A stretch of 64,000 nucleotides of DNA from Verrucomicrobiota bacterium (GTDB lineage Bacteria; Verrucomicrobiota; Verrucomicrobiia; Chthoniobacterales; UBA6821): assembly GCA_021413925.1 (NCBI GenBank), contig JAIOPL010000003.1:1-64000 (forward strand), in the 5' to 3' direction. Numbering within the stretch: position 1 is the first letter of the stretch; each line of letters opens with the position of its first letter. The notes under the pieces were generated by a model. It was given only the letters and a program-made list of their open reading frames with translations. It ran no database searches and was not told the DNA's origin. This document shows, piece after piece, positions 1 to 64,000 of the stretch. A program made the translations under genes and the position numbers.

Positions 1-691
1 TAGCGGCCGGTGTTCATTGCCACAGATCGTCACCAAACGACTCTCCAAGTTCAAATCCCTCACATCCATTTTGGATCGCAAATCACTCATCTTGAAGTAT
101 CAACAAAAACCAATCACCCTCTCAACCGGACACTAGTGATAAAGATTAGGAGTATGGCTTGTGCTACTGGTGCAATTGGTGCAAGAGGAATGTAACCGTC
201 TGCGAGGATGAGAATCATAGCTTAGTCGAACAGTTACTAGGCTGCAAATCAGCCGTGATTGTCTTTGTGGTTAAGAGAAACACTCTGAAAAAGGCTGCAT
301 TGGACTTGGAGATCTTCATCACCTTTCAAGCAGCTACAGATATGGTGGAAATTTGACTCATTGCCTCCTCCTCACCTACCTCTCCCACCACCCAAAGGCA
401 ATCCAAGAAGGGATTCGGAAGAGTACGGAAAGATTCTTTTTCGCCCAAATTCTGCGGCTTGCTACTTGCCAAAACTTGCCAAAGGAATTCGTATTTACTC
501 TCTGTAACCCCTATTTTTGGCACTTTTGGGAGATCCAACTACCGACACGCAAACAGCTTTATAAGAGTTGTTTACATGTCTTTTGCTGATTCCGACTGTG
601 GGTTAGAAACCCCCTGCGTCTCAGCGCCTCTGCGGGATTTCCTTCATCCCTTTCATCCCTGTGAATAGTATGCGTCGAAATCAAATCTTCC
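1..691. other. Gene-free leading segment
   Basis: No open reading frame in this stretch resembles a known protein. The ones present are under about 80 codons and have no visible domain, signal peptide or convincing start. Base composition is more AT-rich than in the genes that follow. The last 80 bases contain two copies of dispersed repeat motifs (see 611-665). The segment lies downstream of alaS, which reads away from it, so it could hold the end of a decayed region. I see no RNA gene in it. Confidence 0.5.
611..665. repeat. Two dispersed intergenic repeat motifs side by side
   Basis: The first half reads GCGTCTCAGCGCCTCTGCGG. A related motif in the opposite sense (CCCGCAGGGGCGCAGAGC) is seen at 56981-56998. 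The second half, 641-665, ends TTTCATCCCTGTGAA, which recurs at 26901-26923 and, as its complement, at 26831-26853; relatives occur at 33973-33996 and 34155-34185. These are short, non-coding, low-complexity repeats found only between genes here. Confidence 0.6.
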
Positions 692-3403
692 TTAGATCTT
701 CCCTGCCGCGATCAGTTCCCTGGCCTTAGACAGAGCTGCGGTAATACCTGAGATATCGCGGCCACCGCCTCGTGCGCTGTCTGGCTTGCCTCCACCTTTT
801 CCGCCGACAAGGGGTGCGATCGCAGATATTAATTTGCCTGCGGGAAGGCTGGCCTGATGGGCTTTGCTTACAGAGGCAACGAGTGAGACCGCCCCATCCG
901 AGACTCCTGCAAGCAGGATCACTCCGTCGAATGTCGACTTAAGGGCATCAGCTACGGCCTGCAAAGCATTGCCGTCGGCTCCCGGAACTTCCTCCACGAT
1001 TGAGGGAACCGCCCCTGCAGTGGCTTTATCGATCAGATTCTTGGCAAGTCCGGCGGCTTCGCGCTGATGGAAGGCCTCCAACTCCTTTTCCAGTTCCTTC
1101 TGACGTGCTAGTGTTACCTCGAGCTTCTTCTCCACTTCGGCAAGAGGCGATCCAAGACGTGATGCCAAACTCTGGAGACGCTCGGCATCACTCTTCGAGG
1201 CGCTCCGGGCCTCATGGCCCGCAACGGCTTCGATGCGACGGATTCCAGCCGCCACTGCTGCTTCGCTTAGGATTCGGAAGAGACCGATCTCGCCGGTTCC
1301 ACGGACATGGGTTCCGCCGCAGAGTTCCATCGAGTAGCCATCAAGCGATCCGGGCATGCCTCCGATCTGAACGACACGGACGATATCACCGTACTTATCG
1401 CCGAAGAACTGGAGGATGCCGGGTTGTCCCTTCACCTCGGCATAAGGCAACTCTTGCCAGCTCACCGAGGAATTCTCGAGGATGCGCTCGTTGACAAGGC
1501 GTTCAACGTTGGAGATCTGGTCGGGTGTCAAGGCACCGCTTGAAAAGTCAAAGGTGAGCTTCTCGGCTCCTACGAAGGAACCTTTTTGGGAAAGCGTCTC
1601 ACCAAGAACTTCGCGCAGAGCCCAATGCAGGAGATGGGTGACGGTGTGATGGCGTTGGATGGAGGCACGCCGCGGATGCTCGATGGAGAGAATGACAGTG
1701 GCTCCCGGGAGTGGGGCGTCCTCGCCTTCGGTCAGCTCCAGGAAATGAAGCCATGTGGGACCATTCTTCTGAATGTCGGTGACCCTCCAAAGAGAGCCTC
1801 CGGTCGTCAGCGATCCGGTGTCCCCAAGCTGTCCTCCCATTTCGGCATAGCAGACGGAGCGATCAAGAATGACTGCTGTCCGGTCCTTGATACGGACGAT
1901 CTCCAATACCGTGGCCTCGGTCTCTGCTGAATCGAATCCCGTGAAGGCCGTGGGGGTTGTCGTCTCAAGCGAGGAGACGCTGATGATTTCCTTTTTCTGG
2001 GCTGCACGCGCGCGTGCGCGTTGCTGCTGCATGAGGATCTCGAAGCCTGCATGATCGACGGAGAGTCCGCGCTCGCGAGCAAGGAGTTCGGTGAGGTCGA
2101 GTGGGAATCCCTGCTCGTCATAGAGGCGGAAAGCCACCTCGCCGGAGATCTCCTTCCCCTTCGTTGCCTCGGCCTCGAAGAGTGTTAGTCCCTTGTCCAG
2201 GGTCTTGTGAAAGGCCTCTTCCTCCCGCTTCAGCGTCTCGGTGATGAGGGATTCCTTGGCGCGCAGCTCCGGAAAGGCATCTCCCATGAGGGATGCCAGG
2301 ACCGGGGTGAGTTTATGGAGAAATGGGCCGTTGAAGCCGAGTGTGCGGCCGTAGCGGACGGCGCGACGGAGGATGCGGCGTAGGACGTAGTGACGTTCGG
2401 CATTGCCGGGCTGGATGTTGTCGGCGATCGCGAACCCGAGCGTGCGCAGGTGATCGGCAATGACACGGAAGGCAATGTCATCCTTCTCCTGATCCGTGAC
2501 GGGAATCATCGCTCCATCGCCCGAGGGTTGAGGAAGGGTCGAGCCGTACTTCCTGCCGCAGAGGGTGCCGATCGCTTCGAAGATCGGGCGGAAGAGATCA
2601 GTCTCGTAGTTGGAGATCACGACATTGCTGAACTCTGTGAACCCCTTCGTGCATTGGATCACGGAGCAGACTCGCTCGAAGCCCATTCCGGTATCGACAT
2701 GGCAGGCAGGGAGAGGAACGAAGCTGCCATCGGGGTTGGCATTGAATTGGATGAAGACCAGGTTCCAGATCTCGATGCACTCGGCGCTACCTTTGTTGAC
2801 GAGGGCTCCCTTGGTGTCGCCAGCCGGAGTCAGGTCGATATGCAGCTCCGAACACGGGCCGCAAGGCCCAGTCTCACCCATCATCCAGAAATTATCCTTC
2901 CGGTTGCCGGGAACGACATGGATCGCGGGATCGAGTCCCTTGGAGAGGAAAAATTCTGACCAGAGTGCGTGGGCCTCGGCATCGAAGGATGCCGGATCGC
3001 CTTCAGCTGGGCTGTAGACCGTTGCATAGAGACGCTCGGCGGGGAATTTCCAGCGCTCGACGAGCAGCTCCCATGCCCAGGTGATAGCCTCTTTCTTGAA
3101 GTAATCGCCGAAGGACCAGTTTCCCAGCATCTCGAAAAAGGTGTGGTGGTAGGTGTCGAGCCCGACATCCTCGAGGTCGTTGTGCTTGCCTCCGGCTCGG
3201 ATACACTTCTGGGTGTCGGCGGCACGCGCTGGGGAATAGGAACAGGGCGTTGTGCCAAGAAAGATCGGCACGAACTGGTTCATCCCGGCGTTCGTGAAGA
3301 GAAGGTTAGGGGAGTCGGGCAGGAGGCTGGAGGAAGGGACGATGGTGTGCTCCTTGCTGCGGAAGAAATCGAGGAACGAACGGCGGATCTCGGTGGAGGT
3401 CAT
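692..3403 (-). CDS. alaS: Alanyl-tRNA synthetase
   Basis: Class II aminoacyl-tRNA synthetase that attaches alanine to tRNA-Ala in the cytoplasm. The 903-residue product is about the usual length (870-900). The N-terminus has the family's opening layout (TSTEIRRSFLDFF, then LLFTNAGMNQF), followed by the tRNA-recognition region. An editing domain carries the zinc-binding HTVTH near residue 586 and CGGTH near residue 693. A glycine-rich C-terminal end (GGKGGGKPD) belongs to the C-Ala domain. The ATG at 3403 is preceded on its own strand by a C/T-rich tract ending TTCTTCCC and has no Shine-Dalgarno sequence. It is the last gene of a minus-strand run but is separated from the upstream DUF4340 gene by 111 bp of repeat-like sequence, so it may be transcribed separately. 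Identification is secure. Confidence 0.97.
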   Translation of the reverse strand: MTSTEIRRSFLDFFRSKEHTIVPSSSLLPDSPNLLFTNAGMNQFVPIFLGTTPCSYSPARAADTQKCIRAGGKHNDLEDVGLDTYHHTFFEMLGNWSFGDYFKKEAITWAWELLVERWKFPAERLYATVYSPAEGDPASFDAEAHALWSEFFLSKGLDPAIHVVPGNRKDNFWMMGETGPCGPCSELHIDLTPAGDTKGALVNKGSAECIEIWNLVFIQFNANPDGSFVPLPACHVDTGMGFERVCSVIQCTKGFTEFSNVVISNYETDLFRPIFEAIGTLCGRKYGSTLPQPSGDGAMIPVTDQEKDDIAFRVIADHLRTLGFAIADNIQPGNAERHYVLRRILRRAVRYGRTLGFNGPFLHKLTPVLASLMGDAFPELRAKESLITETLKREEEAFHKTLDKGLTLFEAEATKGKEISGEVAFRLYDEQGFPLDLTELLARERGLSVDHAGFEILMQQQRARARAAQKKEIISVSSLETTTPTAFTGFDSAETEATVLEIVRIKDRTAVILDRSVCYAEMGGQLGDTGSLTTGGSLWRVTDIQKNGPTWLHFLELTEGEDAPLPGATVILSIEHPRRASIQRHHTVTHLLHWALREVLGETLSQKGSFVGAEKLTFDFSSGALTPDQISNVERLVNERILENSSVSWQELPYAEVKGQPGILQFFGDKYGDIVRVVQIGGMPGSLDGYSMELCGGTHVRGTGEIGLFRILSEAAVAAGIRRIEAVAGHEARSASKSDAERLQSLASRLGSPLAEVEKKLEVTLARQKELEKELEAFHQREAAGLAKNLIDKATAGAVPSIVEEVPGADGNALQAVADALKSTFDGVILLAGVSDGAVSLVASVSKAHQASLPAGKLISAIAPLVGGKGGGKPDSARGGGRDISGITAALSKARELIAAGKI

Positions 3404-3411
3404 GGGAAGAA

Positions 3412-3442
3412 AAGGATGAAGGAAGAATTATGAATGATGAAG
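3412..3442. repeat. AAGGATGAAGG-type intergenic repeat
   Basis: The sequence AAGGATGAAGGAAGAATTAT and what follows is close to the complement of the CATCCTTCATAATTCATC tract at 16960-16977. It belongs to the same family of low-complexity intergenic tracts as 34441-34541. It lies immediately upstream of alaS and forms its C/T-rich leader when read on the minus strand. Confidence 0.4.
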
Positions 3443-3514
3443 GAAGCCGATGAATCGGATGGGTAGGTAATCAGAAACAGAGTGATCGTTTCAACGCTGC
3501 AACTTTTTAACCTT

Positions 3515-4936
3515 TCAACGCTTTAAGGCTTCACTGACTACGCTCGGACCCTTCGTCAACTCCAGGGAGCTTTCCGGGAGGATCATGAGATCCGAGGAAG
3601 TACCTTCGCGGAAGGAAACAAATCCATTCCGGGCCGTCCCAAAGGCATACTCCGCCAGGATCAGGTCGCCGGCTGCTTCCTCGGCGGTATTTTCCGAAAG
3701 ATGGGCGATGAAGCGGATAACGGTGGGATGAGTCAATCCGACGCTTTCCAACTTCTCGGGTGTTGACGGTTCGAAGGTGCTGGCGGTCAGTGATTGCAGC
3801 TTTTCAAACCAAGTGCTGACTTCTGCCGCCGCAAGAGTTCCTATGCCACTACCGGTAATTTCCCAATCATCGCTTCCCTTTTTACGCGAAAGAGTGAACG
3901 TCGTTGCTTGGTTGCTTGTTTGTTCCTGGGGATGAATCCCGATCTCGATTTTATCCACGGCATCCAGGCGCAACGGCTTTGGCTGTCTTGACCGGAGCGT
4001 CGAGGGAGTGACTTCAAGAAACCTTGCCAATCCGGGAACAATGCAGATTCCTGGTCTGTCGCTGCAGCTCACATAATGACTCTCCGGGGATCCTGCAACG
4101 GCTGATCCGATAGTGATCGTCACCGGCGATTTGCTTCCTGATTCATGTGCCGAGATGACAATAGCCGACGAGTCCATCCCAGAGTTAACGGGATCTGTTC
4201 CTGCGGGTATCCAATGATCGACCTTGGACGATACGAGACTTGTCGCCCAGTCGACCACGGCCTTGCCGTTACCCCGAGAGGTCATGGGGCTCGTGAGATT
4301 CCAACCAGAATCCCCTTTTTGTAGGGAGAGGCGCTGAAAAACCGATCCCTTGGTGAAGTTGATTGACTCCAGGCGGTCGGGATCAAGGGAGGTCAGGCGA
4401 GGATCCCGGAACTCCTCCACAGGTCGGAAGGCCGTCTCCACTAAATCCGAAGGAATCAGATAAACCGTTTTGCCCCCATCCAATCGGGCGTAGATCTGAT
4501 CTTTTGCGGCACCCTCAATGCCGAATGCAAGTGTTCTGCTTGTTCCATCCATTCCGTCGAAAAATGTCAGCGCGCGCTTCGGCATGTTGAGATCGAGTGA
4601 TTTCATGGTCACGTTTCCCTTCAGATCAGAGGGTTTTAAGATGTCGAGAGGAGTAATTCCAGCCGCCCCCTCAAGCAGTGAACGGATCAATCGTGCATTG
4701 GCCCGGTCAGAACTGGCACTGGAGAGAGACCCTAATCCGACCATCCAAGTTCCGTTTTGCTTATTCAGCACGATCTCCCCTCCACCCTCCCGGATAGTGA
4801 TCTTCATGACATCTGCTGGACGGAGGTTCAGCAGCGGCTCCGTGGCAGAACGGGTGTGCGATCGCCCGGAAAAAAACAGAATGATCAGGGCTGCAGCCGC
4901 CAGGAACAGAAGGGCCAGCGTTCCTTTCCAGCTCAC
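3515..4936 (-). CDS. DUF4340 domain protein, membrane-anchored
   Basis: The 473-residue protein begins with a single hydrophobic anchor (residues 5-23, LALLFLAAAALIILFF) and then a long, probably periplasmic, region. Its layout (anchor, an ADVMKITI strand, repeated beta-rich blocks that weigh residues against a calculation-like W.(V/L) pattern) fits the DUF4340 family, whose members are commonly encoded behind GldG-like proteins. It overlaps the upstream GldG-like gene by 4 bp (ATGA), so translation is probably coupled and the two act together. It is the last gene of a gldA-gldF-gldG-DUF4340 order. The biochemical role of DUF4340 is not known; a periplasmic accessory of the ABC complex is an inference. 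Confidence 0.8.
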   Translation of the reverse strand: MSWKGTLALLFLAAAALIILFFSGRSHTRSATEPLLNLRPADVMKITIREGGGEIVLNKQNGTWMVGLGSLSSASSDRANARLIRSLLEGAAGITPLDILKPSDLKGNVTMKSLDLNMPKRALTFFDGMDGTSRTLAFGIEGAAKDQIYARLDGGKTVYLIPSDLVETAFRPVEEFRDPRLTSLDPDRLESINFTKGSVFQRLSLQKGDSGWNLTSPMTSRGNGKAVVDWATSLVSSKVDHWIPAGTDPVNSGMDSSAIVISAHESGSKSPVTITIGSAVAGSPESHYVSCSDRPGICIVPGLARFLEVTPSTLRSRQPKPLRLDAVDKIEIGIHPQEQTSNQATTFTLSRKKGSDDWEITGSGIGTLAAAEVSTWFEKLQSLTASTFEPSTPEKLESVGLTHPTVIRFIAHLSENTAEEAAGDLILAEYAFGTARNGFVSFREGTSSDLMILPESSLELTKGPSVVSEALKR

Positions 4937-6525
4937 GAGCGCCTCCTCCAGAGGACGATGATGCCAAGTAGTGCCGCGGCCATGGGGATTACCAGCATGG
5001 TCCAGAGAGCCAGAAAGCGGAGTTGCTGCTCATCCAGATTCAGCGTGAAGAATTCCTTGGTCTTGGGAGTGGTGCCGGCGAGTCGGGTGCGGTCGATGAG
5101 GGTATTCATCGCGCTGGAAAAGAAATCGAGGCCCGTTTCGGCAAGGTACTTGTCCTTGAGGAACTCACTGTTGCCGACGACGACCATACGCGACGCCCCC
5201 AGGGCCAATCGGTCGTCATGCACGCCACCGAGATCGGTCATGGCCGCAATGACGACTGGGAAGAAGGTGTCCCGGGCAGGGTCGAAGGTGATACCCTTGC
5301 CATCAGAATTCGCGTACTTGGAGCAGCCCCGGAATCCATGGATGGCCCGGATGAGTGGTCGAGTGGTCCCTTGGACGGCCGCTGTCACCGGGGTGTTCGA
5401 TGATAAGGTCGTGGTGGTTGACTCTGTGTTGGTTGAGGGAGCCGGAGCGGAGGGCGGGATCGGGTTGGAGAGCAGTTTATCACGCTGGTCGTTGATCGCG
5501 AGGGAACGGGTGTTTCCAGTCATAAGGATGTTCATCCCCACAAGGTGTGAGGTGATCTCAGAGCCAGCAAAGAACTCACCGGTCACATCTCGCAGAATGA
5601 CCATCGTTCCGCCAAGATTGACTAGGCGCAGGACGCGATCGTTGCGCGCGATGATGTTGCCCGATTCGGCAAGGAAGGCATCCAATTCAGGCGTTTCCCC
5701 GGTTGGATCCAGCAGGATCATGAGGTGCCCCTCCGCCTTCCAATACGATTTCAGGGCCGCCATCTCGTCCGGTGAGGGATCGAAATGAGCCCCGTCAATG
5801 ACTACCAGCGCCGCATCCTTGGGCACGGAGGCTGTCTCTGCAAGGTTCAACGGGGCAACCATGATGTTCTGCCGCTTTAGGTTCTGTCCCACAAGTTGGA
5901 GAGGTGGAACGCCGGGGAGGCCCTCTCCGTGACCCTGGAGGAAGTAGGCTTTCTTGTTTGATGCGGGTTCGATCAGGGCAATCAGCGCAGAGGTGAGAAT
6001 CTGCTCTCCACGAAAGGCTACCAATCGGGGGCGGTCTCCGTACTGGGTCGGAGCTGTGTCGTATTCCCCCATCTCCGGCGCGGGAATGATGGTCGAGCGC
6101 CCATTGTATTCCACGATGATGACATTCTCTCCGCCGGAGAACTTGTAGCGGGCTTGTAGTTCGTGAGCGCGCGCAGGGTTTCTCAGTGGATCGATACGCT
6201 CGACGGTGAGGTCACGATAGTGGTGCGCGTAGAACTGGAATTCCCGCAGGAGCGCCGTGATGTCGCCATAGAGTTCGGCGCCGGGGGAGGCGGAGCTAGG
6301 TGAGAAATAGATAATGACCCGCACCGGTGCTTTCAGGAACCACATTATCTCCTTGGACTGACTGGAGAGCTCGTACTTGTGGGATCGACTGAAATCGTAG
6401 CGGCGGTAGTGGTTGAGCGACCATCCGACGATGCTGCCTGCCGCGATCAGCGCCGCGGCGATCTGCAGCATGACACGGAGGCGGATACTGCGCAGGTGGG
6501 AGGGCTTTCTGTCTTGGGATGCCAT
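4933..6525 (-). CDS. GldG-like ABC transporter auxiliary protein
   Basis: The 530-residue protein has an N-terminal membrane segment (about residues 18-38), a large extracytoplasmic region and a C-terminal membrane segment (about residues 505-525, MLVIPMAAALLGIIVL) followed by RRRS. The motif order resembles the ABC-type auxiliary family (PF09822; GldG in Bacteroidota): KAPVRVIIYFS, then LLREFQFYA, then AYFLQGHGEG, which is the typical (F)L.GHGE signature. A proline/serine/threonine-rich stretch near residues 350-375 looks like a flexible linker. It follows the permease gene by 27 bp and overlaps DUF4340 by 4 bp. GldG partners GldA/GldF in gliding bacteria, but related cassettes occur in many non-gliders, so motility should not be assumed. 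Confidence 0.82.
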   Translation of the reverse strand: MASQDRKPSHLRSIRLRVMLQIAAALIAAGSIVGWSLNHYRRYDFSRSHKYELSSQSKEIMWFLKAPVRVIIYFSPSSASPGAELYGDITALLREFQFYAHHYRDLTVERIDPLRNPARAHELQARYKFSGGENVIIVEYNGRSTIIPAPEMGEYDTAPTQYGDRPRLVAFRGEQILTSALIALIEPASNKKAYFLQGHGEGLPGVPPLQLVGQNLKRQNIMVAPLNLAETASVPKDAALVVIDGAHFDPSPDEMAALKSYWKAEGHLMILLDPTGETPELDAFLAESGNIIARNDRVLRLVNLGGTMVILRDVTGEFFAGSEITSHLVGMNILMTGNTRSLAINDQRDKLLSNPIPPSAPAPSTNTESTTTTLSSNTPVTAAVQGTTRPLIRAIHGFRGCSKYANSDGKGITFDPARDTFFPVVIAAMTDLGGVHDDRLALGASRMVVVGNSEFLKDKYLAETGLDFFSSAMNTLIDRTRLAGTTPKTKEFFTLNLDEQQLRFLALWTMLVIPMAAALLGIIVLWRRRS

Positions 6526-6552
6526 GATGCGAGGGGCGAAAAGAATAGGGGA

Positions 6553-7308
6553 TCAGGAGCGCCAGCGGCGGGCTTGGAAGCTCTGGAGTGTCAGGAAGAG
6601 AAAGAGCCCTGTCATCACGAGGTACCAGACCACCGGCCTTGTGTCGAAGATCCCGCGGGAGAACTGGGTCATCTGATCGATCGGGGAGAAGGTGATCGTG
6701 ATCCCTTGCATCATCGTATCGACATGGCCCACTAGGAAGGAGAGGAGTCCTGTCAGGAAAAAGAGTGCGATCACGGCGAAGGTGATCACCGCTGCGGTGA
6801 TCTGGTGGCGCGTGAGCGAGGAACAGAAGCAGCCGAGTGAGAGATAGAACATCCCCATGAGGAGAAGCAACAGATAGGAACCGACAAAGGCACCAATGGC
6901 ACCAGCCGACGTGAGATGGGTCTGCCACCAGAAGATCAGAAAGTAGAGACCCGTCGGCATCCAGAGGAACGCGTAGAGAAAGAGGACGCCCAAGAACTTG
7001 GCGAGCACCACCTGAGTGTCACGCACTGGAGCCGTCATGAGAGGTTCGATGGTGCCGCTGCGGTATTCCTCCGAGTAGAGGCGCATCGTGAGTAGCGGAA
7101 AAAGCAGCAGGAAGGAGAACCAGAAAAAGACCGTATTGAAGAAGGACTCCACCACGGTCACTTCCGTTGGTCCGTGATTCAGGACGGAGACACCGGCGTA
7201 GAAATTGAAGCCCGTGACCAATAGCAGGAAAAAGAGGATCACCCAGGCCATGGGTGTCTGGAAGGCCGAGGCGACCTCCCGTTTCCAGAGGATCCAAAAA
7301 ATTCTCAT
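6553..7308 (-). CDS. ABC-2 type permease, GldF-like
   Basis: The 251-residue integral membrane protein has about six hydrophobic segments. It starts with the usual cytoplasmic lead-in MRIFWILWKREVASAF followed by a membrane helix (WVILFFLLLVTGFNFYAG). The motif EEYRSGTIEPLMTAPV, near residues 80-95, is characteristic of ABC-2 permeases of the GldF/NosY type. Its start overlaps the end of the ATPase gene by 4 bp, so permease and ATPase are almost certainly made and assembled together. The substrate cannot be told from sequence. Confidence 0.88.
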   Translation of the reverse strand: MRIFWILWKREVASAFQTPMAWVILFFLLLVTGFNFYAGVSVLNHGPTEVTVVESFFNTVFFWFSFLLLFPLLTMRLYSEEYRSGTIEPLMTAPVRDTQVVLAKFLGVLFLYAFLWMPTGLYFLIFWWQTHLTSAGAIGAFVGSYLLLLLMGMFYLSLGCFCSSLTRHQITAAVITFAVIALFFLTGLLSFLVGHVDTMMQGITITFSPIDQMTQFSRGIFDTRPVVWYLVMTGLFLFLTLQSFQARRWRS

Positions 7309-8336
7309 AGCTTGGCAGGCTCCTTGGTTGACGTCTTCCTCTCCGGCGTGCCGGGGATTCGGTCGACGAACGAAGTAAAGATCTCTTCGAGGGATGATTC
7401 GTGCGCCGAGAGTTCCCTGAGCTTCCAGCCTCTACGCACAGCCTCCTCGAAGAGTGCGGGGCGCGGGTCCCCAGAGGAGGATGAAGATAAAGATGGGATA
7501 ATCTCGTAACGGGTCCAACTAGAGGTGGAGTTGGTGGAGGATGGGATGCCTTCTGCAAGGGATGCCGAGGCGACTTCTTCCAGGGATTGCAGGATCGCGA
7601 GCACGGCCTCCGAGTTGGCCCGATCGGCGGTCTGGATTTCCATTCTCACCGAGCCCGAGAGAGCAATGCCGGAGCGTTCCCGTAACTCTGCGGGCGTGCC
7701 GGTCGCGACGATATGCCCCTTGTTAATGATAAGGACGCGGGAACAGGTCATCTCCACCTCGCTCAGGATATGGCTGGAAAGCAGGATTGTATGCCGCTTC
7801 GCCAGTCCCTTGATGAGTTCCCTGACTTCACGGATCTGACCCGGGTCGAGACCTATGGTCGGTTCGTCGAGGATAAGGATGTCGGGTTCATTCACCAGAG
7901 CATCAGCAAGTCCAACGCGCTGGCGGTATCCCTTGGAGAGAGTTCCTATGAGCTGATTGCGAACATGACTGATGGTGCAGAGCTCCAGGGCATCCTCAAC
8001 CTTTTCGGTGATACGGCGGGAGCGGACTCCTTTTAGGGCGGCTCGGTAGCGGAGGTATTCTCCGACGCGCATCTCGGGATAGAGAGGAACGTTTTCGGGA
8101 AGGTAGCCGATCCGGGACCGTGCCTTGAGCGACTGGCTCAGGATATCGAAACCCGCGATCCTCACCTCGCCCGCATCTGCTGGGAGATATCCGCTGAGGA
8201 TTTTCATCGTCGTGCTCTTGCCGGCGCCGTTAGGCCCCAGGAAGCCGACCACCTCGCCTCGATCGACCGAGAAAGAGAGATCCCGGACGGCATCGGTCGC
8301 GCCGTAGCTTTTAGTGAGTCCTTGGACAGAGATCAT
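7305..8336 (-). CDS. ABC transporter ATP-binding protein, GldA-like
   Basis: The 343-residue ATPase shows Walker A GPNGAGKST (34-42), the Q-loop region near residue 80, signature LSKGYRQR (133-140), Walker B ILILDEPT (153-160) and the switch histidine in LLSSHILSEVE near 188. It energises the GldF-like permease encoded next to it. Residues about 263-292 form a serine/threonine/proline-rich stretch (PSSTNSTSSW, then SLSSSSSGDPRP) interrupting the C-terminal region. In DNA it contains a small hairpin (CCAACT/AGTTGG) and looks like an insertion relative to typical GldA proteins. The start codon is preceded by a C/T-rich leader without a Shine-Dalgarno sequence. It is the first gene of the four-gene minus-strand operon and is divergent from sucA. 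Confidence 0.9.
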   Translation of the reverse strand: MISVQGLTKSYGATDAVRDLSFSVDRGEVVGFLGPNGAGKSTTMKILSGYLPADAGEVRIAGFDILSQSLKARSRIGYLPENVPLYPEMRVGEYLRYRAALKGVRSRRITEKVEDALELCTISHVRNQLIGTLSKGYRQRVGLADALVNEPDILILDEPTIGLDPGQIREVRELIKGLAKRHTILLSSHILSEVEMTCSRVLIINKGHIVATGTPAELRERSGIALSGSVRMEIQTADRANSEAVLAILQSLEEVASASLAEGIPSSTNSTSSWTRYEIIPSLSSSSSGDPRPALFEEAVRRGWKLRELSAHESSLEEIFTSFVDRIPGTPERKTSTKEPAKL

Positions 8337-8511
8337 GCGGAGGCCGGGAAGATAAGAAAACTAACTGCTATGAGCCGGCGGTGCAAGAATGCTCGGGCAG
8401 CCGACATTGCCAGCTTGCTCCTCTCCACTTATCTGTTAAAGAATAAGATTTCTGTGTCCTTGCTGGGAAAATCCAGCTTGAGCCACGGATGACACGACTT
8501 TTCATACCTTC

Positions 8512-11334
8512 ATGAGCACATCCTTCACGGCCCGCTGGAACGAAGCGGCCATCGATGAAAATTACGAAAAATGGCAACGGGACGCAGCCTCCGTATCGCC
8601 TGACTGGGCCTCCTTCTTCGAGGGGTTTGAACTTGGCTACGCGCGCTATCAGAAAACACCTGCTAAGCCAATCGGCGCAGTCGTTCCCACCTCTTCCACG
8701 CAGTCCTCCACAGCAACAACGACAGAGTTAGTTGCAGGTGAAACCTCCCTTCAGAGCCGTGTCGAGGCGCTGATCTACACCTACCGGACGCTTGGTCACA
8801 CGGCCTCGCGTCTCAACCCTCTCGTGGATGAGGTTCCTTACCAGCCACTGCTGGAGCTGAAGGAATTCGGACTCACCGAGGCTGATCTGGATACCACGGT
8901 CTGTTCCCGTTCCTTCCGCGACGGAGTTCCGATGAAGTTGCGCGACATCATCGAGGAGATGAAGGCTATCTACTGCGACACCCTCGGTGTGGAGTACATG
9001 CACATTCAGAATCCCCGTATCCGCCACTGGATCCGCGAGCGGGTCGAGGCTCGTGCAGGGAAGGCCGACACGGAGACTCCCCACTACAGGATCCTACGCA
9101 CACTCCACAAGGCGGAGAGCTTCGAGCACTTCATTCACACAACCTATGTCGGGAGCAAGCGCTTCTCGCTCGAGGGTGGCGAGTCGATGATGGTGGCCCT
9201 CTCAGAGATCCTCTTCCGGTCCCCAGGGGCCGGTGTGAAGGAGATCGTTCTTGGCATGGCCCACCGCGGCCGCCTGAACATCCTGACGAATTTCCTCAAG
9301 AAACCCTTCGAGATCCTCTTCAACGAATTCAGCGATAAGTACGATCCCGATCTCGGCGAGGCCAGCGGCGATGTGAAGTACCACCTCGGTTACCAGACGA
9401 CGCGCCGCAACGAGCAGGGCCAGGAGGTGGAGGTCTATCTCGCCGCCAACCCCAGTCATCTGGAGGCGGTGAATCCCGTCGTCCTTGGCAAGGCACGCGC
9501 ACGTCAGCGCATTCTCGATGACACGATCGACCGTCGGAAAGTCGTCCCGATCCTGATTCACGGCGATGCTGCCTTCCCGGGTCAGGGCATCGTCGCAGAG
9601 TGCTTCAACCTCTCCCAACTGGAAGGTTACAAAGTGGGAGGCGCGATACACCTGATCGTGAACAATCAGATCGGCTTCACTACGCTTCCGAAGGATTCGC
9701 GTTCTTCGCTCTACTGCACCGAGATTGCGAAGACTGTCGAGGCGCCCGTTTTCCATGTCAACGGCGACGACCCGATCGCCGTTGCCGAGGCGGCCCGCAT
9801 CGCGATCGCCTACCGCCAGGAGTTCGGCCGGGACATCGTTATCGATATCGTCTGCTACCGCCGCTATGGCCACAATGAAGGGGACGAGCCGCTCTTCACC
9901 CAGCCTGATCTCTATAAGGTAATCCGTGCCCACAAGCGCCCAAGCGAGGTTTTCCTGGAGCGTGCGAAGCAGCTTGGCACGCTCACCCAGGAGGATTTCG
10001 ACGCCAGTTGGAAGAAGTCCCAAGGTCATCTGGAGAGAGCCCTTGCCGAGATGAAGAAGGGGATCGTCACCGATGTGAAGGCCAACCAGAAGGCCTTTGT
10101 CGGTTCCACCGCTGTCTTCCAGCCCGACTACTCCTTTCAGCCGGTCAAGACAGCCATCAGTGAGAAGACCCTCCGGACGATCGTCGACGGTCTCACGACA
10201 GTGCCTGCCGACTTCCGCATCCTTCCGAAAGTCCGCAAGACTATCCTTGAGCGTCGTCGCGAGGTCTTTGAGAAAGGAACCGGCTATGACTGGGGATATG
10301 GAGAAGCCCTGGCTTTCGGTTCGCTCATGCTTCAGGGAATACCGATCCGACTCTCCGGACAGGACAGCCGCCGCGGCACCTTCAGCCATCGTCACTCCGT
10401 CTTCTATGACGAGGTGAATCGCGAGCGTTACATCCCGCTGCAGCATCTCGCTGGCGACCAGGCCCGTTTCTGTGTCTACAACAGCCCTCTATCCGAGGCG
10501 GCCGTGCTCGGTTTCGACTACGGCTACTCCATGGATTATCCGAAGATGCTCTGCATGTGGGAGGCCCAGTTCGGTGATTTCGCCAACGGTGCACAAATCA
10601 TCATCGATCAGTTCATCGCCTCGGCAGAGACCAAGTGGCTGCGACCCAGCTCACTGGTCATGCTTTTGCCCCATGGCTACGAGGGTCAGGGTCCCGAGCA
10701 TTCCAGCGCACGCCTTGAGCGCTTCCTTCAGCTCTGCGCCGAGCAGAACATGGAGGTCTGCAACCTCACCACGCCAGCACAGTACTTTCATGCACTGCGC
10801 CGCCAGATGCTCCGCGATTTCCGCAAGCCGCTGATCATCATGACGCCGAAGAGCCTCCTGCGTGCCGAAGTGGCCGTCTCCACGACAGAGGATTTCACTA
10901 AGGGCTCGTTCCATGAGATCCTTGAGGGACCCAAGCCCGCAGATCCAGCAAAGGTCGAGCGTCTTATCCTCTGCTCCGGTAAGGTCTACTACGACCTTCT
11001 GGCGTATAGGGAAAAGAACGGCTGGAGCGACCGTAGTGCTCTCGTCCGGTTTGAGCAGATCTATCCGCTCAACGAAGAGGAGCTCCGCAAGATCACCGCG
11101 ACCTATCTTGGTGCGGGTGCAAAACCTGAGATCGTCTGGTGTCAGGAAGAGCCCTCGAACATGGGCTCTTGGCATCATTTACTCCCGATCCTGATGAAGT
11201 TCTTTGGACGCGCCATCAGCTATGCGGGCCGCGAGGCCAGTGCCAGCACGGCTGTTGGCACAACTGCTGCCCACAAGCATCAGCAAGCCAACCTCATTGC
11301 CCAAGCTTTCGGTGAAAAAGTAAGCGGTAAATAA
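8512..11334 (+). CDS. sucA: 2-oxoglutarate dehydrogenase E1 component
   Basis: Thiamine-diphosphate-dependent E1 of the 2-oxoglutarate dehydrogenase complex; it decarboxylates 2-oxoglutarate and hands the succinyl group to E2 in the TCA cycle. The 940-residue length is normal. The N-terminal E1 docking peptide ([17 protein letters not shown]) is present. Active-site regions follow, with [10 protein letters not shown] near residue 246 and GDAAFPGQG then [12 protein letters not shown] at about 350-392. The C-terminal transketolase-like domain contains [16 protein letters not shown]. sucB follows after 34 bp. The leader is TTTTCATACCTTC, pyrimidine-rich with no Shine-Dalgarno motif. E3 is not in this window. 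Confidence 0.97.
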
Positions 11335-11368
11335 CGAACAAATCTCCCAACTCCCAACCATTCCCATC

Positions 11369-12466
11369 ATGAGCGTTGCTGTCATCGTACCTGCCGTCGG
11401 CGAATCCATTACTTCCGGAGTTCTCTCCGCCTGGCATAAAAAAGACGGGGATCATGTCGCCGTGGGCGACCTTCTCTTCACACTCGATACCGATAAGGTC
11501 TCCTCGGAGGTCACAGCCCTGGAGGCCGGAGTCCTTAAAATTCAAGTCGCCGAAGGAGCCGAGATTCCGATCGGCTCCACGGTCGCCGAGATTGATACGG
11601 CCGCGGCCGCACCAAAAAAGGCTGAAGGCGAAAGGCTGAAGGCTGAAGTGGCTGAGAAAAAGCCCGAGACCAAGCCAGTACCTGTGGCCGAAGCACCCAA
11701 GGCCGCTCCAGTTCCCACCCCATCACCGATTGCCCATTCCCCATCCCCCGCGCCTAAGGCGCAGCCCGAAGGGCGAGTGACCCGCCGCAAGCTCACCCCT
11801 CTCCGTCGGAAAATTGCTCTCCAGTTAGTCAATGCCCAGCAGACCGCCGCTATCCTTACCACCTTCAACGAGGTCGACATGAGCGCAGTCATGAATCTCC
11901 GCAAGGACGTCCAGGAGGGCTTCCAGGCCAAGTATGGTGTGAAGCTCGGCTTCATGTCCTTCTTCATCAAGGCTGTGGTGGAGGCCCTTCAGGTAATTCC
12001 CCAGATCAATGCCCAACTCGAGGGGGACGAACTCATCGAGAACCACTACTACGACATCGGCGTGGCTGTCGGCACGGAGAAGGGACTCATGGTTCCCGTC
12101 CTGCGCGACTGCGAGAAGCTCTCTCTGGCCGGCCTTGAGAAGGAACTTGTAGGCTTCGCCGTGAAAGCCCGCGAGGGAAAGATCGGACTCTCCGACCTCC
12201 AAGGTGGCTGCTTCACCATCTCCAACGGCGGCGTCTACGGATCTCTCCTCAGTACTCCGATCCTGAATCCGCCCCAGAGCGGCATCCTTGGCATGCACAA
12301 GATCCAGGAGCGTCCCGTCGCCATCAATGGCAAGGTGGAGATCCGTCCGATGATGTATCTTGCTCTCTCCTATGACCACCGGGTCGTCGACGGCAAGGAG
12401 GCGGTGACTTTCCTGATTAAAATCAAAGAAGCTCTCGAGAATCCGGTGCGACTCTTTTTGGATTAG
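11369..12466 (+). CDS. sucB: Dihydrolipoamide succinyltransferase (E2), compact form
   Basis: E2 core of the 2-oxoglutarate dehydrogenase complex. Residues 1-76 are a lipoyl domain with the lipoylated lysine in [10 protein letters not shown] (Lys43). Residues about 137-365 are the acyltransferase domain, ending with the catalytic YDHRVVDG near 335. At 365 residues it is shorter than the usual 400-430. The peripheral subunit-binding domain, normally found between the lipoyl and catalytic parts, is not visible; an alanine/proline/lysine-rich linker runs straight into [15 protein letters not shown]. In DNA that linker is repetitive: GGCTGAAGGC-type units at about 11619-11650 and a CCCATCACCGATTGCCCATT tract at 11717-11748 that resembles intergenic repeats of this window. 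How E3 is held without a binding domain is unclear. Confidence 0.93.
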
Positions 12467-12483
12467 TCCTAAAAGAGAGATTG

Positions 12484-12510
12484 GAATGGGCCTCTCCATT
12501 CAAAAGAGGC
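12484..12510 (+). promoter_or_regulatory. Two mutually exclusive hairpins between sucB and purB
   Basis: GAATGG (12484-12489) can pair with CCATTC (12496-12501). The loop of that stem, GCCTCT (12490-12495), can instead pair with AGAGGC (12505-12510), which is followed by TTCCTT. The two stems cannot form together. The layout resembles a small attenuator or terminator/antiterminator, but the T-run is weak and no ligand or leader peptide is visible. It could also be a plain partial terminator of the suc genes. Confidence 0.3.
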
Positions 12511-12544
12511 TTCCTTGGCGACGTCTGAACGCTAGACTTCTCCG

Positions 12545-13840
12545 ATGATTGAACGCTACAGCCGACCCGAGATGCGCTCCATTTGGACGGAGCAACGTAA
12601 ACTGGAAATCTGGCTCGAGATCGAGACTCTGGCCTGCGAGGGGATGGCCGAGCTCGGGATCGTTCCCAAGGAAGATGCCCAGACTATTCGTGAGAAGGGA
12701 ACCTTCCGCATCGAGGAGGTACGCGAAATCGAGAAGAGGACGAATCATGACGTGATCGCCTTCCTGGAGGAGGTCGCCGTCCATGTCGGCGAGCCGGCCC
12801 GCTGGATCCACCGCGGACTTACCTCTTCCGATTTGCTCGACACGACTCTTGCGGTCCAGATGGTCGAGTCGGCAGACATCCTGCTCAAGGATCTTGAGGA
12901 ACTCCTCGTGGCCATCGCCGCCCGGGCCAAGGAGCACAAGTTTACCCCGATGATCGGCCGCAGTCATGGCATCCATGCGGAACCAGTGACCTTCGGTCTG
13001 AAACTCGGCGTGATGTATGATGAGTTCAGCCGATCCATCGAGCGTCTGAAGGAGACCCGCGATCGCGTCGCCTACGGCATGCTGAGCGGTGCGGTCGGGA
13101 CCAATGCCCATCTTGATCTGAAGGTCGAGGCCTATGTCTGCGAAAAGCTTGGGCTGAAGCCCGCCAATATCTCGACCCAGATCATCCAGCGCGACCGTCA
13201 TGCCGAGTTCATGATGACGATTGCCCTGATCGGCTGCTCCATCGACTGCTGGGCCACCGAGTTCCGCCATCTCCAGCGCACCGAGGTGCTCGAAGTGGAG
13301 GAGGCCTTTGCCAAGGGCCAGAAGGGGAGCTCCGCCATGCCGCATAAGCGCAATCCCATCACCGGCGAACGTCTCTGCGGACTAGCCCGTGTCCTGCGCG
13401 GAAACGCCCAGACCGCCATGGAAAATGTAGCCCTCTGGCACGAGCGCGACATCAGTCATTCCAGCGCCGAACGGATTATTCTGCCCGATTCCTGCACTCT
13501 GCTTGACTACATGCTGGTCCTCCTTACCCGTCTCGTGCGCGACCTGACGGTCTATCCGGAGCACATGAAGCGGAACATGGATCTGACTCTCGGACTCTGG
13601 GGAAGCCAGGCGGTCCTGCTCGAGCTCACCGACCGAGGCATGGCTCGTAAGAATGCCTATGAGGCTGTCCAGCGCGCCGCCATGAGGACCTGGGCCGAGA
13701 AGATTCCTCTCCTCCAGACCCTCAGCGAGGAGAGCGAGGTCATGGAGCACATCGATGCGGCCGAACTCAGTCGGATCTGCTCGCCCGAGCGTCACTTCGC
13801 CAACGTGGAGGAGAGGCTTCGTAAGGTCGGCATTCAATAG
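12545..13840 (+). CDS. purB: Adenylosuccinate lyase
   Basis: Catalyses two steps of purine synthesis: SAICAR to AICAR, and adenylosuccinate to AMP, both with release of fumarate. The 431-residue protein fits the short bacterial type. The superfamily signature SSAMPHKRNP is near residues 262-271. The catalytic histidine region TSSDLLDT is near residue 95, and GRSHGIHAEP near 139 is a further conserved block. The start at 12545 follows CTAGACTTCTCCG, again C/T-rich without a Shine-Dalgarno sequence. It sits 78 bp after sucB on the same strand but functionally stands alone. Confidence 0.96.
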   Translation: MIERYSRPEMRSIWTEQRKLEIWLEIETLACEGMAELGIVPKEDAQTIREKGTFRIEEVREIEKRTNHDVIAFLEEVAVHVGEPARWIHRGLTSSDLLDTTLAVQMVESADILLKDLEELLVAIAARAKEHKFTPMIGRSHGIHAEPVTFGLKLGVMYDEFSRSIERLKETRDRVAYGMLSGAVGTNAHLDLKVEAYVCEKLGLKPANISTQIIQRDRHAEFMMTIALIGCSIDCWATEFRHLQRTEVLEVEEAFAKGQKGSSAMPHKRNPITGERLCGLARVLRGNAQTAMENVALWHERDISHSSAERIILPDSCTLLDYMLVLLTRLVRDLTVYPEHMKRNMDLTLGLWGSQAVLLELTDRGMARKNAYEAVQRAAMRTWAEKIPLLQTLSEESEVMEHIDAAELSRICSPERHFANVEERLRKVGIQ

Positions 13841-14108
13841 AAGGCTTGGGATTTTCGCGCATCGCGGCGTTCTGCTGTACTCGCAACGCCGAGTGCTGGG
13901 AAGCACGGAGTAGCCTGTACGAAGTACAGCCCCGAAAGGGGCGAGGCCGTCGGGAGACGGCGAGGCAATATAACTACAGCTTGAACGGCACTTTGCTCCC
14001 GCAAAGCCGTGTCACCCTTCGGATTTTCCTACAGAAACTTCTCCGCTCCTCTTCCCAGAGGCTTGGTTCGCTTGCAGGCCTTGCGCCGCATCGAAACTTC
14101 CAAGCCTT
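13841..14108 (+). ncRNA. Hairpin array, possible structured RNA
   Basis: There is no credible coding sequence here, but at least six stem-loops lie almost end to end. CGGCGTT/AACGCCG is at 13865-13891. GTGCT-GGGA-AGCAC is at 13893-13906, CTGTAC-GAA-GTACAG at 13915-13929, CCCC-GAAA-GGGG at 13930-13941 and GCCGTC-GGGA-GACGGC at 13946-13961. The last is ACGG(CA)CTTTGC-TCCC-GCAAAGCCGT at 13985-14010. Three of the loops are GNRA tetraloops. AAGGCTTGG at 13841 is complementary to CCAAGCCTT at 14100-14108 and could close the whole. An internal AGGCTTGG at 14059 offers an alternative partner. The strand is assumed from the GNRA loops, which read as such only on the plus strand. It could be a structured RNA, the purB 3' region, or a palindromic repeat element; I do not recognise the family. 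Confidence 0.35.
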
Positions 14109-14120
14109 GGGGAAAGATTA

Positions 14121-14192
14121 CTCCGCGGTGAGGAGGCAATGACTTCTCCCGGGAGTTAGAGGCTGCTCGTAGGAAGCTACGGGCGCAGATGG
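14121..14192 (+). pseudogene. Possible short toxin-like remnant
   Basis: The segment 14121-14164 resembles 14764-14808 over about 45 bases, starting CTCCGCGG in both. Translated in the matching frame it gives PR, a stop, then GGNDFSREL, similar to PRRGGGDFL-stop-ELKG of the decayed toxin at 14742-14945. It may therefore be a second, shorter toxin remnant on the other side of the intact toxin-antitoxin pair. The match is short and the call is weak. A further CGTAG-gaag-CTACG hairpin is present near 14168-14181. Confidence 0.25.
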
Positions 14193-14501
14193 TTACTCCT
14201 TAACGAGAGGAACGTCTCCTTGGGCGCAGTGCCAGAAGCGCAGGATCTCGACTTGATCGTCAGTCTCAGAAATCTGGCAAACAATTCTGTAACCCTTATG
14301 GAGCCAGTATCGGTAGGGAACTTCGGGATACTCTGGGCAGACTGGACCTGACAGGGGGTGCTTTCCAAGCATCCGTTCCGCCGCCTCGATCAACGAGTCA
14401 CCCAATTTTGCTGCTGCATTCGGATCGAAACGGGAAATGTAAGAAACCGAATCGGCAAGATCACGGATGGATGTTGGTGCGAAGATTACGCGCCGATCCA
14501 T
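14193..14501 (-). CDS. RelE/ParE-family toxin
   Basis: The 102-residue basic/aromatic protein has the layout of the ParE/RelE toxin fold. An N-terminal helix region (FAPTSIRDLADSVSYIS) is followed by a second helix ending ERMLGKHPLSGP. The C-terminal beta-strands are YRYWLHKGYRIVCQI and VEILRFWHCAQGDVP, equivalent to the YRV(V/L)Y and V.IL.(V/I)xH motifs. Family members act either on ribosome-bound mRNA or on gyrase; sequence by eye does not decide between them. The gene overlaps the upstream antitoxin by 16 bp, the usual antitoxin-first order, so it is co-transcribed and co-regulated with it. It lies in an accessory pocket between purB and nuoH. Confidence 0.8.
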   Translation of the reverse strand: MDRRVIFAPTSIRDLADSVSYISRFDPNAAAKLGDSLIEAAERMLGKHPLSGPVCPEYPEVPYRYWLHKGYRIVCQISETDDQVEILRFWHCAQGDVPLVKE

Positions 14502-14671
14502 TCCCTTAATTTCTTTTTGGAGGTATGCGAATCCATACCCTCACCATCACGGATTTCTCGGGATGCCTCCTCAATGCCAGCTAGGAAGGAAAGCTCGCGG
14601 ATGATCGACAGCAGATCCGTGTTTTCGGGCAATTCACTGATCGCCGTGAGGGCCTGTTCTTTCGTGGTCAT
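14486..14671 (-). CDS. Small antitoxin-like protein
   Basis: The 61-residue acidic protein contains ISELPENTDLLSIIRELSFLAGIEEA and a C-terminal tail with SKKKLREWIGA. This layout (ELPE..., a helix, then DGEG...H...KKxLxxW) resembles the small antitoxin partners of RelE/ParE toxins. I chose the ATG at 14671 because the residues it adds read MTTKEQALTAISELPE, typical of the family. An upstream ATG at 14701 would add ten residues that look non-native. It precedes and overlaps the toxin gene. In such modules the antitoxin normally neutralises the toxin and represses the shared promoter; no operator is evident here. Confidence 0.7.
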   Translation of the reverse strand: MTTKEQALTAISELPENTDLLSIIRELSFLAGIEEASREIRDGEGMDSHTSKKKLREWIGA

Positions 14672-14741
14672 TGATGTTGATATACTCTTGAAAGATCGCA
14701 TTCACAAGCGATTGGCAGACCGCTTCTCCGTTTCAGCGCGG

Positions 14742-14945
14742 GACACTTTTTTTAGTTGGCTGACTCCGCGGCGTGGGGGCGGTGACTTTCTCTGAGAGTT
14801 GAAGGGCTTCCACAGGCTGCGCGTGGGAAGTCACCGGGTGCTCTTCGAGTACAAGATGATAGGCGGCAAAAGAGCTGTCACCTGTGTTTTTGCGGGATCA
14901 CGCCGCTTGATCTACGAGGTATTCCAGAGTCGGTTGACGGAGTGA
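14742..14945 (+). pseudogene. Decayed RelE-type toxin, C-terminal part
   Basis: In one frame the plus strand reads LTPRRGGGDFL, a TGA stop at 14793-14795, then ELKGFHRLRVGSHRVLFEY, followed by a stretch ending AVTCVFAGSRRLIYE and a stop at 14943-14945. The order LKG(F/L)xRLRVGxxRVLFE ... VTxxxxGxRRxIYE is the classic C-terminal half of RelE/ParE toxins. The in-frame stop and the absence of a recognisable N-terminus mark it as a remnant. It is not closely similar to the intact toxin 240 bp away on the opposite strand, so it is not a simple duplication. Together they suggest repeated arrival and decay of toxin modules at this site. Confidence 0.6.
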
Positions 14946-15073
14946 AAATACCGCAAGATGTCTCCCGGATAACGCAGTGAGAGGAGCGCCTAGAAGTGTT
15001 TTTTCTCTCTTGCGTCTCGACACTCAGACGGCGGAAGGATACCACATTTAGGCTTCGATCTTAAACGAGACCC
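14946..15073. other. nuoH upstream region
   Basis: The 128 bp between the toxin remnant and nuoH must contain the promoter of the nuoH-N run, since everything upstream reads the other way or is decayed. It includes a T-rich tract (GTGTTTTTTCTCTCTTGCG) near 14997-15015. I cannot point to convincing -35 and -10 boxes. Confidence 0.3.
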
Positions 15074-16267
15074 ATGGACACCGCTCTGATCCTTCATTTT
15101 CTGACCACTCCGTTGGTGTTCCTTATTTGGACGACTTTCCTGAAGACCTTCATCCTGTTGAACGTGGTTCTCGGCGTCGTTTCGGTCACCGTGTTTGCCG
15201 AGCGCAAGGTCAGCGCCTTCATTCAGGACCGCACCGGCCCGAACCGAGTCGGTATTCCGATGACTCTCCTCGGGGGTAAAAAGGATATTCCTCTCTGGGG
15301 ATTGGGCCAGATGATTGCCGATCCGGTGAAGCTCCTGACCAAGGAGAACTTCGTCCCAGCCGGTGTAAACAAGTTCTTCTTCTGGCTCGCTCCGAAGCTG
15401 GTCCTGCTCCCGCCTCTGTTGGTGCTGGCGGTGCTTCCCTTCGGCAGCTCGCTTTTCGGAGTCGAGATGACCATCGCCAATATCAATGTAGGCGTTCTCT
15501 TTATCTTCGCCGTCACTTCCCTCAGCGTCTACGGCATCACGATTGCCGGATGGGCCTCGAACTCGAAATTCCCGTTTATTGGAGGCATCCGTTCCTCTTC
15601 TCAGATGATCTCCTACGAGCTTTCGCTCGGCCTCTCGATCATCCCGATTTTTATGGTCTGCGGCACACTCAACATCAATGAGATCGTGGACTGGCAGATT
15701 AAGAATGGTTGGCTGGTGGCTCCCTACTGGCCGCATGGGTTCTCTCTGGATCAGCTCTTGCATCCCAAGGATCTGATCCACTCCCTGATTGCCGGCGTGA
15801 GTCTGGAACGTTTCCTGCTCTGGATTCCCATGATGGTCTCTTTCGTTATCTTCCTGGTTTCGATCTTCGCGGAGACGAACCGTCTCCCCTTTGATCTTCC
15901 TGAGGCCGAGCAGGAGCTCGTCGGCGGATACCATACCGAGTATTCCTCGATGAACTTCGCATCGTTCTTCCTCGGCGAATACGCCGCGATGTTCGCAGGT
16001 TCCGGGGCTATCGTCTCCATCTTCCTAGGAGGCTGGAGTCTGCCGATCATCCCAGATGGCTCTCACGGCTGGGTCTGGGGTCTGGTGAACATCGGGGCCT
16101 GGTTCGCAAAGGTGTCTGTTATTCTCCTCTTCATGATCTGGATCCGCTGGACACTTCCCCGCTTCCGGTATGATCAGCTGATGAAGCTTGGCTGGCTCGG
16201 TTTCTTCCCCATCGCGCTCTTCAATATTTTCCTCACTGCGATCATTCTCGCTGTCGTGCACCATTGA
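15074..16267 (+). CDS. nuoH: NADH-quinone oxidoreductase subunit H
   Basis: Membrane subunit of respiratory complex I that, with the peripheral arm, forms the quinone site. The 397-residue protein has about eight to nine membrane helices. It carries the family signatures AERKVSAFIQDRTGPNRVG near residues 41-59 and FAETNRLPFDLPEAEQELV near 262-280. At nearly 400 residues it is longer than the E. coli protein (325); most of the extra length lies in loops, including residues near 205-240 around SLDQLLHPKDLIHS. It is the first gene of a nuoHIJKLMN run. The start ATG follows AAACGAGACCC, without a Shine-Dalgarno sequence. Confidence 0.96.
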   Translation: MDTALILHFLTTPLVFLIWTTFLKTFILLNVVLGVVSVTVFAERKVSAFIQDRTGPNRVGIPMTLLGGKKDIPLWGLGQMIADPVKLLTKENFVPAGVNKFFFWLAPKLVLLPPLLVLAVLPFGSSLFGVEMTIANINVGVLFIFAVTSLSVYGITIAGWASNSKFPFIGGIRSSSQMISYELSLGLSIIPIFMVCGTLNINEIVDWQIKNGWLVAPYWPHGFSLDQLLHPKDLIHSLIAGVSLERFLLWIPMMVSFVIFLVSIFAETNRLPFDLPEAEQELVGGYHTEYSSMNFASFFLGEYAAMFAGSGAIVSIFLGGWSLPIIPDGSHGWVWGLVNIGAWFAKVSVILLFMIWIRWTLPRFRYDQLMKLGWLGFFPIALFNIFLTAIILAVVHH

Positions 16268-16315
16268 TCATGGACATGATCGTTCATCACTAAACTTTCC
16301 AACCAAACCGATCCC

Positions 16316-16846
16316 ATGGCTATCGTCGTCAATCGTCCCAAGCTGACCTTCGCGGAGAAGTGTTACCTGCCAGCGATCTTCGCGGGACTCGCGATCACCT
16401 GGAAGCACTTGAAAAGAGCCCTCTTCAACAAGGGAATCGTCACCATGCAGTATCCCGAGGAGAAATGGGATGCTAACCTGCCCGACTGGTACCGTGGTGC
16501 CCCCACGCTTGTCGTCGATGAGAATGGCAGAGAAAAATGTGTTTCTTGCCAGCTCTGCGAATTCATCTGCCCCCCCCGTGCGATCACCATCAAGCCGATG
16601 GAGATCCCCGAGAACGATAAATGGCGCAAGGTTGAGAAGCGTCCCGAGGAGTTCGACATCGACATGGCCCGCTGCATCTACTGCGGTCTCTGCGAGGAGG
16701 TCTGCCCCGAAGAAGCCATTTTCCTCCGCAAGGACTACTCCATCACAGGTCTCAATCGCGCCGAGATGGTCCATGACAAGAAGACGCTCTACAAGCTGGG
16801 CGGTGTCATGAAGGGTCTCACCTTCAAGTGGAACGAGCTGAAGTAA
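16316..16846 (+). CDS. nuoI: NADH-quinone oxidoreductase subunit I
   Basis: Iron-sulphur subunit of complex I that carries two [4Fe-4S] clusters (N6a, N6b) on the path from the peripheral arm to quinone. The 176-residue protein has two ferredoxin motifs, CVSCQLCEFICP and CIYCGLCEEVCP, about 40 residues apart. All eight cysteines are present. The N-terminal stretch (AGLAITWKHLKRALF) is the amphipathic membrane-contact helix. It starts 48 bp after nuoH, following the leader CCAAACCGATCCC. After it there is a 143-bp gap before nuoJ. Confidence 0.96.
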   Translation: MAIVVNRPKLTFAEKCYLPAIFAGLAITWKHLKRALFNKGIVTMQYPEEKWDANLPDWYRGAPTLVVDENGREKCVSCQLCEFICPPRAITIKPMEIPENDKWRKVEKRPEEFDIDMARCIYCGLCEEVCPEEAIFLRKDYSITGLNRAEMVHDKKTLYKLGGVMKGLTFKWNELK

Positions 16847-16935
16847 CACCGATCCGAGGTTAAAAGAGTGAAAAAGATAGAAGCTTCTTCCCAATCCCCA
16901 TTTCTTCCAATCTCCAGCTCTTAAATTCCTTCTGA

Positions 16936-16977
16936 CTCAGGTTTTAGGTTTCAAGTTTCATCCTTCATAATTCATCT
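16936..16977. repeat. Low-complexity repeat between nuoI and nuoJ
   Basis: The tract contains AGGTTTCAAGTTTCATCCTT and then CATAATTCATC. The first part recurs at 34513-34541 and, as its complement, at 34441-34469; the second part resembles the complement of 3412-3442. It occupies much of the 143-bp nuoI-nuoJ gap, an unusually large spacer for these genes, and forms the pyrimidine-rich leader of nuoJ. Confidence 0.55.
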
Positions 16978-16989
16978 TTTCCGAACACC

Positions 16990-17493
16990 ATGCTCCTCGC
17001 CGCCTTCTGGTTCTTTGCCACGCTGATGCTCCTCTTCAGCTTGAGCGTCGTCCTGCTGCGCAATCCCGTCTCCTGCGCCATGAGCCTGGTCATGTCCTTC
17101 ATCTGCCTCGCGGCCCTCTACGTGACGCTTGATGCGACCTTCATCGGCGTCATCCAAGTGCTGGTCTATGCGGGTGCGGTGATGGTGCTCTTCCTTTTCA
17201 TCATCATGCTTCTGGACCTGCGTGAGGAGAAGAGCCGCCGTCTGAACTTCGGCGTGACTCTCGGAGGCGTTCTGGTCGTGGCCGCCTTCCTCTCGATCAT
17301 GACCCAAGTGATTCTATCCAACCCCGCCTTTGCTATCCCGACACCCACGATTGCAGGACCGCAGCTTTCGGACGTGAAGATGATCGGCATGACCCTCTTT
17401 CACTCCTTCCGGCTCCCCTTTGAGGTCATCGGCGTCCTCCTGCTCTCCGCTACGGTCGGAGTGGTTGTCCTGAGTCGCCGAACCCTCCGCTAA
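16990..17493 (+). CDS. nuoJ: NADH-quinone oxidoreductase subunit J
   Basis: Proton-channel-linked membrane subunit of complex I. The 167-residue protein has five predicted membrane helices and the conserved block IQVLVYAGAVMVLFLFIIMLL (about residues 56-76), which contains the pi-bulge helix of the third transmembrane segment. The start follows CATCTTTTCCGAACACC. nuoK begins 19 bp after its stop. Confidence 0.94.
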   Translation: MLLAAFWFFATLMLLFSLSVVLLRNPVSCAMSLVMSFICLAALYVTLDATFIGVIQVLVYAGAVMVLFLFIIMLLDLREEKSRRLNFGVTLGGVLVVAAFLSIMTQVILSNPAFAIPTPTIAGPQLSDVKMIGMTLFHSFRLPFEVIGVLLLSATVGVVVLSRRTLR

Positions 17494-17512
17494 GCATCCT
17501 ACACTCACACGC

Positions 17513-17830
17513 ATGCCCACACTCGCCAATTATCTGATCGCCAGCGGGCTTCTCTTTGCCACCGGCCTCGGTGTCGTGATGCTCCGCCGCAGCATCATCG
17601 TGATCTTCATGGGTCTTGAGTTGATGCTCAATGCCGCGAATCTTTCGCTGGTGGCCTTCTCCCGCTACGGGCTCGTCTCGGGTCACCAGAACTACAATGC
17701 TCAGATCCTGGTTTTCTTCATCATCTCCGTGGCAGCTGCCGAGGTTGCCGTCGGACTTGCGATCATCGTCTCCCTCTACCGCGCTCGCCAGACCACCCAT
17801 GTCGAGGATCTCGACACGCTGAAATTCTGA
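17513..17830 (+). CDS. nuoK: NADH-quinone oxidoreductase subunit K
   Basis: Small membrane subunit of complex I homologous to MnhC/MrpC. The 105-residue protein has three membrane helices. The second shows the conserved glutamate in FMGLELMLNAANL, and the third has the matching glutamate in AAAEVAVGLAIIVSLYR; both are needed for proton translocation in characterised homologues. Length is standard (about 100). It lies between nuoJ and nuoL with short spacers. Confidence 0.95.
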   Translation: MPTLANYLIASGLLFATGLGVVMLRRSIIVIFMGLELMLNAANLSLVAFSRYGLVSGHQNYNAQILVFFIISVAAAEVAVGLAIIVSLYRARQTTHVEDLDTLKF

Positions 17831-17843
17831 CCACTTTTCTTTG

Positions 17844-19676
17844 ATGAACCTCTCCACTATCGCCTGGATCACCCTTTTCGTACCGCTGGTTGCGGCGACG
17901 TTGATCCTTTTTGTGACCCGCGCAAGCAAGCCGCTTGCTGCCGGATTGGCCATCCTCTCCGCATTGATGACGACCGTCGGCGGGTGGATCCTCTTCGCCA
18001 AGAGTGCCGATGGGATTTACCATGGATTCAACTGGGTTGATTTCGGACAGACCTTGTCGATTCCCTTCGATCTGGCGCTCGATCCCCTGAGTCGCACCAT
18101 GCTGGTCGTGGTGACCACGATTGCCCCGATCGTCTTCATCTACTCCATCGGCTACATGAAGGAGGAGGTCGGTTACTGGCGCTTCTTCGCCGGCCTGGCC
18201 CTTTTCCTCTTTTCGATGCTCGGCATCGTCCTCGCTAACAACCTGGTGATGATGTTCATCTTCTGGGAACTGGTCGGAGTCAGCTCCTACATCCTGATCG
18301 GGCATTATTATCATAAGGCCTCGGCCTCCGATGCCGCCAAGCAGGCCTTCCTGGTGAATAGGATCGGCGATTTCGGCTTCATGCTTGGCATTCTGCTTTT
18401 CTGGATAGCTACCGGGGGTCCGGAAGGCGGAACCTTCACCTTCGCCGCGATCAACCATCCTGCCCCGATCTTTATTCAGAATCCCGCGCTCCTAGCCGCT
18501 GCGGTGGTTCTGATCTTCTGCGGAACGGTCGGTAAATCGGCCCAGTTCCCGCTGCATGTCTGGCTCCCGAACTCGATGGAAGGTCCGACCCCCGTCTCCT
18601 CACTACTTCACGCCGCTACAATGGTCGCCGCAGGTGTCTATCTGCTCGCCCGTATTTTCCCGATCCTCTCTTCCTCTCCCGAGGCTTCCGAGATCGTTGC
18701 CTGGACTGGAGCGATCACGGCACTAGGGGCCGGTATCCTTGCCACCCAGCAGGATGACATCAAGGGCATCCTCGCCTACTCCACAATCTCTCAGCTTGGC
18801 TACATGGTGACCGGCGCTGGACTTGCTGTCTCTGCGGCGCTCCCGATGTTCCACCTCTTCACGCACGCCTTCTTTAAGTGTCTTCTTTTCCTCACGGCTG
18901 GATCCGTGATCCTCGGCATGCACCACGAGCAGAATATCTGGAAGATGGGCGGGCTGAAGGGCAAGATGCCGATCACCTTCCTGACCTACTGTTGCGGCAT
19001 GCTGGCCCTATCCGGTTGCCCTTTCTTCAGCGGCCACTACAGCAAGGACCTCATCATGGCTTGCTCCTGGGAGCATCATCGCGGGATCTTCTGGGTGGTC
19101 GTTATCGCCGCCGGATTGACCCCTTTCTACATGATGCGCCAAGCGATGGTTGTCTTCTTCGGGAAGCCTCGTTCGGAGCACTCCGAGCACGCCCATGAGT
19201 CACCTCTCGTGATGACCATACCACTGATCCTGCTGGCTATTCCGGCGGTCGTAGCCGGTTATCCTTTCTTTGAGCATCTTTTCTTCCATGAGGTTGGCTC
19301 TCTGGCCGAGCCGGAAGTACCCTCTTTTGTTCCCAATATTTTCCTTGGTGTTTTTCTGGCTGGCCTTGCGCTTGCATTTGTCCTCTACCGCAATGTGGCG
19401 AAGGATCCGATCCGGATTCCCTTCCTGGAAAATCGCTTCTACATCGATGATCTTTACTTCTGGATCGTCCGCGTCATTCAGGGTGGCTTTGCCAGAATCT
19501 GCTCCTTCACCGACAGATGGTTCATCGACGGAATTCTGGTCCGGGGAAGCGCGACGCTTGTCTGGACAGTTGGATTTGCCCTCCGTTTCCTGCAGTTGGG
19601 TAATATACAGGCCTACGCCCTCTTTTTCGGTATCGGCGTGGTCGGCTTGATCTACCTGCTCCTGCACGTCCGATAG
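17844..19676 (+). CDS. nuoL: NADH-quinone oxidoreductase subunit L
   Basis: The largest antiporter-like, proton-pumping subunit of complex I, carrying the long lateral helix. About 610 residues with more than a dozen membrane segments. Conserved blocks include FWELVGVSSYILIGHYYHK, NRIGDFGFMLGI, FPLHVWLPNSMEGPTPVSSLLHAATMVAAG (split here only by reading) and STISQLGYM. A TTG directly precedes the ATG at 17844; I prefer the ATG. The leader is GACCACTTTTCTTTG. nuoM follows after 31 bp. Confidence 0.95.
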   Translation: MNLSTIAWITLFVPLVAATLILFVTRASKPLAAGLAILSALMTTVGGWILFAKSADGIYHGFNWVDFGQTLSIPFDLALDPLSRTMLVVVTTIAPIVFIYSIGYMKEEVGYWRFFAGLALFLFSMLGIVLANNLVMMFIFWELVGVSSYILIGHYYHKASASDAAKQAFLVNRIGDFGFMLGILLFWIATGGPEGGTFTFAAINHPAPIFIQNPALLAAAVVLIFCGTVGKSAQFPLHVWLPNSMEGPTPVSSLLHAATMVAAGVYLLARIFPILSSSPEASEIVAWTGAITALGAGILATQQDDIKGILAYSTISQLGYMVTGAGLAVSAALPMFHLFTHAFFKCLLFLTAGSVILGMHHEQNIWKMGGLKGKMPITFLTYCCGMLALSGCPFFSGHYSKDLIMACSWEHHRGIFWVVVIAAGLTPFYMMRQAMVVFFGKPRSEHSEHAHESPLVMTIPLILLAIPAVVAGYPFFEHLFFHEVGSLAEPEVPSFVPNIFLGVFLAGLALAFVLYRNVAKDPIRIPFLENRFYIDDLYFWIVRVIQGGFARICSFTDRWFIDGILVRGSATLVWTVGFALRFLQLGNIQAYALFFGIGVVGLIYLLLHVR

Positions 19677-19707
19677 AACTCTTTAGCGATCACCACTACT
19701 TCCTGAC

Positions 19708-21153
19708 ATGAGCCTTCTTCTCATTCTCCTGATCGTCCTGCCTCTGGCCGCTTCCGTGCTGATCATGCTCGGTGCTGCTCCCCGCGTCATGGCCCTCGGT
19801 GCCGCCGTCCTGAATCTTCTGATCTCGGTGGCGCTCTTTGCCCGTTACGATCTCACTGCGGGCGGATGGCAGTTTCTCTCCGAATGGAAGATTCTTCCTA
19901 AGCTCGGGATCAACATGACCCTGGGAGCTGATGGCCTGACCCTCACGATGCTGTTGCTTGCATCGCTGGTGACCCTCTCTGCCATTTGGATTGCACCGAA
20001 GATCGATAAACGCGAGGGAGTCTACTACGTCTGCCTTCTCTTCATCTCGGCCGGTGTGATTGGTGCCTTTGCCTCCCTGGATGTACTCTTCCTCTACTCC
20101 TTCCATGAACTCGCCTTGATTCCGACCTTCATCATGATCGGCGTGTGGGGTTCCGGAGACCGCCAGGCTGCGGCCTGGAAAGCGACGATCTATCTCGGCC
20201 TTGGAAGCTTTATCCTACTGATCGGCCTGCTGGCTCTCTATCTGAGCATTCCAGCAGTCTCCCGCACCATGGATCTTCGTCAGCTTGACCAGATGGCCGC
20301 CGCCGGGACATTCCATCCCTCTTCCGTGATCTATCTGATCCTGCTCGTCGGCTTCGGATCACTGGTCTCGCTCTTTCCGTTCCACTCCTGGGCGCCTCCT
20401 GCCTATGCATGCGCCCCGGCTCCCACTGCGATGATGCATGCCGGTGTGCTGAAGAAATTCGGTCTCTACGGCCTTATCCGCATTGCGCTCCCGCTTTTCC
20501 CCGAGGCGATGCACCAGTTCAACGGTCTCCTTCTTCTGCTCGTTATCGGCAATATCCTCTACATCGGCTATATCACGGTCGCCCAGAAGCGACTCGACTG
20601 GACGATCGGATACTCGAGCGTGATGCACATGGGTTACATCTTCCTTGGCCTTGCTTCGCTGAACATCATTGGTGTGAACGGCGCCATGATCCTTATGTTT
20701 GCCCATGGTCTTTCAGTGGCCGCGGCATTCGCTCTATGCGGGGAAATCCGCCGCCGCACCGGCACGCTCGACTACTCCGAACTTGGAGGTCTTGCCAAAG
20801 TCACGCCCGTCTTGGGTCTTCTCTTTGGATTTGCAGCAATGGCCTCCGTGGGTCTTCCCGGATTCGCCAACTTCGCCGGTGAAATTCTTGTCTTCTTCGG
20901 AGCCACAGCTTACGGACCCGCGATGATCCTTCCGGTGATCGTCGGAGTCTGGGGAGTCGTGATCTCAGCGATCTACATGCTCCGCGCCTACCGCAGTACC
21001 TTCTGGGGACCGATGATGGCCCGATGGGAGTCATTGACGGACATCACGCCGACGGCTCTATGGAGCATTATCCTTCTCCTTGTGCCGCTGATGATCGTCG
21101 GATTCTATCCCCAGCTTCTCGTGAAGATGGTCACGACCGCTATTCCCCGATAA
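19708..21153 (+). CDS. nuoM: NADH-quinone oxidoreductase subunit M
   Basis: Antiporter-like proton-pumping subunit of complex I, 481 residues and about 14 membrane helices. Typical blocks are FLYSFHELALIPTFIMIGVWG, with the conserved glutamate of helix 5, then LFPFHSWAPPAYACAPAPTAMMHAGVL and YSSVMHMGYIFLG. Canonical NuoM has FHTWLPDAH at the position where this protein reads FHSWAPPAY, so the loop is somewhat divergent. It is placed between nuoL and nuoN as expected. Confidence 0.93.
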   Translation: MSLLLILLIVLPLAASVLIMLGAAPRVMALGAAVLNLLISVALFARYDLTAGGWQFLSEWKILPKLGINMTLGADGLTLTMLLLASLVTLSAIWIAPKIDKREGVYYVCLLFISAGVIGAFASLDVLFLYSFHELALIPTFIMIGVWGSGDRQAAAWKATIYLGLGSFILLIGLLALYLSIPAVSRTMDLRQLDQMAAAGTFHPSSVIYLILLVGFGSLVSLFPFHSWAPPAYACAPAPTAMMHAGVLKKFGLYGLIRIALPLFPEAMHQFNGLLLLLVIGNILYIGYITVAQKRLDWTIGYSSVMHMGYIFLGLASLNIIGVNGAMILMFAHGLSVAAAFALCGEIRRRTGTLDYSELGGLAKVTPVLGLLFGFAAMASVGLPGFANFAGEILVFFGATAYGPAMILPVIVGVWGVVISAIYMLRAYRSTFWGPMMARWESLTDITPTALWSIILLLVPLMIVGFYPQLLVKMVTTAIPR

Positions 21154-21171
21154 CCCGCCGCCTAGAATTCC

Positions 21172-22614
21172 GTGAACTCGCTCTTTCTTGAAATCGCTGT
21201 CGTCCTGCTCGGGATCGTCCTCCTGCTTGTGGAGGCTTTCTCCGACCGTTCCAACAAGGATTACCTGGCCTATCTGGGGGCCGTTGGTCTGACCGGGGTT
21301 CTTGCCCTGAGCTTTTTTCCGCAGATCGGGCCACTTCCGGCAAGCTCTGAGGCCGCCTTCATCACATCCGATATTCTCTCGGTTTTCTTCGTCCGGTTCC
21401 TGTTGGTTGCGACGATCGTCACGCTTCTGATGATTCCGGGTTACCGAACGGTTCTGGAGCGGTATCTTCCCTCAGAACGTGCGGGCGGTGGCGTCGGTGA
21501 ATTCGCCATCCTGCCGCTCTTTGTTTGCGCGGGGCTGATGTGGATGGTCAGCTCAATCGACTTCATCATGATTTTCGTTTCGTTGGAGCTTGCGACCATC
21601 ACACTCTACGTGCTCGTCACCTATCTCCGCCAGAACACGGCCTCCTTGGAGGCCGGGACCAAGTTCCTGATCCTGGGTGCTCTCTCCACAGGCTTCATCG
21701 TTTATGGCATCTCCTGGATTTTCGGAGTCACCGGCACAACAAACATCCTGGCTTTGCCCGCCGCCATTTCGACTCTGCCTGAATCCTCGCTCTACGCACT
21801 GCTCTTCGGGATCGCGATGATCCTGGTCGCTCTTAGCTTCAAGACGGGCGCCTTCCCTTTCCAGTTTTGGATTCCCGATGTCTACCAAGGTGCCCCAACG
21901 CCCATTACTTCCTACCTGTCTGTTGCTTCCAAGGCTGCCGGATTCGTGGTATTGATCCGCTTCCTTCTTTCCCTGGAAGCGATCCCAGCCCTGGCCAATA
22001 AGCTCAACGCGGTGATCACGCTGCTTGCCGCCCTGACACTTATCTTTGGTAACTTTGCCGCGATTCCCCAGACCAACATGAAGAGGCTCCTTGGTTACTC
22101 AAGCGTCGCCCATGCCGGATATCTCCTGATGGGTATTGCAAGCTTAGCTTCCCTCATGGCGATCCCCGCGATCGGCTTCTACTTTGCCGGATACCTTGCC
22201 ATGACTATGCTTGCCTTTGTAGTCCTGCAGGCCGTTTCCGAGGCTACCGGAGGTGATGAGATCTCCCGTTTCAATGGTCTTTCCAAGCGCTCTCCCTTCC
22301 TGGCAGGCGCCATGCTTCTCTCCGCGGCTTCGCTAGCCGGTATTCCCTTCACTGCGGGATTCATCGGCAAGCTGCTGATCTTCGAGGTCGCCCTGAAGCA
22401 AGGTCACTATGGCCTTGTGATGCTTGGTTGTGTCACCGTGGCGGCGGGATTCTATTACTACTTCAAGGTGATCCGAGCGATGTATTGGCAGCAACCCTCC
22501 GAGGAAACTGTCATCCCCGTCTCTGCAACCACCAAGTGGCTTATTCTTCTGCTCGGAGCAGGCATTCTGATCCTCGGAATCTATCCGGCCCCTCTGCTGG
22601 CGGCTCTTCGCTAG
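21172..22614 (+). CDS. nuoN: NADH-quinone oxidoreductase subunit N
   Basis: Third antiporter-like subunit of complex I, 480 residues with about 14 membrane helices. It starts with GTG at 21172, 18 bp after nuoM. Conserved blocks are FVSLELATITLYVLV (glutamate of helix 5), FKTGAFPFQFWIPDVYQGAP (lysine and aspartate of the channel) and YSSVAHAGYLLMG. It ends the nuoHIJKLMN run. The next gene, recF, starts 46 bp further on behind a GC-rich hairpin. Confidence 0.95.
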   Translation: MNSLFLEIAVVLLGIVLLLVEAFSDRSNKDYLAYLGAVGLTGVLALSFFPQIGPLPASSEAAFITSDILSVFFVRFLLVATIVTLLMIPGYRTVLERYLPSERAGGGVGEFAILPLFVCAGLMWMVSSIDFIMIFVSLELATITLYVLVTYLRQNTASLEAGTKFLILGALSTGFIVYGISWIFGVTGTTNILALPAAISTLPESSLYALLFGIAMILVALSFKTGAFPFQFWIPDVYQGAPTPITSYLSVASKAAGFVVLIRFLLSLEAIPALANKLNAVITLLAALTLIFGNFAAIPQTNMKRLLGYSSVAHAGYLLMGIASLASLMAIPAIGFYFAGYLAMTMLAFVVLQAVSEATGGDEISRFNGLSKRSPFLAGAMLLSAASLAGIPFTAGFIGKLLIFEVALKQGHYGLVMLGCVTVAAGFYYYFKVIRAMYWQQPSEETVIPVSATTKWLILLLGAGILILGIYPAPLLAALR

Positions 22615-22635
22615 CCCTTTAGCCACCCTTCTGGA

Positions 22636-22650
22636 GGGGGGCGACCCCCC
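22636..22650 (+). terminator. GC hairpin between nuoN and recF
   Basis: GGGGGG-CGA-CCCCCC forms a tight six-pair stem, flanked by GGA and TCC that can extend it. There is no T-run after it, so it would be a weak intrinsic terminator. It also encloses the only purine-rich stretch near the recF start and could hold back recF translation. The function is inferred. Confidence 0.35.
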
Positions 22651-22660
22651 ATCTCCGAGA

Positions 22661-23794
22661 TTGAGCCAGATCACACAACTCATCTTCAGGGAGTTCCGGT
22701 GTTTCCCGGAACTGCGTTACGAACCGGGTCCCGGTCTGAACTTCATCACCGGCCCCAATGCCCGGGGAAAGACATCGATCTTGGAGGGGGCATGTTTCTT
22801 GATGCGCCTCCGTTCCCCCAAGACTTCAGCGCTGGCTGAACTGGTTCGGTTTGGGGAAGCGGCCTTTCTGCTTGAGGGCCTTGTGCGGAGTGATGTGCGG
22901 AGTGATTCAGGGGAGACTCGCCTGGGCGTGACCTGCACACCTCCGACGCGAGCGCTCAAACTCGATGGGGTTTCTCAGTCCTCCAGTACGGAATACCTGA
23001 AGCAGGGAACGATCGTCTGGTTTGGCAGTGATGATCTTATGCTGGTGAACGGTCCGGCAGAACGGCGCCGTAAGCTGCTCGATAGCGTGGGACTCCAGAC
23101 TAGCGGAAGTTACAGGAGTTATGGCCGGGATCTCAGGGATTACGACCGTGCCCTCCGTTCCCGGAATCTGCTCCTTCGCGAGGGTCGTTCTCGCCGGGAA
23201 ATCGAGGCCTATGACCATCCGCTCGCCGAGTCGGGTGATCGGATCCTAGGCTTCCGAAGGGACCTGGTTGCTTCCCTTGCGCCACTTGCTGCGGATTCGT
23301 GCCGAAGGATCTCGGGTGAAATACTTGAGATACGCTATGAGCCGGGGGCTACAGTCCCGATGATGGAGACTCTTCTCTCTAGCCGTGATGAGGAGCTGCG
23401 TCTGCGCCAGACCCGGGTCGGGCCGCAGCGGGACGATATCCTAATCCTCCTGAATGGTATTCCTGCAGGCTCTTATGCCTCTGAAGGTCAGCGGCGGACG
23501 ATCGCGCTCTCTCTGAAACTGGCTGTCGCCGCGCTCTTGAACCGGGAGAATGGAAGACCCCCTCTGCTCCTGCTGGATGATATCTTCGGAGAGCTGGATC
23601 CCTCACGACGCGATGCGCTTCTGGCCGGCATGCCTCCCGGAGCCCAGGCCCTACTCAGTACAGCTGAGCTGACGGGAATCGTTATTCCCAAAGGTTCTAG
23701 GATCCACCGGTTTACTGAAGACGGGACTCTGGAGATGGTTGTATCCGGAGATTCTGTTTCTGGGCTGATCCGGAATCCGGGTTCAGAGTCCTGA
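22661..23794 (+). CDS. recF: DNA replication and repair protein RecF
   Basis: SMC-like ATPase that loads RecA at single-strand gaps. The 377-residue protein shows Walker A GPNARGKTS near residues 27-35, a signature-type segment SEGQRRTIALSLKLA near 272 and Walker B LLLLDDIFGELD near 303. The opening strand LIFREFRCFPELRYEP is typical of RecF. The start appears to be TTG at 22661; no better ATG or GTG lies nearby. It is not beside dnaA/dnaN as in many bacteria but follows nuoN. The last 25 residues are less conserved. Confidence 0.9.
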   Translation: MSQITQLIFREFRCFPELRYEPGPGLNFITGPNARGKTSILEGACFLMRLRSPKTSALAELVRFGEAAFLLEGLVRSDVRSDSGETRLGVTCTPPTRALKLDGVSQSSSTEYLKQGTIVWFGSDDLMLVNGPAERRRKLLDSVGLQTSGSYRSYGRDLRDYDRALRSRNLLLREGRSRREIEAYDHPLAESGDRILGFRRDLVASLAPLAADSCRRISGEILEIRYEPGATVPMMETLLSSRDEELRLRQTRVGPQRDDILILLNGIPAGSYASEGQRRTIALSLKLAVAALLNRENGRPPLLLLDDIFGELDPSRRDALLAGMPPGAQALLSTAELTGIVIPKGSRIHRFTEDGTLEMVVSGDSVSGLIRNPGSES

Positions 23795-23843
23795 ATGACG
23801 TGGCTTGAAGGTAAAGGATTCTTGCCCTAGGCAAGAGGTAAGC

Positions 23844-25646
23844 ATGGCCATCTATCTCCGCACGCTCCGCTACTTCCGTGCCTACAAAGGGCAGACGATT
23901 CTGGCCGTGGCGCTGATGTCTGCCGGCATCGGATTCAACTTGCTGGCCCCCTGGCCGTTCAAATATGTGGTGGACGGCATTCTCCAGCCCGAAACGGCAC
24001 CCGGAGTTGCCGAGGCCCATGCTTTCATTACCCACTGGTTCTCCTGGACCAGTGCACGGGGAGCTGCTCTGACGCTCTGCGTGATCATGGCCCTGATAGC
24101 CGTTGTGTCGGGTCTGGTGAATCTCCTTTCCAGCACACTTCTGATCAAGATCGGCCTGAAGGCGCTCTTGCATCTCCGTACGCAGCTGTACAGCTGCCTG
24201 CAATCCCTTCCGCTTCAGTTCCACGACACGAGGCGCAGCAGCGACTCCTCATTCCGTGTGGCCTACGATTCCCAGTCACTCCAGACGATCTACAACAAGG
24301 GATTCGCAACGATCTTCGGAGCAGTGGTCACCCTGGCAGGCGCCTTATCCATCATGTTCCGGATGAACTGGCAACTGACACTTGTCTCGATGACAGTAAT
24401 TCCGCCTCTCTTCTGGGTGATTCAACATTACGGAGAGCGGATTCGCAGGGAGTCCACTACAATCCAGGAGAGGGAGAGCGATCTTCTCGCGACGACTCAG
24501 GAGGGACTCGGCTCGATCCGGATGGTCCAGGCTTTCGGCCGAGAATCATTCGAGGTGAGTCAGTTTGTCCGTCATGCGACAAGAAGCCTTGAGGCAAATT
24601 TCCGCTTGAACATGACCTCCATGAAGAGCGCTCTTGTCGTCACGACGCTCATCGCCGTGGGAACCTCGGCCATGTACTATGTGGGAACTATCCAGGTGCT
24701 CGATGCCAGGTTGAGCATTGGTGACCTGACGGTCTTTGTCGCTTATCTGGCGACACTCTACCAACCGATCCAGCAACTCACCTACACGGCTTGGGCCCTT
24801 GAAGGTGCCGCCGCAGGTGCTCAGCGTTGCTTCGAAATCCTAGACCGCGAGGAGGAGACCAAGGACGACCCCGGTGCGATAACGATGCCGATTGCCAAAG
24901 GGGAGATAACCTTTGCCGGAGTCTCCTTTGCCTACGATCCGAAGGCTCCGGTACTAGCTGGAGTCGATCTGGCGATTGCTCCCGGCGAGACGGTGGCCTT
25001 TGTGGGTGGGACTGGTGCTGGGAAGAGCACTCTCCTGAGCCTAGTGCCGCGCTTTTACGATCCGACAGCGGGAATCGTGAGGATCGACGGATATGACCTG
25101 CGAGGAGTCACCAAGGCTTCACTTAGGACCCAGATCGGCATGGTCTTGCAGGATACCCTTCTCTTTTCCAGTAGTATCCGGGAGAACATTGCCTACGGGC
25201 GCGAAGGCGCGACTGAAGAAGAGATCATCGAGGCGGCGCGACGCGCCCAAGCCTATGACTTTATCATGGCCCAACCGCAGGGCTTCGACACGCCGGTCGG
25301 AGAGCGCGGGGGGCATCTGAGTGTCGGGCAGCGTCAGCGTCTCGGTATTGCCCGTGCGTTCCTGAAGAATGCCCCGATCCTGCTTCTGGACGAGCCGACC
25401 TCGGCACTCGATCCCTCCACCGAGAAGGCTATCATGGAGACGATCGCAGAGCTGATGAAGGGGCGTACCACCCTCATCATCACCCACAGACTCTCGACGG
25501 TCCATCATCTCGGACGCGTGGTGCTTCTCGAGCATGGCCGCATCGCCGAGCAGGGAACTGGTCCGGAGCTTCTCGCTTTGGGAGGATCCTACGCCCGCCT
25601 CTACCATGCTGCCGGTCACGAACCGAAAGGAACTAACGAATCATGA
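23844..25646 (+). CDS. ABC transporter, fused permease and ATPase (MsbA/lipid-exporter type)
   Basis: The 600-residue half-transporter has an N-terminal six-helix membrane domain (residues about 1-320) and a C-terminal ATPase. Walker A is GGTGAGKST near residue 389, the signature is LSVGQRQRLGIARA near 493, and Walker B ILLLDEPTSALDPST follows. Exporters of this type move lipids, lipid-linked sugars, peptides or drugs outward. I place the start at the ATG at 23844, preceded by AAGAGGTAAGC, one of few clear Shine-Dalgarno sequences in the window. A small CTTGCC-cta-GGCAAG palindrome lies just before it. It overlaps the following glycosyltransferase-like gene by 4 bp, suggesting the cargo is a glycosylated molecule; that is inference. 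Confidence 0.9.
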   Translation: MAIYLRTLRYFRAYKGQTILAVALMSAGIGFNLLAPWPFKYVVDGILQPETAPGVAEAHAFITHWFSWTSARGAALTLCVIMALIAVVSGLVNLLSSTLLIKIGLKALLHLRTQLYSCLQSLPLQFHDTRRSSDSSFRVAYDSQSLQTIYNKGFATIFGAVVTLAGALSIMFRMNWQLTLVSMTVIPPLFWVIQHYGERIRRESTTIQERESDLLATTQEGLGSIRMVQAFGRESFEVSQFVRHATRSLEANFRLNMTSMKSALVVTTLIAVGTSAMYYVGTIQVLDARLSIGDLTVFVAYLATLYQPIQQLTYTAWALEGAAAGAQRCFEILDREEETKDDPGAITMPIAKGEITFAGVSFAYDPKAPVLAGVDLAIAPGETVAFVGGTGAGKSTLLSLVPRFYDPTAGIVRIDGYDLRGVTKASLRTQIGMVLQDTLLFSSSIRENIAYGREGATEEEIIEAARRAQAYDFIMAQPQGFDTPVGERGGHLSVGQRQRLGIARAFLKNAPILLLDEPTSALDPSTEKAIMETIAELMKGRTTLIITHRLSTVHHLGRVVLLEHGRIAEQGTGPELLALGGSYARLYHAAGHEPKGTNES

Positions 25647-26824
25647 AACGTAAAAAGATCATCGTCCTGGGATTCATGGGCGGCATGCCCATCGCCGGGG
25701 TCATCTGGCAGCATATCCACTACATTGTTGGGCTTCAGCGCCTGGGTCATGAGGTCACTTATGTCGAGGACACGCTGAACTATCCCTACGATCCGGTCGC
25801 CTTCAACATCTCCGACGATTACTCCTATGCGACACAAACGCTGGGGCGCTTAGCCAGGGAACACGGGTTTGAGGGTCGCTGGGCCTACTGCGCGCGCTTC
25901 AAGGAGTCCGCCGAGATTGCCGGGATGTCGCTTGCCGAACTTAGGACTCTCTACAAGGAGGCCGACTGTGCGCTCAATATCTGTGGATCGCACGATATGA
26001 ACGACGATTTGAGGACCATTCGGAACCTGATCTATGTCGAGAGCGATCCCGGCGTGGAGCAGATCAAGATCGACCAAGGGGAGTTTGAGACAATCGATTA
26101 CCTGAAAGAGCACCGGCGCCTTTTCACCTTCGGAGAGAATATCGGCACGCCTGCCTTTATTGTGCCCACCCATGATTTCAAATGGCTGCCGACTCGGCAA
26201 CCCGTGGTGACCGATCTCTGGTGTGCGGGAGTAGAGGCTCCGGTGCCTGATCCCGCAGCCCTCTTCACCACGATCTGCAACTGGTCAACCAGCGGCAAGA
26301 AGGACATCGTCTGGAAGGATTCCAACTACCTCTGGAGCAAATCGCTCGAGTTCCTCCGATTCATCGAGGCTCCTAAACTCTCTGGGGAACCCTTCGAGAT
26401 GGCGACCGATATCAAGAAGGAAGAGGAGTTAGAGCTGTTCCGAAAAAACGACTGGAAGCTCGTGCTGCCTCATGATTTGAGCGTCGATTGGAACGGCTAC
26501 CGTGATTACATCAGAAATTCCAAGGGGGAGTTTACCTGCGCCAAGGACCAGTATATACGGTTGAACACGGGATGGTTCAGTGACCGCACAGCCTGCTATC
26601 TAGCGGCTGGGCGTCCCGTGATTACCCAGGAGACCGGATTCACTGCCCACTATGGCGGCAAGGAGGGGCTCCTCACCTTCTCGACCATGGAGGAGATTGT
26701 GGATGCGGTCACCGCTATCCGCGCCGATTACAAGAAGCACAGCCGCGCGGCCCTCGAAATCGCCCGCGAAGTCTTCGAAGCTGAGAAAGTGCTGGCCTCC
26801 CTTCTCGAACGAGCCGGGGTCTAA
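25643..26824 (+). CDS. Glycosyltransferase-like protein, paralogue 1
   Basis: The 393-residue protein looks like a GT-B fold enzyme. An N-terminal Rossmann-type strand and loop (KIIVLGFMGGMPIAGVIWQ) is followed by GLQRLGHEVTYVEDT, the usual acceptor-side pattern. The C-terminal half has GEFTCAKDQYIRLNTGWFSDR, then TACYLAAGRPVITQETGF, resembling the nucleotide-sugar-binding region of glycosyltransferases. The next gene encodes a protein of the same length with the same C-terminal motif order. I do not recognise a named family. It overlaps the ABC transporter gene by 4 bp, so the two are probably produced together. The sugar and acceptor are unknown. Confidence 0.7.
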   Translation: MKRKKIIVLGFMGGMPIAGVIWQHIHYIVGLQRLGHEVTYVEDTLNYPYDPVAFNISDDYSYATQTLGRLAREHGFEGRWAYCARFKESAEIAGMSLAELRTLYKEADCALNICGSHDMNDDLRTIRNLIYVESDPGVEQIKIDQGEFETIDYLKEHRRLFTFGENIGTPAFIVPTHDFKWLPTRQPVVTDLWCAGVEAPVPDPAALFTTICNWSTSGKKDIVWKDSNYLWSKSLEFLRFIEAPKLSGEPFEMATDIKKEEELELFRKNDWKLVLPHDLSVDWNGYRDYIRNSKGEFTCAKDQYIRLNTGWFSDRTACYLAAGRPVITQETGFTAHYGGKEGLLTFSTMEEIVDAVTAIRADYKKHSRAALEIAREVFEAEKVLASLLERAGV

Positions 26825-26830
26825 ATTAAC

Positions 26831-26923
26831 TCACAGGGATGAAAGGGATTAAGTGGATAAAGATAATTTTGTCTTAGCAGTCTTTTCTTTCACCCATCTC
26901 ATTCATCCCCTTCATCCCTGTGA
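26831..26923. repeat. 93-bp fold-back repeat between the two glycosyltransferase-like genes
   Basis: The left arm TCACAGGGATGAAAGGGATT (26831-26850) is complementary, with a few mismatches, to the right arm ATCCCCTTCATCCCTGTGA (26905-26923). The internal part is AT-rich. The arms match the motif at 641-665 and the larger element at 33973-34185. The right arm contains the GTG used as start codon by the next gene. Confidence 0.7.
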
Positions 26924-28101
26924 AATCCTCCCTGCCTCCCGTCTTTGTTGGTTGTGGTTTTGCGGCCAAGTATCCCGAGGGTGGCGGGAACTTTTCCGTT
27001 CCGCTCCAGTATCTCATGGGGCTGAAGCGGATGGGACGTCGTGGTGTCTGGCTCGAGGTGCTGCAGGAGAGCGGCAATCCGGAAAAGGATGTCCAGTGCA
27101 TCCGGACCTTCTGTCGCCGGATGACTCTTTACGGTATCGAATATTGCCTACTGCTTCGCCCGACACAGAAATCCAAGGGACCTGAGGAGCATGATCCTTC
27201 GGCAATGGGTGTGGGCATGAAGTCCTTCGGGATGCCGATCGCCGAGTTGAAGGAACTGGCACCCCATGCCGTCCTGCTGAATCTCAGTTATTCGATCAAG
27301 CCGCCGCTCACCAATCTCTTCGGCCGTCGGCTACTCTGCAGTCTCGATCCGACCGAGGTGCTTTTCTGGATGGACCAGATGGAGATGGGGCAGTCCTCCC
27401 ATGATGAGTTCTGGTCCGTCGGTCTCTGCATGGAGGCGATCGATCCACGACTCCCCAAGCCGATCGTGCACTGGAAAAGCTATTTTCCGTTGGTCGACAC
27501 CGAACTTCTAAAACTTCAACCCCGCCCCATGGGGCCTGGCAAGCCCCGGTTCACAACGATCGGCCAGTGGTATTGGGATGGGAATATCGAAATCGGCAAT
27601 GAGTATTACGACTACTCCAAGCAGGCGGCTTTCGCCCCCTATATGGAACTTCCCGGTCGGGTTCCGGAGGCGGTTTTTGAGTTGGCCATGAATCTGAATC
27701 CCGATGACCCCGAGCGTGCGCGTCTTCGTTCCTTGGGATGGAAGGTCGCCACGCCGCACACTCTGACCCGGACGCCTGCGTCCTATTACCGTTATCTTGC
27801 AGGTGCCACCGCCGAGTTTACTGCGGTGAAGTTGGAGGCCATCATGGGTAGCGGATGGCTGAGTGATCGTGCCGCCGCATTTCTGGCACTGGGCCGTCCC
27901 GTGGTGACGGAGCCGACGGGTGCCGAGCGGTTTCTTCCGACGCAATCAGGGATGCTCTTTGTGCGCAACCTGGAGGAGGCGGTCGAGGCCTCCAAGAGGG
28001 TTCTTAGCGACTGGCCTGCACTTTCCAAGGCGGCCCGTATCACTGCGGTGGAGTGCTTCGATTCGGTGAAGAATCTCAAGATGCTCTTGGGGTACTCCTG
28101 A
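26920..28101 (+). CDS. Glycosyltransferase-like protein, paralogue 2
   Basis: The 393-residue protein is a divergent paralogue of its upstream neighbour. Near the C-terminus it has AEFTAVKLEAIMGSGWLSDR followed by AAAFLALGRPVVTEPTG, matching the corresponding motif of paralogue 1. The N-terminus begins PVFVGCGFAAKYPEGGGNF, then PLQYLMGLKRMGRRGVWLE. The predicted start is GTG at 26920, inside the arm of a dispersed repeat; the next in-frame Met is far downstream, so the GTG is likely. The pair sits behind an exporter of the MsbA type and before tRNA-His. I infer a role in making an exported glycoconjugate; substrates cannot be read from sequence. Confidence 0.68.
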   Translation: MKSSLPPVFVGCGFAAKYPEGGGNFSVPLQYLMGLKRMGRRGVWLEVLQESGNPEKDVQCIRTFCRRMTLYGIEYCLLLRPTQKSKGPEEHDPSAMGVGMKSFGMPIAELKELAPHAVLLNLSYSIKPPLTNLFGRRLLCSLDPTEVLFWMDQMEMGQSSHDEFWSVGLCMEAIDPRLPKPIVHWKSYFPLVDTELLKLQPRPMGPGKPRFTTIGQWYWDGNIEIGNEYYDYSKQAAFAPYMELPGRVPEAVFELAMNLNPDDPERARLRSLGWKVATPHTLTRTPASYYRYLAGATAEFTAVKLEAIMGSGWLSDRAAAFLALGRPVVTEPTGAERFLPTQSGMLFVRNLEEAVEASKRVLSDWPALSKAARITAVECFDSVKNLKMLLGYS

Positions 28102-28117
28102 AGTTCTTTAAAAAACG

Positions 28118-28190
28118 GGTGGCTGACGGGGCTCGAACCCGCAACAGCCGGTACCACAAACCGGAGCTCTACCATTGAGCTACAGCCACC
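28118..28190 (-). tRNA. tRNA-His (GTG)
   Basis: Read on the minus strand the gene folds into a full cloverleaf. The acceptor stem is GTGGCTG/CAGCCAC, with an extra 5' G opposite C73 as is typical of tRNA-His. The anticodon loop is TTGTGGT with anticodon GTG, and the T-arm is TGCGGGTTCGAGCCCCGT. CCA is not encoded. A run of six T follows directly on the same strand and may end transcription. It lies convergent to the glycosyltransferase-like gene that ends 16 bp away. Confidence 0.95.
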
Positions 28191-28280
28191 ATCGTTTCCT
28201 CCCAAAAGGGGGTTTGATATCATGTCTTTGCGGCACGAGTTGTCAATCCTAGCATTAGGTGAAAAGCTAGTAAAAGAATC

Positions 28281-29153
28281 ATGCCGACAACGAAACCCAA
28301 GGCGCCCATCAGGCGCAAATTCCTACTCTCCTCAGCACCCTCCCAGATGGCTCTCTCGAGCTGTCTGGAGATCGAGCAGGGGTACATTGTCAGGGAGCGC
28401 GGACAGGAACTCCGGATGCGTCGCGAGGGGAGCCGCTACTCCCTGTCGGCTCGCGACCGCTCCGGGCGGACCGTCACCGGTCAGGAGATCCGCATCACCA
28501 AAGGACAGTTCGAGAAGCTCTGGCCCTTCACACTCGGACAGCGGATCACCCGTATCCGTCATATCATGAAGCTCGGCAGGCTGAAGATGAAGATCGATGA
28601 GTTTACGGGGGAACATGCGCCGCTCCGTCTGGCGGAGATCTTTTTTACGGATGCGGCTGATAGCAAATCCTTCAAGAAGCCCGATTTCCTTGGGGAGGAG
28701 GTGACCAGACGGGATGAATACCAGACGGCAGAAATGGCGATCCACGGGGCACCGGAGCCCTCCGGCATGTGCCAGCTAGGAATCCTGCCCTACACCTTTA
28801 TCGATCGGCGACTGCATCTCCTGCTCATCACCAGTTCCTCGGGGAACCGGTGGATTTTCCCCAAGGGCCGTCAGGAACCCGACATGACATCCCATGAGGT
28901 TGCCATGATGGAGGCCGTGGAAGAAGCGGGGGTGCTCGGAACTATCAGGCAGGATCTGCGGACCCGATGCCAGATGTCCGACGGCCGCTTTCTTCAACTC
29001 TACGCGATGAAAATCTCGAAGCTCCTGAAGAGCTGGCCCGAGGAGAACGTGCGCCGCCGCCGGCTGTTTCCATTCAGTGATGCCCTGGAAATGATTGGTG
29101 ATCCGGGTCTTGCGAAAGCCGTTCGCAGGTTGGCTGTGACGATCAATAAGTAA
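28281..29153 (+). CDS. CYTH-Nudix fusion protein
   Basis: The 290-residue protein appears to join two phosphate-hydrolysing domains. Residues about 28-155 look like a CYTH domain (inorganic triphosphatase/adenylate cyclase tunnel fold): CLEIEQGYIV, then LRMRREGSRYSLSARD, LKMKIDEFTG, LRLAEIFFTDA and FLGEEVTRRDEYQTAEMAIHG. The leading ExExK motif reads EIEQG, so its lysine is missing. Residues about 165-285 are a Nudix domain with the box at GRQEPDMTSHEVAMMEAVEE; the metal-binding EXXEE is kept (E..EE), but the usual first Glu and the Arg are both Met. The likely substrate is a polyphosphorylated small molecule, possibly a diphosphoinositol- or dinucleoside-polyphosphate-like compound. The start at 28281 gives a basic N-terminus. 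It stands alone between tRNA-His and the chaperone gene. Confidence 0.75.
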   Translation: MPTTKPKAPIRRKFLLSSAPSQMALSSCLEIEQGYIVRERGQELRMRREGSRYSLSARDRSGRTVTGQEIRITKGQFEKLWPFTLGQRITRIRHIMKLGRLKMKIDEFTGEHAPLRLAEIFFTDAADSKSFKKPDFLGEEVTRRDEYQTAEMAIHGAPEPSGMCQLGILPYTFIDRRLHLLLITSSSGNRWIFPKGRQEPDMTSHEVAMMEAVEEAGVLGTIRQDLRTRCQMSDGRFLQLYAMKISKLLKSWPEENVRRRRLFPFSDALEMIGDPGLAKAVRRLAVTINK

Positions 29154-29344
29154 GTCCCGTTCCCAGGAGTGAAAAGTTGAAGGGATGAAGGGAGGCAGAA
29201 TCTCAAAACGTCTTCGTTCTCTACAGATAGCTACTTTTAACTTGTTTAACCATTTAACGGATCCACTCCCGATCTCCTTCGTCGTGCTTGCTTTCGCCCT
29301 TGCACCTCATTAGTCAGATAGATCACTTTTCGCGGGTTTTTATC

Positions 29345-29383
29345 CCGATTACCCATCACCCAGAACCTCTTCCGTAATTTCCC
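29345..29383. repeat. CCCATCACCC-type tract before the PpiD-like gene
   Basis: CCGATTACCCATCACCC at 29345-29361 resembles the arm of the fold-back at 44640-44716 and the tract in the sucB linker at 11717-11748. It continues into a C/T-rich leader ending TTTCCC just before the ATG at 29384. Confidence 0.4.
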
Positions 29384-30955
29384 ATGCTGACCGTCATCCG
29401 TAAAAATCAACAGGTTCTTATGCTGGTGATCGCCATACTGACGATCGTTGCCTTCATCTGGCTCTACAACCCCACCGACAAATTTCAAAAGTTCGGATCC
29501 AATGATGTGATCTCGATCTATGGTCGCGTGGTTCAGCGTGCCGAAATCGACCATCAGGTACGTGGTTACCGTCTTGCTCTAGCCCTGGGTTTGACCGATT
29601 TCGTCCGTGACCTCGGAGGCATGGGAGAGAATGAGGAGGCCTCCGTGAGCGATTTCATTCTGAATCTCTTTGTCATCCGCAACCAAGCTCCGTTACTTGG
29701 CATTCACCCTGCCGACGAGGCAGTTGCCAATGTGATCAAGGGACTCCCTTCTCTTCAGACTGCCGGTACCTTTGATCCGGCTAAGTATGCCGCCTTTATC
29801 CAGGATCAGTTGGCTCCCAATGGCTTTACCGAGCGACAGATGGAGGAGATCGTCCGGGATTCCTTGCGTGTCAGGGAACTGCATCGGATCATCAGCTCAC
29901 CCGTGGCCATCGGCGAGGGCCAGGTCCGCGAGGCTGCACGGATCTATCAGCCGATCACGGCTCAGGTGCTGCGTTTCGAGCGGGATTCATTTGGTAAGAA
30001 TGTCACAGTACCGAACGAGGAAGTGGCCGCCTTTTATTCCAAGAACAAGGGTGGACTTCTTTCCCCCGAGAGCCGTGACGTGACCTATGTGGTCTTCGAC
30101 CTGCCTGACGCGCAGCAAAAACTCACCGGCAAGGAAAAGGCCGCTGCACAGCAGAAGCTGGCGGATCAGGCGGAGAGTTCCATAAAGATCATCCGTGGCG
30201 AGATTTCCAAGGGGAGCGCCTTTGCCAAGTCTGCAAAGCAGGTGGCTGCCCTGCAACCCGAGAAAGTGACCGGCCTCCAGCGTGACGGGAGCGTGAAGGG
30301 AAAGGATTCGGGCATCCCTTTATCCGTTGCGTCCGCGGCCTTCCGTCTCCAGAAGACAGGCGAGCTTTCCGACATCATTCAGGAGGGGAATTCCTTCTAT
30401 GTCATTTCCGTGGATGGAGTGAATCCCGTCCGCCAACTTGAACTGGCAGAGGTTTCCGAAAAGATTATTACTCATCTGAAAGAAGAAAAAGCGGTCAAGC
30501 TTCTTGCCGACTCGGCTTCCAAATCCCTCGATAAGATCCGTGCCGACATGGCTGCTGGAAAATCCTTCGCGGATGCTGCAAAAGCCGGCGGTGTGAAGAC
30601 GACAGCTCTTGCGGGAGTCACTCCTTCCGACCAGAAGAACTCGCAGGAGCAGCAGGCTTTGGCCTCGGCCAGTCTTGGTCTGAAGGACGGCCAGCTTGGC
30701 TCTCTACAGCCGGCTCCCTGGGGCGGCGTTGCCATCTACCTAGTGAAGCGAACCCCGCTTACTGATGCCCAGTGGAAAGAGCACCAAGCCACGCTTTCCA
30801 AGACGATTCTCTCCAATGAGCAGGACCTACTCTACATGGATTGGCTCCGTTCCGCCCGCACCTCTGCTCAGATCAAGATGCTTGGACGAGATGCCCGGAA
30901 CTCGCAAGGTGCGCAGAATGCTCAGGGCTCTCAAGCTGCCCAGGGCCCTCAGTAA
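29384..30955 (+). CDS. PpiD/SurA-like periplasmic folding factor
   Basis: The 523-residue protein begins with a cytoplasmic basic segment and one membrane anchor (residues about 10-28, QVLMLVIAILTIVAFIWLY), the PpiD topology. A SurA-N-like chaperone region follows (VVQRAEIDHQVRGYRLAL). Residues about 215-350 form a PPIC-like rotamase region with SPESRDVTYVVFDLP and then IIQEGNSFYVISVDGV. The extreme C-terminus is a low-complexity NSQGAQNAQGSQ tail. It probably assists folding of outer-membrane and periplasmic proteins after Sec export. Whether the rotamase part is active is uncertain because the canonical PPIC residues are only partly evident. Confidence 0.75.
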   Translation: MLTVIRKNQQVLMLVIAILTIVAFIWLYNPTDKFQKFGSNDVISIYGRVVQRAEIDHQVRGYRLALALGLTDFVRDLGGMGENEEASVSDFILNLFVIRNQAPLLGIHPADEAVANVIKGLPSLQTAGTFDPAKYAAFIQDQLAPNGFTERQMEEIVRDSLRVRELHRIISSPVAIGEGQVREAARIYQPITAQVLRFERDSFGKNVTVPNEEVAAFYSKNKGGLLSPESRDVTYVVFDLPDAQQKLTGKEKAAAQQKLADQAESSIKIIRGEISKGSAFAKSAKQVAALQPEKVTGLQRDGSVKGKDSGIPLSVASAAFRLQKTGELSDIIQEGNSFYVISVDGVNPVRQLELAEVSEKIITHLKEEKAVKLLADSASKSLDKIRADMAAGKSFADAAKAGGVKTTALAGVTPSDQKNSQEQQALASASLGLKDGQLGSLQPAPWGGVAIYLVKRTPLTDAQWKEHQATLSKTILSNEQDLLYMDWLRSARTSAQIKMLGRDARNSQGAQNAQGSQAAQGPQ

Positions 30956-30985
30956 GAATCCCAGCGGAGGGGCTTAGAAGTTTTC

Positions 30986-31387
30986 ATGCCTGAAACTCAG
31001 CCCGAGAGTGGTGACGCTGCGACCCTCCTTGACCTTTTTGATGAGGCCAGCGGGGATGTCGCCGTGGGGGAACTCGAGGCTGCCGTGGAAAAATACCGTC
31101 GCTGCATCGAGATCGACCCACTGTTCTTTGACGGATGGCATGCCTTGGGGATGGCCCTCATGAAAACGGGCCGCTTCCCAGAGGCCATAGAGGCGGGCCT
31201 GAAGGCGACGCAACTCCAACCCAATGACCAGCTAGCGTGGTCGAGTCTTTCCATGTTTTATGTGCGCAACCACCAGATCGCCGAGGCTGAGTCTGCCGGC
31301 GTGAAAGCTAGGATCCTTTCCTGGGGTGGCAAGATCGCCAAAGAAGAGGGTAGAGTTGAGCCGTCTGCCGAATCACCCGCTCCATGA
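30986..31387 (+). CDS. Small TPR-repeat protein
   Basis: The 133-residue protein contains about two and a half tetratricopeptide repeats, for example VEKYRRCIEIDPLFFDGWHALGMALMKTGRFPEAI and then LKATQLQPNDQLAWSSLSMFYVRNHQIAEAE (each with the W-LG-Y-A-F-A-P pattern; listed here in pieces to show order). It has no signal peptide. It overlaps metG by 4 bp (ATGA at 31384) and follows the PpiD-like gene by 30 bp. It is probably a protein-interaction adaptor; the partner is unknown. Confidence 0.8.
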   Translation: MPETQPESGDAATLLDLFDEASGDVAVGELEAAVEKYRRCIEIDPLFFDGWHALGMALMKTGRFPEAIEAGLKATQLQPNDQLAWSSLSMFYVRNHQIAEAESAGVKARILSWGGKIAKEEGRVEPSAESPAP

Positions 31388-32955
31388 AACCATTCTTCAT
31401 CACCACCGCGATCGATTACACCAACGCACCGCCCCATGTCGGCCATGCGTACGAGAAGATCTTGGCCGATGTGCTGGCCCGCTATCAGCGCCAGAGGGGG
31501 CGGGAGGTCTTCTTTTTGACAGGGGTCGACCAGCACGGCCAGAAAGTCCAGCAGAGTGCCGAACGTGAAGGAATTCCTCCCCAGGAATTCGCCGACAGGG
31601 TTTCCGAGAAATTCCTCACACTCTGGAAAACGCTGGGTATTTCCTACGACGCCTGGGCGGCAACGACGGCCCCTCTGCACAAGGCGGCGGTCCAGCGCAT
31701 TCTCCAGGATCTCAAGGAGCGCGATTGGCTCTACAAGGCGACTTACAGCGGCCACTACAGCGTCCGTCAGGAGCAGTTCCTGACCGACAAGGAGCGGGGG
31801 CCCGACGGAGAGTTCGGACCCGAATGGGGCGAGGTCGTCCTGCTGAACGAAGAGAACTGGTACTTCCGTCTCTCGAAGTGCTCCGAGTGGCTCCATAGCT
31901 TCCTGGAGAGCCGCAAGGATTTCGTCACCCCTGACTTCCGTCAGACCGAGCTGAAGAATGCTGCTGCGAAGATCACAGGGGACCTCTGCATCTCGCGTCC
32001 TAAGAGCCGCCTGGAGTGGGGGATCGAGCTGCCGTTCGATTCCGGCTTTGTCACCTATGTCTGGTTCGATGCCTTGATCAACTACATCAGCTTTGCCGGT
32101 TATGGTGTTGAGGTAGAAGAGGGCCAGGTTGCTTTCGACACGCTCTGGCCCGCCGACCATCACGTGATCGGCAAGGACATTCTGATCCCAGCCCACGGCG
32201 TCTACTGGCCCTGCATGCTGCATGCCATGGGGTTCAGCGATGATCGGATGCCGCATCTGCTGGTTCACGGCTTCTGGAGCCTGCGCGGCGAGAAGGTTAG
32301 CAAGAGCACCGGAAACGTGGTTGATCCCGCCGCGCTGGTGGAGACCTATGGAGTTACCGCACTTCGGTATTATCTCATGCGCGATGCCGTCATGGGGCGC
32401 GATGCCGACTTTAGCGAGGAGCGTCTAATCCTGCGTCATAATACCGAGCTGGGGAACGGCCTCGGTAATCTCGTGAACCGGACCCTGAGCATGACCCATC
32501 GCTACCGCGAGGGATCGCCAAAGCAGGTGGCTCTTCCTACGGACCTAGCCGCCCATCTGGCTGCTGATGCCGAGTCAGTGAAGGTCTTTGTCGCTCAGAT
32601 GAATGCCACCCAGATCCATGCCGGAATCGAGACCATGGTCGACTTGGTGAATAGGGCGAATGCCCTGGTGGATTCCGCAGCGCCTTGGAAGCTCGCCAAG
32701 GATCCGGAACAGGCCGACAGGCTTGATGCCGTGCTTTCCACTCTTATCCTCTCGGCCCGCACCGCTGCAACGCTCCTCTTACCTGTAGCTCCGGAGGCCG
32801 CCACCGAGATCCTACGCCAGATTGCTCTTCCTGCCTTGGAGCTCGTGGGATTAGCAATCACCGCATTACCCGAGGGATACCGATGTGGCGAACCCAAGCC
32901 GGTCTTCCCGAGATTGGAAATGTCGGTTGAGGGAATTGGCGATTCCGCTACATGA
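31384..32955 (+). CDS. metG: Methionyl-tRNA synthetase
   Basis: Class I synthetase charging tRNA-Met. The 523-residue protein has the HIGH-equivalent HVGHAYEKILADVLAR near residue 18, the GVDQHG motif near 47, FVTYVWFDALINYI near 222 and the KMSKS-equivalent KVSKSTGNVVDP near 305. The zinc-knuckle region is reduced, as in the shorter bacterial type, and the C-terminal EMAP-like dimerisation domain of E. coli MetG is absent. It overlaps both its neighbours by 4 bp, forming a TPR-metG-acyltransferase operon. Confidence 0.95.
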   Translation: MKPFFITTAIDYTNAPPHVGHAYEKILADVLARYQRQRGREVFFLTGVDQHGQKVQQSAEREGIPPQEFADRVSEKFLTLWKTLGISYDAWAATTAPLHKAAVQRILQDLKERDWLYKATYSGHYSVRQEQFLTDKERGPDGEFGPEWGEVVLLNEENWYFRLSKCSEWLHSFLESRKDFVTPDFRQTELKNAAAKITGDLCISRPKSRLEWGIELPFDSGFVTYVWFDALINYISFAGYGVEVEEGQVAFDTLWPADHHVIGKDILIPAHGVYWPCMLHAMGFSDDRMPHLLVHGFWSLRGEKVSKSTGNVVDPAALVETYGVTALRYYLMRDAVMGRDADFSEERLILRHNTELGNGLGNLVNRTLSMTHRYREGSPKQVALPTDLAAHLAADAESVKVFVAQMNATQIHAGIETMVDLVNRANALVDSAAPWKLAKDPEQADRLDAVLSTLILSARTAATLLLPVAPEAATEILRQIALPALELVGLAITALPEGYRCGEPKPVFPRLEMSVEGIGDSAT

Positions 32956-33968
32956 CTACATCCGGACAGGCTGTTGGCTTGAGAGCCTTCCCTTTTTGGA
33001 AGCGTCAGCGCTATCGCCTGGAATATTGGGGCCTCAGGTTGGCTTCTGCTTTGGTATGCCTTCTGCCATGGAGAGTGATCCCCCCGCTCGCAAATTTCGT
33101 CGGATCACTCTTCTACTCCTTGGACGCTCACCGCCGTGAGGTGACCATTGCGAATCTGCGCTCAGCTTTCGGAGAGCGCTATTCGGAGGCAGAGTATGAT
33201 TGTATCGGAAGAAAATCCTACGGCGTCTTTGCTCGAACGGCTCTTGAGCTTCTCTGGTCCTCGAATCTCTCGAAGGAAGTATTGGACGAGATCATCACCA
33301 CCGAGGGACTCGATCCGATGCCCTCCCATGGTGTCGAGGGAAGGCCTGCTCTCTATTTCTGCCTTCATGCAGGGAACTTCGAGTGGCTCAGTCAGATCAC
33401 CTGTCGGCATTTTGGAAATTTCCCGGTCATCGCCCAGAACCTAAAGAATCCGCTACTCGGCCCTCTCTTCGACGGATGGCGATCCGCTCTCGGCCAGGAG
33501 ATCATGCCCCAGAAGGGAGCCATGCTAAGGACCATCCGTTATCTCAAGGATGGGGGAAAAATGGGGATGCTGATCGACCTGAATCTTAAACCGAGTGAGG
33601 GACCTGTTGTGATCCGACAGTTCGGGCGCCTCCTGACTCCGGTGACCCGACTGCCGGCGGAACTTGCCCTAAGGACCGGGTCAGCCCTTGTCCCCGTGGA
33701 ATGCCTCCCGCGAAAGGATGGTGGCTATATCGTTCGCTATCTGCCCGAGCTTCCCGTGACTGCGGAAACCACGCCCGCCCAGATTGCCCAAGCCTGCTGG
33801 GACGCCTTGGAACCGGGTCTCCATACTCACCCTGAACTCTGGCTCTGGAGCTACAAACACTGGCGCTACCGGCCTAAGGGTTCGGAAGGATCTGAGGGTG
33901 AGGGATATCCGTTCTATGCGGGTGAGTATGAGCCGTTTCAGGAGCTGATCGACAGAGTTAAGAAATAG
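32952..33968 (+). CDS. LpxL/HtrB-like lipid A acyltransferase
   Basis: The 338-residue inner-membrane-associated acyltransferase begins with a basic segment and a hydrophobic region (LRLASALVCLLPWRVIPPLANFV). It carries the catalytic HX4(D/E) motif as HAGNFE near residue 139. Further family blocks are LKDGGKMGMLIDLN and the C-terminal PELWLWSYKHWRYRP. These enzymes add a secondary acyl chain to lipid A or a related lipid, so the organism probably makes lipopolysaccharide, which fits the O-antigen genes at the end of the window. It overlaps metG by 4 bp. Confidence 0.88.
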   Translation: MTTSGQAVGLRAFPFWKRQRYRLEYWGLRLASALVCLLPWRVIPPLANFVGSLFYSLDAHRREVTIANLRSAFGERYSEAEYDCIGRKSYGVFARTALELLWSSNLSKEVLDEIITTEGLDPMPSHGVEGRPALYFCLHAGNFEWLSQITCRHFGNFPVIAQNLKNPLLGPLFDGWRSALGQEIMPQKGAMLRTIRYLKDGGKMGMLIDLNLKPSEGPVVIRQFGRLLTPVTRLPAELALRTGSALVPVECLPRKDGGYIVRYLPELPVTAETTPAQIAQACWDALEPGLHTHPELWLWSYKHWRYRPKGSEGSEGEGYPFYAGEYEPFQELIDRVKK

Positions 33969-33972
33969 AATT

Positions 33973-34185
33973 CACGGGGATCAAGGGGATGAAGGTGATG
34001 GATGTTGAGTGAAGACTTGGGCAAGGGATTTTCAGTGCGGTCCTTTTCCAGAAAATGGGATGTTGGGGTTGCTGAACAACTCGAATTGGCAGGTCGCTAC
34101 GGAATCGCTACGGGCTTTGGATCTGGGCTAATATTACGATTTCGCCATCTTACACCTATCCCCTTAATCCCTTTTATCCCTGTGA
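33973..34185. repeat. 213-bp element with inverted TCACRGGGAT-type ends
   Basis: The left end TTCACGGGGATCAAGGGGAT begins near 33972, and the right end CCCTTAATCCCTTTTATCCC begins near 34161; they are imperfect inverted copies of the motif seen at 26831-26923 and 641-665. The interior contains no gene that I recognise. The arrangement suggests a small non-autonomous element or a pair of REP-like units with unrelated sequence between them. Confidence 0.5.
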
Positions 34186-34233
34186 GTAGAAAATGGGATG
34201 ACAAGCAGTACGCCTGGGGATATGGATCTTACC

Positions 34234-34431
34234 ATGAAAACTCTGCTGCTCCTTCCCCTGATCGTGGCTCCTCTCATGCTTGCCGGATGCAACACCTTCA
34301 AGGGAGTTGGGGAAGACATCTCGGGAGCCGCCACCTGGTCTCAAGAGAAGATGACGGGTGACAGTTCCGTAAAGAAGTCGGATTCGGATTATGTCCAGAA
34401 CCCGCCCCAGTTCCCGAAGACCTCGAACTGA
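34234..34431 (+). CDS. Entericidin-like small lipoprotein
   Basis: The 65-residue product starts MKTLLLLPLIVAPLMLAGC, a lipoprotein signal with lipobox LAGC. It continues NTFKGVGEDISGAATW, the typical N-terminal block of EcnA/EcnB (entericidin) proteins. It would be lipidated at the cysteine and held in a membrane facing the periplasm. I chose the ATG at 34234; an ATG at 34222 would add MDLT and has GGGGA just before it. In E. coli entericidins form an antidote/toxin pair, but single copies like this are common and their role is unsettled. Confidence 0.8.
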   Translation: MKTLLLLPLIVAPLMLAGCNTFKGVGEDISGAATWSQEKMTGDSSVKKSDSDYVQNPPQFPKTSN

Positions 34432-34440
34432 CTTGTAGCA

Positions 34441-34541
34441 AAGGATGAAACTTGAGACCTGAAACCTGAAAGGGCTGCAGGTTACAAATGCCATCCGATT
34501 TTAAGTTTTTACTCAGGTTTCAAGTTTCAGCTTTCATCCTT
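34441..34541. repeat. Fold-back repeat between convergent genes
   Basis: AAGGATGAAACTTGAGACCT (34441-34460, continuing to 34469) is complementary, with few mismatches, to the tract ending TTTCAGCTTTCATCCTT at 34541 (starting 34513). The two arms of 29 bases enclose a 43-base loop. It lies exactly between the stop codons of the lipoprotein gene and the oppositely oriented hrpB and may serve as a shared terminator. One arm also occurs at 16943-16968. Confidence 0.6.
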
Positions 34542-34548
34542 CTGTGGC

Positions 34549-37119
34549 TTACAGCCACTTATGCTTGGGGTAGCGGCGTGAAAGCTCCGGCTTGATCTTC
34601 GGATAGGTCTCTTTCCAGAAGGAGTTGAGATCTTTGGTAATCTGAATGGGACGGCGATTGGGGGCCAAGATTTCGATCGTCACTTCGGCTTTCCCTCCCG
34701 CGAGTTTCGGAGCTGAGGTCACGCCGTAGAGATCCTGGATCAGGGCGCTCATGGTGACCTGACCGGTTGCTTTGTAGAGTAGTCGTGCCTTGCGCCCTCC
34801 GGGCAGCTCATGGCGGTCGGGAGCGAGGCGTTCAAGGGCGGAGCGCTGGCCTGGAGTCAGCAGCGACTGGAGAGCTGGGAGAGCCGGTTTATCTTTCACT
34901 TCACGGTAGCCCACGGCTCCCCTGCACCACTCCTCAAGAGCGAGTTGGCGTTCTGTCTCATCGAATGTCGGGAGTTCGAGGTCCGGGTGGTGGTGGGCCA
35001 GCCATTGCACCCGCTGCATCCACTCTTCGGTCTCTTCCTTCCACGTGGGGAGGGGAAGATCCCCCTCGGCCAGAGCGGCAGCCAAGACGCTGGAGGCTTC
35101 CTCGCATGGCTGGGCATCGCGATGGACAGACTCCAGCACGAGATCGCGGAAGACTTTCTCGGTGCGCTTCACGACACGGTTGGTGGATGTGTCGAAGAAG
35201 TAGTCGTTCCTGTCTATGAATTCGTTCGGGAAGAGATCCCTCAGCATCTGCTCGTCGATGGAGGTCACCATCGAGAGCTGGACACGGACATCGCCGCTTC
35301 CCTGGCCGATCTCGCTGATTTCAGCGGCAACGACAAGCCGGCTTTCTGCTGCGGCACTCTCCTTGCTAAGCAGTCCTCGGCGTCCATGGACGATGTCGCA
35401 GAGATTTGTACCAGCGCCTCGCCGACGGGCGACCTGGTCGGCGAAACCGGCCAGAATACAGCGGGCCAATGCCTCGTCAGGGGCGGCTGGGGCGTCGACA
35501 TCAAGTCCTTGATTCTCTGCAAGTCGAAGGAACTGCTCGAAGATCTTGGCCGTCTGCCGCGCGGCATCGCCATGGACGGCGAGTTGGCGGCAGCGGTCTG
35601 CGCGAAAATCATTCTTCTCAGCCCAGCGGAAGGCACGGGCCATTACCAGGAAGTCGGAGCCTCCACCGCCGAAGAGATCTTGACGCTCCTCTTCCGTCTT
35701 GCGGTCTGTGCGGAGTAACAACGGGCGCGACTGGGTCAAGGCCGCCATCAGGGCCACGGCGCGGACACAGCCGTACTCTTGGGCCGCCAAAAGCATGCGG
35801 GCATATCTGGGATGCGTGGGGAAGGCCAGCATCCGGCGTCCCATCGGAGTGATTTCTCCGTCGTGATCGAGTGCCCCGAGATCACGCAGGAGTGTTTCAG
35901 CTCGGGTCAGTGCTTGATCCTTGGGAGCATCCAGCCAGCGGATGGCATCCATGGAAGCGAATCCAGCGGCCTTGAGCGTGAGGAGAACCTCACTCAGGTC
36001 GACGCGATGGATCTCCGGAGCCTCGCGGGGTATGCGCCGCGCATGGTCACGCTCGGTCCAGAGACGGAGACAGACCCCGGGTGCTGTGCGTCCTGCCCGG
36101 CCCGCACGCTGATCGGCCGAGGCGCGACTGATCTTCTCGATCAGGAGTGTATTGATGCCGCGCCGGGGATCGAAACTCGCGATACGGGCCAGGCCGCTGT
36201 CGATGACGCCGGTGACCCCATCGATGGTCAGGGAGGTTTCCGCCACGTTGGTCGCCACGATCACCTTGCGGCTGCCGCCCGACGAGACCGCCGCATCCTG
36301 GTCGGCGGGAGTGAGTTCCCCGTGAAGGGGCAGGGCGGCAATCGTTGCTGGCAGCCGTACCCTCAGCGTCGAGATGGTCCGCGAGATCTCATAGGTGCCC
36401 GGCATGAAGACTAGGAGGTTGCCGGTGGTCTTCTTCAGCATGCTCTCGGCAGCCTCGGCGGCGAGATCCCAAGGCTTCTCCTCTCCGGGATCCCGGGTGA
36501 GGTATTCGATATCGACGGGATGGGTCCGTCCCCCGGAGCGGAGCACAGCGCAGGGTTGCAGATATTCGGCCAGCGCGGAGGTATCCAAGGTCGCCGACAT
36601 GACGATGATCTTCAGATCGGGTCGCCGAGTCGCCTGGAGCTCCAGCGCCTGAGCCAGCGAGATGTCACTGTAGAGGTGCCTCTCATGGAACTCGTCAAAG
36701 AGAAGGGCGCTCACCCCGTGCAGATCGGGATCACCCAGCATCTGTCGGACGAGAATACCCTCTGTGACAAAGAGGAGTCGTGTTGCGGAGCTCGAGGCAT
36801 CATCCAGCCTGATGCGGTAACCGACCTCGTCGCCGACACGACCATTGCGTTCATGGGCGACACGGGCGGCAAGCATGCGAGCGGCAAGCCTTCTTGGCTG
36901 AAGGATCACAGCGCGACCAGAGCCCAAAATCCCCGCATCGAGCAGCATCTGGGGTATCTGGGTCGATTTTCCCGAACCCGTGGGAGCTTCCACGATCACG
37001 CGGTTGCCACGGGTCAGTTCGGAGATGATTCCTTCGCGCAGTTCCTCGATCGGCAGGTCGGTGCGGCGGATAATATTGCTCCTCTCGAATGAGGGGGAGT
37101 TGTTCGGTTCTGGCAACAT
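34549..37119 (-). CDS. hrpB: ATP-dependent helicase HrpB
   Basis: DEAH/RHA-type RNA helicase. The 856-residue protein has motif I GSGKSTQIPQ near residue 47, motif II DEFHER (DEFH in place of DEAH) near 141, motif III SATLD, motif VI QRAGRAGR near 340, then a helicase-associated domain and the HrpB C-terminal domain ending GVTSAPKLAGGKAEVTIEIL...RRYPKHKWL (only key parts given). HrpB proteins act on RNA or ribosome-associated substrates; their exact role is not settled. The start at 37119 is divergent from the next gene, whose start is 27 bp away, so their promoters must overlap or lie within the coding regions. Confidence 0.93.
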   Translation of the reverse strand: MLPEPNNSPSFERSNIIRRTDLPIEELREGIISELTRGNRVIVEAPTGSGKSTQIPQMLLDAGILGSGRAVILQPRRLAARMLAARVAHERNGRVGDEVGYRIRLDDASSSATRLLFVTEGILVRQMLGDPDLHGVSALLFDEFHERHLYSDISLAQALELQATRRPDLKIIVMSATLDTSALAEYLQPCAVLRSGGRTHPVDIEYLTRDPGEEKPWDLAAEAAESMLKKTTGNLLVFMPGTYEISRTISTLRVRLPATIAALPLHGELTPADQDAAVSSGGSRKVIVATNVAETSLTIDGVTGVIDSGLARIASFDPRRGINTLLIEKISRASADQRAGRAGRTAPGVCLRLWTERDHARRIPREAPEIHRVDLSEVLLTLKAAGFASMDAIRWLDAPKDQALTRAETLLRDLGALDHDGEITPMGRRMLAFPTHPRYARMLLAAQEYGCVRAVALMAALTQSRPLLLRTDRKTEEERQDLFGGGGSDFLVMARAFRWAEKNDFRADRCRQLAVHGDAARQTAKIFEQFLRLAENQGLDVDAPAAPDEALARCILAGFADQVARRRGAGTNLCDIVHGRRGLLSKESAAAESRLVVAAEISEIGQGSGDVRVQLSMVTSIDEQMLRDLFPNEFIDRNDYFFDTSTNRVVKRTEKVFRDLVLESVHRDAQPCEEASSVLAAALAEGDLPLPTWKEETEEWMQRVQWLAHHHPDLELPTFDETERQLALEEWCRGAVGYREVKDKPALPALQSLLTPGQRSALERLAPDRHELPGGRKARLLYKATGQVTMSALIQDLYGVTSAPKLAGGKAEVTIEILAPNRRPIQITKDLNSFWKETYPKIKPELSRRYPKHKWL

Positions 37120-37145
37120 GCGGTCATCTGGTGTATCTAGAAATC

Positions 37146-38018
37146 ATGCTGACTGGCAGACATTTTGGCGTTCTGGCGCTGATGGCCATCGGTTGCCACG
37201 GAGCCCAATCCATGGATCCTGTGAATGCCCACATGACGGAGCCGCAGAAGAAGGCCGCCGTTTTCCTGGACGCGCTGAGTGTGCCATCTCCTGGCGAGGT
37301 CTTTGCCGCGCTAAACAAGGCCTGCAGACCCAATTGGGCCACCCTTGTCACGCCCGCCACCGCGCCGGTAACCACTGAGCGTCCTCAGCTTGCCCTAGCC
37401 GTCGGCGTTCTCACGGCCAACGGCTATGTCGCGGTGGAGGCTCAGGACGGCCAACAGGTGAAGAATGTCGGCAGAGAGTTGATGGCCCTTGCCAAGTCGC
37501 TAGGTGTCAGCCAGAGCCTGCTCGGGAGGGGAAACAGTCTCATAGAATTTGCCGATAACAACAATTGGGACGCTCTTGCCGATGAGCTGGAGGCCACCGA
37601 GAACGAGGTTAAAAACACCATGATGGGGCAGAAAGACCGCGATCTGGTCGTTCTTACCTCCGCCGCCGCATGGCTGAGAGGCCTGGAAGTCGCCACCGGC
37701 GTCGTGCTTTCCAGTGATTCTCTTCAGGGGGCCGGGGCGCTTTATCAGCCAGAACTAGCCCGAAGGCTCGCCACGGAACTCGACTCGCTTCCCGATCGTA
37801 TGAAGAGAGGGGCCCTTGTACCGGCGGTAAAGCGCACTATGGAAACAGCGGCCTCCTTGCTTGAGACTCAAGATACCAAGACGGACACCCAGCGTAAAAA
37901 CTACACTAAGATTCATGACGATTGCTCGGCTGTGGTGAAGGCGATCCTGAGCTCCTCGATGAAAGCCCCCTCGACGATTCCTTCGCCCCTTCCGGGGCCT
38001 ACCCCCTCCAAATCATGA
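37146..38018 (+). CDS. Exported protein of unknown function
   Basis: The 290-residue product from the ATG at 37146 has a signal peptide (MLTGRHFGVLALMAIGCHGA, with possible cleavage near residue 20). The rest is mostly alpha-helical and has no motif I recognise. It contains LALAVGVLTANGYVAVEAQDG and a proline/serine-rich C-terminal tail (APSTIPSPLPGPTPSK). An ATG further upstream at 37089 would place non-signal residues first and overlaps hrpB, so I reject it. It overlaps the next gene by 4 bp; that gene also encodes an exported protein, so the two probably act together in the envelope. Confidence 0.7.
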   Translation: MLTGRHFGVLALMAIGCHGAQSMDPVNAHMTEPQKKAAVFLDALSVPSPGEVFAALNKACRPNWATLVTPATAPVTTERPQLALAVGVLTANGYVAVEAQDGQQVKNVGRELMALAKSLGVSQSLLGRGNSLIEFADNNNWDALADELEATENEVKNTMMGQKDRDLVVLTSAAAWLRGLEVATGVVLSSDSLQGAGALYQPELARRLATELDSLPDRMKRGALVPAVKRTMETAASLLETQDTKTDTQRKNYTKIHDDCSAVVKAILSSSMKAPSTIPSPLPGPTPSKS

Positions 38019-38503
38019 GGAAGGAACGACTGCTCCTGCAGGTACTCCTAGTGTTGGTTTTTACTGGAAGGATGATGGCACAGGATGCTCTTCCTTCACT
38101 CCTGAAGGTGGTTGAACCGATTTCGATGGACCCCCGCAGGCTGGCTTTGGAAACGGCCGGGGCTTTTGAGAACGACGGGTTCAGAATCCGTGACGGTGAG
38201 TGGAGCGGCACTCTCTCCAAGGGAATGCCCCTCTTCCTTCAGGTGACGCTCTTTGCCGGAGAGAATTATTGGTTTGTGGCGGCCTCCCCGACGACCGGGG
38301 CCTTGCTGCACGTCACGGTCTATGATGCCTCCGGAAAGCCCATAAAAAGTGAACTCTGGCACAATACGGCCAATGCCGAGGGGACACGGAGTGCCACGGG
38401 AGTTGCGCCGACTCAAAGCGGGAAGTACTTTATCGGAGTGGAGGGTATGAAAGGCCCAACCGAAGGGCCTCTCGATTTTTCTCTGGTCTACTGCTACAAA
38501 TAA
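38015..38503 (+). CDS. Exported beta-rich protein of unknown function
   Basis: The 162-residue product has an N-terminal signal (RKERLLLQVLLVLVFTGRMMA, cleavage likely after MMAQ). The mature part is beta-rich with FLQVTLFAGENYWFVAASP, then LHVTVYDASGKPIKSE and TQSGKYFIGVEGM. That pattern resembles bacterial pre-peptidase or carbohydrate-binding-like sandwich domains, but no family can be named with confidence. I chose the ATG at 38015 because it overlaps the previous stop (ATGA) and begins the signal peptide directly. Confidence 0.65.
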   Translation: MRKERLLLQVLLVLVFTGRMMAQDALPSLLKVVEPISMDPRRLALETAGAFENDGFRIRDGEWSGTLSKGMPLFLQVTLFAGENYWFVAASPTTGALLHVTVYDASGKPIKSELWHNTANAEGTRSATGVAPTQSGKYFIGVEGMKGPTEGPLDFSLVYCYK

Positions 38504-38507
38504 TCCC

Positions 38508-38978
38508 ATGTCCTCGCCCTCACCAGCCACCAAGGAAACCGTCACGGGAGTTCCCGTGAAGCACTTCTCGATATTCCTTCACAACAAGGTGGGGGCCCTT
38601 CTTGAGGTGGTGAAGTTCTTCGAGCAGAAGGGAGTCATTGTTTTGGCCTTCAGCATTGTGGATTCCGCCGAGTCCGCCATTGCCCGCATGATCGTCAGCG
38701 ATCCCGTGCTGGTGGGTAAGTTGTTGCATGAGCGGGATATTGCCTATGTCGAGACCACTGTGCTGGTCGTGGAACTGGCCGAGGGAGCCGCGGATCTGGG
38801 GCGTGTGCTGAATTGTTTGCTGATGGCCGAAGTGAATCTCCTCTTCAGCTATCCCCTGCTTGTGCGCCCCCGCGGCAAGGCCCTGCTGGTCCTCCATGTG
38901 GATGACAACGAATGCGCATCGACCGTCCTGCAAGGGGAGGGGTATCAGATCCTGACTCAGGGAGATCTTTCGCGGTAG
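38508..38978 (+). CDS. Tandem ACT-domain protein
   Basis: The 156-residue cytoplasmic protein has two ACT-like modules. The first is VKHFSIFLHNKVGALLEVVKFFEQKGV followed by LAFSIVDSAESAIARMIVSDP. The second runs from VVELAEGAADLGRVLNCLLMAEVNL to LLVLHVDDNE. ACT domains bind amino acids and regulate enzymes or transcription. It stands 5 bp after the exported protein gene, so the three genes may be co-transcribed, though their roles look unrelated. The leader ends AAATAATCCC. Confidence 0.8.
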   Translation: MSSPSPATKETVTGVPVKHFSIFLHNKVGALLEVVKFFEQKGVIVLAFSIVDSAESAIARMIVSDPVLVGKLLHERDIAYVETTVLVVELAEGAADLGRVLNCLLMAEVNLLFSYPLLVRPRGKALLVLHVDDNECASTVLQGEGYQILTQGDLSR

Positions 38979-39017
38979 GTCTGCAGAAACCCTAGTTTCG
39001 CCACCCCTTTCAAAAGA

Positions 39018-39106
39018 TGGCGGAGGGGGTGGGATTTGAACCCACGGAGGCTTGTGACCTCTCCAGTTTTCAAGACTGGTGCAATAAACCGCTCTACCAC
39101 CCCTCC
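39018..39106 (-). tRNA. tRNA-Ser (TGA)
   Basis: On the minus strand this folds as an 89-nt class II tRNA. The acceptor stem begins GGAGGGG and ends CCCCTCC, followed by G and an encoded CCA. The anticodon stem-loop is CCAGTCTTGAAAACTGG with anticodon TGA. The long variable arm GAGGTCACAAGCCTC and the T-arm GGGTTCAAATCCC are clear. On the plus strand GAAACCCTAGTTTC, a perfect palindrome, lies just beyond its 3' end and may mark termination. Confidence 0.95.
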
Positions 39107-39236
39107 AAGTAGTAGGAATTGTACGTAATGGGATTGCGGGCCTCAAGTCGAGACTTGAGAGTATTTTCCACCTATTGCCTCGCACCTTCCCAGGGGCTTG
39201 ATTCAGTCGCAGTTGAGAACCCATAGTACTGAATCC

Positions 39237-40352
39237 ATGTGGAAGCGTTTCATCCAGTTCATCACGGAATCCACATTCCGGGTGCTTGCGGCGATTTTTC
39301 CGCCGACTCGGGGCGATCTTCCCAAGGATCCCAAGCTGATCTTGATTTTCAGCACGACAGGGATCGGGGATGCCCTGTTCGACACGGCAGCCATTCGGAG
39401 CCTGAGGATCTCTTATCCCCAGGCGAGGATCGTCGTGTGCGCTCATCGCAAGAGGATGACGGTTGCCCGTCATACGCCGGACGTAGACGAGGTGGTCCCC
39501 TACGGCAAATCCCCGTTTCTTTGGATCGGATTGCTTCTGCGATTCCGACGCCAGCGACCCGACCTAGTGATTCTCTTGCGGAGCAATGAGGAGGTTGTTC
39601 CGCTTGCCTATTGCATCAACCGGAAGGCCCTGTTCGGTGGCGAGTGGAGGGCCGGCAATTTCAAGAACCTGCTCTCTCATTCCTTAAGGATGCCTGAAGG
39701 AGAACATATTCTCAGGCATGGGACAGTTATTGCCGAGGCCGCAGGGGGAATAAAACAATTGCCCAAGATGGTTTATGCTCCGAAACCCGAAGACCTCAGC
39801 GGGATCGAGAACAGGTTTCAGGCTTGGGTCCAGACGCCTTTTCTCATCTTCCAGACGGGTGGGGGAAGGACATTGTCATGGAGGAACTGGCCCGTGGAGT
39901 CTTATGTCCGGACCATCCGGTGGCTAGCTGAAGTCAGCGATCTCAAAGTCATCCTGACGGGGGGCAAGGATAATGAGGCCACCGCAGCAGCAATCGAGGA
40001 GGCATGCCCTTGGGTGATCAACCTGTGTAGCAAAACGACATTGGAGGAAACAGCGGCATTATTGACCCGTGCCGTCATGCTCGTAAGTACGGACACCGGC
40101 GTCATGCACCTGGGAATCGCAGTCGGGTGCCCCACGCTTGCCCTGCTGCATCATTCAAGTCCTGCGAGCGGATTTGGCCCAACGGATTTGAGCGATGGAC
40201 ATGAGGTGATCGAGCTCCCCCGTTCCGAGTTGAACCCAGACCAACCCAAGCAACTTCACGGGGAGATGGAGAAAATCCGAGATGAGGATGTCCGCGCGGC
40301 TATCGGGCGGATCCTGAAGCGCCGGGGAGTGAAGATTTCGGAGTCAGTCTAG
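39237..40352 (+). CDS. Glycosyltransferase family 9 (heptosyltransferase-like)
   Basis: The 371-residue protein is a GT-B enzyme of the ADP-heptose:LPS heptosyltransferase type. The N-terminal LILIFSTTGIGDALFDTAAIRSL contains the GxGD motif. The C-terminal part has LILTGG-type KVILTGGKDNEATAA, then VMLVSTDTGVMHLGIAVGCPTLALLHHS, which is the typical D(T/S)G.MH.A sugar-nucleotide site. It probably adds a sugar to the LPS core or another surface glycan. I used the ATG at 39237; a TTG at 39198 preceded by AGGGG could add 13 residues. It is a single gene between tRNA-Ser and tRNA-Thr. Confidence 0.85.
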   Translation: MWKRFIQFITESTFRVLAAIFPPTRGDLPKDPKLILIFSTTGIGDALFDTAAIRSLRISYPQARIVVCAHRKRMTVARHTPDVDEVVPYGKSPFLWIGLLLRFRRQRPDLVILLRSNEEVVPLAYCINRKALFGGEWRAGNFKNLLSHSLRMPEGEHILRHGTVIAEAAGGIKQLPKMVYAPKPEDLSGIENRFQAWVQTPFLIFQTGGGRTLSWRNWPVESYVRTIRWLAEVSDLKVILTGGKDNEATAAAIEEACPWVINLCSKTTLEETAALLTRAVMLVSTDTGVMHLGIAVGCPTLALLHHSSPASGFGPTDLSDGHEVIELPRSELNPDQPKQLHGEMEKIRDEDVRAAIGRILKRRGVKISESV

Positions 40353-40421
40353 TAGGCGCCTGAGCGCCCGATCTTGCCATGGTTTGGAAATCCGTTATTT
40401 TCCAGTTCGTCAGTTTGCGAC

Positions 40422-40497
40422 GCCGCTTTAGCTCAGTTGGTAGAGCATCTCATTCGTAATGAGAGGGTCGCCGGTTCGAATCCGGCAAGCGGCTCCA
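40422..40497 (+). tRNA. tRNA-Thr (CGT)
   Basis: The 76-nt cloverleaf has acceptor stem GCCGCTT/AAGCGGC and D-arm GCTCAGTTGGTAGAGC. The anticodon stem TCTCA/TGAGA carries loop TTCGTAA with anticodon CGT, and the T-arm is GCCGGTTCGAATCCGGC. CCA is encoded. Its last 19 bases (AATCCGGCAAGCGGCTCCA) are repeated exactly at 40753-40771. Confidence 0.96.
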
Positions 40498-40523
40498 TCA
40501 GCTCTGAAAGAGTTTGATGGAGC
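40491..40523 (+). terminator. Hairpin over the tRNA-Thr 3' end
   Basis: GCTCCATCA (40492-40500) pairs with TGATGGAGC (40515-40523), and inside it CTCT (40502-40505) pairs with AGAG (40509-40512). The stem has 13 pairs and a GAA loop. It begins inside the tRNA CCA end and has no T-run. It may help end or process the tRNA transcript, or be a by-product of two facing tRNA-like ends. Confidence 0.4.
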
Positions 40524-40819
40524 GCCGGAGTCGAACCGAGGTTTGACTCGCTCGCTCCTGCTACAGTCTATCCGGCCCATTCCCATGGGCACGTATTGAT
40601 CACCATGCCGCGATTAGCGGCAAACCTTTTTGGCGAAAGCCACACTGTAGCACCCCGCGAAAGAGGGGACATCCGGCAAGCAGTAGAGGTCATGTATTGT
40701 TTGGACTAGAATTCGCGAAGCCATGATCCAGAGCCCTACCGCAGGGAGGGATAATCCGGCAAGCGGCTCCAGCTTTTAACTCACTCGTATGTGGGTACCT
40801 GTGGTAGGCTGAGAAATAG
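40498..40819. other. Structured, gene-free segment ending in a tRNA-Thr 3'-end copy
   Basis: There is no credible coding sequence. The exact 19-bp copy of the tRNA-Thr 3' end is at 40753-40771, and an 11-bp part of it (ATCCGGCAAGC) is at 40671-40681. Stems include GAGTCGAACC/GGTTTGACTC flanked by GGAGCG/CGCTCC (40519-40558) and an 8-bp long-range pair GCTACAGT (40560) with ACTGTAGC (40644-40651). GCCCAT/ATGGGC and TGCCGC/GCGGCA hairpins lie inside that pair, and CCCC/GGGG lies near 40652-40668. On the minus strand 40519-40540 reads like a T-arm plus acceptor end (GGTTCGACTCCGGCGCTCC). It may be a scar of an integrated element or a decayed tRNA-like or tmRNA-like gene. Its boundaries are approximate. 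Confidence 0.5.
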
Positions 40820-41137
40820 ATGAAAAAAACTTTTCCACTCCATGTTCCGGGCAAGGAAGCCCCGAGGGTTCTGGATGCGATCAAGCTTGAGATCACCAAG
40901 TATGTGAAGCGTGAGAGGCGAAAGACATTGCCTCCGGAGTTCGATGTCTGGGATTTCGCATGCAAGGTCGGATCCGACAGCGGGACCGCCACCTCAATCC
41001 CACTGCCTGAGGTTCCGAAGGCAGTGGAGTCTGTCGCTCTGGCGGGCGTGGATGAAGTCTATGTGGAGATCATGGCATCTGCCGGAAACCGGGTGAAGAG
41101 ACCCTCTTCGGCACCTCATCATCGCCGGGAACCGTGA
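40820..41137 (+). CDS. DUF6172 family protein
   Basis: The 105-residue basic protein begins MKKTFPLHVPGKEAPRVLDA, then IKYVKRERRK-type ITKYVKRERRKTLPPEFDVW DFACKVG. This pattern (MKKTF.L...GK...RV.DAIK.E..KY.KRERRK.LP....WDF.CK.G) is what I recall for DUF6172, a small family of unknown function. The C-terminus is VDEVYVEIMASAGNRVKR plus a short basic tail. It overlaps the EngB start by 4 bp, so it is probably co-translated with engB and rsgA, which suggests a role linked to ribosome assembly or RNA; that is inference. Confidence 0.7.
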   Translation: MKKTFPLHVPGKEAPRVLDAIKLEITKYVKRERRKTLPPEFDVWDFACKVGSDSGTATSIPLPEVPKAVESVALAGVDEVYVEIMASAGNRVKRPSSAPHHRREP

Positions 41138-41745
41138 AGATCCTCACCGCGGCTTTCAAGGCGAGTTCTCCCGATCTAGCATCATGCCCGGAATCAGCCC
41201 TGCCGGAATTCGCGCTGATCGGCCGCTCGAATGTCGGAAAATCGTCGCTCATCAATATGCTGACCCGCTCGCAGGGGCTGGCTAAGGTCTCGCAGGTCCC
41301 GGGCAAAACACAGCTGATCAACTTCTTCACGATCAACAACACCTGGAACCTGGTCGATCTGCCAGGCTACGGCTACGCGAAGGTCGGCAAGAAGGAGCGG
41401 GGTAAATTCAGCGCCTTCGTCTCGGACTATCTGCAACACCGCCCCAACCTCCGTGGAACCTTCGTGCTGATCGATTCCCGGCTCAGCCCCCAGGCTATGG
41501 ATCTGGAATTTCTGAACTGGATGGTCGGATGTGGCCTGCCTCTGATCCTGGCCTTTACCAAGACAGACACACTCTCCAAAGGGGCAGTCCAGAAAAACAT
41601 CGAGACTTTCCTGGTCAGCATGCGCGAGATCACCGAGGAGGAGCCGACCTATGTGCTGAGTTCTTCGAAGGATCAGCAGGGTCGTAAGGAAATCCTCAAT
41701 CTGATCGGTGACGCACTCGCAGAAAAATCAGAAACCTCTGCATGA
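41134..41745 (+). CDS. engB: Ribosome biogenesis GTPase EngB/YsxC
   Basis: GTPase needed for large ribosomal subunit assembly. The 203-residue protein has G1 GRSNVGKSSLIN near residue 29, G3 DLPGYGYAKV near 75, G4 TKTD near 149 and G5-like SSSKDQQG near 181. The start is GTG at 41134, overlapping the previous stop. Its own stop overlaps the rsgA ATG (ATGA). The two ribosome-assembly GTPases therefore form one translationally coupled unit. Confidence 0.94.
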   Translation: MKILTAAFKASSPDLASCPESALPEFALIGRSNVGKSSLINMLTRSQGLAKVSQVPGKTQLINFFTINNTWNLVDLPGYGYAKVGKKERGKFSAFVSDYLQHRPNLRGTFVLIDSRLSPQAMDLEFLNWMVGCGLPLILAFTKTDTLSKGAVQKNIETFLVSMREITEEEPTYVLSSSKDQQGRKEILNLIGDALAEKSETSA

Positions 41746-42833
41746 CGCTCGAGGATCTGGGCTGGAACGAGGCCTTCGCGGAAGAGTTCTCCGCATTTGA
41801 TGGAAAGGGCTGGGAACCGGCCCGTCTGATCCGCGACAATAAGATCACCTACGGCGCCCTTATGGGAGATGGCCGTGAGCTGGAAGTGGTGATGGGCGGT
41901 AAGGTCTACCATGATGCCGCCTCGGATGCGGAGCTGCCCGCCGTCGGCGACTGGGTGGCGCTCGAGGTCGGGGACGAGAACAACGAACATATCATCCGGG
42001 CAAGGCTTTCCCGGCAAACCTGCTTCTCCCGGAAAGCATCTGGGAAGCGCATGGAGGAACAGGTGATCGCCTCCAACATCCAGATCGTCGTCGTGGTTAC
42101 CGATGCGGGACCCGACTTCAATCTCCGAAGGATGGAACGGTACTTCGCGATCATTGGCCGCAGTCGGGCCAAAGCGGTGGTGCTGGTCAACAAGGCCGAC
42201 CTTTTCTCTGAAGAGGAGAATCTGGCGGCCGCGGAAGCCATCCGCACCCAGAATCCGGAGGCGGAAGTGCATGTCACTAGCTTAAAGAAAAAGAGCAGCC
42301 TCAAGGCGCTGAAGGCTTATCTGAAGCCGGGCGTTTCCATCACGTTTATCGGATCCAGCGGGACGGGAAAATCCTCAGTGATCAATTACCTGCTTGGTGG
42401 TGACTACCAGTTTACCGACGAGGTCAACGAAAGCACCGGAAAAGGACGGCACACCACCACGGCCCGCGAACTCATGGTGCTGCGGGGCGGCGGGATCATC
42501 ATCGATAACCCCGGCATCAAGGAGGTCCACATGTGGACAGATGAGGCGACGCTCCGCGAGCAGTTTGCGGACATCGTGGAGCTGGCCGGAAAATGCCGAT
42601 TCGACAACTGCCGGCACGGTCCCCACGCGGGCTGCGCGATCCGTGCGGCGATGGCAGAGGGGAAGATGGAACTCTCGCGGCTCGAGGGATTTCTCAAGCT
42701 GGAGGAGGAAATCGAAAAACTCAGGCTCAGCCGACAGAAACGCCAGATGACTCTCGAACGAAGGGAGCGCCAGAACCAACCGAGCAAAGCACGCCGGTAC
42801 GACGCCATGCGTAACCGTCACTTGGAGGAGTAA
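41742..42833 (+). CDS. rsgA: Small ribosomal subunit biogenesis GTPase RsgA
   Basis: Circularly permuted GTPase that acts late in 30S assembly. The 363-residue protein has an N-terminal OB-fold (residues about 35-95), then the permuted order: G4 VNKADL near 147, G5 TSLKKKSS, G1 GSSGTGKSSVINYLLG near 206 and G3 DNPGIKEVH near 251. A C-terminal zinc site is seen in CRFDNCRHGPHAGC. It ends with a basic tail. Its 3' end is only 7 bp from the end of the oppositely oriented uvrC. Confidence 0.94.
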   Translation: MTLEDLGWNEAFAEEFSAFDGKGWEPARLIRDNKITYGALMGDGRELEVVMGGKVYHDAASDAELPAVGDWVALEVGDENNEHIIRARLSRQTCFSRKASGKRMEEQVIASNIQIVVVVTDAGPDFNLRRMERYFAIIGRSRAKAVVLVNKADLFSEEENLAAAEAIRTQNPEAEVHVTSLKKKSSLKALKAYLKPGVSITFIGSSGTGKSSVINYLLGGDYQFTDEVNESTGKGRHTTTARELMVLRGGGIIIDNPGIKEVHMWTDEATLREQFADIVELAGKCRFDNCRHGPHAGCAIRAAMAEGKMELSRLEGFLKLEEEIEKLRLSRQKRQMTLERRERQNQPSKARRYDAMRNRHLEE

Positions 42834-42840
42834 ACGTCTC

Positions 42841-44445
42841 TCAAACTCTCTTCGCGGATTTCTGATTCAGAGCGGAAAGGATTCTCTCAGCCAGCTCTTT
42901 GCTGACACCTGAAATCTCAGCCAAGGCATCGGGTGTTGTCTTCTTAATCCGAGAGATGCTGCCGAAGCGGTTGAGAAGCGCCTTTTTCTTTGCCTCGCTG
43001 ACACCGGGGACATCATCAAGGGCACTCTCGGAGATGCGCCGCCGCAGGAGGAGCTCATTGTAGCCGTTGGCGACGCGATGGGCCTCGTCTCGGATCCGCT
43101 GTAGGAGTTTCAGTGCACCCGAGTCTTTGTCGAGGCGGAGAGGGGCTGATTCACCGGGCCGGTAGATCTCTTCGAATTCCTTGGCTAGGCCGATCACCGG
43201 CTGGTCGTGGAGTCCCAGAGTCTGAAGCTCCCGGCAGGCCATGCCGAGCTGGCCCTTGCCGCCATCGACGATGATAAGATCTGGGAGGCGACTCCCTTCA
43301 TTGCCAGATCTGCCCAACCTATCGAGTGCTTCGGTAGGGATTTCCTGAGAATCAGCCAGTTCCGGTGCCGTCTTGAGCGCTTCTTGGAGGAGGCGCTTGT
43401 AACGACGTCGGATCACCTCCGCCATGCTGGCAAAATCATTCTGACCCTTGGTGGACGTGATGCGGTAGCGGCGGTAGCTTTCACGCTCCGGCACGCCGTC
43501 GCGGAAGCGGACCATCGAGGCAACGATGTGATTGTCGGAGATATTCGAAATATCGAAGCACTCCATGGTACGCGGGGGACGAGCCAGTCCGAGCGCGTCG
43601 CTGAGCTCGGTGACATCTTCTCGGGGGTTAATGCTGTTAGGGAGTGATTTGCGGGTGAAGCGCCGCATCGGCTTGCTGGTTTCGCGGAGATCCTTCAGGA
43701 GGTTGCGAAGCGAGGCTGCCTTCTCGAAATCAAGCTTCTCGGCGGCCTTTTCCATTTCCTCTTCCAGCGAGGCGGTCATCTCCCTCGATTTTCCCTCAAG
43801 CACCTCGCAGGCCTTCTCAACGCGAATCTTGTACTCCTCGCGCGAGATACGCGCGATGCAGGGTGCCGAGCAGTTCTTGATGACATGGTCGAGGCAATGC
43901 TTGAAATCCCTCTCGGTGGGCTCCAGCGGACGGCAGGAGCGGAGGCCAAACTGCTTCTTGATGGCTTGCAGTGAGGTGCGGAGGGCGCCGGCATTGGCAA
44001 AGGGGCCGAAGTAGCGGGCACCATCTTCTTTTCGGAAGCGCACCAATTCAAAGCGAGGAATCGCATCCGCCACCTGCACTCTAACCATGATGAAGCGCTT
44101 GTCATCCCGGAAGCTGATGTTGTACTTCGGGCGCCATTCCTTGATTAGCTTTCCCTCGAAGAGCACCGCCTCGGCATCGCTCTTGACGAGATGCCATTCA
44201 TAGTCGGCCGTGCTGTCAATCAGGGCCCGAGTCTTCAGATCCACCCGGTTCCGGCTGGATGGGGTGAAATAGTTAGAGAGACGGCGGCGCAGATCACGGG
44301 CCTTCCCGACGTAGATGATCTTGGCGAACCGGTCGCGGATCACATAAACGCCGGGCTTGTGAGGCACCTCACGGAGCTTGCGGTGCAGTGCGCTGGCCCG
44401 TGAGAGAGGGTTAGAGGCAGGGAGATGGTCGACTGTTCCTGACAC
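42841..44445 (-). CDS. uvrC: UvrABC system protein C, short form
   Basis: Nuclease subunit of nucleotide excision repair. The 534-residue protein has an N-terminal GIY-YIG domain (PGVYVIRD...IIYVGKARDLRRRLSNYF, residues about 31-57). A UVR motif near 205-240 (EEEMEKAAEKLDFEKAASLR) and the RNase-H-like C-nuclease follow, with ECFDISN near 292 and LPDLIIVDGGKGQLG near 390. Two helix-hairpin-helix motifs at the end read DDVPGVSEAKKKALL and AEISGVSKELAERIL. The family is usually about 600 residues; the region between the UVR motif and the C-nuclease is reduced. The start appears to be GTG at 44445, preceded by CTTTCTCTT. A MITE begins only 12 bp upstream and must supply or displace the promoter. 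Confidence 0.93.
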   Translation of the reverse strand: MSGTVDHLPASNPLSRASALHRKLREVPHKPGVYVIRDRFAKIIYVGKARDLRRRLSNYFTPSSRNRVDLKTRALIDSTADYEWHLVKSDAEAVLFEGKLIKEWRPKYNISFRDDKRFIMVRVQVADAIPRFELVRFRKEDGARYFGPFANAGALRTSLQAIKKQFGLRSCRPLEPTERDFKHCLDHVIKNCSAPCIARISREEYKIRVEKACEVLEGKSREMTASLEEEMEKAAEKLDFEKAASLRNLLKDLRETSKPMRRFTRKSLPNSINPREDVTELSDALGLARPPRTMECFDISNISDNHIVASMVRFRDGVPERESYRRYRITSTKGQNDFASMAEVIRRRYKRLLQEALKTAPELADSQEIPTEALDRLGRSGNEGSRLPDLIIVDGGKGQLGMACRELQTLGLHDQPVIGLAKEFEEIYRPGESAPLRLDKDSGALKLLQRIRDEAHRVANGYNELLLRRRISESALDDVPGVSEAKKKALLNRFGSISRIKKTTPDALAEISGVSKELAERILSALNQKSAKRV

Positions 44446-44457
44446 AAGAGAAAGCTT

Positions 44458-44618
44458 ATACCAATCACCATCAGAAATGACACTCTACGGCTGGTTTTTT
44501 TGGCGTGTAGCAGTGTCGTCATCGCTCTGGTTACCAGAAGGTAGCCATCACTCTTCCTCCGCGCCACCCACCAAAACTCCTTCGCCGCTATAGTGCCCTT
44601 TCTTCCTGTGATTGGTAT
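44458..44618 (+). mobile_element. MITE copy 1 (161 bp)
   Basis: The element has terminal inverted repeats ATACCAATCAC ... GTGATTGGTAT (11 bp exact, extendable to about 24 bp imperfectly through AAATGRC). It is about 97% identical (5 mismatches in 161 bp) and equal in length to the copy at 50633-50793, in the same orientation. No transposase is encoded. The dinucleotide TA borders the CCAATCAC...GTGATTGG core on both sides in both copies, compatible with a TA target duplication or simply part of the repeat. It lies in the uvrC upstream region. Confidence 0.9.
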
Positions 44619-44639
44619 TAGCACGAGAAAAGCCGAAAT

Positions 44640-44716
44640 GGGTATCGGTTATGGGAAATGGGTGATGGGGCCGGGGATCTTCGACCCTATTGCCTATTCC
44701 CTATTTCCTATCCCCG
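44640..44716. repeat. GGGAAATGGGTGATGGGG-type fold-back
   Basis: The left arm (44640-44670) contains TTATGGGAAATGGGTGATGG and the right arm (44684-44715) contains TTGCCTATTCCCTATTTCCT. They are imperfect inverted copies enclosing about 13 bases. The motif recurs at 29345-29361 and inside the sucB linker at 11717-11748. It lies upstream of the GT2 gene. Confidence 0.55.
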
Positions 44717-44779
44717 GAGGGTCCGCCAACCTTGACCTCGCAAAAGGGTTGCGGTTTTCTAAATGTTTCACCGTACGAC

Positions 44780-45724
44780 ATGATTTCCATCACCATTCCG
44801 ATCTACAATGAACACGGGGCCATCGAGGCTCTTTTTGCAAAGATCAAGGAGGTGATGGACCGTCTCGGACGCCGCTACGAGGTGATCTTTGTGAATGACG
44901 GCAGCACGGATGGCAGTGGAGTGATGCTGGACGGCCTGGCCGCAAAAAATCCGGAAGCCAAGGTGGTTCACTTCAGGCGTAATTTCGGCCAGACGGCCGC
45001 GATGATGGCCGGGTTCGACCATGCCTCGGGGGACGTGATCATCCCGATGGACGGGGATTACCAGAACGATCCTGAGGATATCCCCAAGATGCTGGCCAAG
45101 CTGGAGGAGGGCTATGATGTCTGCTCCGGATGGAGGCGTGACCGCCAGGATAGCGCCATTCAACGCAATCTGCCTAGCATGCTGGCCAACAAGCTCATCT
45201 CCGCGCTCTCCGGGGTGAAGCTCCATGACTTCGGATGCTCGCTCAAGGCCTACCGGGCGGAGGTAGTCAAGGATGTCAGGCTCTATGGTGAGATGCACCG
45301 CTTCCTGCCGATCTACGCGAAGTGGCATGGAGCCCGCATCACCGAGATCCCGGTCAATCATTTCGCCCGCACCACCGGCAGCTCGAAATACGGGCTCGAG
45401 CGCGTCCTGAAGGTCATCCTGGATCTGGTCACGGTTAAGTTCCTGGACAAGTACATGATGAAGCCGATGTACCTCTTCGGTCTCTGGGGATGTATTTTCT
45501 TTGTGGCCTCGGCTGTGTTCGGGGTTCTGACGCTCTGGATGCGGTACAAGGGATATTACTTCACGGCGACTCCTCTTCCGATGATGACAGTATTCTCCTT
45601 CATGACGGGAATTCTCTGTGTCTTGCTGGGCCTGCTGGCCGAGATGATCACCCGCACCTTCCACGAAAGTCAGAATAAGTCGATCTACCTGGTAAAGCAG
45701 ACCAGGAATTTTCCGCAAAGCTGA
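44780..45724 (+). CDS. Glycosyltransferase family 2, DPM1/ArnC type
   Basis: The 314-residue enzyme has an N-terminal GT-A domain starting ISITIPIYNEHGAIEAL, followed by VIFVNDGSTDGS and the metal-binding region IIPMDGDYQNDPEDI. Two membrane helices near the C-terminus (about residues 235-255 and 270-295) anchor it. Such enzymes move a sugar from a nucleotide to undecaprenyl or dolichyl phosphate. I placed the start at 44780 because the upstream residues in this frame are translated repeat sequence. Its stop overlaps the asnB start (TGATG), so it begins a three-gene glycan operon. Confidence 0.9.
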   Translation: MISITIPIYNEHGAIEALFAKIKEVMDRLGRRYEVIFVNDGSTDGSGVMLDGLAAKNPEAKVVHFRRNFGQTAAMMAGFDHASGDVIIPMDGDYQNDPEDIPKMLAKLEEGYDVCSGWRRDRQDSAIQRNLPSMLANKLISALSGVKLHDFGCSLKAYRAEVVKDVRLYGEMHRFLPIYAKWHGARITEIPVNHFARTTGSSKYGLERVLKVILDLVTVKFLDKYMMKPMYLFGLWGCIFFVASAVFGVLTLWMRYKGYYFTATPLPMMTVFSFMTGILCVLLGLLAEMITRTFHESQNKSIYLVKQTRNFPQS

Positions 45725-47598
45725 TGTGCGGGATCGCGGGATTCGTCGCCTCCCGTGGCACGGGTGACAGAGAGGTTCTGGAACGAATGACCCGGGCGCT
45801 GGCCCATCGTGGACCTGATGCTGAAGGGTATTTTATTGATGAGGAACGAGGAATGCATCTCGGACACCGCCGTCTTGCCATTGTCGATCTCTCCGGAGGA
45901 GCGCAGCCGATGGCGACATCAGGTGGTGATTTGGTGATCGTTTTCAACGGTGAGATCTACAATCACCGTGAGCTGAGGGCTCAGCTTCAGTCCAAGGGAT
46001 ATTTGTTCCAGAGCGATCATTCCGACACGGAGGTCCTGCTCGAGGGTTACCGTGAGTGGGGTGAGGGGATGTTGGAGCGCCTGAACGGCATGTTTGCCTT
46101 TGCCATTTTCGACAAAGTTCACAACAAACTTTTCATAGCCCGCGATCGCTTAGGGAAAAAACCGCTCTACTGGTTTCAAAAAGATGGCGTCTTTGCCTTT
46201 GCCTCGGAGTTGACGGCACTAATGCGTCATCCGTCTTCACCGAGAAACGAGTCAGCCATCGCCCTAAAAAAATACTTCGCCTACGGATATATCCCGGCAC
46301 CCCACTCGGTGATCGAGGGGATTGGCAAGCTCCCGGGAGGCTGGTGCGGCACGCTCGATCTTGTGAGCGGCCAATGGGTTTCGCGCAAGTGGTGGGAGTT
46401 CCGGTTGGAGCCCTCTGCTTCTGAACCTACAAATGCCCAGTGTGGTATTTGGGCCGAAGAGTTGCTTGAGAAATTAAATGGGGCCGTCAAGCGGCGCCTG
46501 ATGGCCGATGTCCCGCTCGGGGTTTTTCTGAGCGGAGGGATTGATTCCTCAGCGATCGCGGCTCTAGCGGCCAGGCATCTGCCGGCGGGGCGCCTACGGA
46601 CATTTAGTGTTGGGTTCACTGATCCCAGCTTCGACGAGCTCCCCTACGCCCGCGAGGCTGCTGCCTTCATCGGGTCTGTCCATGAATCCGAGATTCTCGA
46701 TCTCGCACGCGCTAGGGAGCTGATCCCAGGTCTGCTGGCACGACTGGATGAGCCGATGGGGGACGGGTCCCTGTTGCCTACTTGGCTCCTCTGCGGATTC
46801 ACTAGAAGGCATGTCACCGTGGCTCTCGGTGGAGATGGAGGCGACGAGCTCTTTGCCGGCTATGATCCCTTCAAGGCCCTCCATGCCGCTGACCTCTACT
46901 CGAGTTTGGTTCCTCGGGCCCTCCATCCGGCGATCCGTATGCTGGCTGCGCGCCTGCCGGTCTCGCATGCCAATATCAGCCTCGATTTCAAGATCAAGCG
47001 GATGCTCCGCGGGCTCTCCTATGACGAGAGGCTTCGCCTGCCGGTCTGGATGGGCCCCCTGGAGCCGAGGCAAATCGACGAGTACTTCGGAGACCACACG
47101 CCACCCGAGGAGCTCTTCAGTGAGGCAATCGCGGCATGGGAATCGGCAGGTGAGCATGCCGATCCGGTGGACAGGGCCTCTCAATTCTTCACCCGCCTCT
47201 ATTTGCAGGATGACATTCTGGCCAAGGTGGACCGAGCCAGCATGCTCCACGGGCTCGAGGCCCGTTCTCCGTTTCTGGATCTCGAGGTTGTCGATTTCGC
47301 CCGCAAGCTCCCTCACACGGTAAAGCTGCGCGGCGGGACGACCAAGTGGATCCTCAAGAAGGCTCTGGAGCCTGTTCTTCCAGCCTCGATTCTCTACCGG
47401 AAAAAGAAAGGATTCGGCACGCCCCTCGGGCAGTGGTTCCGCGAGGGGGGGCTTGTGCCGGAAATTCCCGGAGGGATAGCCGGAAATTTTGTGGAGAGGG
47501 CTTTGCGTTCCCACCGGGCGGGTCGCGGCGATGAGAGGCTCTTTCTCTGGTGCCAGCATGTTCTTGGGGAGTGGAGGAAAGCCGTTGCTGCCCGATGA
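45724..47598 (+). CDS. asnB: Asparagine synthetase B-like amidotransferase
   Basis: The 624-residue protein begins MCGIAGFVASRG; Cys2 is the glutaminase nucleophile. The class II glutamine amidotransferase domain covers residues about 2-200 (VFNGEIYNHRELR, SDTEVLLEGY). A synthetase domain follows with the ATP pyrophosphatase loop LSGGIDSSAIAAL near residue 265 and GGDGGDELFAGYDPF near 370. It may make asparagine, but its place between two glycosyltransferases suggests that it amidates a sugar or acyl group of a surface polysaccharide, as AsnB-like proteins in such clusters often do. It overlaps both neighbours. Confidence 0.88.
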   Translation: MCGIAGFVASRGTGDREVLERMTRALAHRGPDAEGYFIDEERGMHLGHRRLAIVDLSGGAQPMATSGGDLVIVFNGEIYNHRELRAQLQSKGYLFQSDHSDTEVLLEGYREWGEGMLERLNGMFAFAIFDKVHNKLFIARDRLGKKPLYWFQKDGVFAFASELTALMRHPSSPRNESAIALKKYFAYGYIPAPHSVIEGIGKLPGGWCGTLDLVSGQWVSRKWWEFRLEPSASEPTNAQCGIWAEELLEKLNGAVKRRLMADVPLGVFLSGGIDSSAIAALAARHLPAGRLRTFSVGFTDPSFDELPYAREAAAFIGSVHESEILDLARARELIPGLLARLDEPMGDGSLLPTWLLCGFTRRHVTVALGGDGGDELFAGYDPFKALHAADLYSSLVPRALHPAIRMLAARLPVSHANISLDFKIKRMLRGLSYDERLRLPVWMGPLEPRQIDEYFGDHTPPEELFSEAIAAWESAGEHADPVDRASQFFTRLYLQDDILAKVDRASMLHGLEARSPFLDLEVVDFARKLPHTVKLRGGTTKWILKKALEPVLPASILYRKKKGFGTPLGQWFREGGLVPEIPGGIAGNFVERALRSHRAGRGDERLFLWCQHVLGEWRKAVAAR

Positions 47599-48728
47599 GA
47601 ATCCTGATCCTCAACTACGAGCATCCTCCCATCGGGGGTGGAGGCGGCAGGCTCGCGGCAAAAGTCGGTGCGGGATTGGTCGCTCGCGGGCATCAAGTCA
47701 GAGTGCTGACCGCAGGGATGCCTCATCTTCCCCCTGAGTCTGTTGAGCAGGGAATGGAGATCCGTAGGCTCAGAGCCTTTCGCAAGCGTGAGGATACATG
47801 CAGTGTGCCGGAGATGGCAGCTTGGGTGGCATTGGCAATTCCCGCCGCCATAGCCGAAGTGCGTCGATGGAAGCCGGATGTGATTCATGCCCACTTCGCC
47901 GTTCCAACAGGGGCCGTTGCGTGGGTAGCCAGCAAGTTGACGGGTGTTCCCTATGTTCTGACGGCTCATCTGGGGGATGTGCCGGGAGGTGTGCCCGAGC
48001 AGACAGGTAGACTCTTTCGCTGGATTAAGCCTTTCACCGTCCCGATCTGGAAAGACGCGGCAGCTACCACAGCAGTCAGCAGCTTTGTAGCAGGACTTGC
48101 TGAGAAGGCCTACGGACGCTTACCGCAGATCATTCTCAATGGGATGGAGATGTCAGCTCCACCTACTTTGGAGGTCCATGAACCCACACGGCTCCTCATG
48201 GCCGGCAGGATGAGCGTTCAAAAGAATCCACTCCTGACGGTTCAGGCCTTGGGACTTCTCAAGGATCTTTCCTGGCTCTGCACGATGATCGGGGATGGCC
48301 CTCTGCTTGCCGAGGTGAAGGCTGAGGCTGTTCGCCTAGGAATCTTGGAGAGGATTGATTTCCGGGGATGGGCTTCGGCCGAGGAGGTCAGCGCGGCCAT
48401 GGGGAACGCTGATATTCTGCTAATTCCATCCCTCTCTGAGGGTTTGCCTATGGTGGCTGTTGAGGCCTTGGCTCACGGGCTGGCTATTGTCGGTAGCCGG
48501 ATTGGAGGCCTTGCGGATGTGGCTCATGAGACCGAAGAGCATGCGAATGCACGGCTTTTCGAGCTGGCGCAAGGAGCGGAAGGATTTGCCGCTGCGTTGC
48601 AACCTCTTCTTCTCAACTCGGCCGCCTTGATGAAGGCACGTACTGCCTCTCTGTCGATGGCTGCCCAGTTTGATATCAAGCACTCCCTCGATCAGTATCA
48701 GCAGTTACTGATCAGTGCGGTGCGTTAA
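47595..48728 (+). CDS. Glycosyltransferase family 4
   Basis: The 377-residue GT-B retaining enzyme begins MRILILNYEHPPIGGGGGRLA, the usual donor/acceptor cleft loop. The C-terminal Glycos_transf_1 domain carries LLMAGRMSVQKNPLLTVQAL, then MIGDGPLLAEVKA and the EX7E region PSLSEGLPMVAVEALAHGLAIV. It probably extends a lipid-linked surface glycan started by the GT2 enzyme. The start at 47595 overlaps the asnB stop (ATGA). Its end overlaps the oppositely oriented membrane protein gene by 4 bp. Confidence 0.9.
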   Translation: MRILILNYEHPPIGGGGGRLAAKVGAGLVARGHQVRVLTAGMPHLPPESVEQGMEIRRLRAFRKREDTCSVPEMAAWVALAIPAAIAEVRRWKPDVIHAHFAVPTGAVAWVASKLTGVPYVLTAHLGDVPGGVPEQTGRLFRWIKPFTVPIWKDAAATTAVSSFVAGLAEKAYGRLPQIILNGMEMSAPPTLEVHEPTRLLMAGRMSVQKNPLLTVQALGLLKDLSWLCTMIGDGPLLAEVKAEAVRLGILERIDFRGWASAEEVSAAMGNADILLIPSLSEGLPMVAVEALAHGLAIVGSRIGGLADVAHETEEHANARLFELAQGAEGFAAALQPLLLNSAALMKARTASLSMAAQFDIKHSLDQYQQLLISAVR

Positions 48729-50581
48729 GGAACCGGCGGTTTTTTAAGAGGCAGAAGTGATCTTTGATTGAGGGTATAAATTTCCACCTCCTCGTCCGAG
48801 GCAACCAAGGTGCAATGCTCCTTGATGTAGGCATAGGTTTCGGAGGCCCAGTTTTGAAAGCGCGAGGACTCGGTATCATTCACTTTTCCTGTGCCAATGA
48901 CGATCACAGTCGGGTGGAAACGCTCGATGTTGAGTTTGGCCTGATCAAAGAACTGCCGCGAAGGAAGGGCATTGTCTGCATACAGGTTGTACTCATAGGA
49001 GGGTCGGTCGGTCATGAAGTTGACCATCGGGAAATAAGGGTAGCAGACGACATAGTCACCCGGCTTGGAATGGCTGAGGATTGTATCGCGCAGCAGCGTA
49101 TCGCGGGTGAGTTCCTGCGGATTCAGTTTCACATGGACGCCGTTCAGGGCCGTAAATTCAAGATGCCTCTTCCGAGATGCGGCGATGCTTCCTGCGCTGT
49201 CTGTCTGCCAGCCTTTGATGGCATAGAGTCCGAGATCAAGGGCTGCAGGAAGCATGATCAGAACAAGCAGGAGGCGTTTTCCTGACGTGGAGTTCCGCCA
49301 AGCTGAGGTCGCAAGCCAGAGTCCGATAACCAGCGTTACCATGAAGGGGACCATGAACTCCGCCAAGTGCACCATGTCGGGTCGCCAGAAGAAGTACTGG
49401 GGGAAGAGCACAAGGGCACTGCCCGTGGAGACAAGGAGAATGCCTCCGCTTTGCCAACATCCAAGACTGCGTGAAATCCAGGAACTGAGGATGGAGAAAA
49501 GTCCCCAACCGATGAAGAGAAGCGCTACAGGGACCGGCAGGTAAATCAAGAGGGCGAAGACCCGGTCTTTGAATTTAGGCGCGTGGAGGATGTCGCTCAG
49601 GGGAGGACGTTTCAGGCTGACATCGTTGTAGGATCCGGAAGAGGAGGAATCGTTCTCCTCATGGGAGACGGGAGTAGGGGAAGGGGAAGTTTGAGCGGAT
49701 GGGGATTCGTTACTAATCGCGGAATGCGCCGGCGTGATGGTTGGCACATTCCGGGGTTTTGAGAGCTGACGCGCGAGTTGACAGGCGCCGTTTCTGATCA
49801 TTGATGGCCAGACCCAATACTGTTGCGCAAATTGCGGACCGAATCCGCGTTGGATGGCATCCCGGTAAACCGGTCCCTGGATGGCCAAAAAAGATCCGAT
49901 AAGAATGAGGATGGCAATCGCCGCACTACCCAGTCGGCGCAAAAACCCAGGCTCCGGTTTGAGAAGATAGAGAAGCGCCGTGAGCAGAAAGAGGATGCTT
50001 TGAAAGAACCCGAGATCAATTCTGATAAGCCACGCGAGTGAGATGGAAACTCCGGCCGCGATCATCCAGAGCAGTTGGAGCGGTCGGACCAGCCTCTTGT
50101 ATGAAGGGATGAGAAAGACCCCGAGAATGGTGAGCATTCCCAGAATGCCGAGCAGTCCCATGTAATTCCTGCCGATGACTCCAGGCATAAGGAACACGAG
50201 GAGTCCTGTTCCCACGGCGATCAGACCCTTCCGCGTAACTAATCGGATGGTGAAGTAAGCGCTCAGGCCGGAGAGGGTGCCAAGAAGGAAAAAGTAAGTC
50301 CTCAGAACAAGATAGTTCGGCCCGGCCAACTTGAAGAGCCAAGCGATGGGATAAAACCACCCGACATTGTATCCCAGAAATGTGTCCACGATCGGGCGCT
50401 CCCCGGCATTCAGGCGCTGGGCTACGACAGCTGCTACACCTTCCTCTCCGCTTAGCATCAGGCCGCATCTCCAGTAAAAGGCGTAGTAACAGAGCGCAGC
50501 GATCACCAGGAGTGCTACTTCCCATGACGGGGAGAGTGTATCGTGGGTGCCTTGCTTCGCATGGCTGCTTAGATCAGTCAT
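48725..50581 (-). CDS. Multi-pass membrane glycosyltransferase-like protein (GT-C)
   Basis: The 618-residue protein has about ten to twelve membrane helices in its first 450 residues and a soluble C-terminal domain. The first extracytoplasmic loop has the segment LSGEEGVAAVVAQRLNAGER, then PIVDTFLGYNVGWFYP, similar to the catalytic loop of GT-C mannosyl/arabinosyl transferases that use polyprenyl-phosphate sugars. A serine/threonine/proline-rich loop (about residues 278-320, ESPSAQTSPSPTPVSHEEND) interrupts the membrane part and looks like an insertion. It would act on the outer face of the inner membrane. The family assignment is by layout only. The gene is convergent with the GT4 gene. Confidence 0.7.
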   Translation of the reverse strand: MTDLSSHAKQGTHDTLSPSWEVALLVIAALCYYAFYWRCGLMLSGEEGVAAVVAQRLNAGERPIVDTFLGYNVGWFYPIAWLFKLAGPNYLVLRTYFFLLGTLSGLSAYFTIRLVTRKGLIAVGTGLLVFLMPGVIGRNYMGLLGILGMLTILGVFLIPSYKRLVRPLQLLWMIAAGVSISLAWLIRIDLGFFQSILFLLTALLYLLKPEPGFLRRLGSAAIAILILIGSFLAIQGPVYRDAIQRGFGPQFAQQYWVWPSMIRNGACQLARQLSKPRNVPTITPAHSAISNESPSAQTSPSPTPVSHEENDSSSSGSYNDVSLKRPPLSDILHAPKFKDRVFALLIYLPVPVALLFIGWGLFSILSSWISRSLGCWQSGGILLVSTGSALVLFPQYFFWRPDMVHLAEFMVPFMVTLVIGLWLATSAWRNSTSGKRLLLVLIMLPAALDLGLYAIKGWQTDSAGSIAASRKRHLEFTALNGVHVKLNPQELTRDTLLRDTILSHSKPGDYVVCYPYFPMVNFMTDRPSYEYNLYADNALPSRQFFDQAKLNIERFHPTVIVIGTGKVNDTESSRFQNWASETYAYIKEHCTLVASDEEVEIYTLNQRSLLPLKKPPVP

Positions 50582-50632
50582 CAGGGGATGTTCCGGGAGG
50601 GATGGGTTTCCGAAAAGAGCTTTTTTGACCTA

Positions 50633-50793
50633 ATACCAATCACCATCAGAAATGACGCTCTACGGCTGGTTCTTTTGGCGTGTAGCAGTGTCGTCATCGC
50701 TCTGGTTACCTGAAGGTAGCCATCACTCTTCCTCCGTGCCACCCACCAAAACTCCTTCGCCGCTATAGTGCCATTTCTTCCTGTGATTGGTAT
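50633..50793 (+). mobile_element. MITE copy 2 (161 bp)
   Basis: Same length, orientation and terminal inverted repeats (ATACCAATCAC ... GTGATTGGTAT) as 44458-44618, with five substitutions. It lies between the start of the minus-strand membrane protein gene (50581) and trpC (50880), so it sits in a divergent promoter region. No coding capacity. Confidence 0.9.
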
Positions 50794-50879
50794 CACTACT
50801 AAACTTAACGGTTTTATAAGAGAGTCTTTGAGTAAGATTGGGTAAGTGGCTAGAAAATAGGTTCGCCTCATTCTTCTTC

Positions 50880-51722
50880 ATGTCCGCGCACTCCACCCCC
50901 ACGATTCTCGACCGGATTCTTGCAGATGTGCAGGAAGAGATCTCCGATGCGAAGCGCTTGCGCTCCGAGGCTGACCTGCGTGCAATGATCGCCGATGCGC
51001 CACCGGTACGCTCTCTTCCGGATGCGTTAGTACAAAACTTCGGACTGATCGCGGAAATCAAGGCCTGCTCTCCCAGTGTGGGAGCCATGAGGCTGGAGAA
51101 TGTCGCCGAGGCACCCGATGCCTATGAAGAGAGCTCGGTGGTGAGAGCCCTTTCCGTACTGACAAACAGTCGTTACTTCGGCGGCAACATGGAACGACTG
51201 CAGGAGATTCGAGCTAGGGTCTCCAAGCCTGTCCTTCGAAAAGATTTCATGGTCAGCGAATACCAGATCCGTGAGGCCCGTGCTTTCGGCGCCGATGCGA
51301 TCCTGCTCATGGCCAGTGTGCTTGATGCGCCAAGGCTCAAGGGGTTTCATCAACTGGCCTTGGAGCTCGGTATGGAGGCTCTCTTCGAGGTGCACGATGA
51401 GGAGGAGGTGGACGCGCTGCCCAAGAGTGCGCGGATTGTAGGAATCAACAGCCGTCGGTTCAAGGCACCTGTGGAATCCGGAGGATTCGTTGCTAAGGGA
51501 GAATCCTCGGAGAAGGACTTTAGTATCCGACTCGACACCTTTGAACTGGTGGATCGCTTGCCGGAGAACACGATTCGGGTCGCTGAGAGCGGTCTCGATG
51601 CCGGGAATATTGCCACGGTGAGTGAGAGATTTCAGGCGGCTCTCGTGGGAACCTCGATCCTACGCGATCCGGCCGGAATTCGCTTCGCCCTCGCCGCCTT
51701 TGAGGAATCTCTTTCTTCCTGA
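50880..51722 (+). CDS. trpC: Indole-3-glycerol phosphate synthase
   Basis: Tryptophan biosynthesis; converts CdRP to indole-3-glycerol phosphate. The 280-residue TIM barrel starts [21 protein letters not shown] and shows [15 protein letters not shown] (the catalytic lysine of the first strand), [14 protein letters not shown] and VGINSRRF. The last reads NSR where most members have NNR(D/N)L. The phosphate-binding end is [11 protein letters not shown] and [11 protein letters not shown]. It is not in a trp operon here; ruvB follows after 7 bp. The leader ATTCTTCTTC is purely pyrimidine apart from two A. Confidence 0.92.
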
Positions 51723-51729
51723 TTATTTT

Positions 51730-52764
51730 ATGAACTCCGAAGATTTTTCAATCGATCCCGAGACCCCGGACACGCCGTTCGATGTGTCGCTGCGACCCCC
51801 GATGTTCGAGGAATTCTGTGGGCAGACGAAGACGATCGAGCGTCTGTTGCTGATGGTCGAGGCGGCCCGTCAGCGGGACGAACCGCTCCAGCACATCCTG
51901 CTGAGCGGCCCTCCCGGTCTCGGTAAAACGACGCTAGCCTACATCCTGGGTAATGCCATGGAGGCCGAGGTTCGCACCACAAGTGGTCCGACGATCGAGA
52001 AGGCTGGCGATCTGGCCGGTCTGCTCACGACGATGCCGCGTGGAGGTGTCCTCTTCATTGACGAAATCCATCGCCTCCAACCTGCCATCGAGGAGTATCT
52101 CTACCCCGCGATGGAAGACTTCCGAGTCGATATCATGATCGACCAGGGACCGAATGCCCGGAGTGTGAGACTCAATCTGGCCCGCTTTACGCTGATCGGG
52201 GCCACCACGCGCGCTGGCATGATCAGTTCGCCGCTCCGTTCCCGATTCGGAATGAACTGCCGCCTCGATTACTACGAGGCCGAGGAACTTAGAAAGATCG
52301 TCCTGCGCACGGGTGGGCTACTTGGGATGACGATCGACGAGGAGGGAGCTCTCGAGGTGGCCCGACGCTCCCGCGGCACGCCCCGCATCGCTAATAATCT
52401 TCTCCGATGGGTAAGGGATTTCGCCCAAGTCCGCACCGGAGGAGTGGTGAACAAGGATTCCGCCTCCAAGGCGCTCGAGATGCTCGACATCGATGCTGAG
52501 GGCTTCGACGAGATGGATCTACGGATCATCGAGGCATTGATCCATAAATTCGGCGGTGGTCCCGTAGGGCTCAACTCCCTAGCGGTTGCTGTCGGAGAAG
52601 AGTCGGGAACTCTCGAGGATGTCCACGAGCCCTATCTGATCATGCAGGGCTATCTCTCTCGCACCCCGCAGGGACGTGTGGCGATGCCCAAGGCCTATGC
52701 AAAGCTCGGCCTTCCCGCGCCGAGGAATAAGGCCCCCGAGTCTCAACCGGACCTACTGCCGTAG
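51730..52764 (+). CDS. ruvB: Holliday junction branch migration helicase RuvB
   Basis: Motor of the RuvAB branch-migration complex. The 344-residue AAA+ protein begins in typical style with [20 protein letters not shown]. It has Walker [10 protein letters not shown] near residue 61, Walker [10 protein letters not shown] near 109, sensor 1 [10 protein letters not shown] near 156 and the arginine finger in SPLRSRFG. The C-terminal winged helix carries [12 protein letters not shown] placed the start at 51730 after CTTCCTGATTATTTT; residues upstream in the frame overlap trpC and look non-native. ruvA and ruvC are not in this window. Confidence 0.95.
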
Positions 52765-52775
52765 GCGCCAGGAGA

Positions 52776-52865
52776 GACTATTGGGCTATTAGACTTTTAG
52801 ACTGTTGGGTGTGGCACACAGAATTCTTTGAGCCAATAGTCCAATCTGCCAAAAGCCTAACAGTC
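52776..52865. repeat. ACTATTGGG-type fold-back between ruvB and the DUF255 gene
   Basis: The left arm GACTATTGGGCTATTAGACT (52776-52795, continuing to 52809) and the right arm (52833-52865, CCAATAGTCC...CCTAACAGTC) are imperfect inverted copies with a 23-base centre. The element fills the 109-bp gap between two plus-strand genes. The same motif is not seen elsewhere in this window. Confidence 0.55.
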
Positions 52866-52873
52866 CTGCTTCT

Positions 52874-54985
52874 ATGAATCACCTCTCCACGTGCACCTCC
52901 CCCTACCTTCTGCAGCATGCGGAGAATCCTGTGGAGTGGTACCCATGGGGAGAGGAGGCGTTTGCTCGTGCCCGAGAGGAGCAGAAGCCGATCTTTCTCT
53001 CGATCGGCTACTCCACCTGCCACTGGTGCCATGTGATGGCTCACGAGTCGTTCGAGAATCCCGAGATCGCCGCCCTGATGAACGATCACTTCATCAACGT
53101 GAAACTCGACCGCGAGGAGCGTCCCGATGTCGACCGTCTCTATATGGCCTATGTGCAGGGGCTGACCGGCAGTGGCGGATGGCCGATGAGTGTCTGGCTC
53201 ACGCCCGAACTGAAGCCCTTCTTCGGCGGCACCTACTTCCCGCCGGAGAATAGGCATGGTAGGGCCGGATTTCCCTCCGTACTCATGCAACTCTCTCAAC
53301 TCTGGGAGCAAAGCAGGGAGAAGATCGAACAAGAGGCGACCCGTTCGCTGGAGGCCCTTCAAGCCAGCGCTCAGTTCGATGCAGCGACAGCGGCTAATCT
53401 CGAGGCACCTCTAGCAAGGGCCGCAGAGTATTTTCTGCGGACCTACGATGAGGAATGGGGAGGCTTCGGTTCGGCTCCTAAGTTTCCGCGCCCCTCGGTG
53501 CTCTATTTTCTGCTAAGGCAAGCCCGTTCTGAATCTTCGACTTCCAATCAGGAATTGCTACGCAGTGTTCTCGGGACGCTGGACCGAATGGCTGCGGGTG
53601 GAATCCATGACCATCTCGGAGGAGGCTTTCACCGCTACTCGGTCGACAGGGAGTGGCACGTGCCTCATTTCGAGAAAATGCTCTATGATCAGGCCCAGCT
53701 GGCCATCGCCTATCTGGAAGCCTGGCAAATGACCGGGGAAAAGCGACATGCCGAAGTCGTTCGCGATATCCTTAGCTATGTGCAGAGGGAGATGACATCT
53801 CCGGAGGGTGGCTTCTACTCGGCTGAAGATGCCGACAGTCTTATTAAGCAAGGCTCCACAGAGGATGCCGAAGGAGCCTTCTTTGTCTGGACCAAGGAGG
53901 AGATCGAGGCGGCACTCCCATCCGAAGAGGCTGCTCTTTTCTGTGAGCATTACGGCGTGAGGCCAGAGGGGAACGTGAATCCCTCAAGCGATCCTCACGG
54001 AGAGTTAACAGGAAAGAATGTGCTGATGATCATGGAACAGCAGGGTGTGATTTCTGAGGATGAAGGGGAGTCGCTTACCCGATCCCAGAAAATCCTTCTT
54101 GAAGTACGCTCCCGACGACCCCGACCTCATCTGGATGACAAGATCCTCTGCGCTTGGAACGGACTGATGATCTCCGCATTTGCCCGTGCTGGCGCGGCTT
54201 TGGCTGAGGTGAAGTATCTCGAGGCTGCCGTGAAGGCGGCGGAGTTCATCAAAGCACATCTGACTGATCCCCTCACCGGGGAACTTCGTCGCAGTTGGCG
54301 CGGTAGGAAGGTGCCTGAGACCGGCTTTGCCGAGGATTACGCCTTTCTGATCCAGGGATTGCTGGATCTCTACGAGGCGACCTTTGAGATAGGATGGCTT
54401 CAGTGGGCTGTGGACCTGCAAGCCATCATGAATCGTCTTTTCTGGGACGAAGCGGGGGGAGGTTACTTCAGCAGTGCCGAGGGGGATCCCCATCTACTTG
54501 TCCGAATGAAGGAGGACTATGACGGAGCCGAACCCTCGGCGAATTCGGTGGCTGGGCTCAATCTCCTCCGATTCTCACGTATGCTCGGTGATCCCGAGGC
54601 CGTAACTGCGGAGAAAGCTATGCGCATTTTTGCATTCTCCAGCCGCACGCTGGAGGGAATGCCCGCTGCGGTGCCTCAGCTCTTGGTGGCGCTCCAATAC
54701 AGCCGGTCCTCTGGGCGACAGGTAGTCATTGCGGGAAAACCGGGAGCATCTGACACGGAGGCTCTCATTGCGTGGGCGAGGAGGGGATTTCATCCCGAGC
54801 AAGTCATCCTACTGGTAGGGGGAGCAGATGGAGGAGAAGGGCAGGCATGGCTAGCTGAAAGGATTCCTTCCATCGCCAACATGGGGCCTATCGAGGGTAA
54901 GGCCGCTCTCTACCGCTGCGAGAACTCCACCTGTTCAGCTCCAATTACGCTGTCGGAGTTGGAAAGTTCAGGAATCTTGGGTTAG
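52874..54985 (+). CDS. DUF255/thioredoxin-domain protein (YyaL type)
   Basis: The 703-residue protein has an N-terminal thioredoxin-like domain (residues about 1-165): [21 protein letters not shown], the CxxC site [21 protein letters not shown] and [11 protein letters not shown]. The rest is an (alpha/alpha)6-barrel resembling N-acylglucosamine 2-epimerase or cellobiose epimerase ([25 protein letters not shown] in pieces, then [13 protein letters not shown]). This is the conserved bacterial YyaL/human SPATA20 architecture; the molecular function is unknown. It starts directly after CAGTCCTGCTTCT, without a Shine-Dalgarno motif. Confidence 0.9.
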
Positions 54986-55064
54986 TTTCATCAGCTCTAG
55001 ACCCTCGACCTTCGTCTCTCTCAACTTTTTTCACTTTCCCACCTTTTACTTTTCACTAGCGCTC

Positions 55065-56462
55065 ATGTTTTCCAGCCTCTCAGACAAACTCCAGCAGACC
55101 TTCAAGAGTCTCCGTGGTCATGGACGCCTCTCCGAGACGAACATCTCCGATGCCCTGCGCGAGGTACGAATGGCATTGCTCGATGCCGACGTTCATTTCG
55201 CGGTGGCGAAGGAGTTCATTGCCAAGGTCAAGGAGCGTGCCATGGGCGAGGAGGTCCTCAAGAGCGTCACCCCCGGTCAGCAGATCGTCAAAATCTTCCA
55301 GGACGAGCTGACTGAGTTGCTGGGCGGAGATGCTTCGCCGATCAATTTTGGCAAGCCGACCCGAATCCTAATCGTCGGTCTGAATGGCGCCGGAAAGACC
55401 ACATCCTCGGCAAAGCTGGCTCGTCTGCTCAAGAATCCCGGTCTCTTCAGCACGATGAAGGGGGAGACCGCCCGCTCCCCGCTCCTGATCGCCCTCGATC
55501 TGGTCCGTCCTGCCGCCATTGACCAACTTGCCACGCTCGGCGATCAGATCGATGTTCCTGTTTTCCGTCCCGACCCTTCCGAGAAGGATGTCCTTGCAGT
55601 AGCCCGTCGTGCCCAGAGCTGGTGCGAGAGCCAAGGCGGCAATGTCGAGATCTACGACACCGCCGGACGTCGCGAAATTGACGATTCGTTGGTAGAGGAG
55701 TTGGTCCGGCTTAAGGAGCTGCTCCGTCCCCAGGAGATCCTGCTGGTCTGTGATGCTGCCACCGGCCAGCAGGCCGTGAGCGTCGCGGAGAAGTTCCATG
55801 CGGCCCTCGGTCTGACGGGGCTGATCCTGACCAAGCTCGACGGCGATGCCCGGGGCGGCGCGGCTCTTTCCCTGAGGTCGGTCACCGGACAGCCGATCAA
55901 GTTCGCTGGAGTCGGTGAGAAAGTGGAGCAGTTTGAGCCCTTCTATCCGGACCGGTTGGCCAGTCGGATCCTGGGGATGGGGGATATCGTGAGTCTGGTT
56001 GAGAAGGCTGCGGAAGTCGTCGAGGTGGAGGAAATGTCCCGACTGGAGGCCAAAATGAAGAACGCCTCCTTCGACCTGGAGGACTTCCTCAGCCAGCTCC
56101 GAATGATCCGGCGGATGGGCCCCCTTGAAAATCTGCTTGGCATGATCCCTGGCGCGGCTAATCTCCCTAGTCTCGCAGTGAATGGAAAAGAACTGCAGCG
56201 GGTCGAGGCGATCATTCTATCCATGACGCCCGGCGAACGAAAGCGCCCTGATATCCTCAATGCGCGACGTCGCCAACGAATCGCTCGCGGCAGTGGAAAT
56301 TCCGTCACCGAGGTAAACAACCTTCTCCTGAGGTTTGGTCAGATGAAAAAACTGGCCAAGAACACTGGAAAAATGAAAAAAATGATGTCCCGTTTCGCTT
56401 CCGGCGGAATGTCCGGCCTCTCTCCAAACCAACCCTTACCGAACCGAATCCCATGGCAGTAG
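55065..56462 (+). CDS. ffh: Signal recognition particle GTPase Ffh
   Basis: Protein subunit of the signal recognition particle, delivering nascent membrane proteins to FtsY. The 465-residue product has an N domain starting LSDKLQQTFKSLRGHGRLSE. The G domain shows G1 GLNGAGKTTSSAKLA near residue 104 (usually GLQGSGKTT), DTAGRREIDDSLVEEL near 200 and TKLDGDARGGAALS near 260. A methionine-containing M domain (residues about 320-440) holds MTPGERKRPDIL and RRQRIARGSG, the RNA-binding block. The last 10 bp overlap rpsP, so the two are translationally coupled. Confidence 0.95.
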   Translation: MFSSLSDKLQQTFKSLRGHGRLSETNISDALREVRMALLDADVHFAVAKEFIAKVKERAMGEEVLKSVTPGQQIVKIFQDELTELLGGDASPINFGKPTRILIVGLNGAGKTTSSAKLARLLKNPGLFSTMKGETARSPLLIALDLVRPAAIDQLATLGDQIDVPVFRPDPSEKDVLAVARRAQSWCESQGGNVEIYDTAGRREIDDSLVEELVRLKELLRPQEILLVCDAATGQQAVSVAEKFHAALGLTGLILTKLDGDARGGAALSLRSVTGQPIKFAGVGEKVEQFEPFYPDRLASRILGMGDIVSLVEKAAEVVEVEEMSRLEAKMKNASFDLEDFLSQLRMIRRMGPLENLLGMIPGAANLPSLAVNGKELQRVEAIILSMTPGERKRPDILNARRRQRIARGSGNSVTEVNNLLLRFGQMKKLAKNTGKMKKMMSRFASGGMSGLSPNQPLPNRIPWQ

Positions 56463-56725
56463 CAATCAGACTCCGACGCGAAGGCGCCCGCAACCATCCC
56501 TTCTACCGTATCACGGTAGCCGACCAGCGCTGCCCTCGTGACGGCAAGTTCATCGAGCTCATCGGTCACTACGACCCGAAGCAGGCCGGTGACAACTACA
56601 AGATCAATCTGGATCGCGCCGAGTATTGGCTCAGCGTCGGGGCCCGTGCCTCCCAGACAGTTCAGAGCTTTATCACGAAGGCTCGCAAGGCTTCCGCTGC
56701 GGCTTCCGAGGCTCCGGCAGCCTAA
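56453..56725 (+). CDS. rpsP: 30S ribosomal protein S16
   Basis: Small-subunit protein needed for 30S assembly. The 90-residue product starts MAVAIRLRREGARNHPFYRI and has DGKFIELIGHYDPKQ and LDRAEYWLSVGARAS, all standard for S16. The C-terminus is a short alanine-rich tail. Its ATG lies inside the end of ffh, and khpA follows after 11 bp. The usual followers rimM, trmD and rplS are absent from this locus. Confidence 0.96.
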   Translation: MAVAIRLRREGARNHPFYRITVADQRCPRDGKFIELIGHYDPKQAGDNYKINLDRAEYWLSVGARASQTVQSFITKARKASAAASEAPAA

Positions 56726-56736
56726 TTGATACGGTT

Positions 56737-56967
56737 ATGGACGAGTTTCTGCGCTACGTAGTGCAGCAGCTCGTCGAATATCCCGACGAGGTGCTCATCA
56801 GCCAGCGTCAGGAGGGTGACAAGATCACCTATCTTCTCTCCATGCGTCAGACCGACGTGGGTCGTCTGATTGGCAAAGGAGGAAGTACGATCCAAGCAAT
56901 CCGGGAACTTCTCAGGGCCTCCGCCGAGAAGGATGGTCGCAAGGTTGCTGTCGAAATTGCGGAATAA
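56737..56967 (+). CDS. khpA: KH-domain RNA-binding protein KhpA
   Basis: The 76-residue protein is a single KH domain with MDEFLRYVVQQLVEYPDEV at the start and the RNA-binding GxxG loop in LIGKGGSTIQAIRELL. KhpA proteins bind RNA broadly, often with KhpB/Jag. The start is the ATG at 56737; an ATG further upstream would run through rpsP out of frame. ffh-rpsP-khpA form one operon, consistent with linked translation and protein-export functions. Confidence 0.92.
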   Translation: MDEFLRYVVQQLVEYPDEVLISQRQEGDKITYLLSMRQTDVGRLIGKGGSTIQAIRELLRASAEKDGRKVAVEIAE

Positions 56968-57074
56968 GGAAAAACATTCTCCCGCAGGGGCGCAGAGCAA
57001 ATTTCAGGGGAATAGCTAAAAGCACTATCCAGCAACTATTATGTTCAGGCGATGCATATGGCATCCGCTAGAAT

Positions 57075-57093
57075 CAACCTTCGTTGCTTTTTT
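57075..57093 (+). terminator. Weak intrinsic terminator after khpA
   Basis: CAAC-cttc-GTTG followed by C and six T (57088-57093). The stem has only four pairs, so it would be weak. A nearby GATGC-atatg-GCATC hairpin precedes it. Other small motifs in this gap (CCCGCAGGGGCGCAGAGC at 56981) belong to a dispersed repeat. Confidence 0.3.
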
Positions 57094-57142
57094 AAGGCCT
57101 GATAACTGTTTCGTTCGCGCCTTTGCGCGATAAGGAGTGCAC

Positions 57143-57168
57143 AAAAAAACCGCGTGGTTCGCACGCGG
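57143..57168 (-). terminator. Intrinsic terminator of the ribbon-helix-helix gene
   Basis: On the minus strand CCGCGTG-cgaac-CACGCGG is followed by seven T, a good rho-independent terminator 28 bp beyond the stop of the gene at 57196. On the plus strand it is followed by CTTTCTT and may work in both directions, separating the ffh operon from the region beyond. Confidence 0.8.
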
Positions 57169-57195
57169 CTTTCTTAAAGTGAAGTTTCGGAAGCT

Positions 57196-57393
57196 TTAGA
57201 ACCCTAGAGGACGAACCTTGGGCTTGGGTGCACCCTTCTTCAAGGAACCCTGGTTGGCTTCGATAAAGTCACGCACAGCACGCACGACAACATCACTCAG
57301 CGTGACATCGGCATGGTCTGCGATGGCTTGAAGAAGGTCTTTTTCGTCCGTGGGAATACGGACTGTCATGATCCCGTCGCGGCGTTTAGGCAT
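57196..57393 (-). CDS. Small ribbon-helix-helix DNA-binding protein
   Basis: The 65-residue protein begins MPKRRDGIMTVRIPTDEKDL, the beta-strand and first helix of a CopG/Arc-type ribbon-helix-helix fold. It continues LQAIADHADVTLSDVVVRAVRDFIEAN, with the usual hydrophobic spacing of the second helix. The tail is basic and proline-rich. Such proteins dimerise and bind DNA, often as transcriptional repressors or antitoxins, but no toxin gene is adjacent. It is flanked by a strong terminator downstream and an AT-rich region upstream (57400-57510) that probably holds its promoter. Confidence 0.78.
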   Translation of the reverse strand: MPKRRDGIMTVRIPTDEKDLLQAIADHADVTLSDVVVRAVRDFIEANQGSLKKGAPKPKVRPLGF

Positions 57394-57627
57394 AAACAGG
57401 AAAATAGATTATAAGATCTGCTTATCAAGCACAAAACCGATTCAACCAACAACGCTTCAACGTGTTGCACGAAAAATAAAATAACTAAAAGTTAACATCT
57501 TTTAAATATCAAGTGATTGAGATGTCTGATTGAGCGAGAGGTTCGCTGAACGGAGCGAGTGTGAGCACATGCAGCTGATATCAATCCAACCTTCCCTTCC
57601 TTGAAGCGGGCGTGTAGGAGATTCTAG

Positions 57628-58395
57628 ATGAAATGCGTCATTCTGGCGGGGGGTCTGGGAACCCGCATCAGTGAGGAAACAGCCTCCCGTCCCAAGCCCA
57701 TGGTCGAGATCGGTGGGAAGCCTGTTCTCTGGCATGTGATGAAGATATACTCATTCTACGGCATACGCGATTTCATCATCTGCGCCGGATATAAGGGATA
57801 TGTCATCAAGGAGTACTTCGCGAATTACTTCCTTCATATGTCCGATGTGACTTTCGATATGGAGAAGAACTCCATGGAGGTGCACGAAAAACACGCCGAA
57901 CCATGGCGTGTCACCATCGTCGATACAGGTGACAATACCATGACCGGGGGTCGTTTGAAGAGAGTCGCCAACTACGTTGGTAATGAGACCTTCTGCATGA
58001 CTTACGGTGACGGAGTGGGGGATGTGGACATTCCGGCATCCATCTCGGCTCATAAGGCCTCGGGCAAAAAGGCAACGGTCACAGCCGTACAACCGCCGGG
58101 CCGCTTTGGAGCACTCCACGTGAAGGGCAACTCTGTTAAGGGATTCATCGAGAAGCCGGAGGGTGATGGAGGGTGGATTAATGGAGGATTCTTTGTCTTG
58201 GAGCCCTCCGTGCTGGAATACATCAAGGATGACTCCACGACCTGGGAGCAGGAGCCCCTCAAGAGACTTGCCGCTGAAGGACAACTTTACGCCCATCAGC
58301 ACCGCGGCTTCTGGCAGCCCATGGACACACTTCGTGACAAACAGCTTCTCGAGGAGTTTTGGAAAAACCATAAAGCCTCCTGGAAAACGTGGTAA
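57628..58395 (+). CDS. rfbF: Glucose-1-phosphate cytidylyltransferase
   Basis: First committed step of CDP-sugar synthesis: glucose-1-phosphate plus CTP to CDP-glucose. The 255-residue protein shows the nucleotidyltransferase motif [20 protein letters not shown], then [32 protein letters not shown] carries the metal-binding aspartate, and [16 protein letters not shown] follows. The ATG at 57628 is preceded by GTAGGAGATTCTAG, a clear Shine-Dalgarno sequence unlike the housekeeping genes. It is the first gene of the O-antigen sugar operon; the AT-rich region upstream probably holds the promoter. Confidence 0.95.
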
Positions 58396-58402
58396 ACATA
58401 AC

Positions 58403-59464
58403 GTGGTAAACTTAAAGCAGTCATTCGAAGGAAAGCGGGTTTGGCTTTCCGGTCACACCGGATTCAAGGGATCTTGGCTCTCTGAGTGGCTTCTTGATCT
58501 CGGGGCCATTGTCCGTGGATATGCCCTGACTCCCGACACAAAACCGGCACTCTTCGATCAGCTTGAATTGGTCGGTAGACTAGAGCATGAAGTGGCCGAT
58601 ATTCGGAATGGGGAGACTGTTGGCAAATCCATCCACTCTTTCCGGCCTGATTTCGTGATTCATATGGCGGCGCAACCACTTGTGAGGCGCTCCTATGCAA
58701 TCCCCATCGAGACCTATGAGACTAATGTCATGGGTACGATTCATGTGCTCGAGGCACTTCGTGGACTCACAACGAATTGTTCCGCAGTCATTGTCACCAC
58801 GGACAAGTGCTACGAGAACCATGAGTCCGGTAGGGACTACGAAGAGAGTGATTCACTCGGCGGTCACGACCCCTACAGTTCGAGCAAAGCTATGGCCGAA
58901 ATCGCTACAGCGGCTTACCGGAAATCCTATTTTCAGAATGGCACGATTCGCATTGCCAGCGCCCGGGCAGGCAATGTTATCGGCGGTGGTGATTGGGCGG
59001 AAGACAGAATTGTTCCTGATGCCATGAGGGCCTTGGACAACAAAGAAAGCATCTCCGTCCGTAACCCCAGAGCAGTTCGTCCTTGGCAGCATGTCCTAGA
59101 ACCCCTTGGCGGATACCTGTCGCTTGTGTCCGGCCTTGTCCATGACAAAGCGCTTGCAACTGCATTCAACTTTGGGCCCGGGCCGGATTCTAACCGAACA
59201 GTTTCCGATCTCGTTGTGGAAATTCTCAAACACCGGAAGGGTGAGTGGACTGATGCCAGTGATCCTACCGCCCTACATGAAGCCACCCTCTTGAATCTTT
59301 CCATTGAAAAAGCAGACCAACTATTAGGGTGGAGGCCTAAATGGGGCTTTGAGGAGACGATTTCAAAGACAGTTGCCTGGTATGCACGGGTTCATATCGG
59401 AACCGTTTCAGCTTTGGAAATCACCCAATCACAGATCGCTGAATATCAGGAGAATTTACCATGA
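58403..59464 (+). CDS. rfbG: CDP-glucose 4,6-dehydratase
   Basis: Short-chain dehydrogenase/reductase that turns CDP-glucose into CDP-4-keto-6-deoxyglucose. The 353-residue product has the NAD-binding GHTGFKGSWLSEWLL near residue 18, the catalytic tyrosine/lysine in DPYSSSKAMAE and a typical IASARAGNVIGGGDWAEDR. I place the start at the GTG at 58403, 7 bp after rfbF. It gives a start that matches the family; in-frame codons upstream overlap rfbF. The GTG lies in the second copy of a 14-bp-spaced duplication of AACGTGGTAAAC (58386 and 58400). Confidence 0.93.
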   Translation: MVNLKQSFEGKRVWLSGHTGFKGSWLSEWLLDLGAIVRGYALTPDTKPALFDQLELVGRLEHEVADIRNGETVGKSIHSFRPDFVIHMAAQPLVRRSYAIPIETYETNVMGTIHVLEALRGLTTNCSAVIVTTDKCYENHESGRDYEESDSLGGHDPYSSSKAMAEIATAAYRKSYFQNGTIRIASARAGNVIGGGDWAEDRIVPDAMRALDNKESISVRNPRAVRPWQHVLEPLGGYLSLVSGLVHDKALATAFNFGPGPDSNRTVSDLVVEILKHRKGEWTDASDPTALHEATLLNLSIEKADQLLGWRPKWGFEETISKTVAWYARVHIGTVSALEITQSQIAEYQENLP

Positions 59465-59856
59465 AGAGCATGGAGATGATAAAGACTGCAAAGAGTGAGT
59501 TAGCTACTAAAGTGATTGGTGCTGCCATTGATGTGCACAGGCAACTTGGCCCTGGCTTGCTGGAGTCGGCTTATGAAGCATGCCTTTGTCATGAGCTAAC
59601 CATTCTAGGCATCCCCTTTGTGAGTCAGGCAGCTTTGGAGATAGTTTATAAAGGTGAGCGTATAGACTGTGCTTACCGGATGGATATGGTGGTGGATCAA
59701 ACGATTCTTCTGGAGTTAAAAAGCGTGGAATCTCTCCAACCCATTCATCAGGCGCAGATCATCAGCTACTTGAAACTTTCAGGTCTGAAGCAGGGGCTTT
59801 TGATCAACTTCAATGTACGCGCTCTCAAGGATGGCATCAAAAGCTTCCTGAATTAA
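59461..59856 (+). CDS. GxxExxY protein (PD-(D/E)XK nuclease-like)
   Basis: The 131-residue protein shows the namesake motif in GPGLLESAYEACL, where G, E and Y fit GxxExxY. It also has the nuclease-like core RMDMVVDQTILLELKSVE (aspartate, then ELK) and HQAQIISYLKLSGLKQGLLINF. The family (PF13366) is related to PD-(D/E)XK nucleases, has no established function and is often found in variable regions and next to polysaccharide genes. Its start overlaps the rfbG stop, so it is embedded in the sugar operon between two steps of one pathway. It may be a mobile-element-derived passenger or a modification enzyme; I cannot tell. Confidence 0.88.
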   Translation: MKSMEMIKTAKSELATKVIGAAIDVHRQLGPGLLESAYEACLCHELTILGIPFVSQAALEIVYKGERIDCAYRMDMVVDQTILLELKSVESLQPIHQAQIISYLKLSGLKQGLLINFNVRALKDGIKSFLN

Positions 59857-59863
59857 TGTGCTC

Positions 59864-59928
59864 CACCATGAAGATCATGAAGAGTATATCATTTCTCGCT
59901 TTATGTTCTTTATGCCCTCCATGGTAAA
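59864..59928. repeat. CACCATGAAG...CCATGGT repeat, copy 1
   Basis: It reads CACCATGAAGATCATGAAGA at the left and ATGTTCTTTATGCCCTCCAT at the right, and has its inverted counterpart at 61555-61630. The two copies flank rfbH. The internal part is AT-rich. The arms are themselves partly self-complementary through CCATG. Confidence 0.65.
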
Positions 59929-59943
59929 AAACTCTTTTCACCT

Positions 59944-61548
59944 ATGAACAAATCCCTTCCTGAACTGAAAGCCGAGATTCTGCGCCTGACGCGGGAATAT
60001 TCCTCCCGTGCCCATTCAGCACAGCGCCCGGGAGGCGATGCTGGTCGCCCCGCCTTTGTTCCCGGAGAAACTACTGTGCCGTACGCGGGACGCGTCTTTA
60101 CTGAGGACGAGGTCGAGGCAGCCGTTGGAAGTACGCTTGATTTCTGGCTAACCCTTGGGCCTGAAGGTGAGGCTTTTGAGAAAGAGTTAGCCTCATTTCT
60201 CGGAGTGAAATATTCGCTACTCGTTAACTCCGGTTCCTCGGCCAACCTGGTTGCCCTTGCCACCCTTACCACTCACAAGCTTCCGGATCATAAACGGATC
60301 ACACCCGGTGACGAGGTGATCACAGTTGCCGCGGGATTTCCCACGACGGTTTCCCCGATCATCCAGTTGGGTGCCATACCTGTTTTTATCGACAACGATC
60401 CCACGACAGGAAATATCCGGGTGGAGCAACTGGAGGCGGCCTTTTCTCCCGGAAAGACGAAGGCCGTCATGATCGCCCATGCTCTCGGAAACCCTTTCGA
60501 TGTCGCATCTGTTCTTGAGTTTTGCCGAAATCACGATCTCTGGCTGGTCGAGGATAATTGCGATGCCCTCGGTTGTACCTACTCGATGCCCATAGCCAGA
60601 GCCAAGGCCTTGGGCCTTGATCATCTCATCAAGCTGGCAGAACAGAATAGTTGCTCGTTGATGATTGATAGTTCTTCGCTGGATGAAGCCAACAACCAGA
60701 AACCAACAACTCCCCACAAGCTGCCAGCCATCATCGATGGCCAGCTTGTGGCCTACACCGGGACTTTCGGCGATATCTCTACACAGTCATTCTATCCTCC
60801 GCATCACCTGACCATGGGAGAAGGTGGAGCCGTGAATATCATCTCCCGCCCACCGCTTAAGACCTATGCCGAGAGTTTCCGTGACTGGGGGCGCGACTGC
60901 TGGTGTCCTTCCGGCAAGGACGATACCTGCGGAAAGCGATTTGGCTGGAATCTCGGGGAACTTCCTCCGGGCTACGATCACAAGTACACCTACAGCCACC
61001 TCGGCTATAACCTGAAGCCACTTGATCCACAGGCAGCAATTGGCCGACAGCAACTTAAGAAGCTACCGGCTTTCATTGATGCACGAACCAGAAATTGGGA
61101 GTATCTCAGGACAGGCCTTGCCGATCTGGAAGATGTCTTTGAATTTAGCCTCCCTTCTCATGCGACCGCATGGAATAAGCCCTCGACTCTCGACCCTCGA
61201 CTCTCGTCATTCTGCTGGGATTCTTCTGGAAGCACGACTCATTGCTCCTGGTTCGGCTTCATGCTCCGTGTGAAGCCTTCCGCTGCCTTTAAGCACACCG
61301 ATCTGGTGCGACATCTTGATTCCAAGAAAATTGGCAACCGGATGTTCTTCGGGGGAAACCTCCTTCGCCAACCCGTCTTTGTGCAACTCCGCAAGGATCG
61401 TCCTGATTCCTTCCGTGTTGTGGGTGAGATGACTGGTGCTGACGCCATCATGAACCAAGCCCTCTTCCTCGGGACTTTCCCTGGCCTGACTAAGGAGATG
61501 ATGGATTACGAAATCGACACAATTAGAGCCTTTGTCCGGGATCGGTGA
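59944..61548 (+). CDS. rfbH: CDP-4-keto-6-deoxy-D-glucose 3-dehydrase, with insertions
   Basis: PMP- and [2Fe-2S]-dependent enzyme (E1) that removes the 3-hydroxyl from CDP-4-keto-6-deoxyglucose, giving the 3,6-dideoxy series. The E1 signature SFYPPHHLTMGEGGAV has His in place of the usual PLP lysine. DWGRDCWCPSGKDDTCGKRF carries iron-sulphur cysteines. At 534 residues it is about 95 longer than typical members (about 437). One insert lies between EDNCDALGCTYS and TGTFGDI (residues about 215-272), with low-complexity coding DNA (GCCAACAACCAGAAACCAAC at 60691). A second, near residues 405-428, contains a 14-bp tandem duplication (CCCTCGACTCTCGA at 61180 and again at 61194). Both are in frame, so the enzyme may still work. 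Confidence 0.9.
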   Translation: MNKSLPELKAEILRLTREYSSRAHSAQRPGGDAGRPAFVPGETTVPYAGRVFTEDEVEAAVGSTLDFWLTLGPEGEAFEKELASFLGVKYSLLVNSGSSANLVALATLTTHKLPDHKRITPGDEVITVAAGFPTTVSPIIQLGAIPVFIDNDPTTGNIRVEQLEAAFSPGKTKAVMIAHALGNPFDVASVLEFCRNHDLWLVEDNCDALGCTYSMPIARAKALGLDHLIKLAEQNSCSLMIDSSSLDEANNQKPTTPHKLPAIIDGQLVAYTGTFGDISTQSFYPPHHLTMGEGGAVNIISRPPLKTYAESFRDWGRDCWCPSGKDDTCGKRFGWNLGELPPGYDHKYTYSHLGYNLKPLDPQAAIGRQQLKKLPAFIDARTRNWEYLRTGLADLEDVFEFSLPSHATAWNKPSTLDPRLSSFCWDSSGSTTHCSWFGFMLRVKPSAAFKHTDLVRHLDSKKIGNRMFFGGNLLRQPVFVQLRKDRPDSFRVVGEMTGADAIMNQALFLGTFPGLTKEMMDYEIDTIRAFVRDR

Positions 61549-61554
61549 AAAGTT

Positions 61555-61630
61555 CACCATGGAGAGCATAAAGAACATGTAGAAGAGATAAGAATCGCTA
61601 TTGGCATTCCCTTCATGAACTTCATGGTAA
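61555..61630. repeat. CACCATGGAG...CATGGT repeat, copy 2 (inverted)
   Basis: Its complement reads TACCATGAAGTTCATGAAGG ... ATGTTCTTTATGCTCTCCAT, closely matching 59864-59928. It lies between rfbH and the SDR gene, so the two copies bracket rfbH in inverted orientation. Confidence 0.65.
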
Positions 61631-61645
61631 ATATCAACTGATCCG

Positions 61646-62677
61646 ATGCCATTCCCCCCACTTCCCGAGGAAGATCTGGAGCATGTACTCGCGCATACAC
61701 GCCCTCTTTGGGAACAATTTCGCGGTGCTAGGATTTTTGTGACCGGAGCCACAGGGTTCTTCGGTATCTGGCTGTTGGAGAGTTTTGCATATGCAAACGA
61801 GAGCCTGAGCCTTGGCTCCGAGTTGGTAGGACTGAGTCGTGATCCCAAGGCATTTGAGGCCAAGGCTCAGCATCTGGTTGATCATCCCTCTATCAGTTTG
61901 ATCAAGGGAGATGTCAGGGATTTCGAGTTTCCCGAGGGAGCCTTCTCACATGTTATCCATGCCGGCACGACATCCAGCAGTCCCGTTGCTCCGCTCGAGA
62001 TGCTGGACACCATTATTAAGGGAACCCGTCGCACCCTGGATTTCGCGGTAGCGTCCGGAGCTAAGCGCTTTCTCTTTGTCAGTTCAGGCGCAGTTTATGG
62101 AAAGCAGCCTCCCGAAGTGACCCATCTTTCGGAAACTTATCAGGGAGCTCCCGACCCAATGGATCAGAACTCTGCTTATGGAGAGGGAAAGCGTGTTGGT
62201 GAACTCCTTTGCGCCATCGTTCATCAGGAGCATGGCTTGGATACCACGATCGCCCGCTGCTTTGCCTTTGTCGGCCCCCATCTTCCGCTTGATGCACACT
62301 TCGCCATTGGGAATTTCATCCGGGACGCCATGAAGGGCGATCAGATCAAGGTTAAGAATGGCACCCCTTATCGTTCCTATCTCTATGCAGCTGATCTTGC
62401 TATCTGGCTTTGGACCATTCTCTTCAAGGGAGCGGCATGTCGTCCCTACAATATCGGCTCCGATCAGGAGATCACGATCGCTCATCTCGCTGAAACAGTT
62501 GCCTCCACTCTTGGTGGTTCTGTTCTACCTTCTGATTCAATTTCTAACTTCAACTCTCCAGCATCTCGCTACGTTCCATCCGTGAAGCGTGCATTGTCCG
62601 AAATGGATTTGAATATGAAGATCCCCTTGAGAGAGTCGCTTCTGCGCACTGCCTCATGGCATACTTCCCAACGCTGA
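61646..62677 (+). CDS. SDR-family CDP-dideoxyhexose reductase/epimerase
   Basis: The 343-residue protein has the NAD(P)-binding GATGFFGIWLLESF near residue 34 and the catalytic Tyr/Lys in SAYGEGKRVGE. VSSGAVYG and NIGSDQEITI are typical of nucleotide-sugar epimerases and reductases. Placed directly after rfbFGH, it most likely performs the last reduction to a CDP-3,6-dideoxyhexose such as abequose (RfbJ type) or paratose (RfbS type), or acts after a branching step. Sequence alone does not show which epimer is made. A short SNFNSPASR stretch near residue 300 resembles repeat-derived sequence. Confidence 0.8.
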   Translation: MPFPPLPEEDLEHVLAHTRPLWEQFRGARIFVTGATGFFGIWLLESFAYANESLSLGSELVGLSRDPKAFEAKAQHLVDHPSISLIKGDVRDFEFPEGAFSHVIHAGTTSSSPVAPLEMLDTIIKGTRRTLDFAVASGAKRFLFVSSGAVYGKQPPEVTHLSETYQGAPDPMDQNSAYGEGKRVGELLCAIVHQEHGLDTTIARCFAFVGPHLPLDAHFAIGNFIRDAMKGDQIKVKNGTPYRSYLYAADLAIWLWTILFKGAACRPYNIGSDQEITIAHLAETVASTLGGSVLPSDSISNFNSPASRYVPSVKRALSEMDLNMKIPLRESLLRTASWHTSQR

Positions 62678-62687
62678 TCCAAAACCC

Positions 62688-63890
62688 ATGCAGGAAAAAG
62701 CTCTCCTTCGTCACTGTCCGATCTGCGACTGCCGTGTCGGCAGGGTGATCCATACCCAGAACTTTCAATTAAGCGAGGGGCATCTCCTTCCTTCGGTTTG
62801 CGATTATGTTGTCTGTAATGCCTGCGGTTTTGTCTTTTCCGATACCGCGGTCGACCAGGCTGGATATGACGCTTACTACTCCGCCATGTCGAAGTATGCA
62901 GACAATGCTACCTCGACGGGTGCCGGCGTCCTTCCCTGGGATAAGGAGCGTCTAGACGGCTTGGCGGATCAAGTGGCCGGTTTCTGCGACAAGCGCACCG
63001 CCCGTATTGTAGATATCGGATGCGCAAACGGAGGGCTCCTTACCGCCCTGCAGTCCAAGGGGTTCCTGAATGTCTTCGGCATCGATCCTTCGCCGGCTTG
63101 CGTGGAGGCCACGCTTAATCTCGCAAAGGGAGATGCTTGGGTTGGCACGTTGGCATCTATTCCAGAGGAAGCGGGAACCTTTGACGGCATCATCCTTAGT
63201 CATGTCGTGGAGCATGTTAGGGACCTCTCGGCGGCCATGGAATTGGTGCATCGACTGCTGAATCCTGGAGGATGGGTTTACATCGAGGTGCCAGATGCTT
63301 CTCGCTACAAGGAGTTTCTCGTGGCCCCGTTTCAGGATTTCAATACTGAACACATCAATCACTTCTCGGAGACGAGTCTGGCCAATCTCTGTCGTCGTAA
63401 CCGCTTCTTGCCTGAACTTAGCGGAACCAAGATCATCTACTCCTCGAAGGATATGCCCTACCCCGCGCTATTTTGGTTCGCACGGAAGTCGGAGGAACGC
63501 TCGCCTGTCGTTAAGGATGAATCACTTGAAGGATCCTTGGAGGATTATGTCGCGGCCTCCCATTTACTGATGGCCCGTATCGATGCAAATATCCGGAAGT
63601 TGATCAATGAATATCCCAAAATCATTGTTTGGGGAACTGGTCAACTGACCCTGAAGCTACTTTCCGATACTTGTCTGCGTGATGCCAACATAGCGGCTTT
63701 CGTGGATGGAAACCCTATCAATCAGGGCAAGTTGTTGCATGGCATCAAAGTCATTGCAGGTTCGGAAATCCATGCGCCGCAAATGCCTATTCTTGTCTGT
63801 TCGCTCATTAATGCGGATTCCATTCTGGAGACTATCCGCACTTTGAATCTTACGAACCCTGTCGCCACCTTGCTCAAAGGATTAGAATGA
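62688..63890 (+). CDS. Sugar C-methyltransferase-like protein
   Basis: The 400-residue protein has an N-terminal zinc-binding motif (CPIC at 10-13, CNAC at 43-46) and a SAM-binding class I methyltransferase core with VDIGCANGGLL near residue 108 and ILSHVVEHVRDL. A C-terminal domain follows with IIVWGTGQLTLKLL and AFVDGNPINQGKLLHGIKV. This three-part order is that of the C-methyltransferases (Methyltransf_13/14 flanking a central domain) that act on keto-deoxy nucleotide sugars. It follows the SDR gene by 10 bp and overlaps the next gene by 4 bp. It suggests that the CDP-sugar of this cluster is methylated at a ring carbon. Confidence 0.82.
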   Translation: MQEKALLRHCPICDCRVGRVIHTQNFQLSEGHLLPSVCDYVVCNACGFVFSDTAVDQAGYDAYYSAMSKYADNATSTGAGVLPWDKERLDGLADQVAGFCDKRTARIVDIGCANGGLLTALQSKGFLNVFGIDPSPACVEATLNLAKGDAWVGTLASIPEEAGTFDGIILSHVVEHVRDLSAAMELVHRLLNPGGWVYIEVPDASRYKEFLVAPFQDFNTEHINHFSETSLANLCRRNRFLPELSGTKIIYSSKDMPYPALFWFARKSEERSPVVKDESLEGSLEDYVAASHLLMARIDANIRKLINEYPKIIVWGTGQLTLKLLSDTCLRDANIAAFVDGNPINQGKLLHGIKVIAGSEIHAPQMPILVCSLINADSILETIRTLNLTNPVATLLKGLE

Positions 63891-64000
63891 GCCAGATCCG
63901 TCTTTCCGATTATATCTTCCAAACTCTCGCCGACAGAGGGCTCGACCATGTCTTTCTTGTCACTGGTGGGGGAGCGATGCACCTCAACGATGCCGTTGCC
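63887..64000 (+). CDS. ThDP-binding enzyme, N-terminal part (cut by window end)
   Basis: Only 38 codons are visible. They read SQIRLSDYIFQTLADRGLDH, followed by VFLVTGGGAMHLNDAVA. This is the start of a thiamine-diphosphate-binding protein of the acetolactate synthase/YerE type, in which the glycine-rich segment begins the Pyr domain. ATG overlaps the methyltransferase stop (ATGA), so it belongs to the same operon. In yersiniose synthesis such an enzyme adds a two-carbon unit to a CDP-4-keto-3,6-dideoxy sugar; other family members do different work. Confidence 0.75.
   Translation, partial: MSQIRLSDYIFQTLADRGLDHVFLVTGGGAMHLNDAVA

Follow-up and report, generated by a model that had tools for sequence, protein, structure and literature searches.

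What is the dense run of hairpins that follows the purB stop codon in this member of the Verrucomicrobiota? Is it a single RNA, a mobile element, or a chance gathering of palindromes? The window, by which we mean the whole 64,000-nt stretch of contig JAIOPL010000003.1 that was analyzed, carries the run at 13841-14108, and a sequence-only reading had taken it for a structured RNA. What emerges instead is a composite interspersed repeat of uncultured freshwater Spartobacteria (Verrucomicrobiota), of which the segment is a single copy; the family of short dispersed hairpins to which it belongs is apparently undescribed. The probability that we attach to this reading is about two in three (0.68), a figure for the explanation as a whole, that is, the composite repeat plus its proposed role as a mobile 3'-UTR hairpin.

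The host gene, purB (adenylosuccinate lyase; 12545-13840, plus strand), ends in a TAG at 13838-13840, and the segment begins immediately 3' of that codon. Its outermost 9 bp, AAGGCTTGG at 13841-13849 and CCAAGCCTT at 14100-14108, are exact reverse complements, as had been noticed from the sequence, and the inverted repeat extends to 17 nt with an 88% match. These ends belong to the two arms of a palindromic core, the left (13841-13882, plus strand) having the same sequence as the left arm of minimal elements of ~100 nt found elsewhere and the right (14071-14108, plus strand) ending in CCAAGCCTT. Between the arms lie module B (13883-13971, plus strand), to the left of the core apex; a remnant of the apex itself (13972-13978, plus strand), recognized by sequence comparison as AACTACA (compare ATACAGC in minimal cores); and module C' (13979-14070, minus strand), to the right. 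Covariance models score the modules at 109.6 bits (B, model R1) and 86.4 bits (C', model R2), the window copies being themselves members of the training sets. Module B comprises four plus-strand hairpins: hairpin 1 at 13893-13906 (GTGCT-GGGA-AGCAC), hairpin 2 at 13915-13929 (CTGTAC-GAA-GTACAG), hairpin 3 at 13930-13941 (CCCC-GAAA-GGGG), and hairpin 4 at 13946-13961 (GCCGTC-GGGA-GACGGC). Module C' contributes two stems, at 13985-14010 and 14048-14061, whose loops read TCCC on the plus strand and GGGA on the minus strand. All six stems of the sequence-only reading are thus present, but they span 169 nt rather than about 150 bp.

Based on a strict count, 13881-14030 holds 4 non-overlapping hairpins against 1.07 expected; 4 of 1,000 dinucleotide shuffles equal that number and none of the 1,000 equals the GNRA count, so the proposed clustering of tetraloops above chance holds up. 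The 268 nt fold as RNA at -116.8 kcal/mol on the plus strand (z = -4.8 against shuffles); the minus strand gives a z of -3.6. The reading of the locus as a chance cluster of GC-rich palindromes in an intergenic region is accordingly of negligible probability, ruled out by these shuffles, by the copies, and by the covariation described below.

The architecture becomes clear when copies are compared. The core is an imperfect palindrome of ~100 nt whose apex holds two optional multi-hairpin modules of ~90 nt each, B (plus strand) and C' (minus strand). In minimal cores, which have no modules (e.g., L012 1440-1542 and L042 442-542), a short apex connects the same two arms that the window copy has, and B and C' are each also found outside any core, as separate dispersed repeats. 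Read on the minus strand, C' shares the plan of B: a hairpin 1 whose loop is GGGA, then a linker resembling GGAG(T/A)AG, a hairpin 2 that varies, CCCGAAGGG, and finally a hairpin 4, again with GGGA. The B model also matches C' copies, and the C' model matches B-like copies of the sister genus; B and C' are thus homologous to each other. The window copy is a mosaic, with two inverted homologous modules set within a palindrome. As a separate observation, standalone C' in L143, L145, L161, and L140 is embedded in short tandemly repeated stretches, for example of GTTAGACT, GTTGAAGG, or TCGAGAG. Elsewhere in the window, a partial and weak C' match (39163-39205, minus strand; 21.9 bits) lies near a tRNA gene (39021-39106).

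How widespread is the repeat? In its own genome (G000; 2.4 Mb), the segment has 44 partial matches at a cut-off of E<=10, of which roughly half reach E<0.001, and at E<=0.01 the covariance models detect 29 copies of the core, 47 of C', and 27 of B. BLASTN detects copies in all 16 genomes of the genus and in none of 42 genomes of other genera in the family and order; by the core covariance model (E<=0.01), each of the 16 carries 9-50 cores. A pattern scan of GTDB contigs returned records named Spartobacteria or Chthoniobacterales, with the exception of one labelled Proteobacteria. Weaker B-like units are found in the sister genus, 0-44 in each genome, within an element whose ends differ (TAGCCCGGATATTTCAT...). 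In the sister-genus genome G021, L162 840-1097 and L173 represent this distinct long palindromic element, TAGCCCGGATATTTCAT...ATGAAATATCCGGGCTA with a B-like module, and L173 1087-1250 is a copy of it without the B-like module. Of 289 Verrucomicrobiota genomes sampled evenly, 14, G000 among them, have core-like matches (E<=1e-4), and several of the 14, in other classes, hold multi-copy families; C' outside its own genome appears in one, weakly. Core-like families are thus patchy across the Verrucomicrobiota, and the question that they raise reaches beyond one genus.

In all three units, structure is conserved more than sequence. The core (67 copies) has 31 pairs, 89.6% paired, with changes on both sides at 23 and with 256 doubly changed cells, where shuffles give 78. 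Module B has 25 pairs, 96% paired and 15 changed on both sides, and module C' has 20 pairs, 94% paired and 14 changed on both sides; for B, C', and the core alike, the covariation score exceeds that of every one of 500 shuffles. Counts from alignment A4, which was fitted to the model, lean to the structure, and alignment A3, made without a model, agrees. The compensatory changes among homologues that had been proposed as a check are therefore abundant. As for the GNRA loops, the GGGA tetraloops of hairpins 1 and 4 of B are kept among copies, but the GAAA loop of hairpin 3, which had been counted with them, varies. Departures from pairing also speak to the strand: G.T exceeds A.C by 16:4 on the B strand and by 25:7 on the C' strand. 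In the core, with a constitutive wobble pair set aside, the count is 47 to 52, without bias, which leaves an RNA rather than a DNA role for the core unproven. Because the preferred strands of B and C' are opposite in the window, no single transcript would fold both in their preferred form, and the six stems do not make up one RNA domain.

Where do the cores lie? Usable flanks were available for 64 minimal cores, not all of them independent, since some represent one site sampled in two species. To the left of 53 of these cores a gene on the same strand ends, and 48 of the 53 begin at its stop codon or no more than 15 nt from it, in one fixed orientation. When both flanks are known, the distance is at most 15 nt for 43 of 48 cores, compared with 14.5 expected from uniform placement in the same intergenic spaces (z = 12), a null that ignores selection against insertion near promoters. 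Gene ends in this count are those of mechanical ORFs from short stretches, and single distances may be wrong; for L012, the distance was entered as 4 nt (a TAA in the left flank) instead of the mechanical 323 nt. In some copies the ORF ends slightly inside the core, and several cores supply the AG of the stop codon. On the right side, opposite-strand gene ends come that close (<=15 nt) in only 8 of 38 cases, and copies of B and C' that stand alone are not anchored in this way. Among distant Verrucomicrobiota relatives, several core families lie away from stop codons. Near-identical multi-copy core-like elements were noted in two genomes of other classes, G174 (L235-L237) and G215 (L243-L245), away from stop codons. 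In the portion of the literature on comparable repeats that we consulted, anchoring to stop codons in one orientation was not found described.

Small interspersed repeats are usually held to land where they are harmless. Here, in genomes of ~2 Mb, about three quarters of the sampled cores occupy, in one orientation, an interval of ~15 nt behind a stop codon; placement this strict points either to a targeted insertion mechanism or to a selected, portable mRNA 3'-end module.

Are these sites stable? The presence of an element at a given gene differs between species. BLASTN comparison with four relatives (G009, G012, G002, and G001) shows that in each of them the purB-nuoH spacer is short and lacks the element, and that homology breaks in the last purB codons and resumes before nuoH; the purB product ends in IQ* in G000 and in IEV* in close relatives. 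In G000 this spacer holds a 1.1-kb island made up of the element and, after it, a gene for a ParE-family toxin that has a small ORF upstream, and the island was either gained in G000 or lost in the relatives. Four genomes (G003, G006, G010, and G014) have the element behind a fumC-like gene, where nine others lack it. Some sites coincide to the nucleotide in two species and retain an intact element. At some of these (e.g., L214/L220) the element is conserved about as well as the neighboring gene, and at others (e.g., L202/L213) it has diverged more than the gene; at sites of the latter kind, replacement by another copy is possible. Extra right half-cores in G009:C153 were considered as cassettes and rejected, as they are joined instead to another repeated sequence.

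The toxin gene (14193-14501, minus strand; PF05016, E = 5e-14) borders the segment, which agrees with the sequence-only reading in placing it at the edge of a toxin-antitoxin pocket. The small ORF upstream of and overlapping it (14486-14701, minus strand) has no Pfam or NCBIfam match and presumably encodes the antitoxin. A 43-nt direct repeat, 72% identical between its copies at 14120-14162 and 14763-14805, flanks the gene pair, and at 14793-14946 on the plus strand lies what appears to be the C-terminal remnant of another toxin, this one RelE-like (ELKGFHRL...VFQSRLTE*). A gene related to this remnant, in L153 (G000:C1), has a core element directly 3' of it.

In total, these observations are consistent with a mechanism in which the core moves as a hairpin, non-autonomously, and either inserts mostly right at gene 3' ends or is retained mostly there. 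We infer its mobility, and we posit that it would be cotranscribed as the first part of the 3' UTR, where it would form a rigid hairpin. The mRNA 3' end would then likely be protected or defined, with 3'-5' exonucleases blocked or an RNase III substrate provided; by analogy with work on ERIC and REP (PMC2229807, PMC3733652), we consider this the most likely effect. The coding region would be spared, which would make the site tolerable, and B and C' would ride in the apex with the closing stem undisturbed. An intrinsic terminator was also considered and rejected: 13700-14250 contains no GC-rich hairpin followed by a T tract, and the right flanks of cores are not T-rich beyond 1-3 bases, so the element is not a simple terminator.

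Could the repeat instead be a MITE, with terminal inverted repeats mobilized in trans by a DDE transposase? We consider this unlikely. Its inverted repeats, its length of about 100-270 nt, its lack of any ORF of known family, and its polymorphic sites would all fit. However, the terminal stem changes by compensation (GGCTTGG/CCAAGCC, GGATTTGG/CCAAATCC, AGGTTGG/CCAACCT), whereas a sequence-bound terminal repeat should stay constant; the changing stem argues against a terminal repeat that is read by its sequence. Nor is a constant target-site duplication evident in the core flanks listed, the lone filled/empty comparison with close relatives being confounded by the larger island. No copy with a transposase inside was seen among the loci examined, and no autonomous partner element was found for the core.

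Does the strict placement mean that the hairpin is aimed at its sites? A mobile hairpin targeted in sense orientation to the stop codons of expressed genes, for example via mRNA or the terminating ribosome, strikes us as rather improbable. If true, such targeting would amount to RNA-level or transcription-coupled mobility, which is not known for small bacterial repeats.

We hold it slightly more doubtful still that these are REP/BIME-type repeats, with GGAG/GTAG beside the hairpins of B and C', and that a RAYT transposase (TnpA-REP, Y1 HUH) mobilizes them with single-stranded hairpins as its substrate. A GGAGTAG does follow hairpin 1 of B, with GGAGAAG or a similar tag in C' and none at the core ends; B and C' are inverted relative to each other, as paired BIME units are; and, in the part of the REP literature consulted, REPs too favor gene 3' ends and can supply a TAG stop (PMC3733652). 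Against this, 14 of the 16 genus genomes have the repeats and yet no Y1_Tnp (PF01797) match at E<=0.001, the Y1_Tnp gene of G000 is a partial match with no repeats near it among the matches listed, the units measure 90-100 nt rather than 20-40, and a single fixed orientation is not a REP trait described in those sources. The link to RAYT was rejected, since RAYT (PF01797) is missing from most carrier genomes.

A discrete structured RNA at this locus (a ribozyme, riboswitch, or sRNA), closed by the 9-bp stem, is very unlikely. The strong fold, the conserved GGGA loops, and the covariation would speak for it, and to that extent the original suggestion of a structured RNA survives, as a conserved structure with compensatory changes. 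What does not survive is the single domain: the 44 partial matches in its own genome mark a multicopy mosaic, dozens of copies stand beside unrelated genes, the compared relatives have no element between purB and nuoH, B and C' fold on opposite strands, minimal cores have none of the six hairpins, and no promoter-like site was found at the segment. An Rfam scan at gathering and permissive thresholds returned no match (best sub-threshold score, 13.8 bits against a cut-off of 40), in keeping with the first impression that no known family fits.

Are the cores, then, dispersed recombination sites of integrons? Integron attC sites are structure-conserved palindromes that lie right after a stop codon in fixed orientation, and the core resembles them in each of these respects; moreover, some members of the genus carry intI, one with a cassette-like array. 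We nonetheless consider this reading extremely improbable. The core ends lack R''/R' boxes, and the array has canonical sites, RYYYAAC...GTTRRRY palindromes that do not resemble the core; the core model (R3) finds one core beside the array and none around the other two full intI genes, and an intI match over the cut-off occurs in only 3 of 16 genomes. Identity with attC was rejected after the sites of the array in G001 had been extracted. That integron (L251 5562-10021; G001:C154) comprises an intI with one in-frame TAG and a small-ORF array with canonical attC-like palindromes; full intI genes are also found in G015 and G004, and fragments in G009 and G010.

The composite repeat that we favor has its closest known counterparts in pneumococcal BOX, ERIC/NEMIS, and REP/BIME. 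REP, BIME, and REPIN elements are described, in the sources consulted, as GTAG- and CGTC-tagged palindromes (PMC3733652, PMC2817692), and the present family resembles REP/BIME in its preference for gene 3' ends, its inverted pairs, a repeat end that sometimes gives the stop codon, and G.T pairs in its stems; it differs in its longer unit, four-hairpin modules, absence of a linked RAYT, and fixed orientation. ERIC/IRU of enterobacteria and Correia/NEMIS of Neisseria are, as far as the portion of the source consulted goes, palindromes of about 100-150 nt whose hairpins are transcribed and affect mRNA; some NEMIS carry an internal insertion (107 versus 155 bp), and orientation matters for ERIC (PMC2229807). 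The length class and the internal insertion in some copies are shared with our family. Unlike it, however, those elements count as MITEs with terminal inverted repeats and target duplications, the latter not seen here, and the source portion consulted reports for them no stop-codon anchoring in one orientation; the closing stem that covaries is a further difference.

In architecture, the family is most like pneumococcal BOX, a likeness of plan for which no sequence relation is claimed. The account of BOX in Streptococcus pneumoniae and S. suis that we consulted in part describes boxA-boxB-boxC elements in which terminal modules enclose optional, independently folding inner ones, in many intergenic copies, and in S. 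suis boxB lies between either boxA/boxC or boxE/boxF (PMC3049150). The present family likewise has terminal modules, optional independent internal modules, intergenic positions, and multiple copies, and, as with boxB, the same inner module occurs within different outer ends, B-like units of the sister genus lying between ends of another kind. Unlike BOX, it has a terminal module closely tied to stop codons in a single orientation, and its inner modules are inverted homologues of each other.
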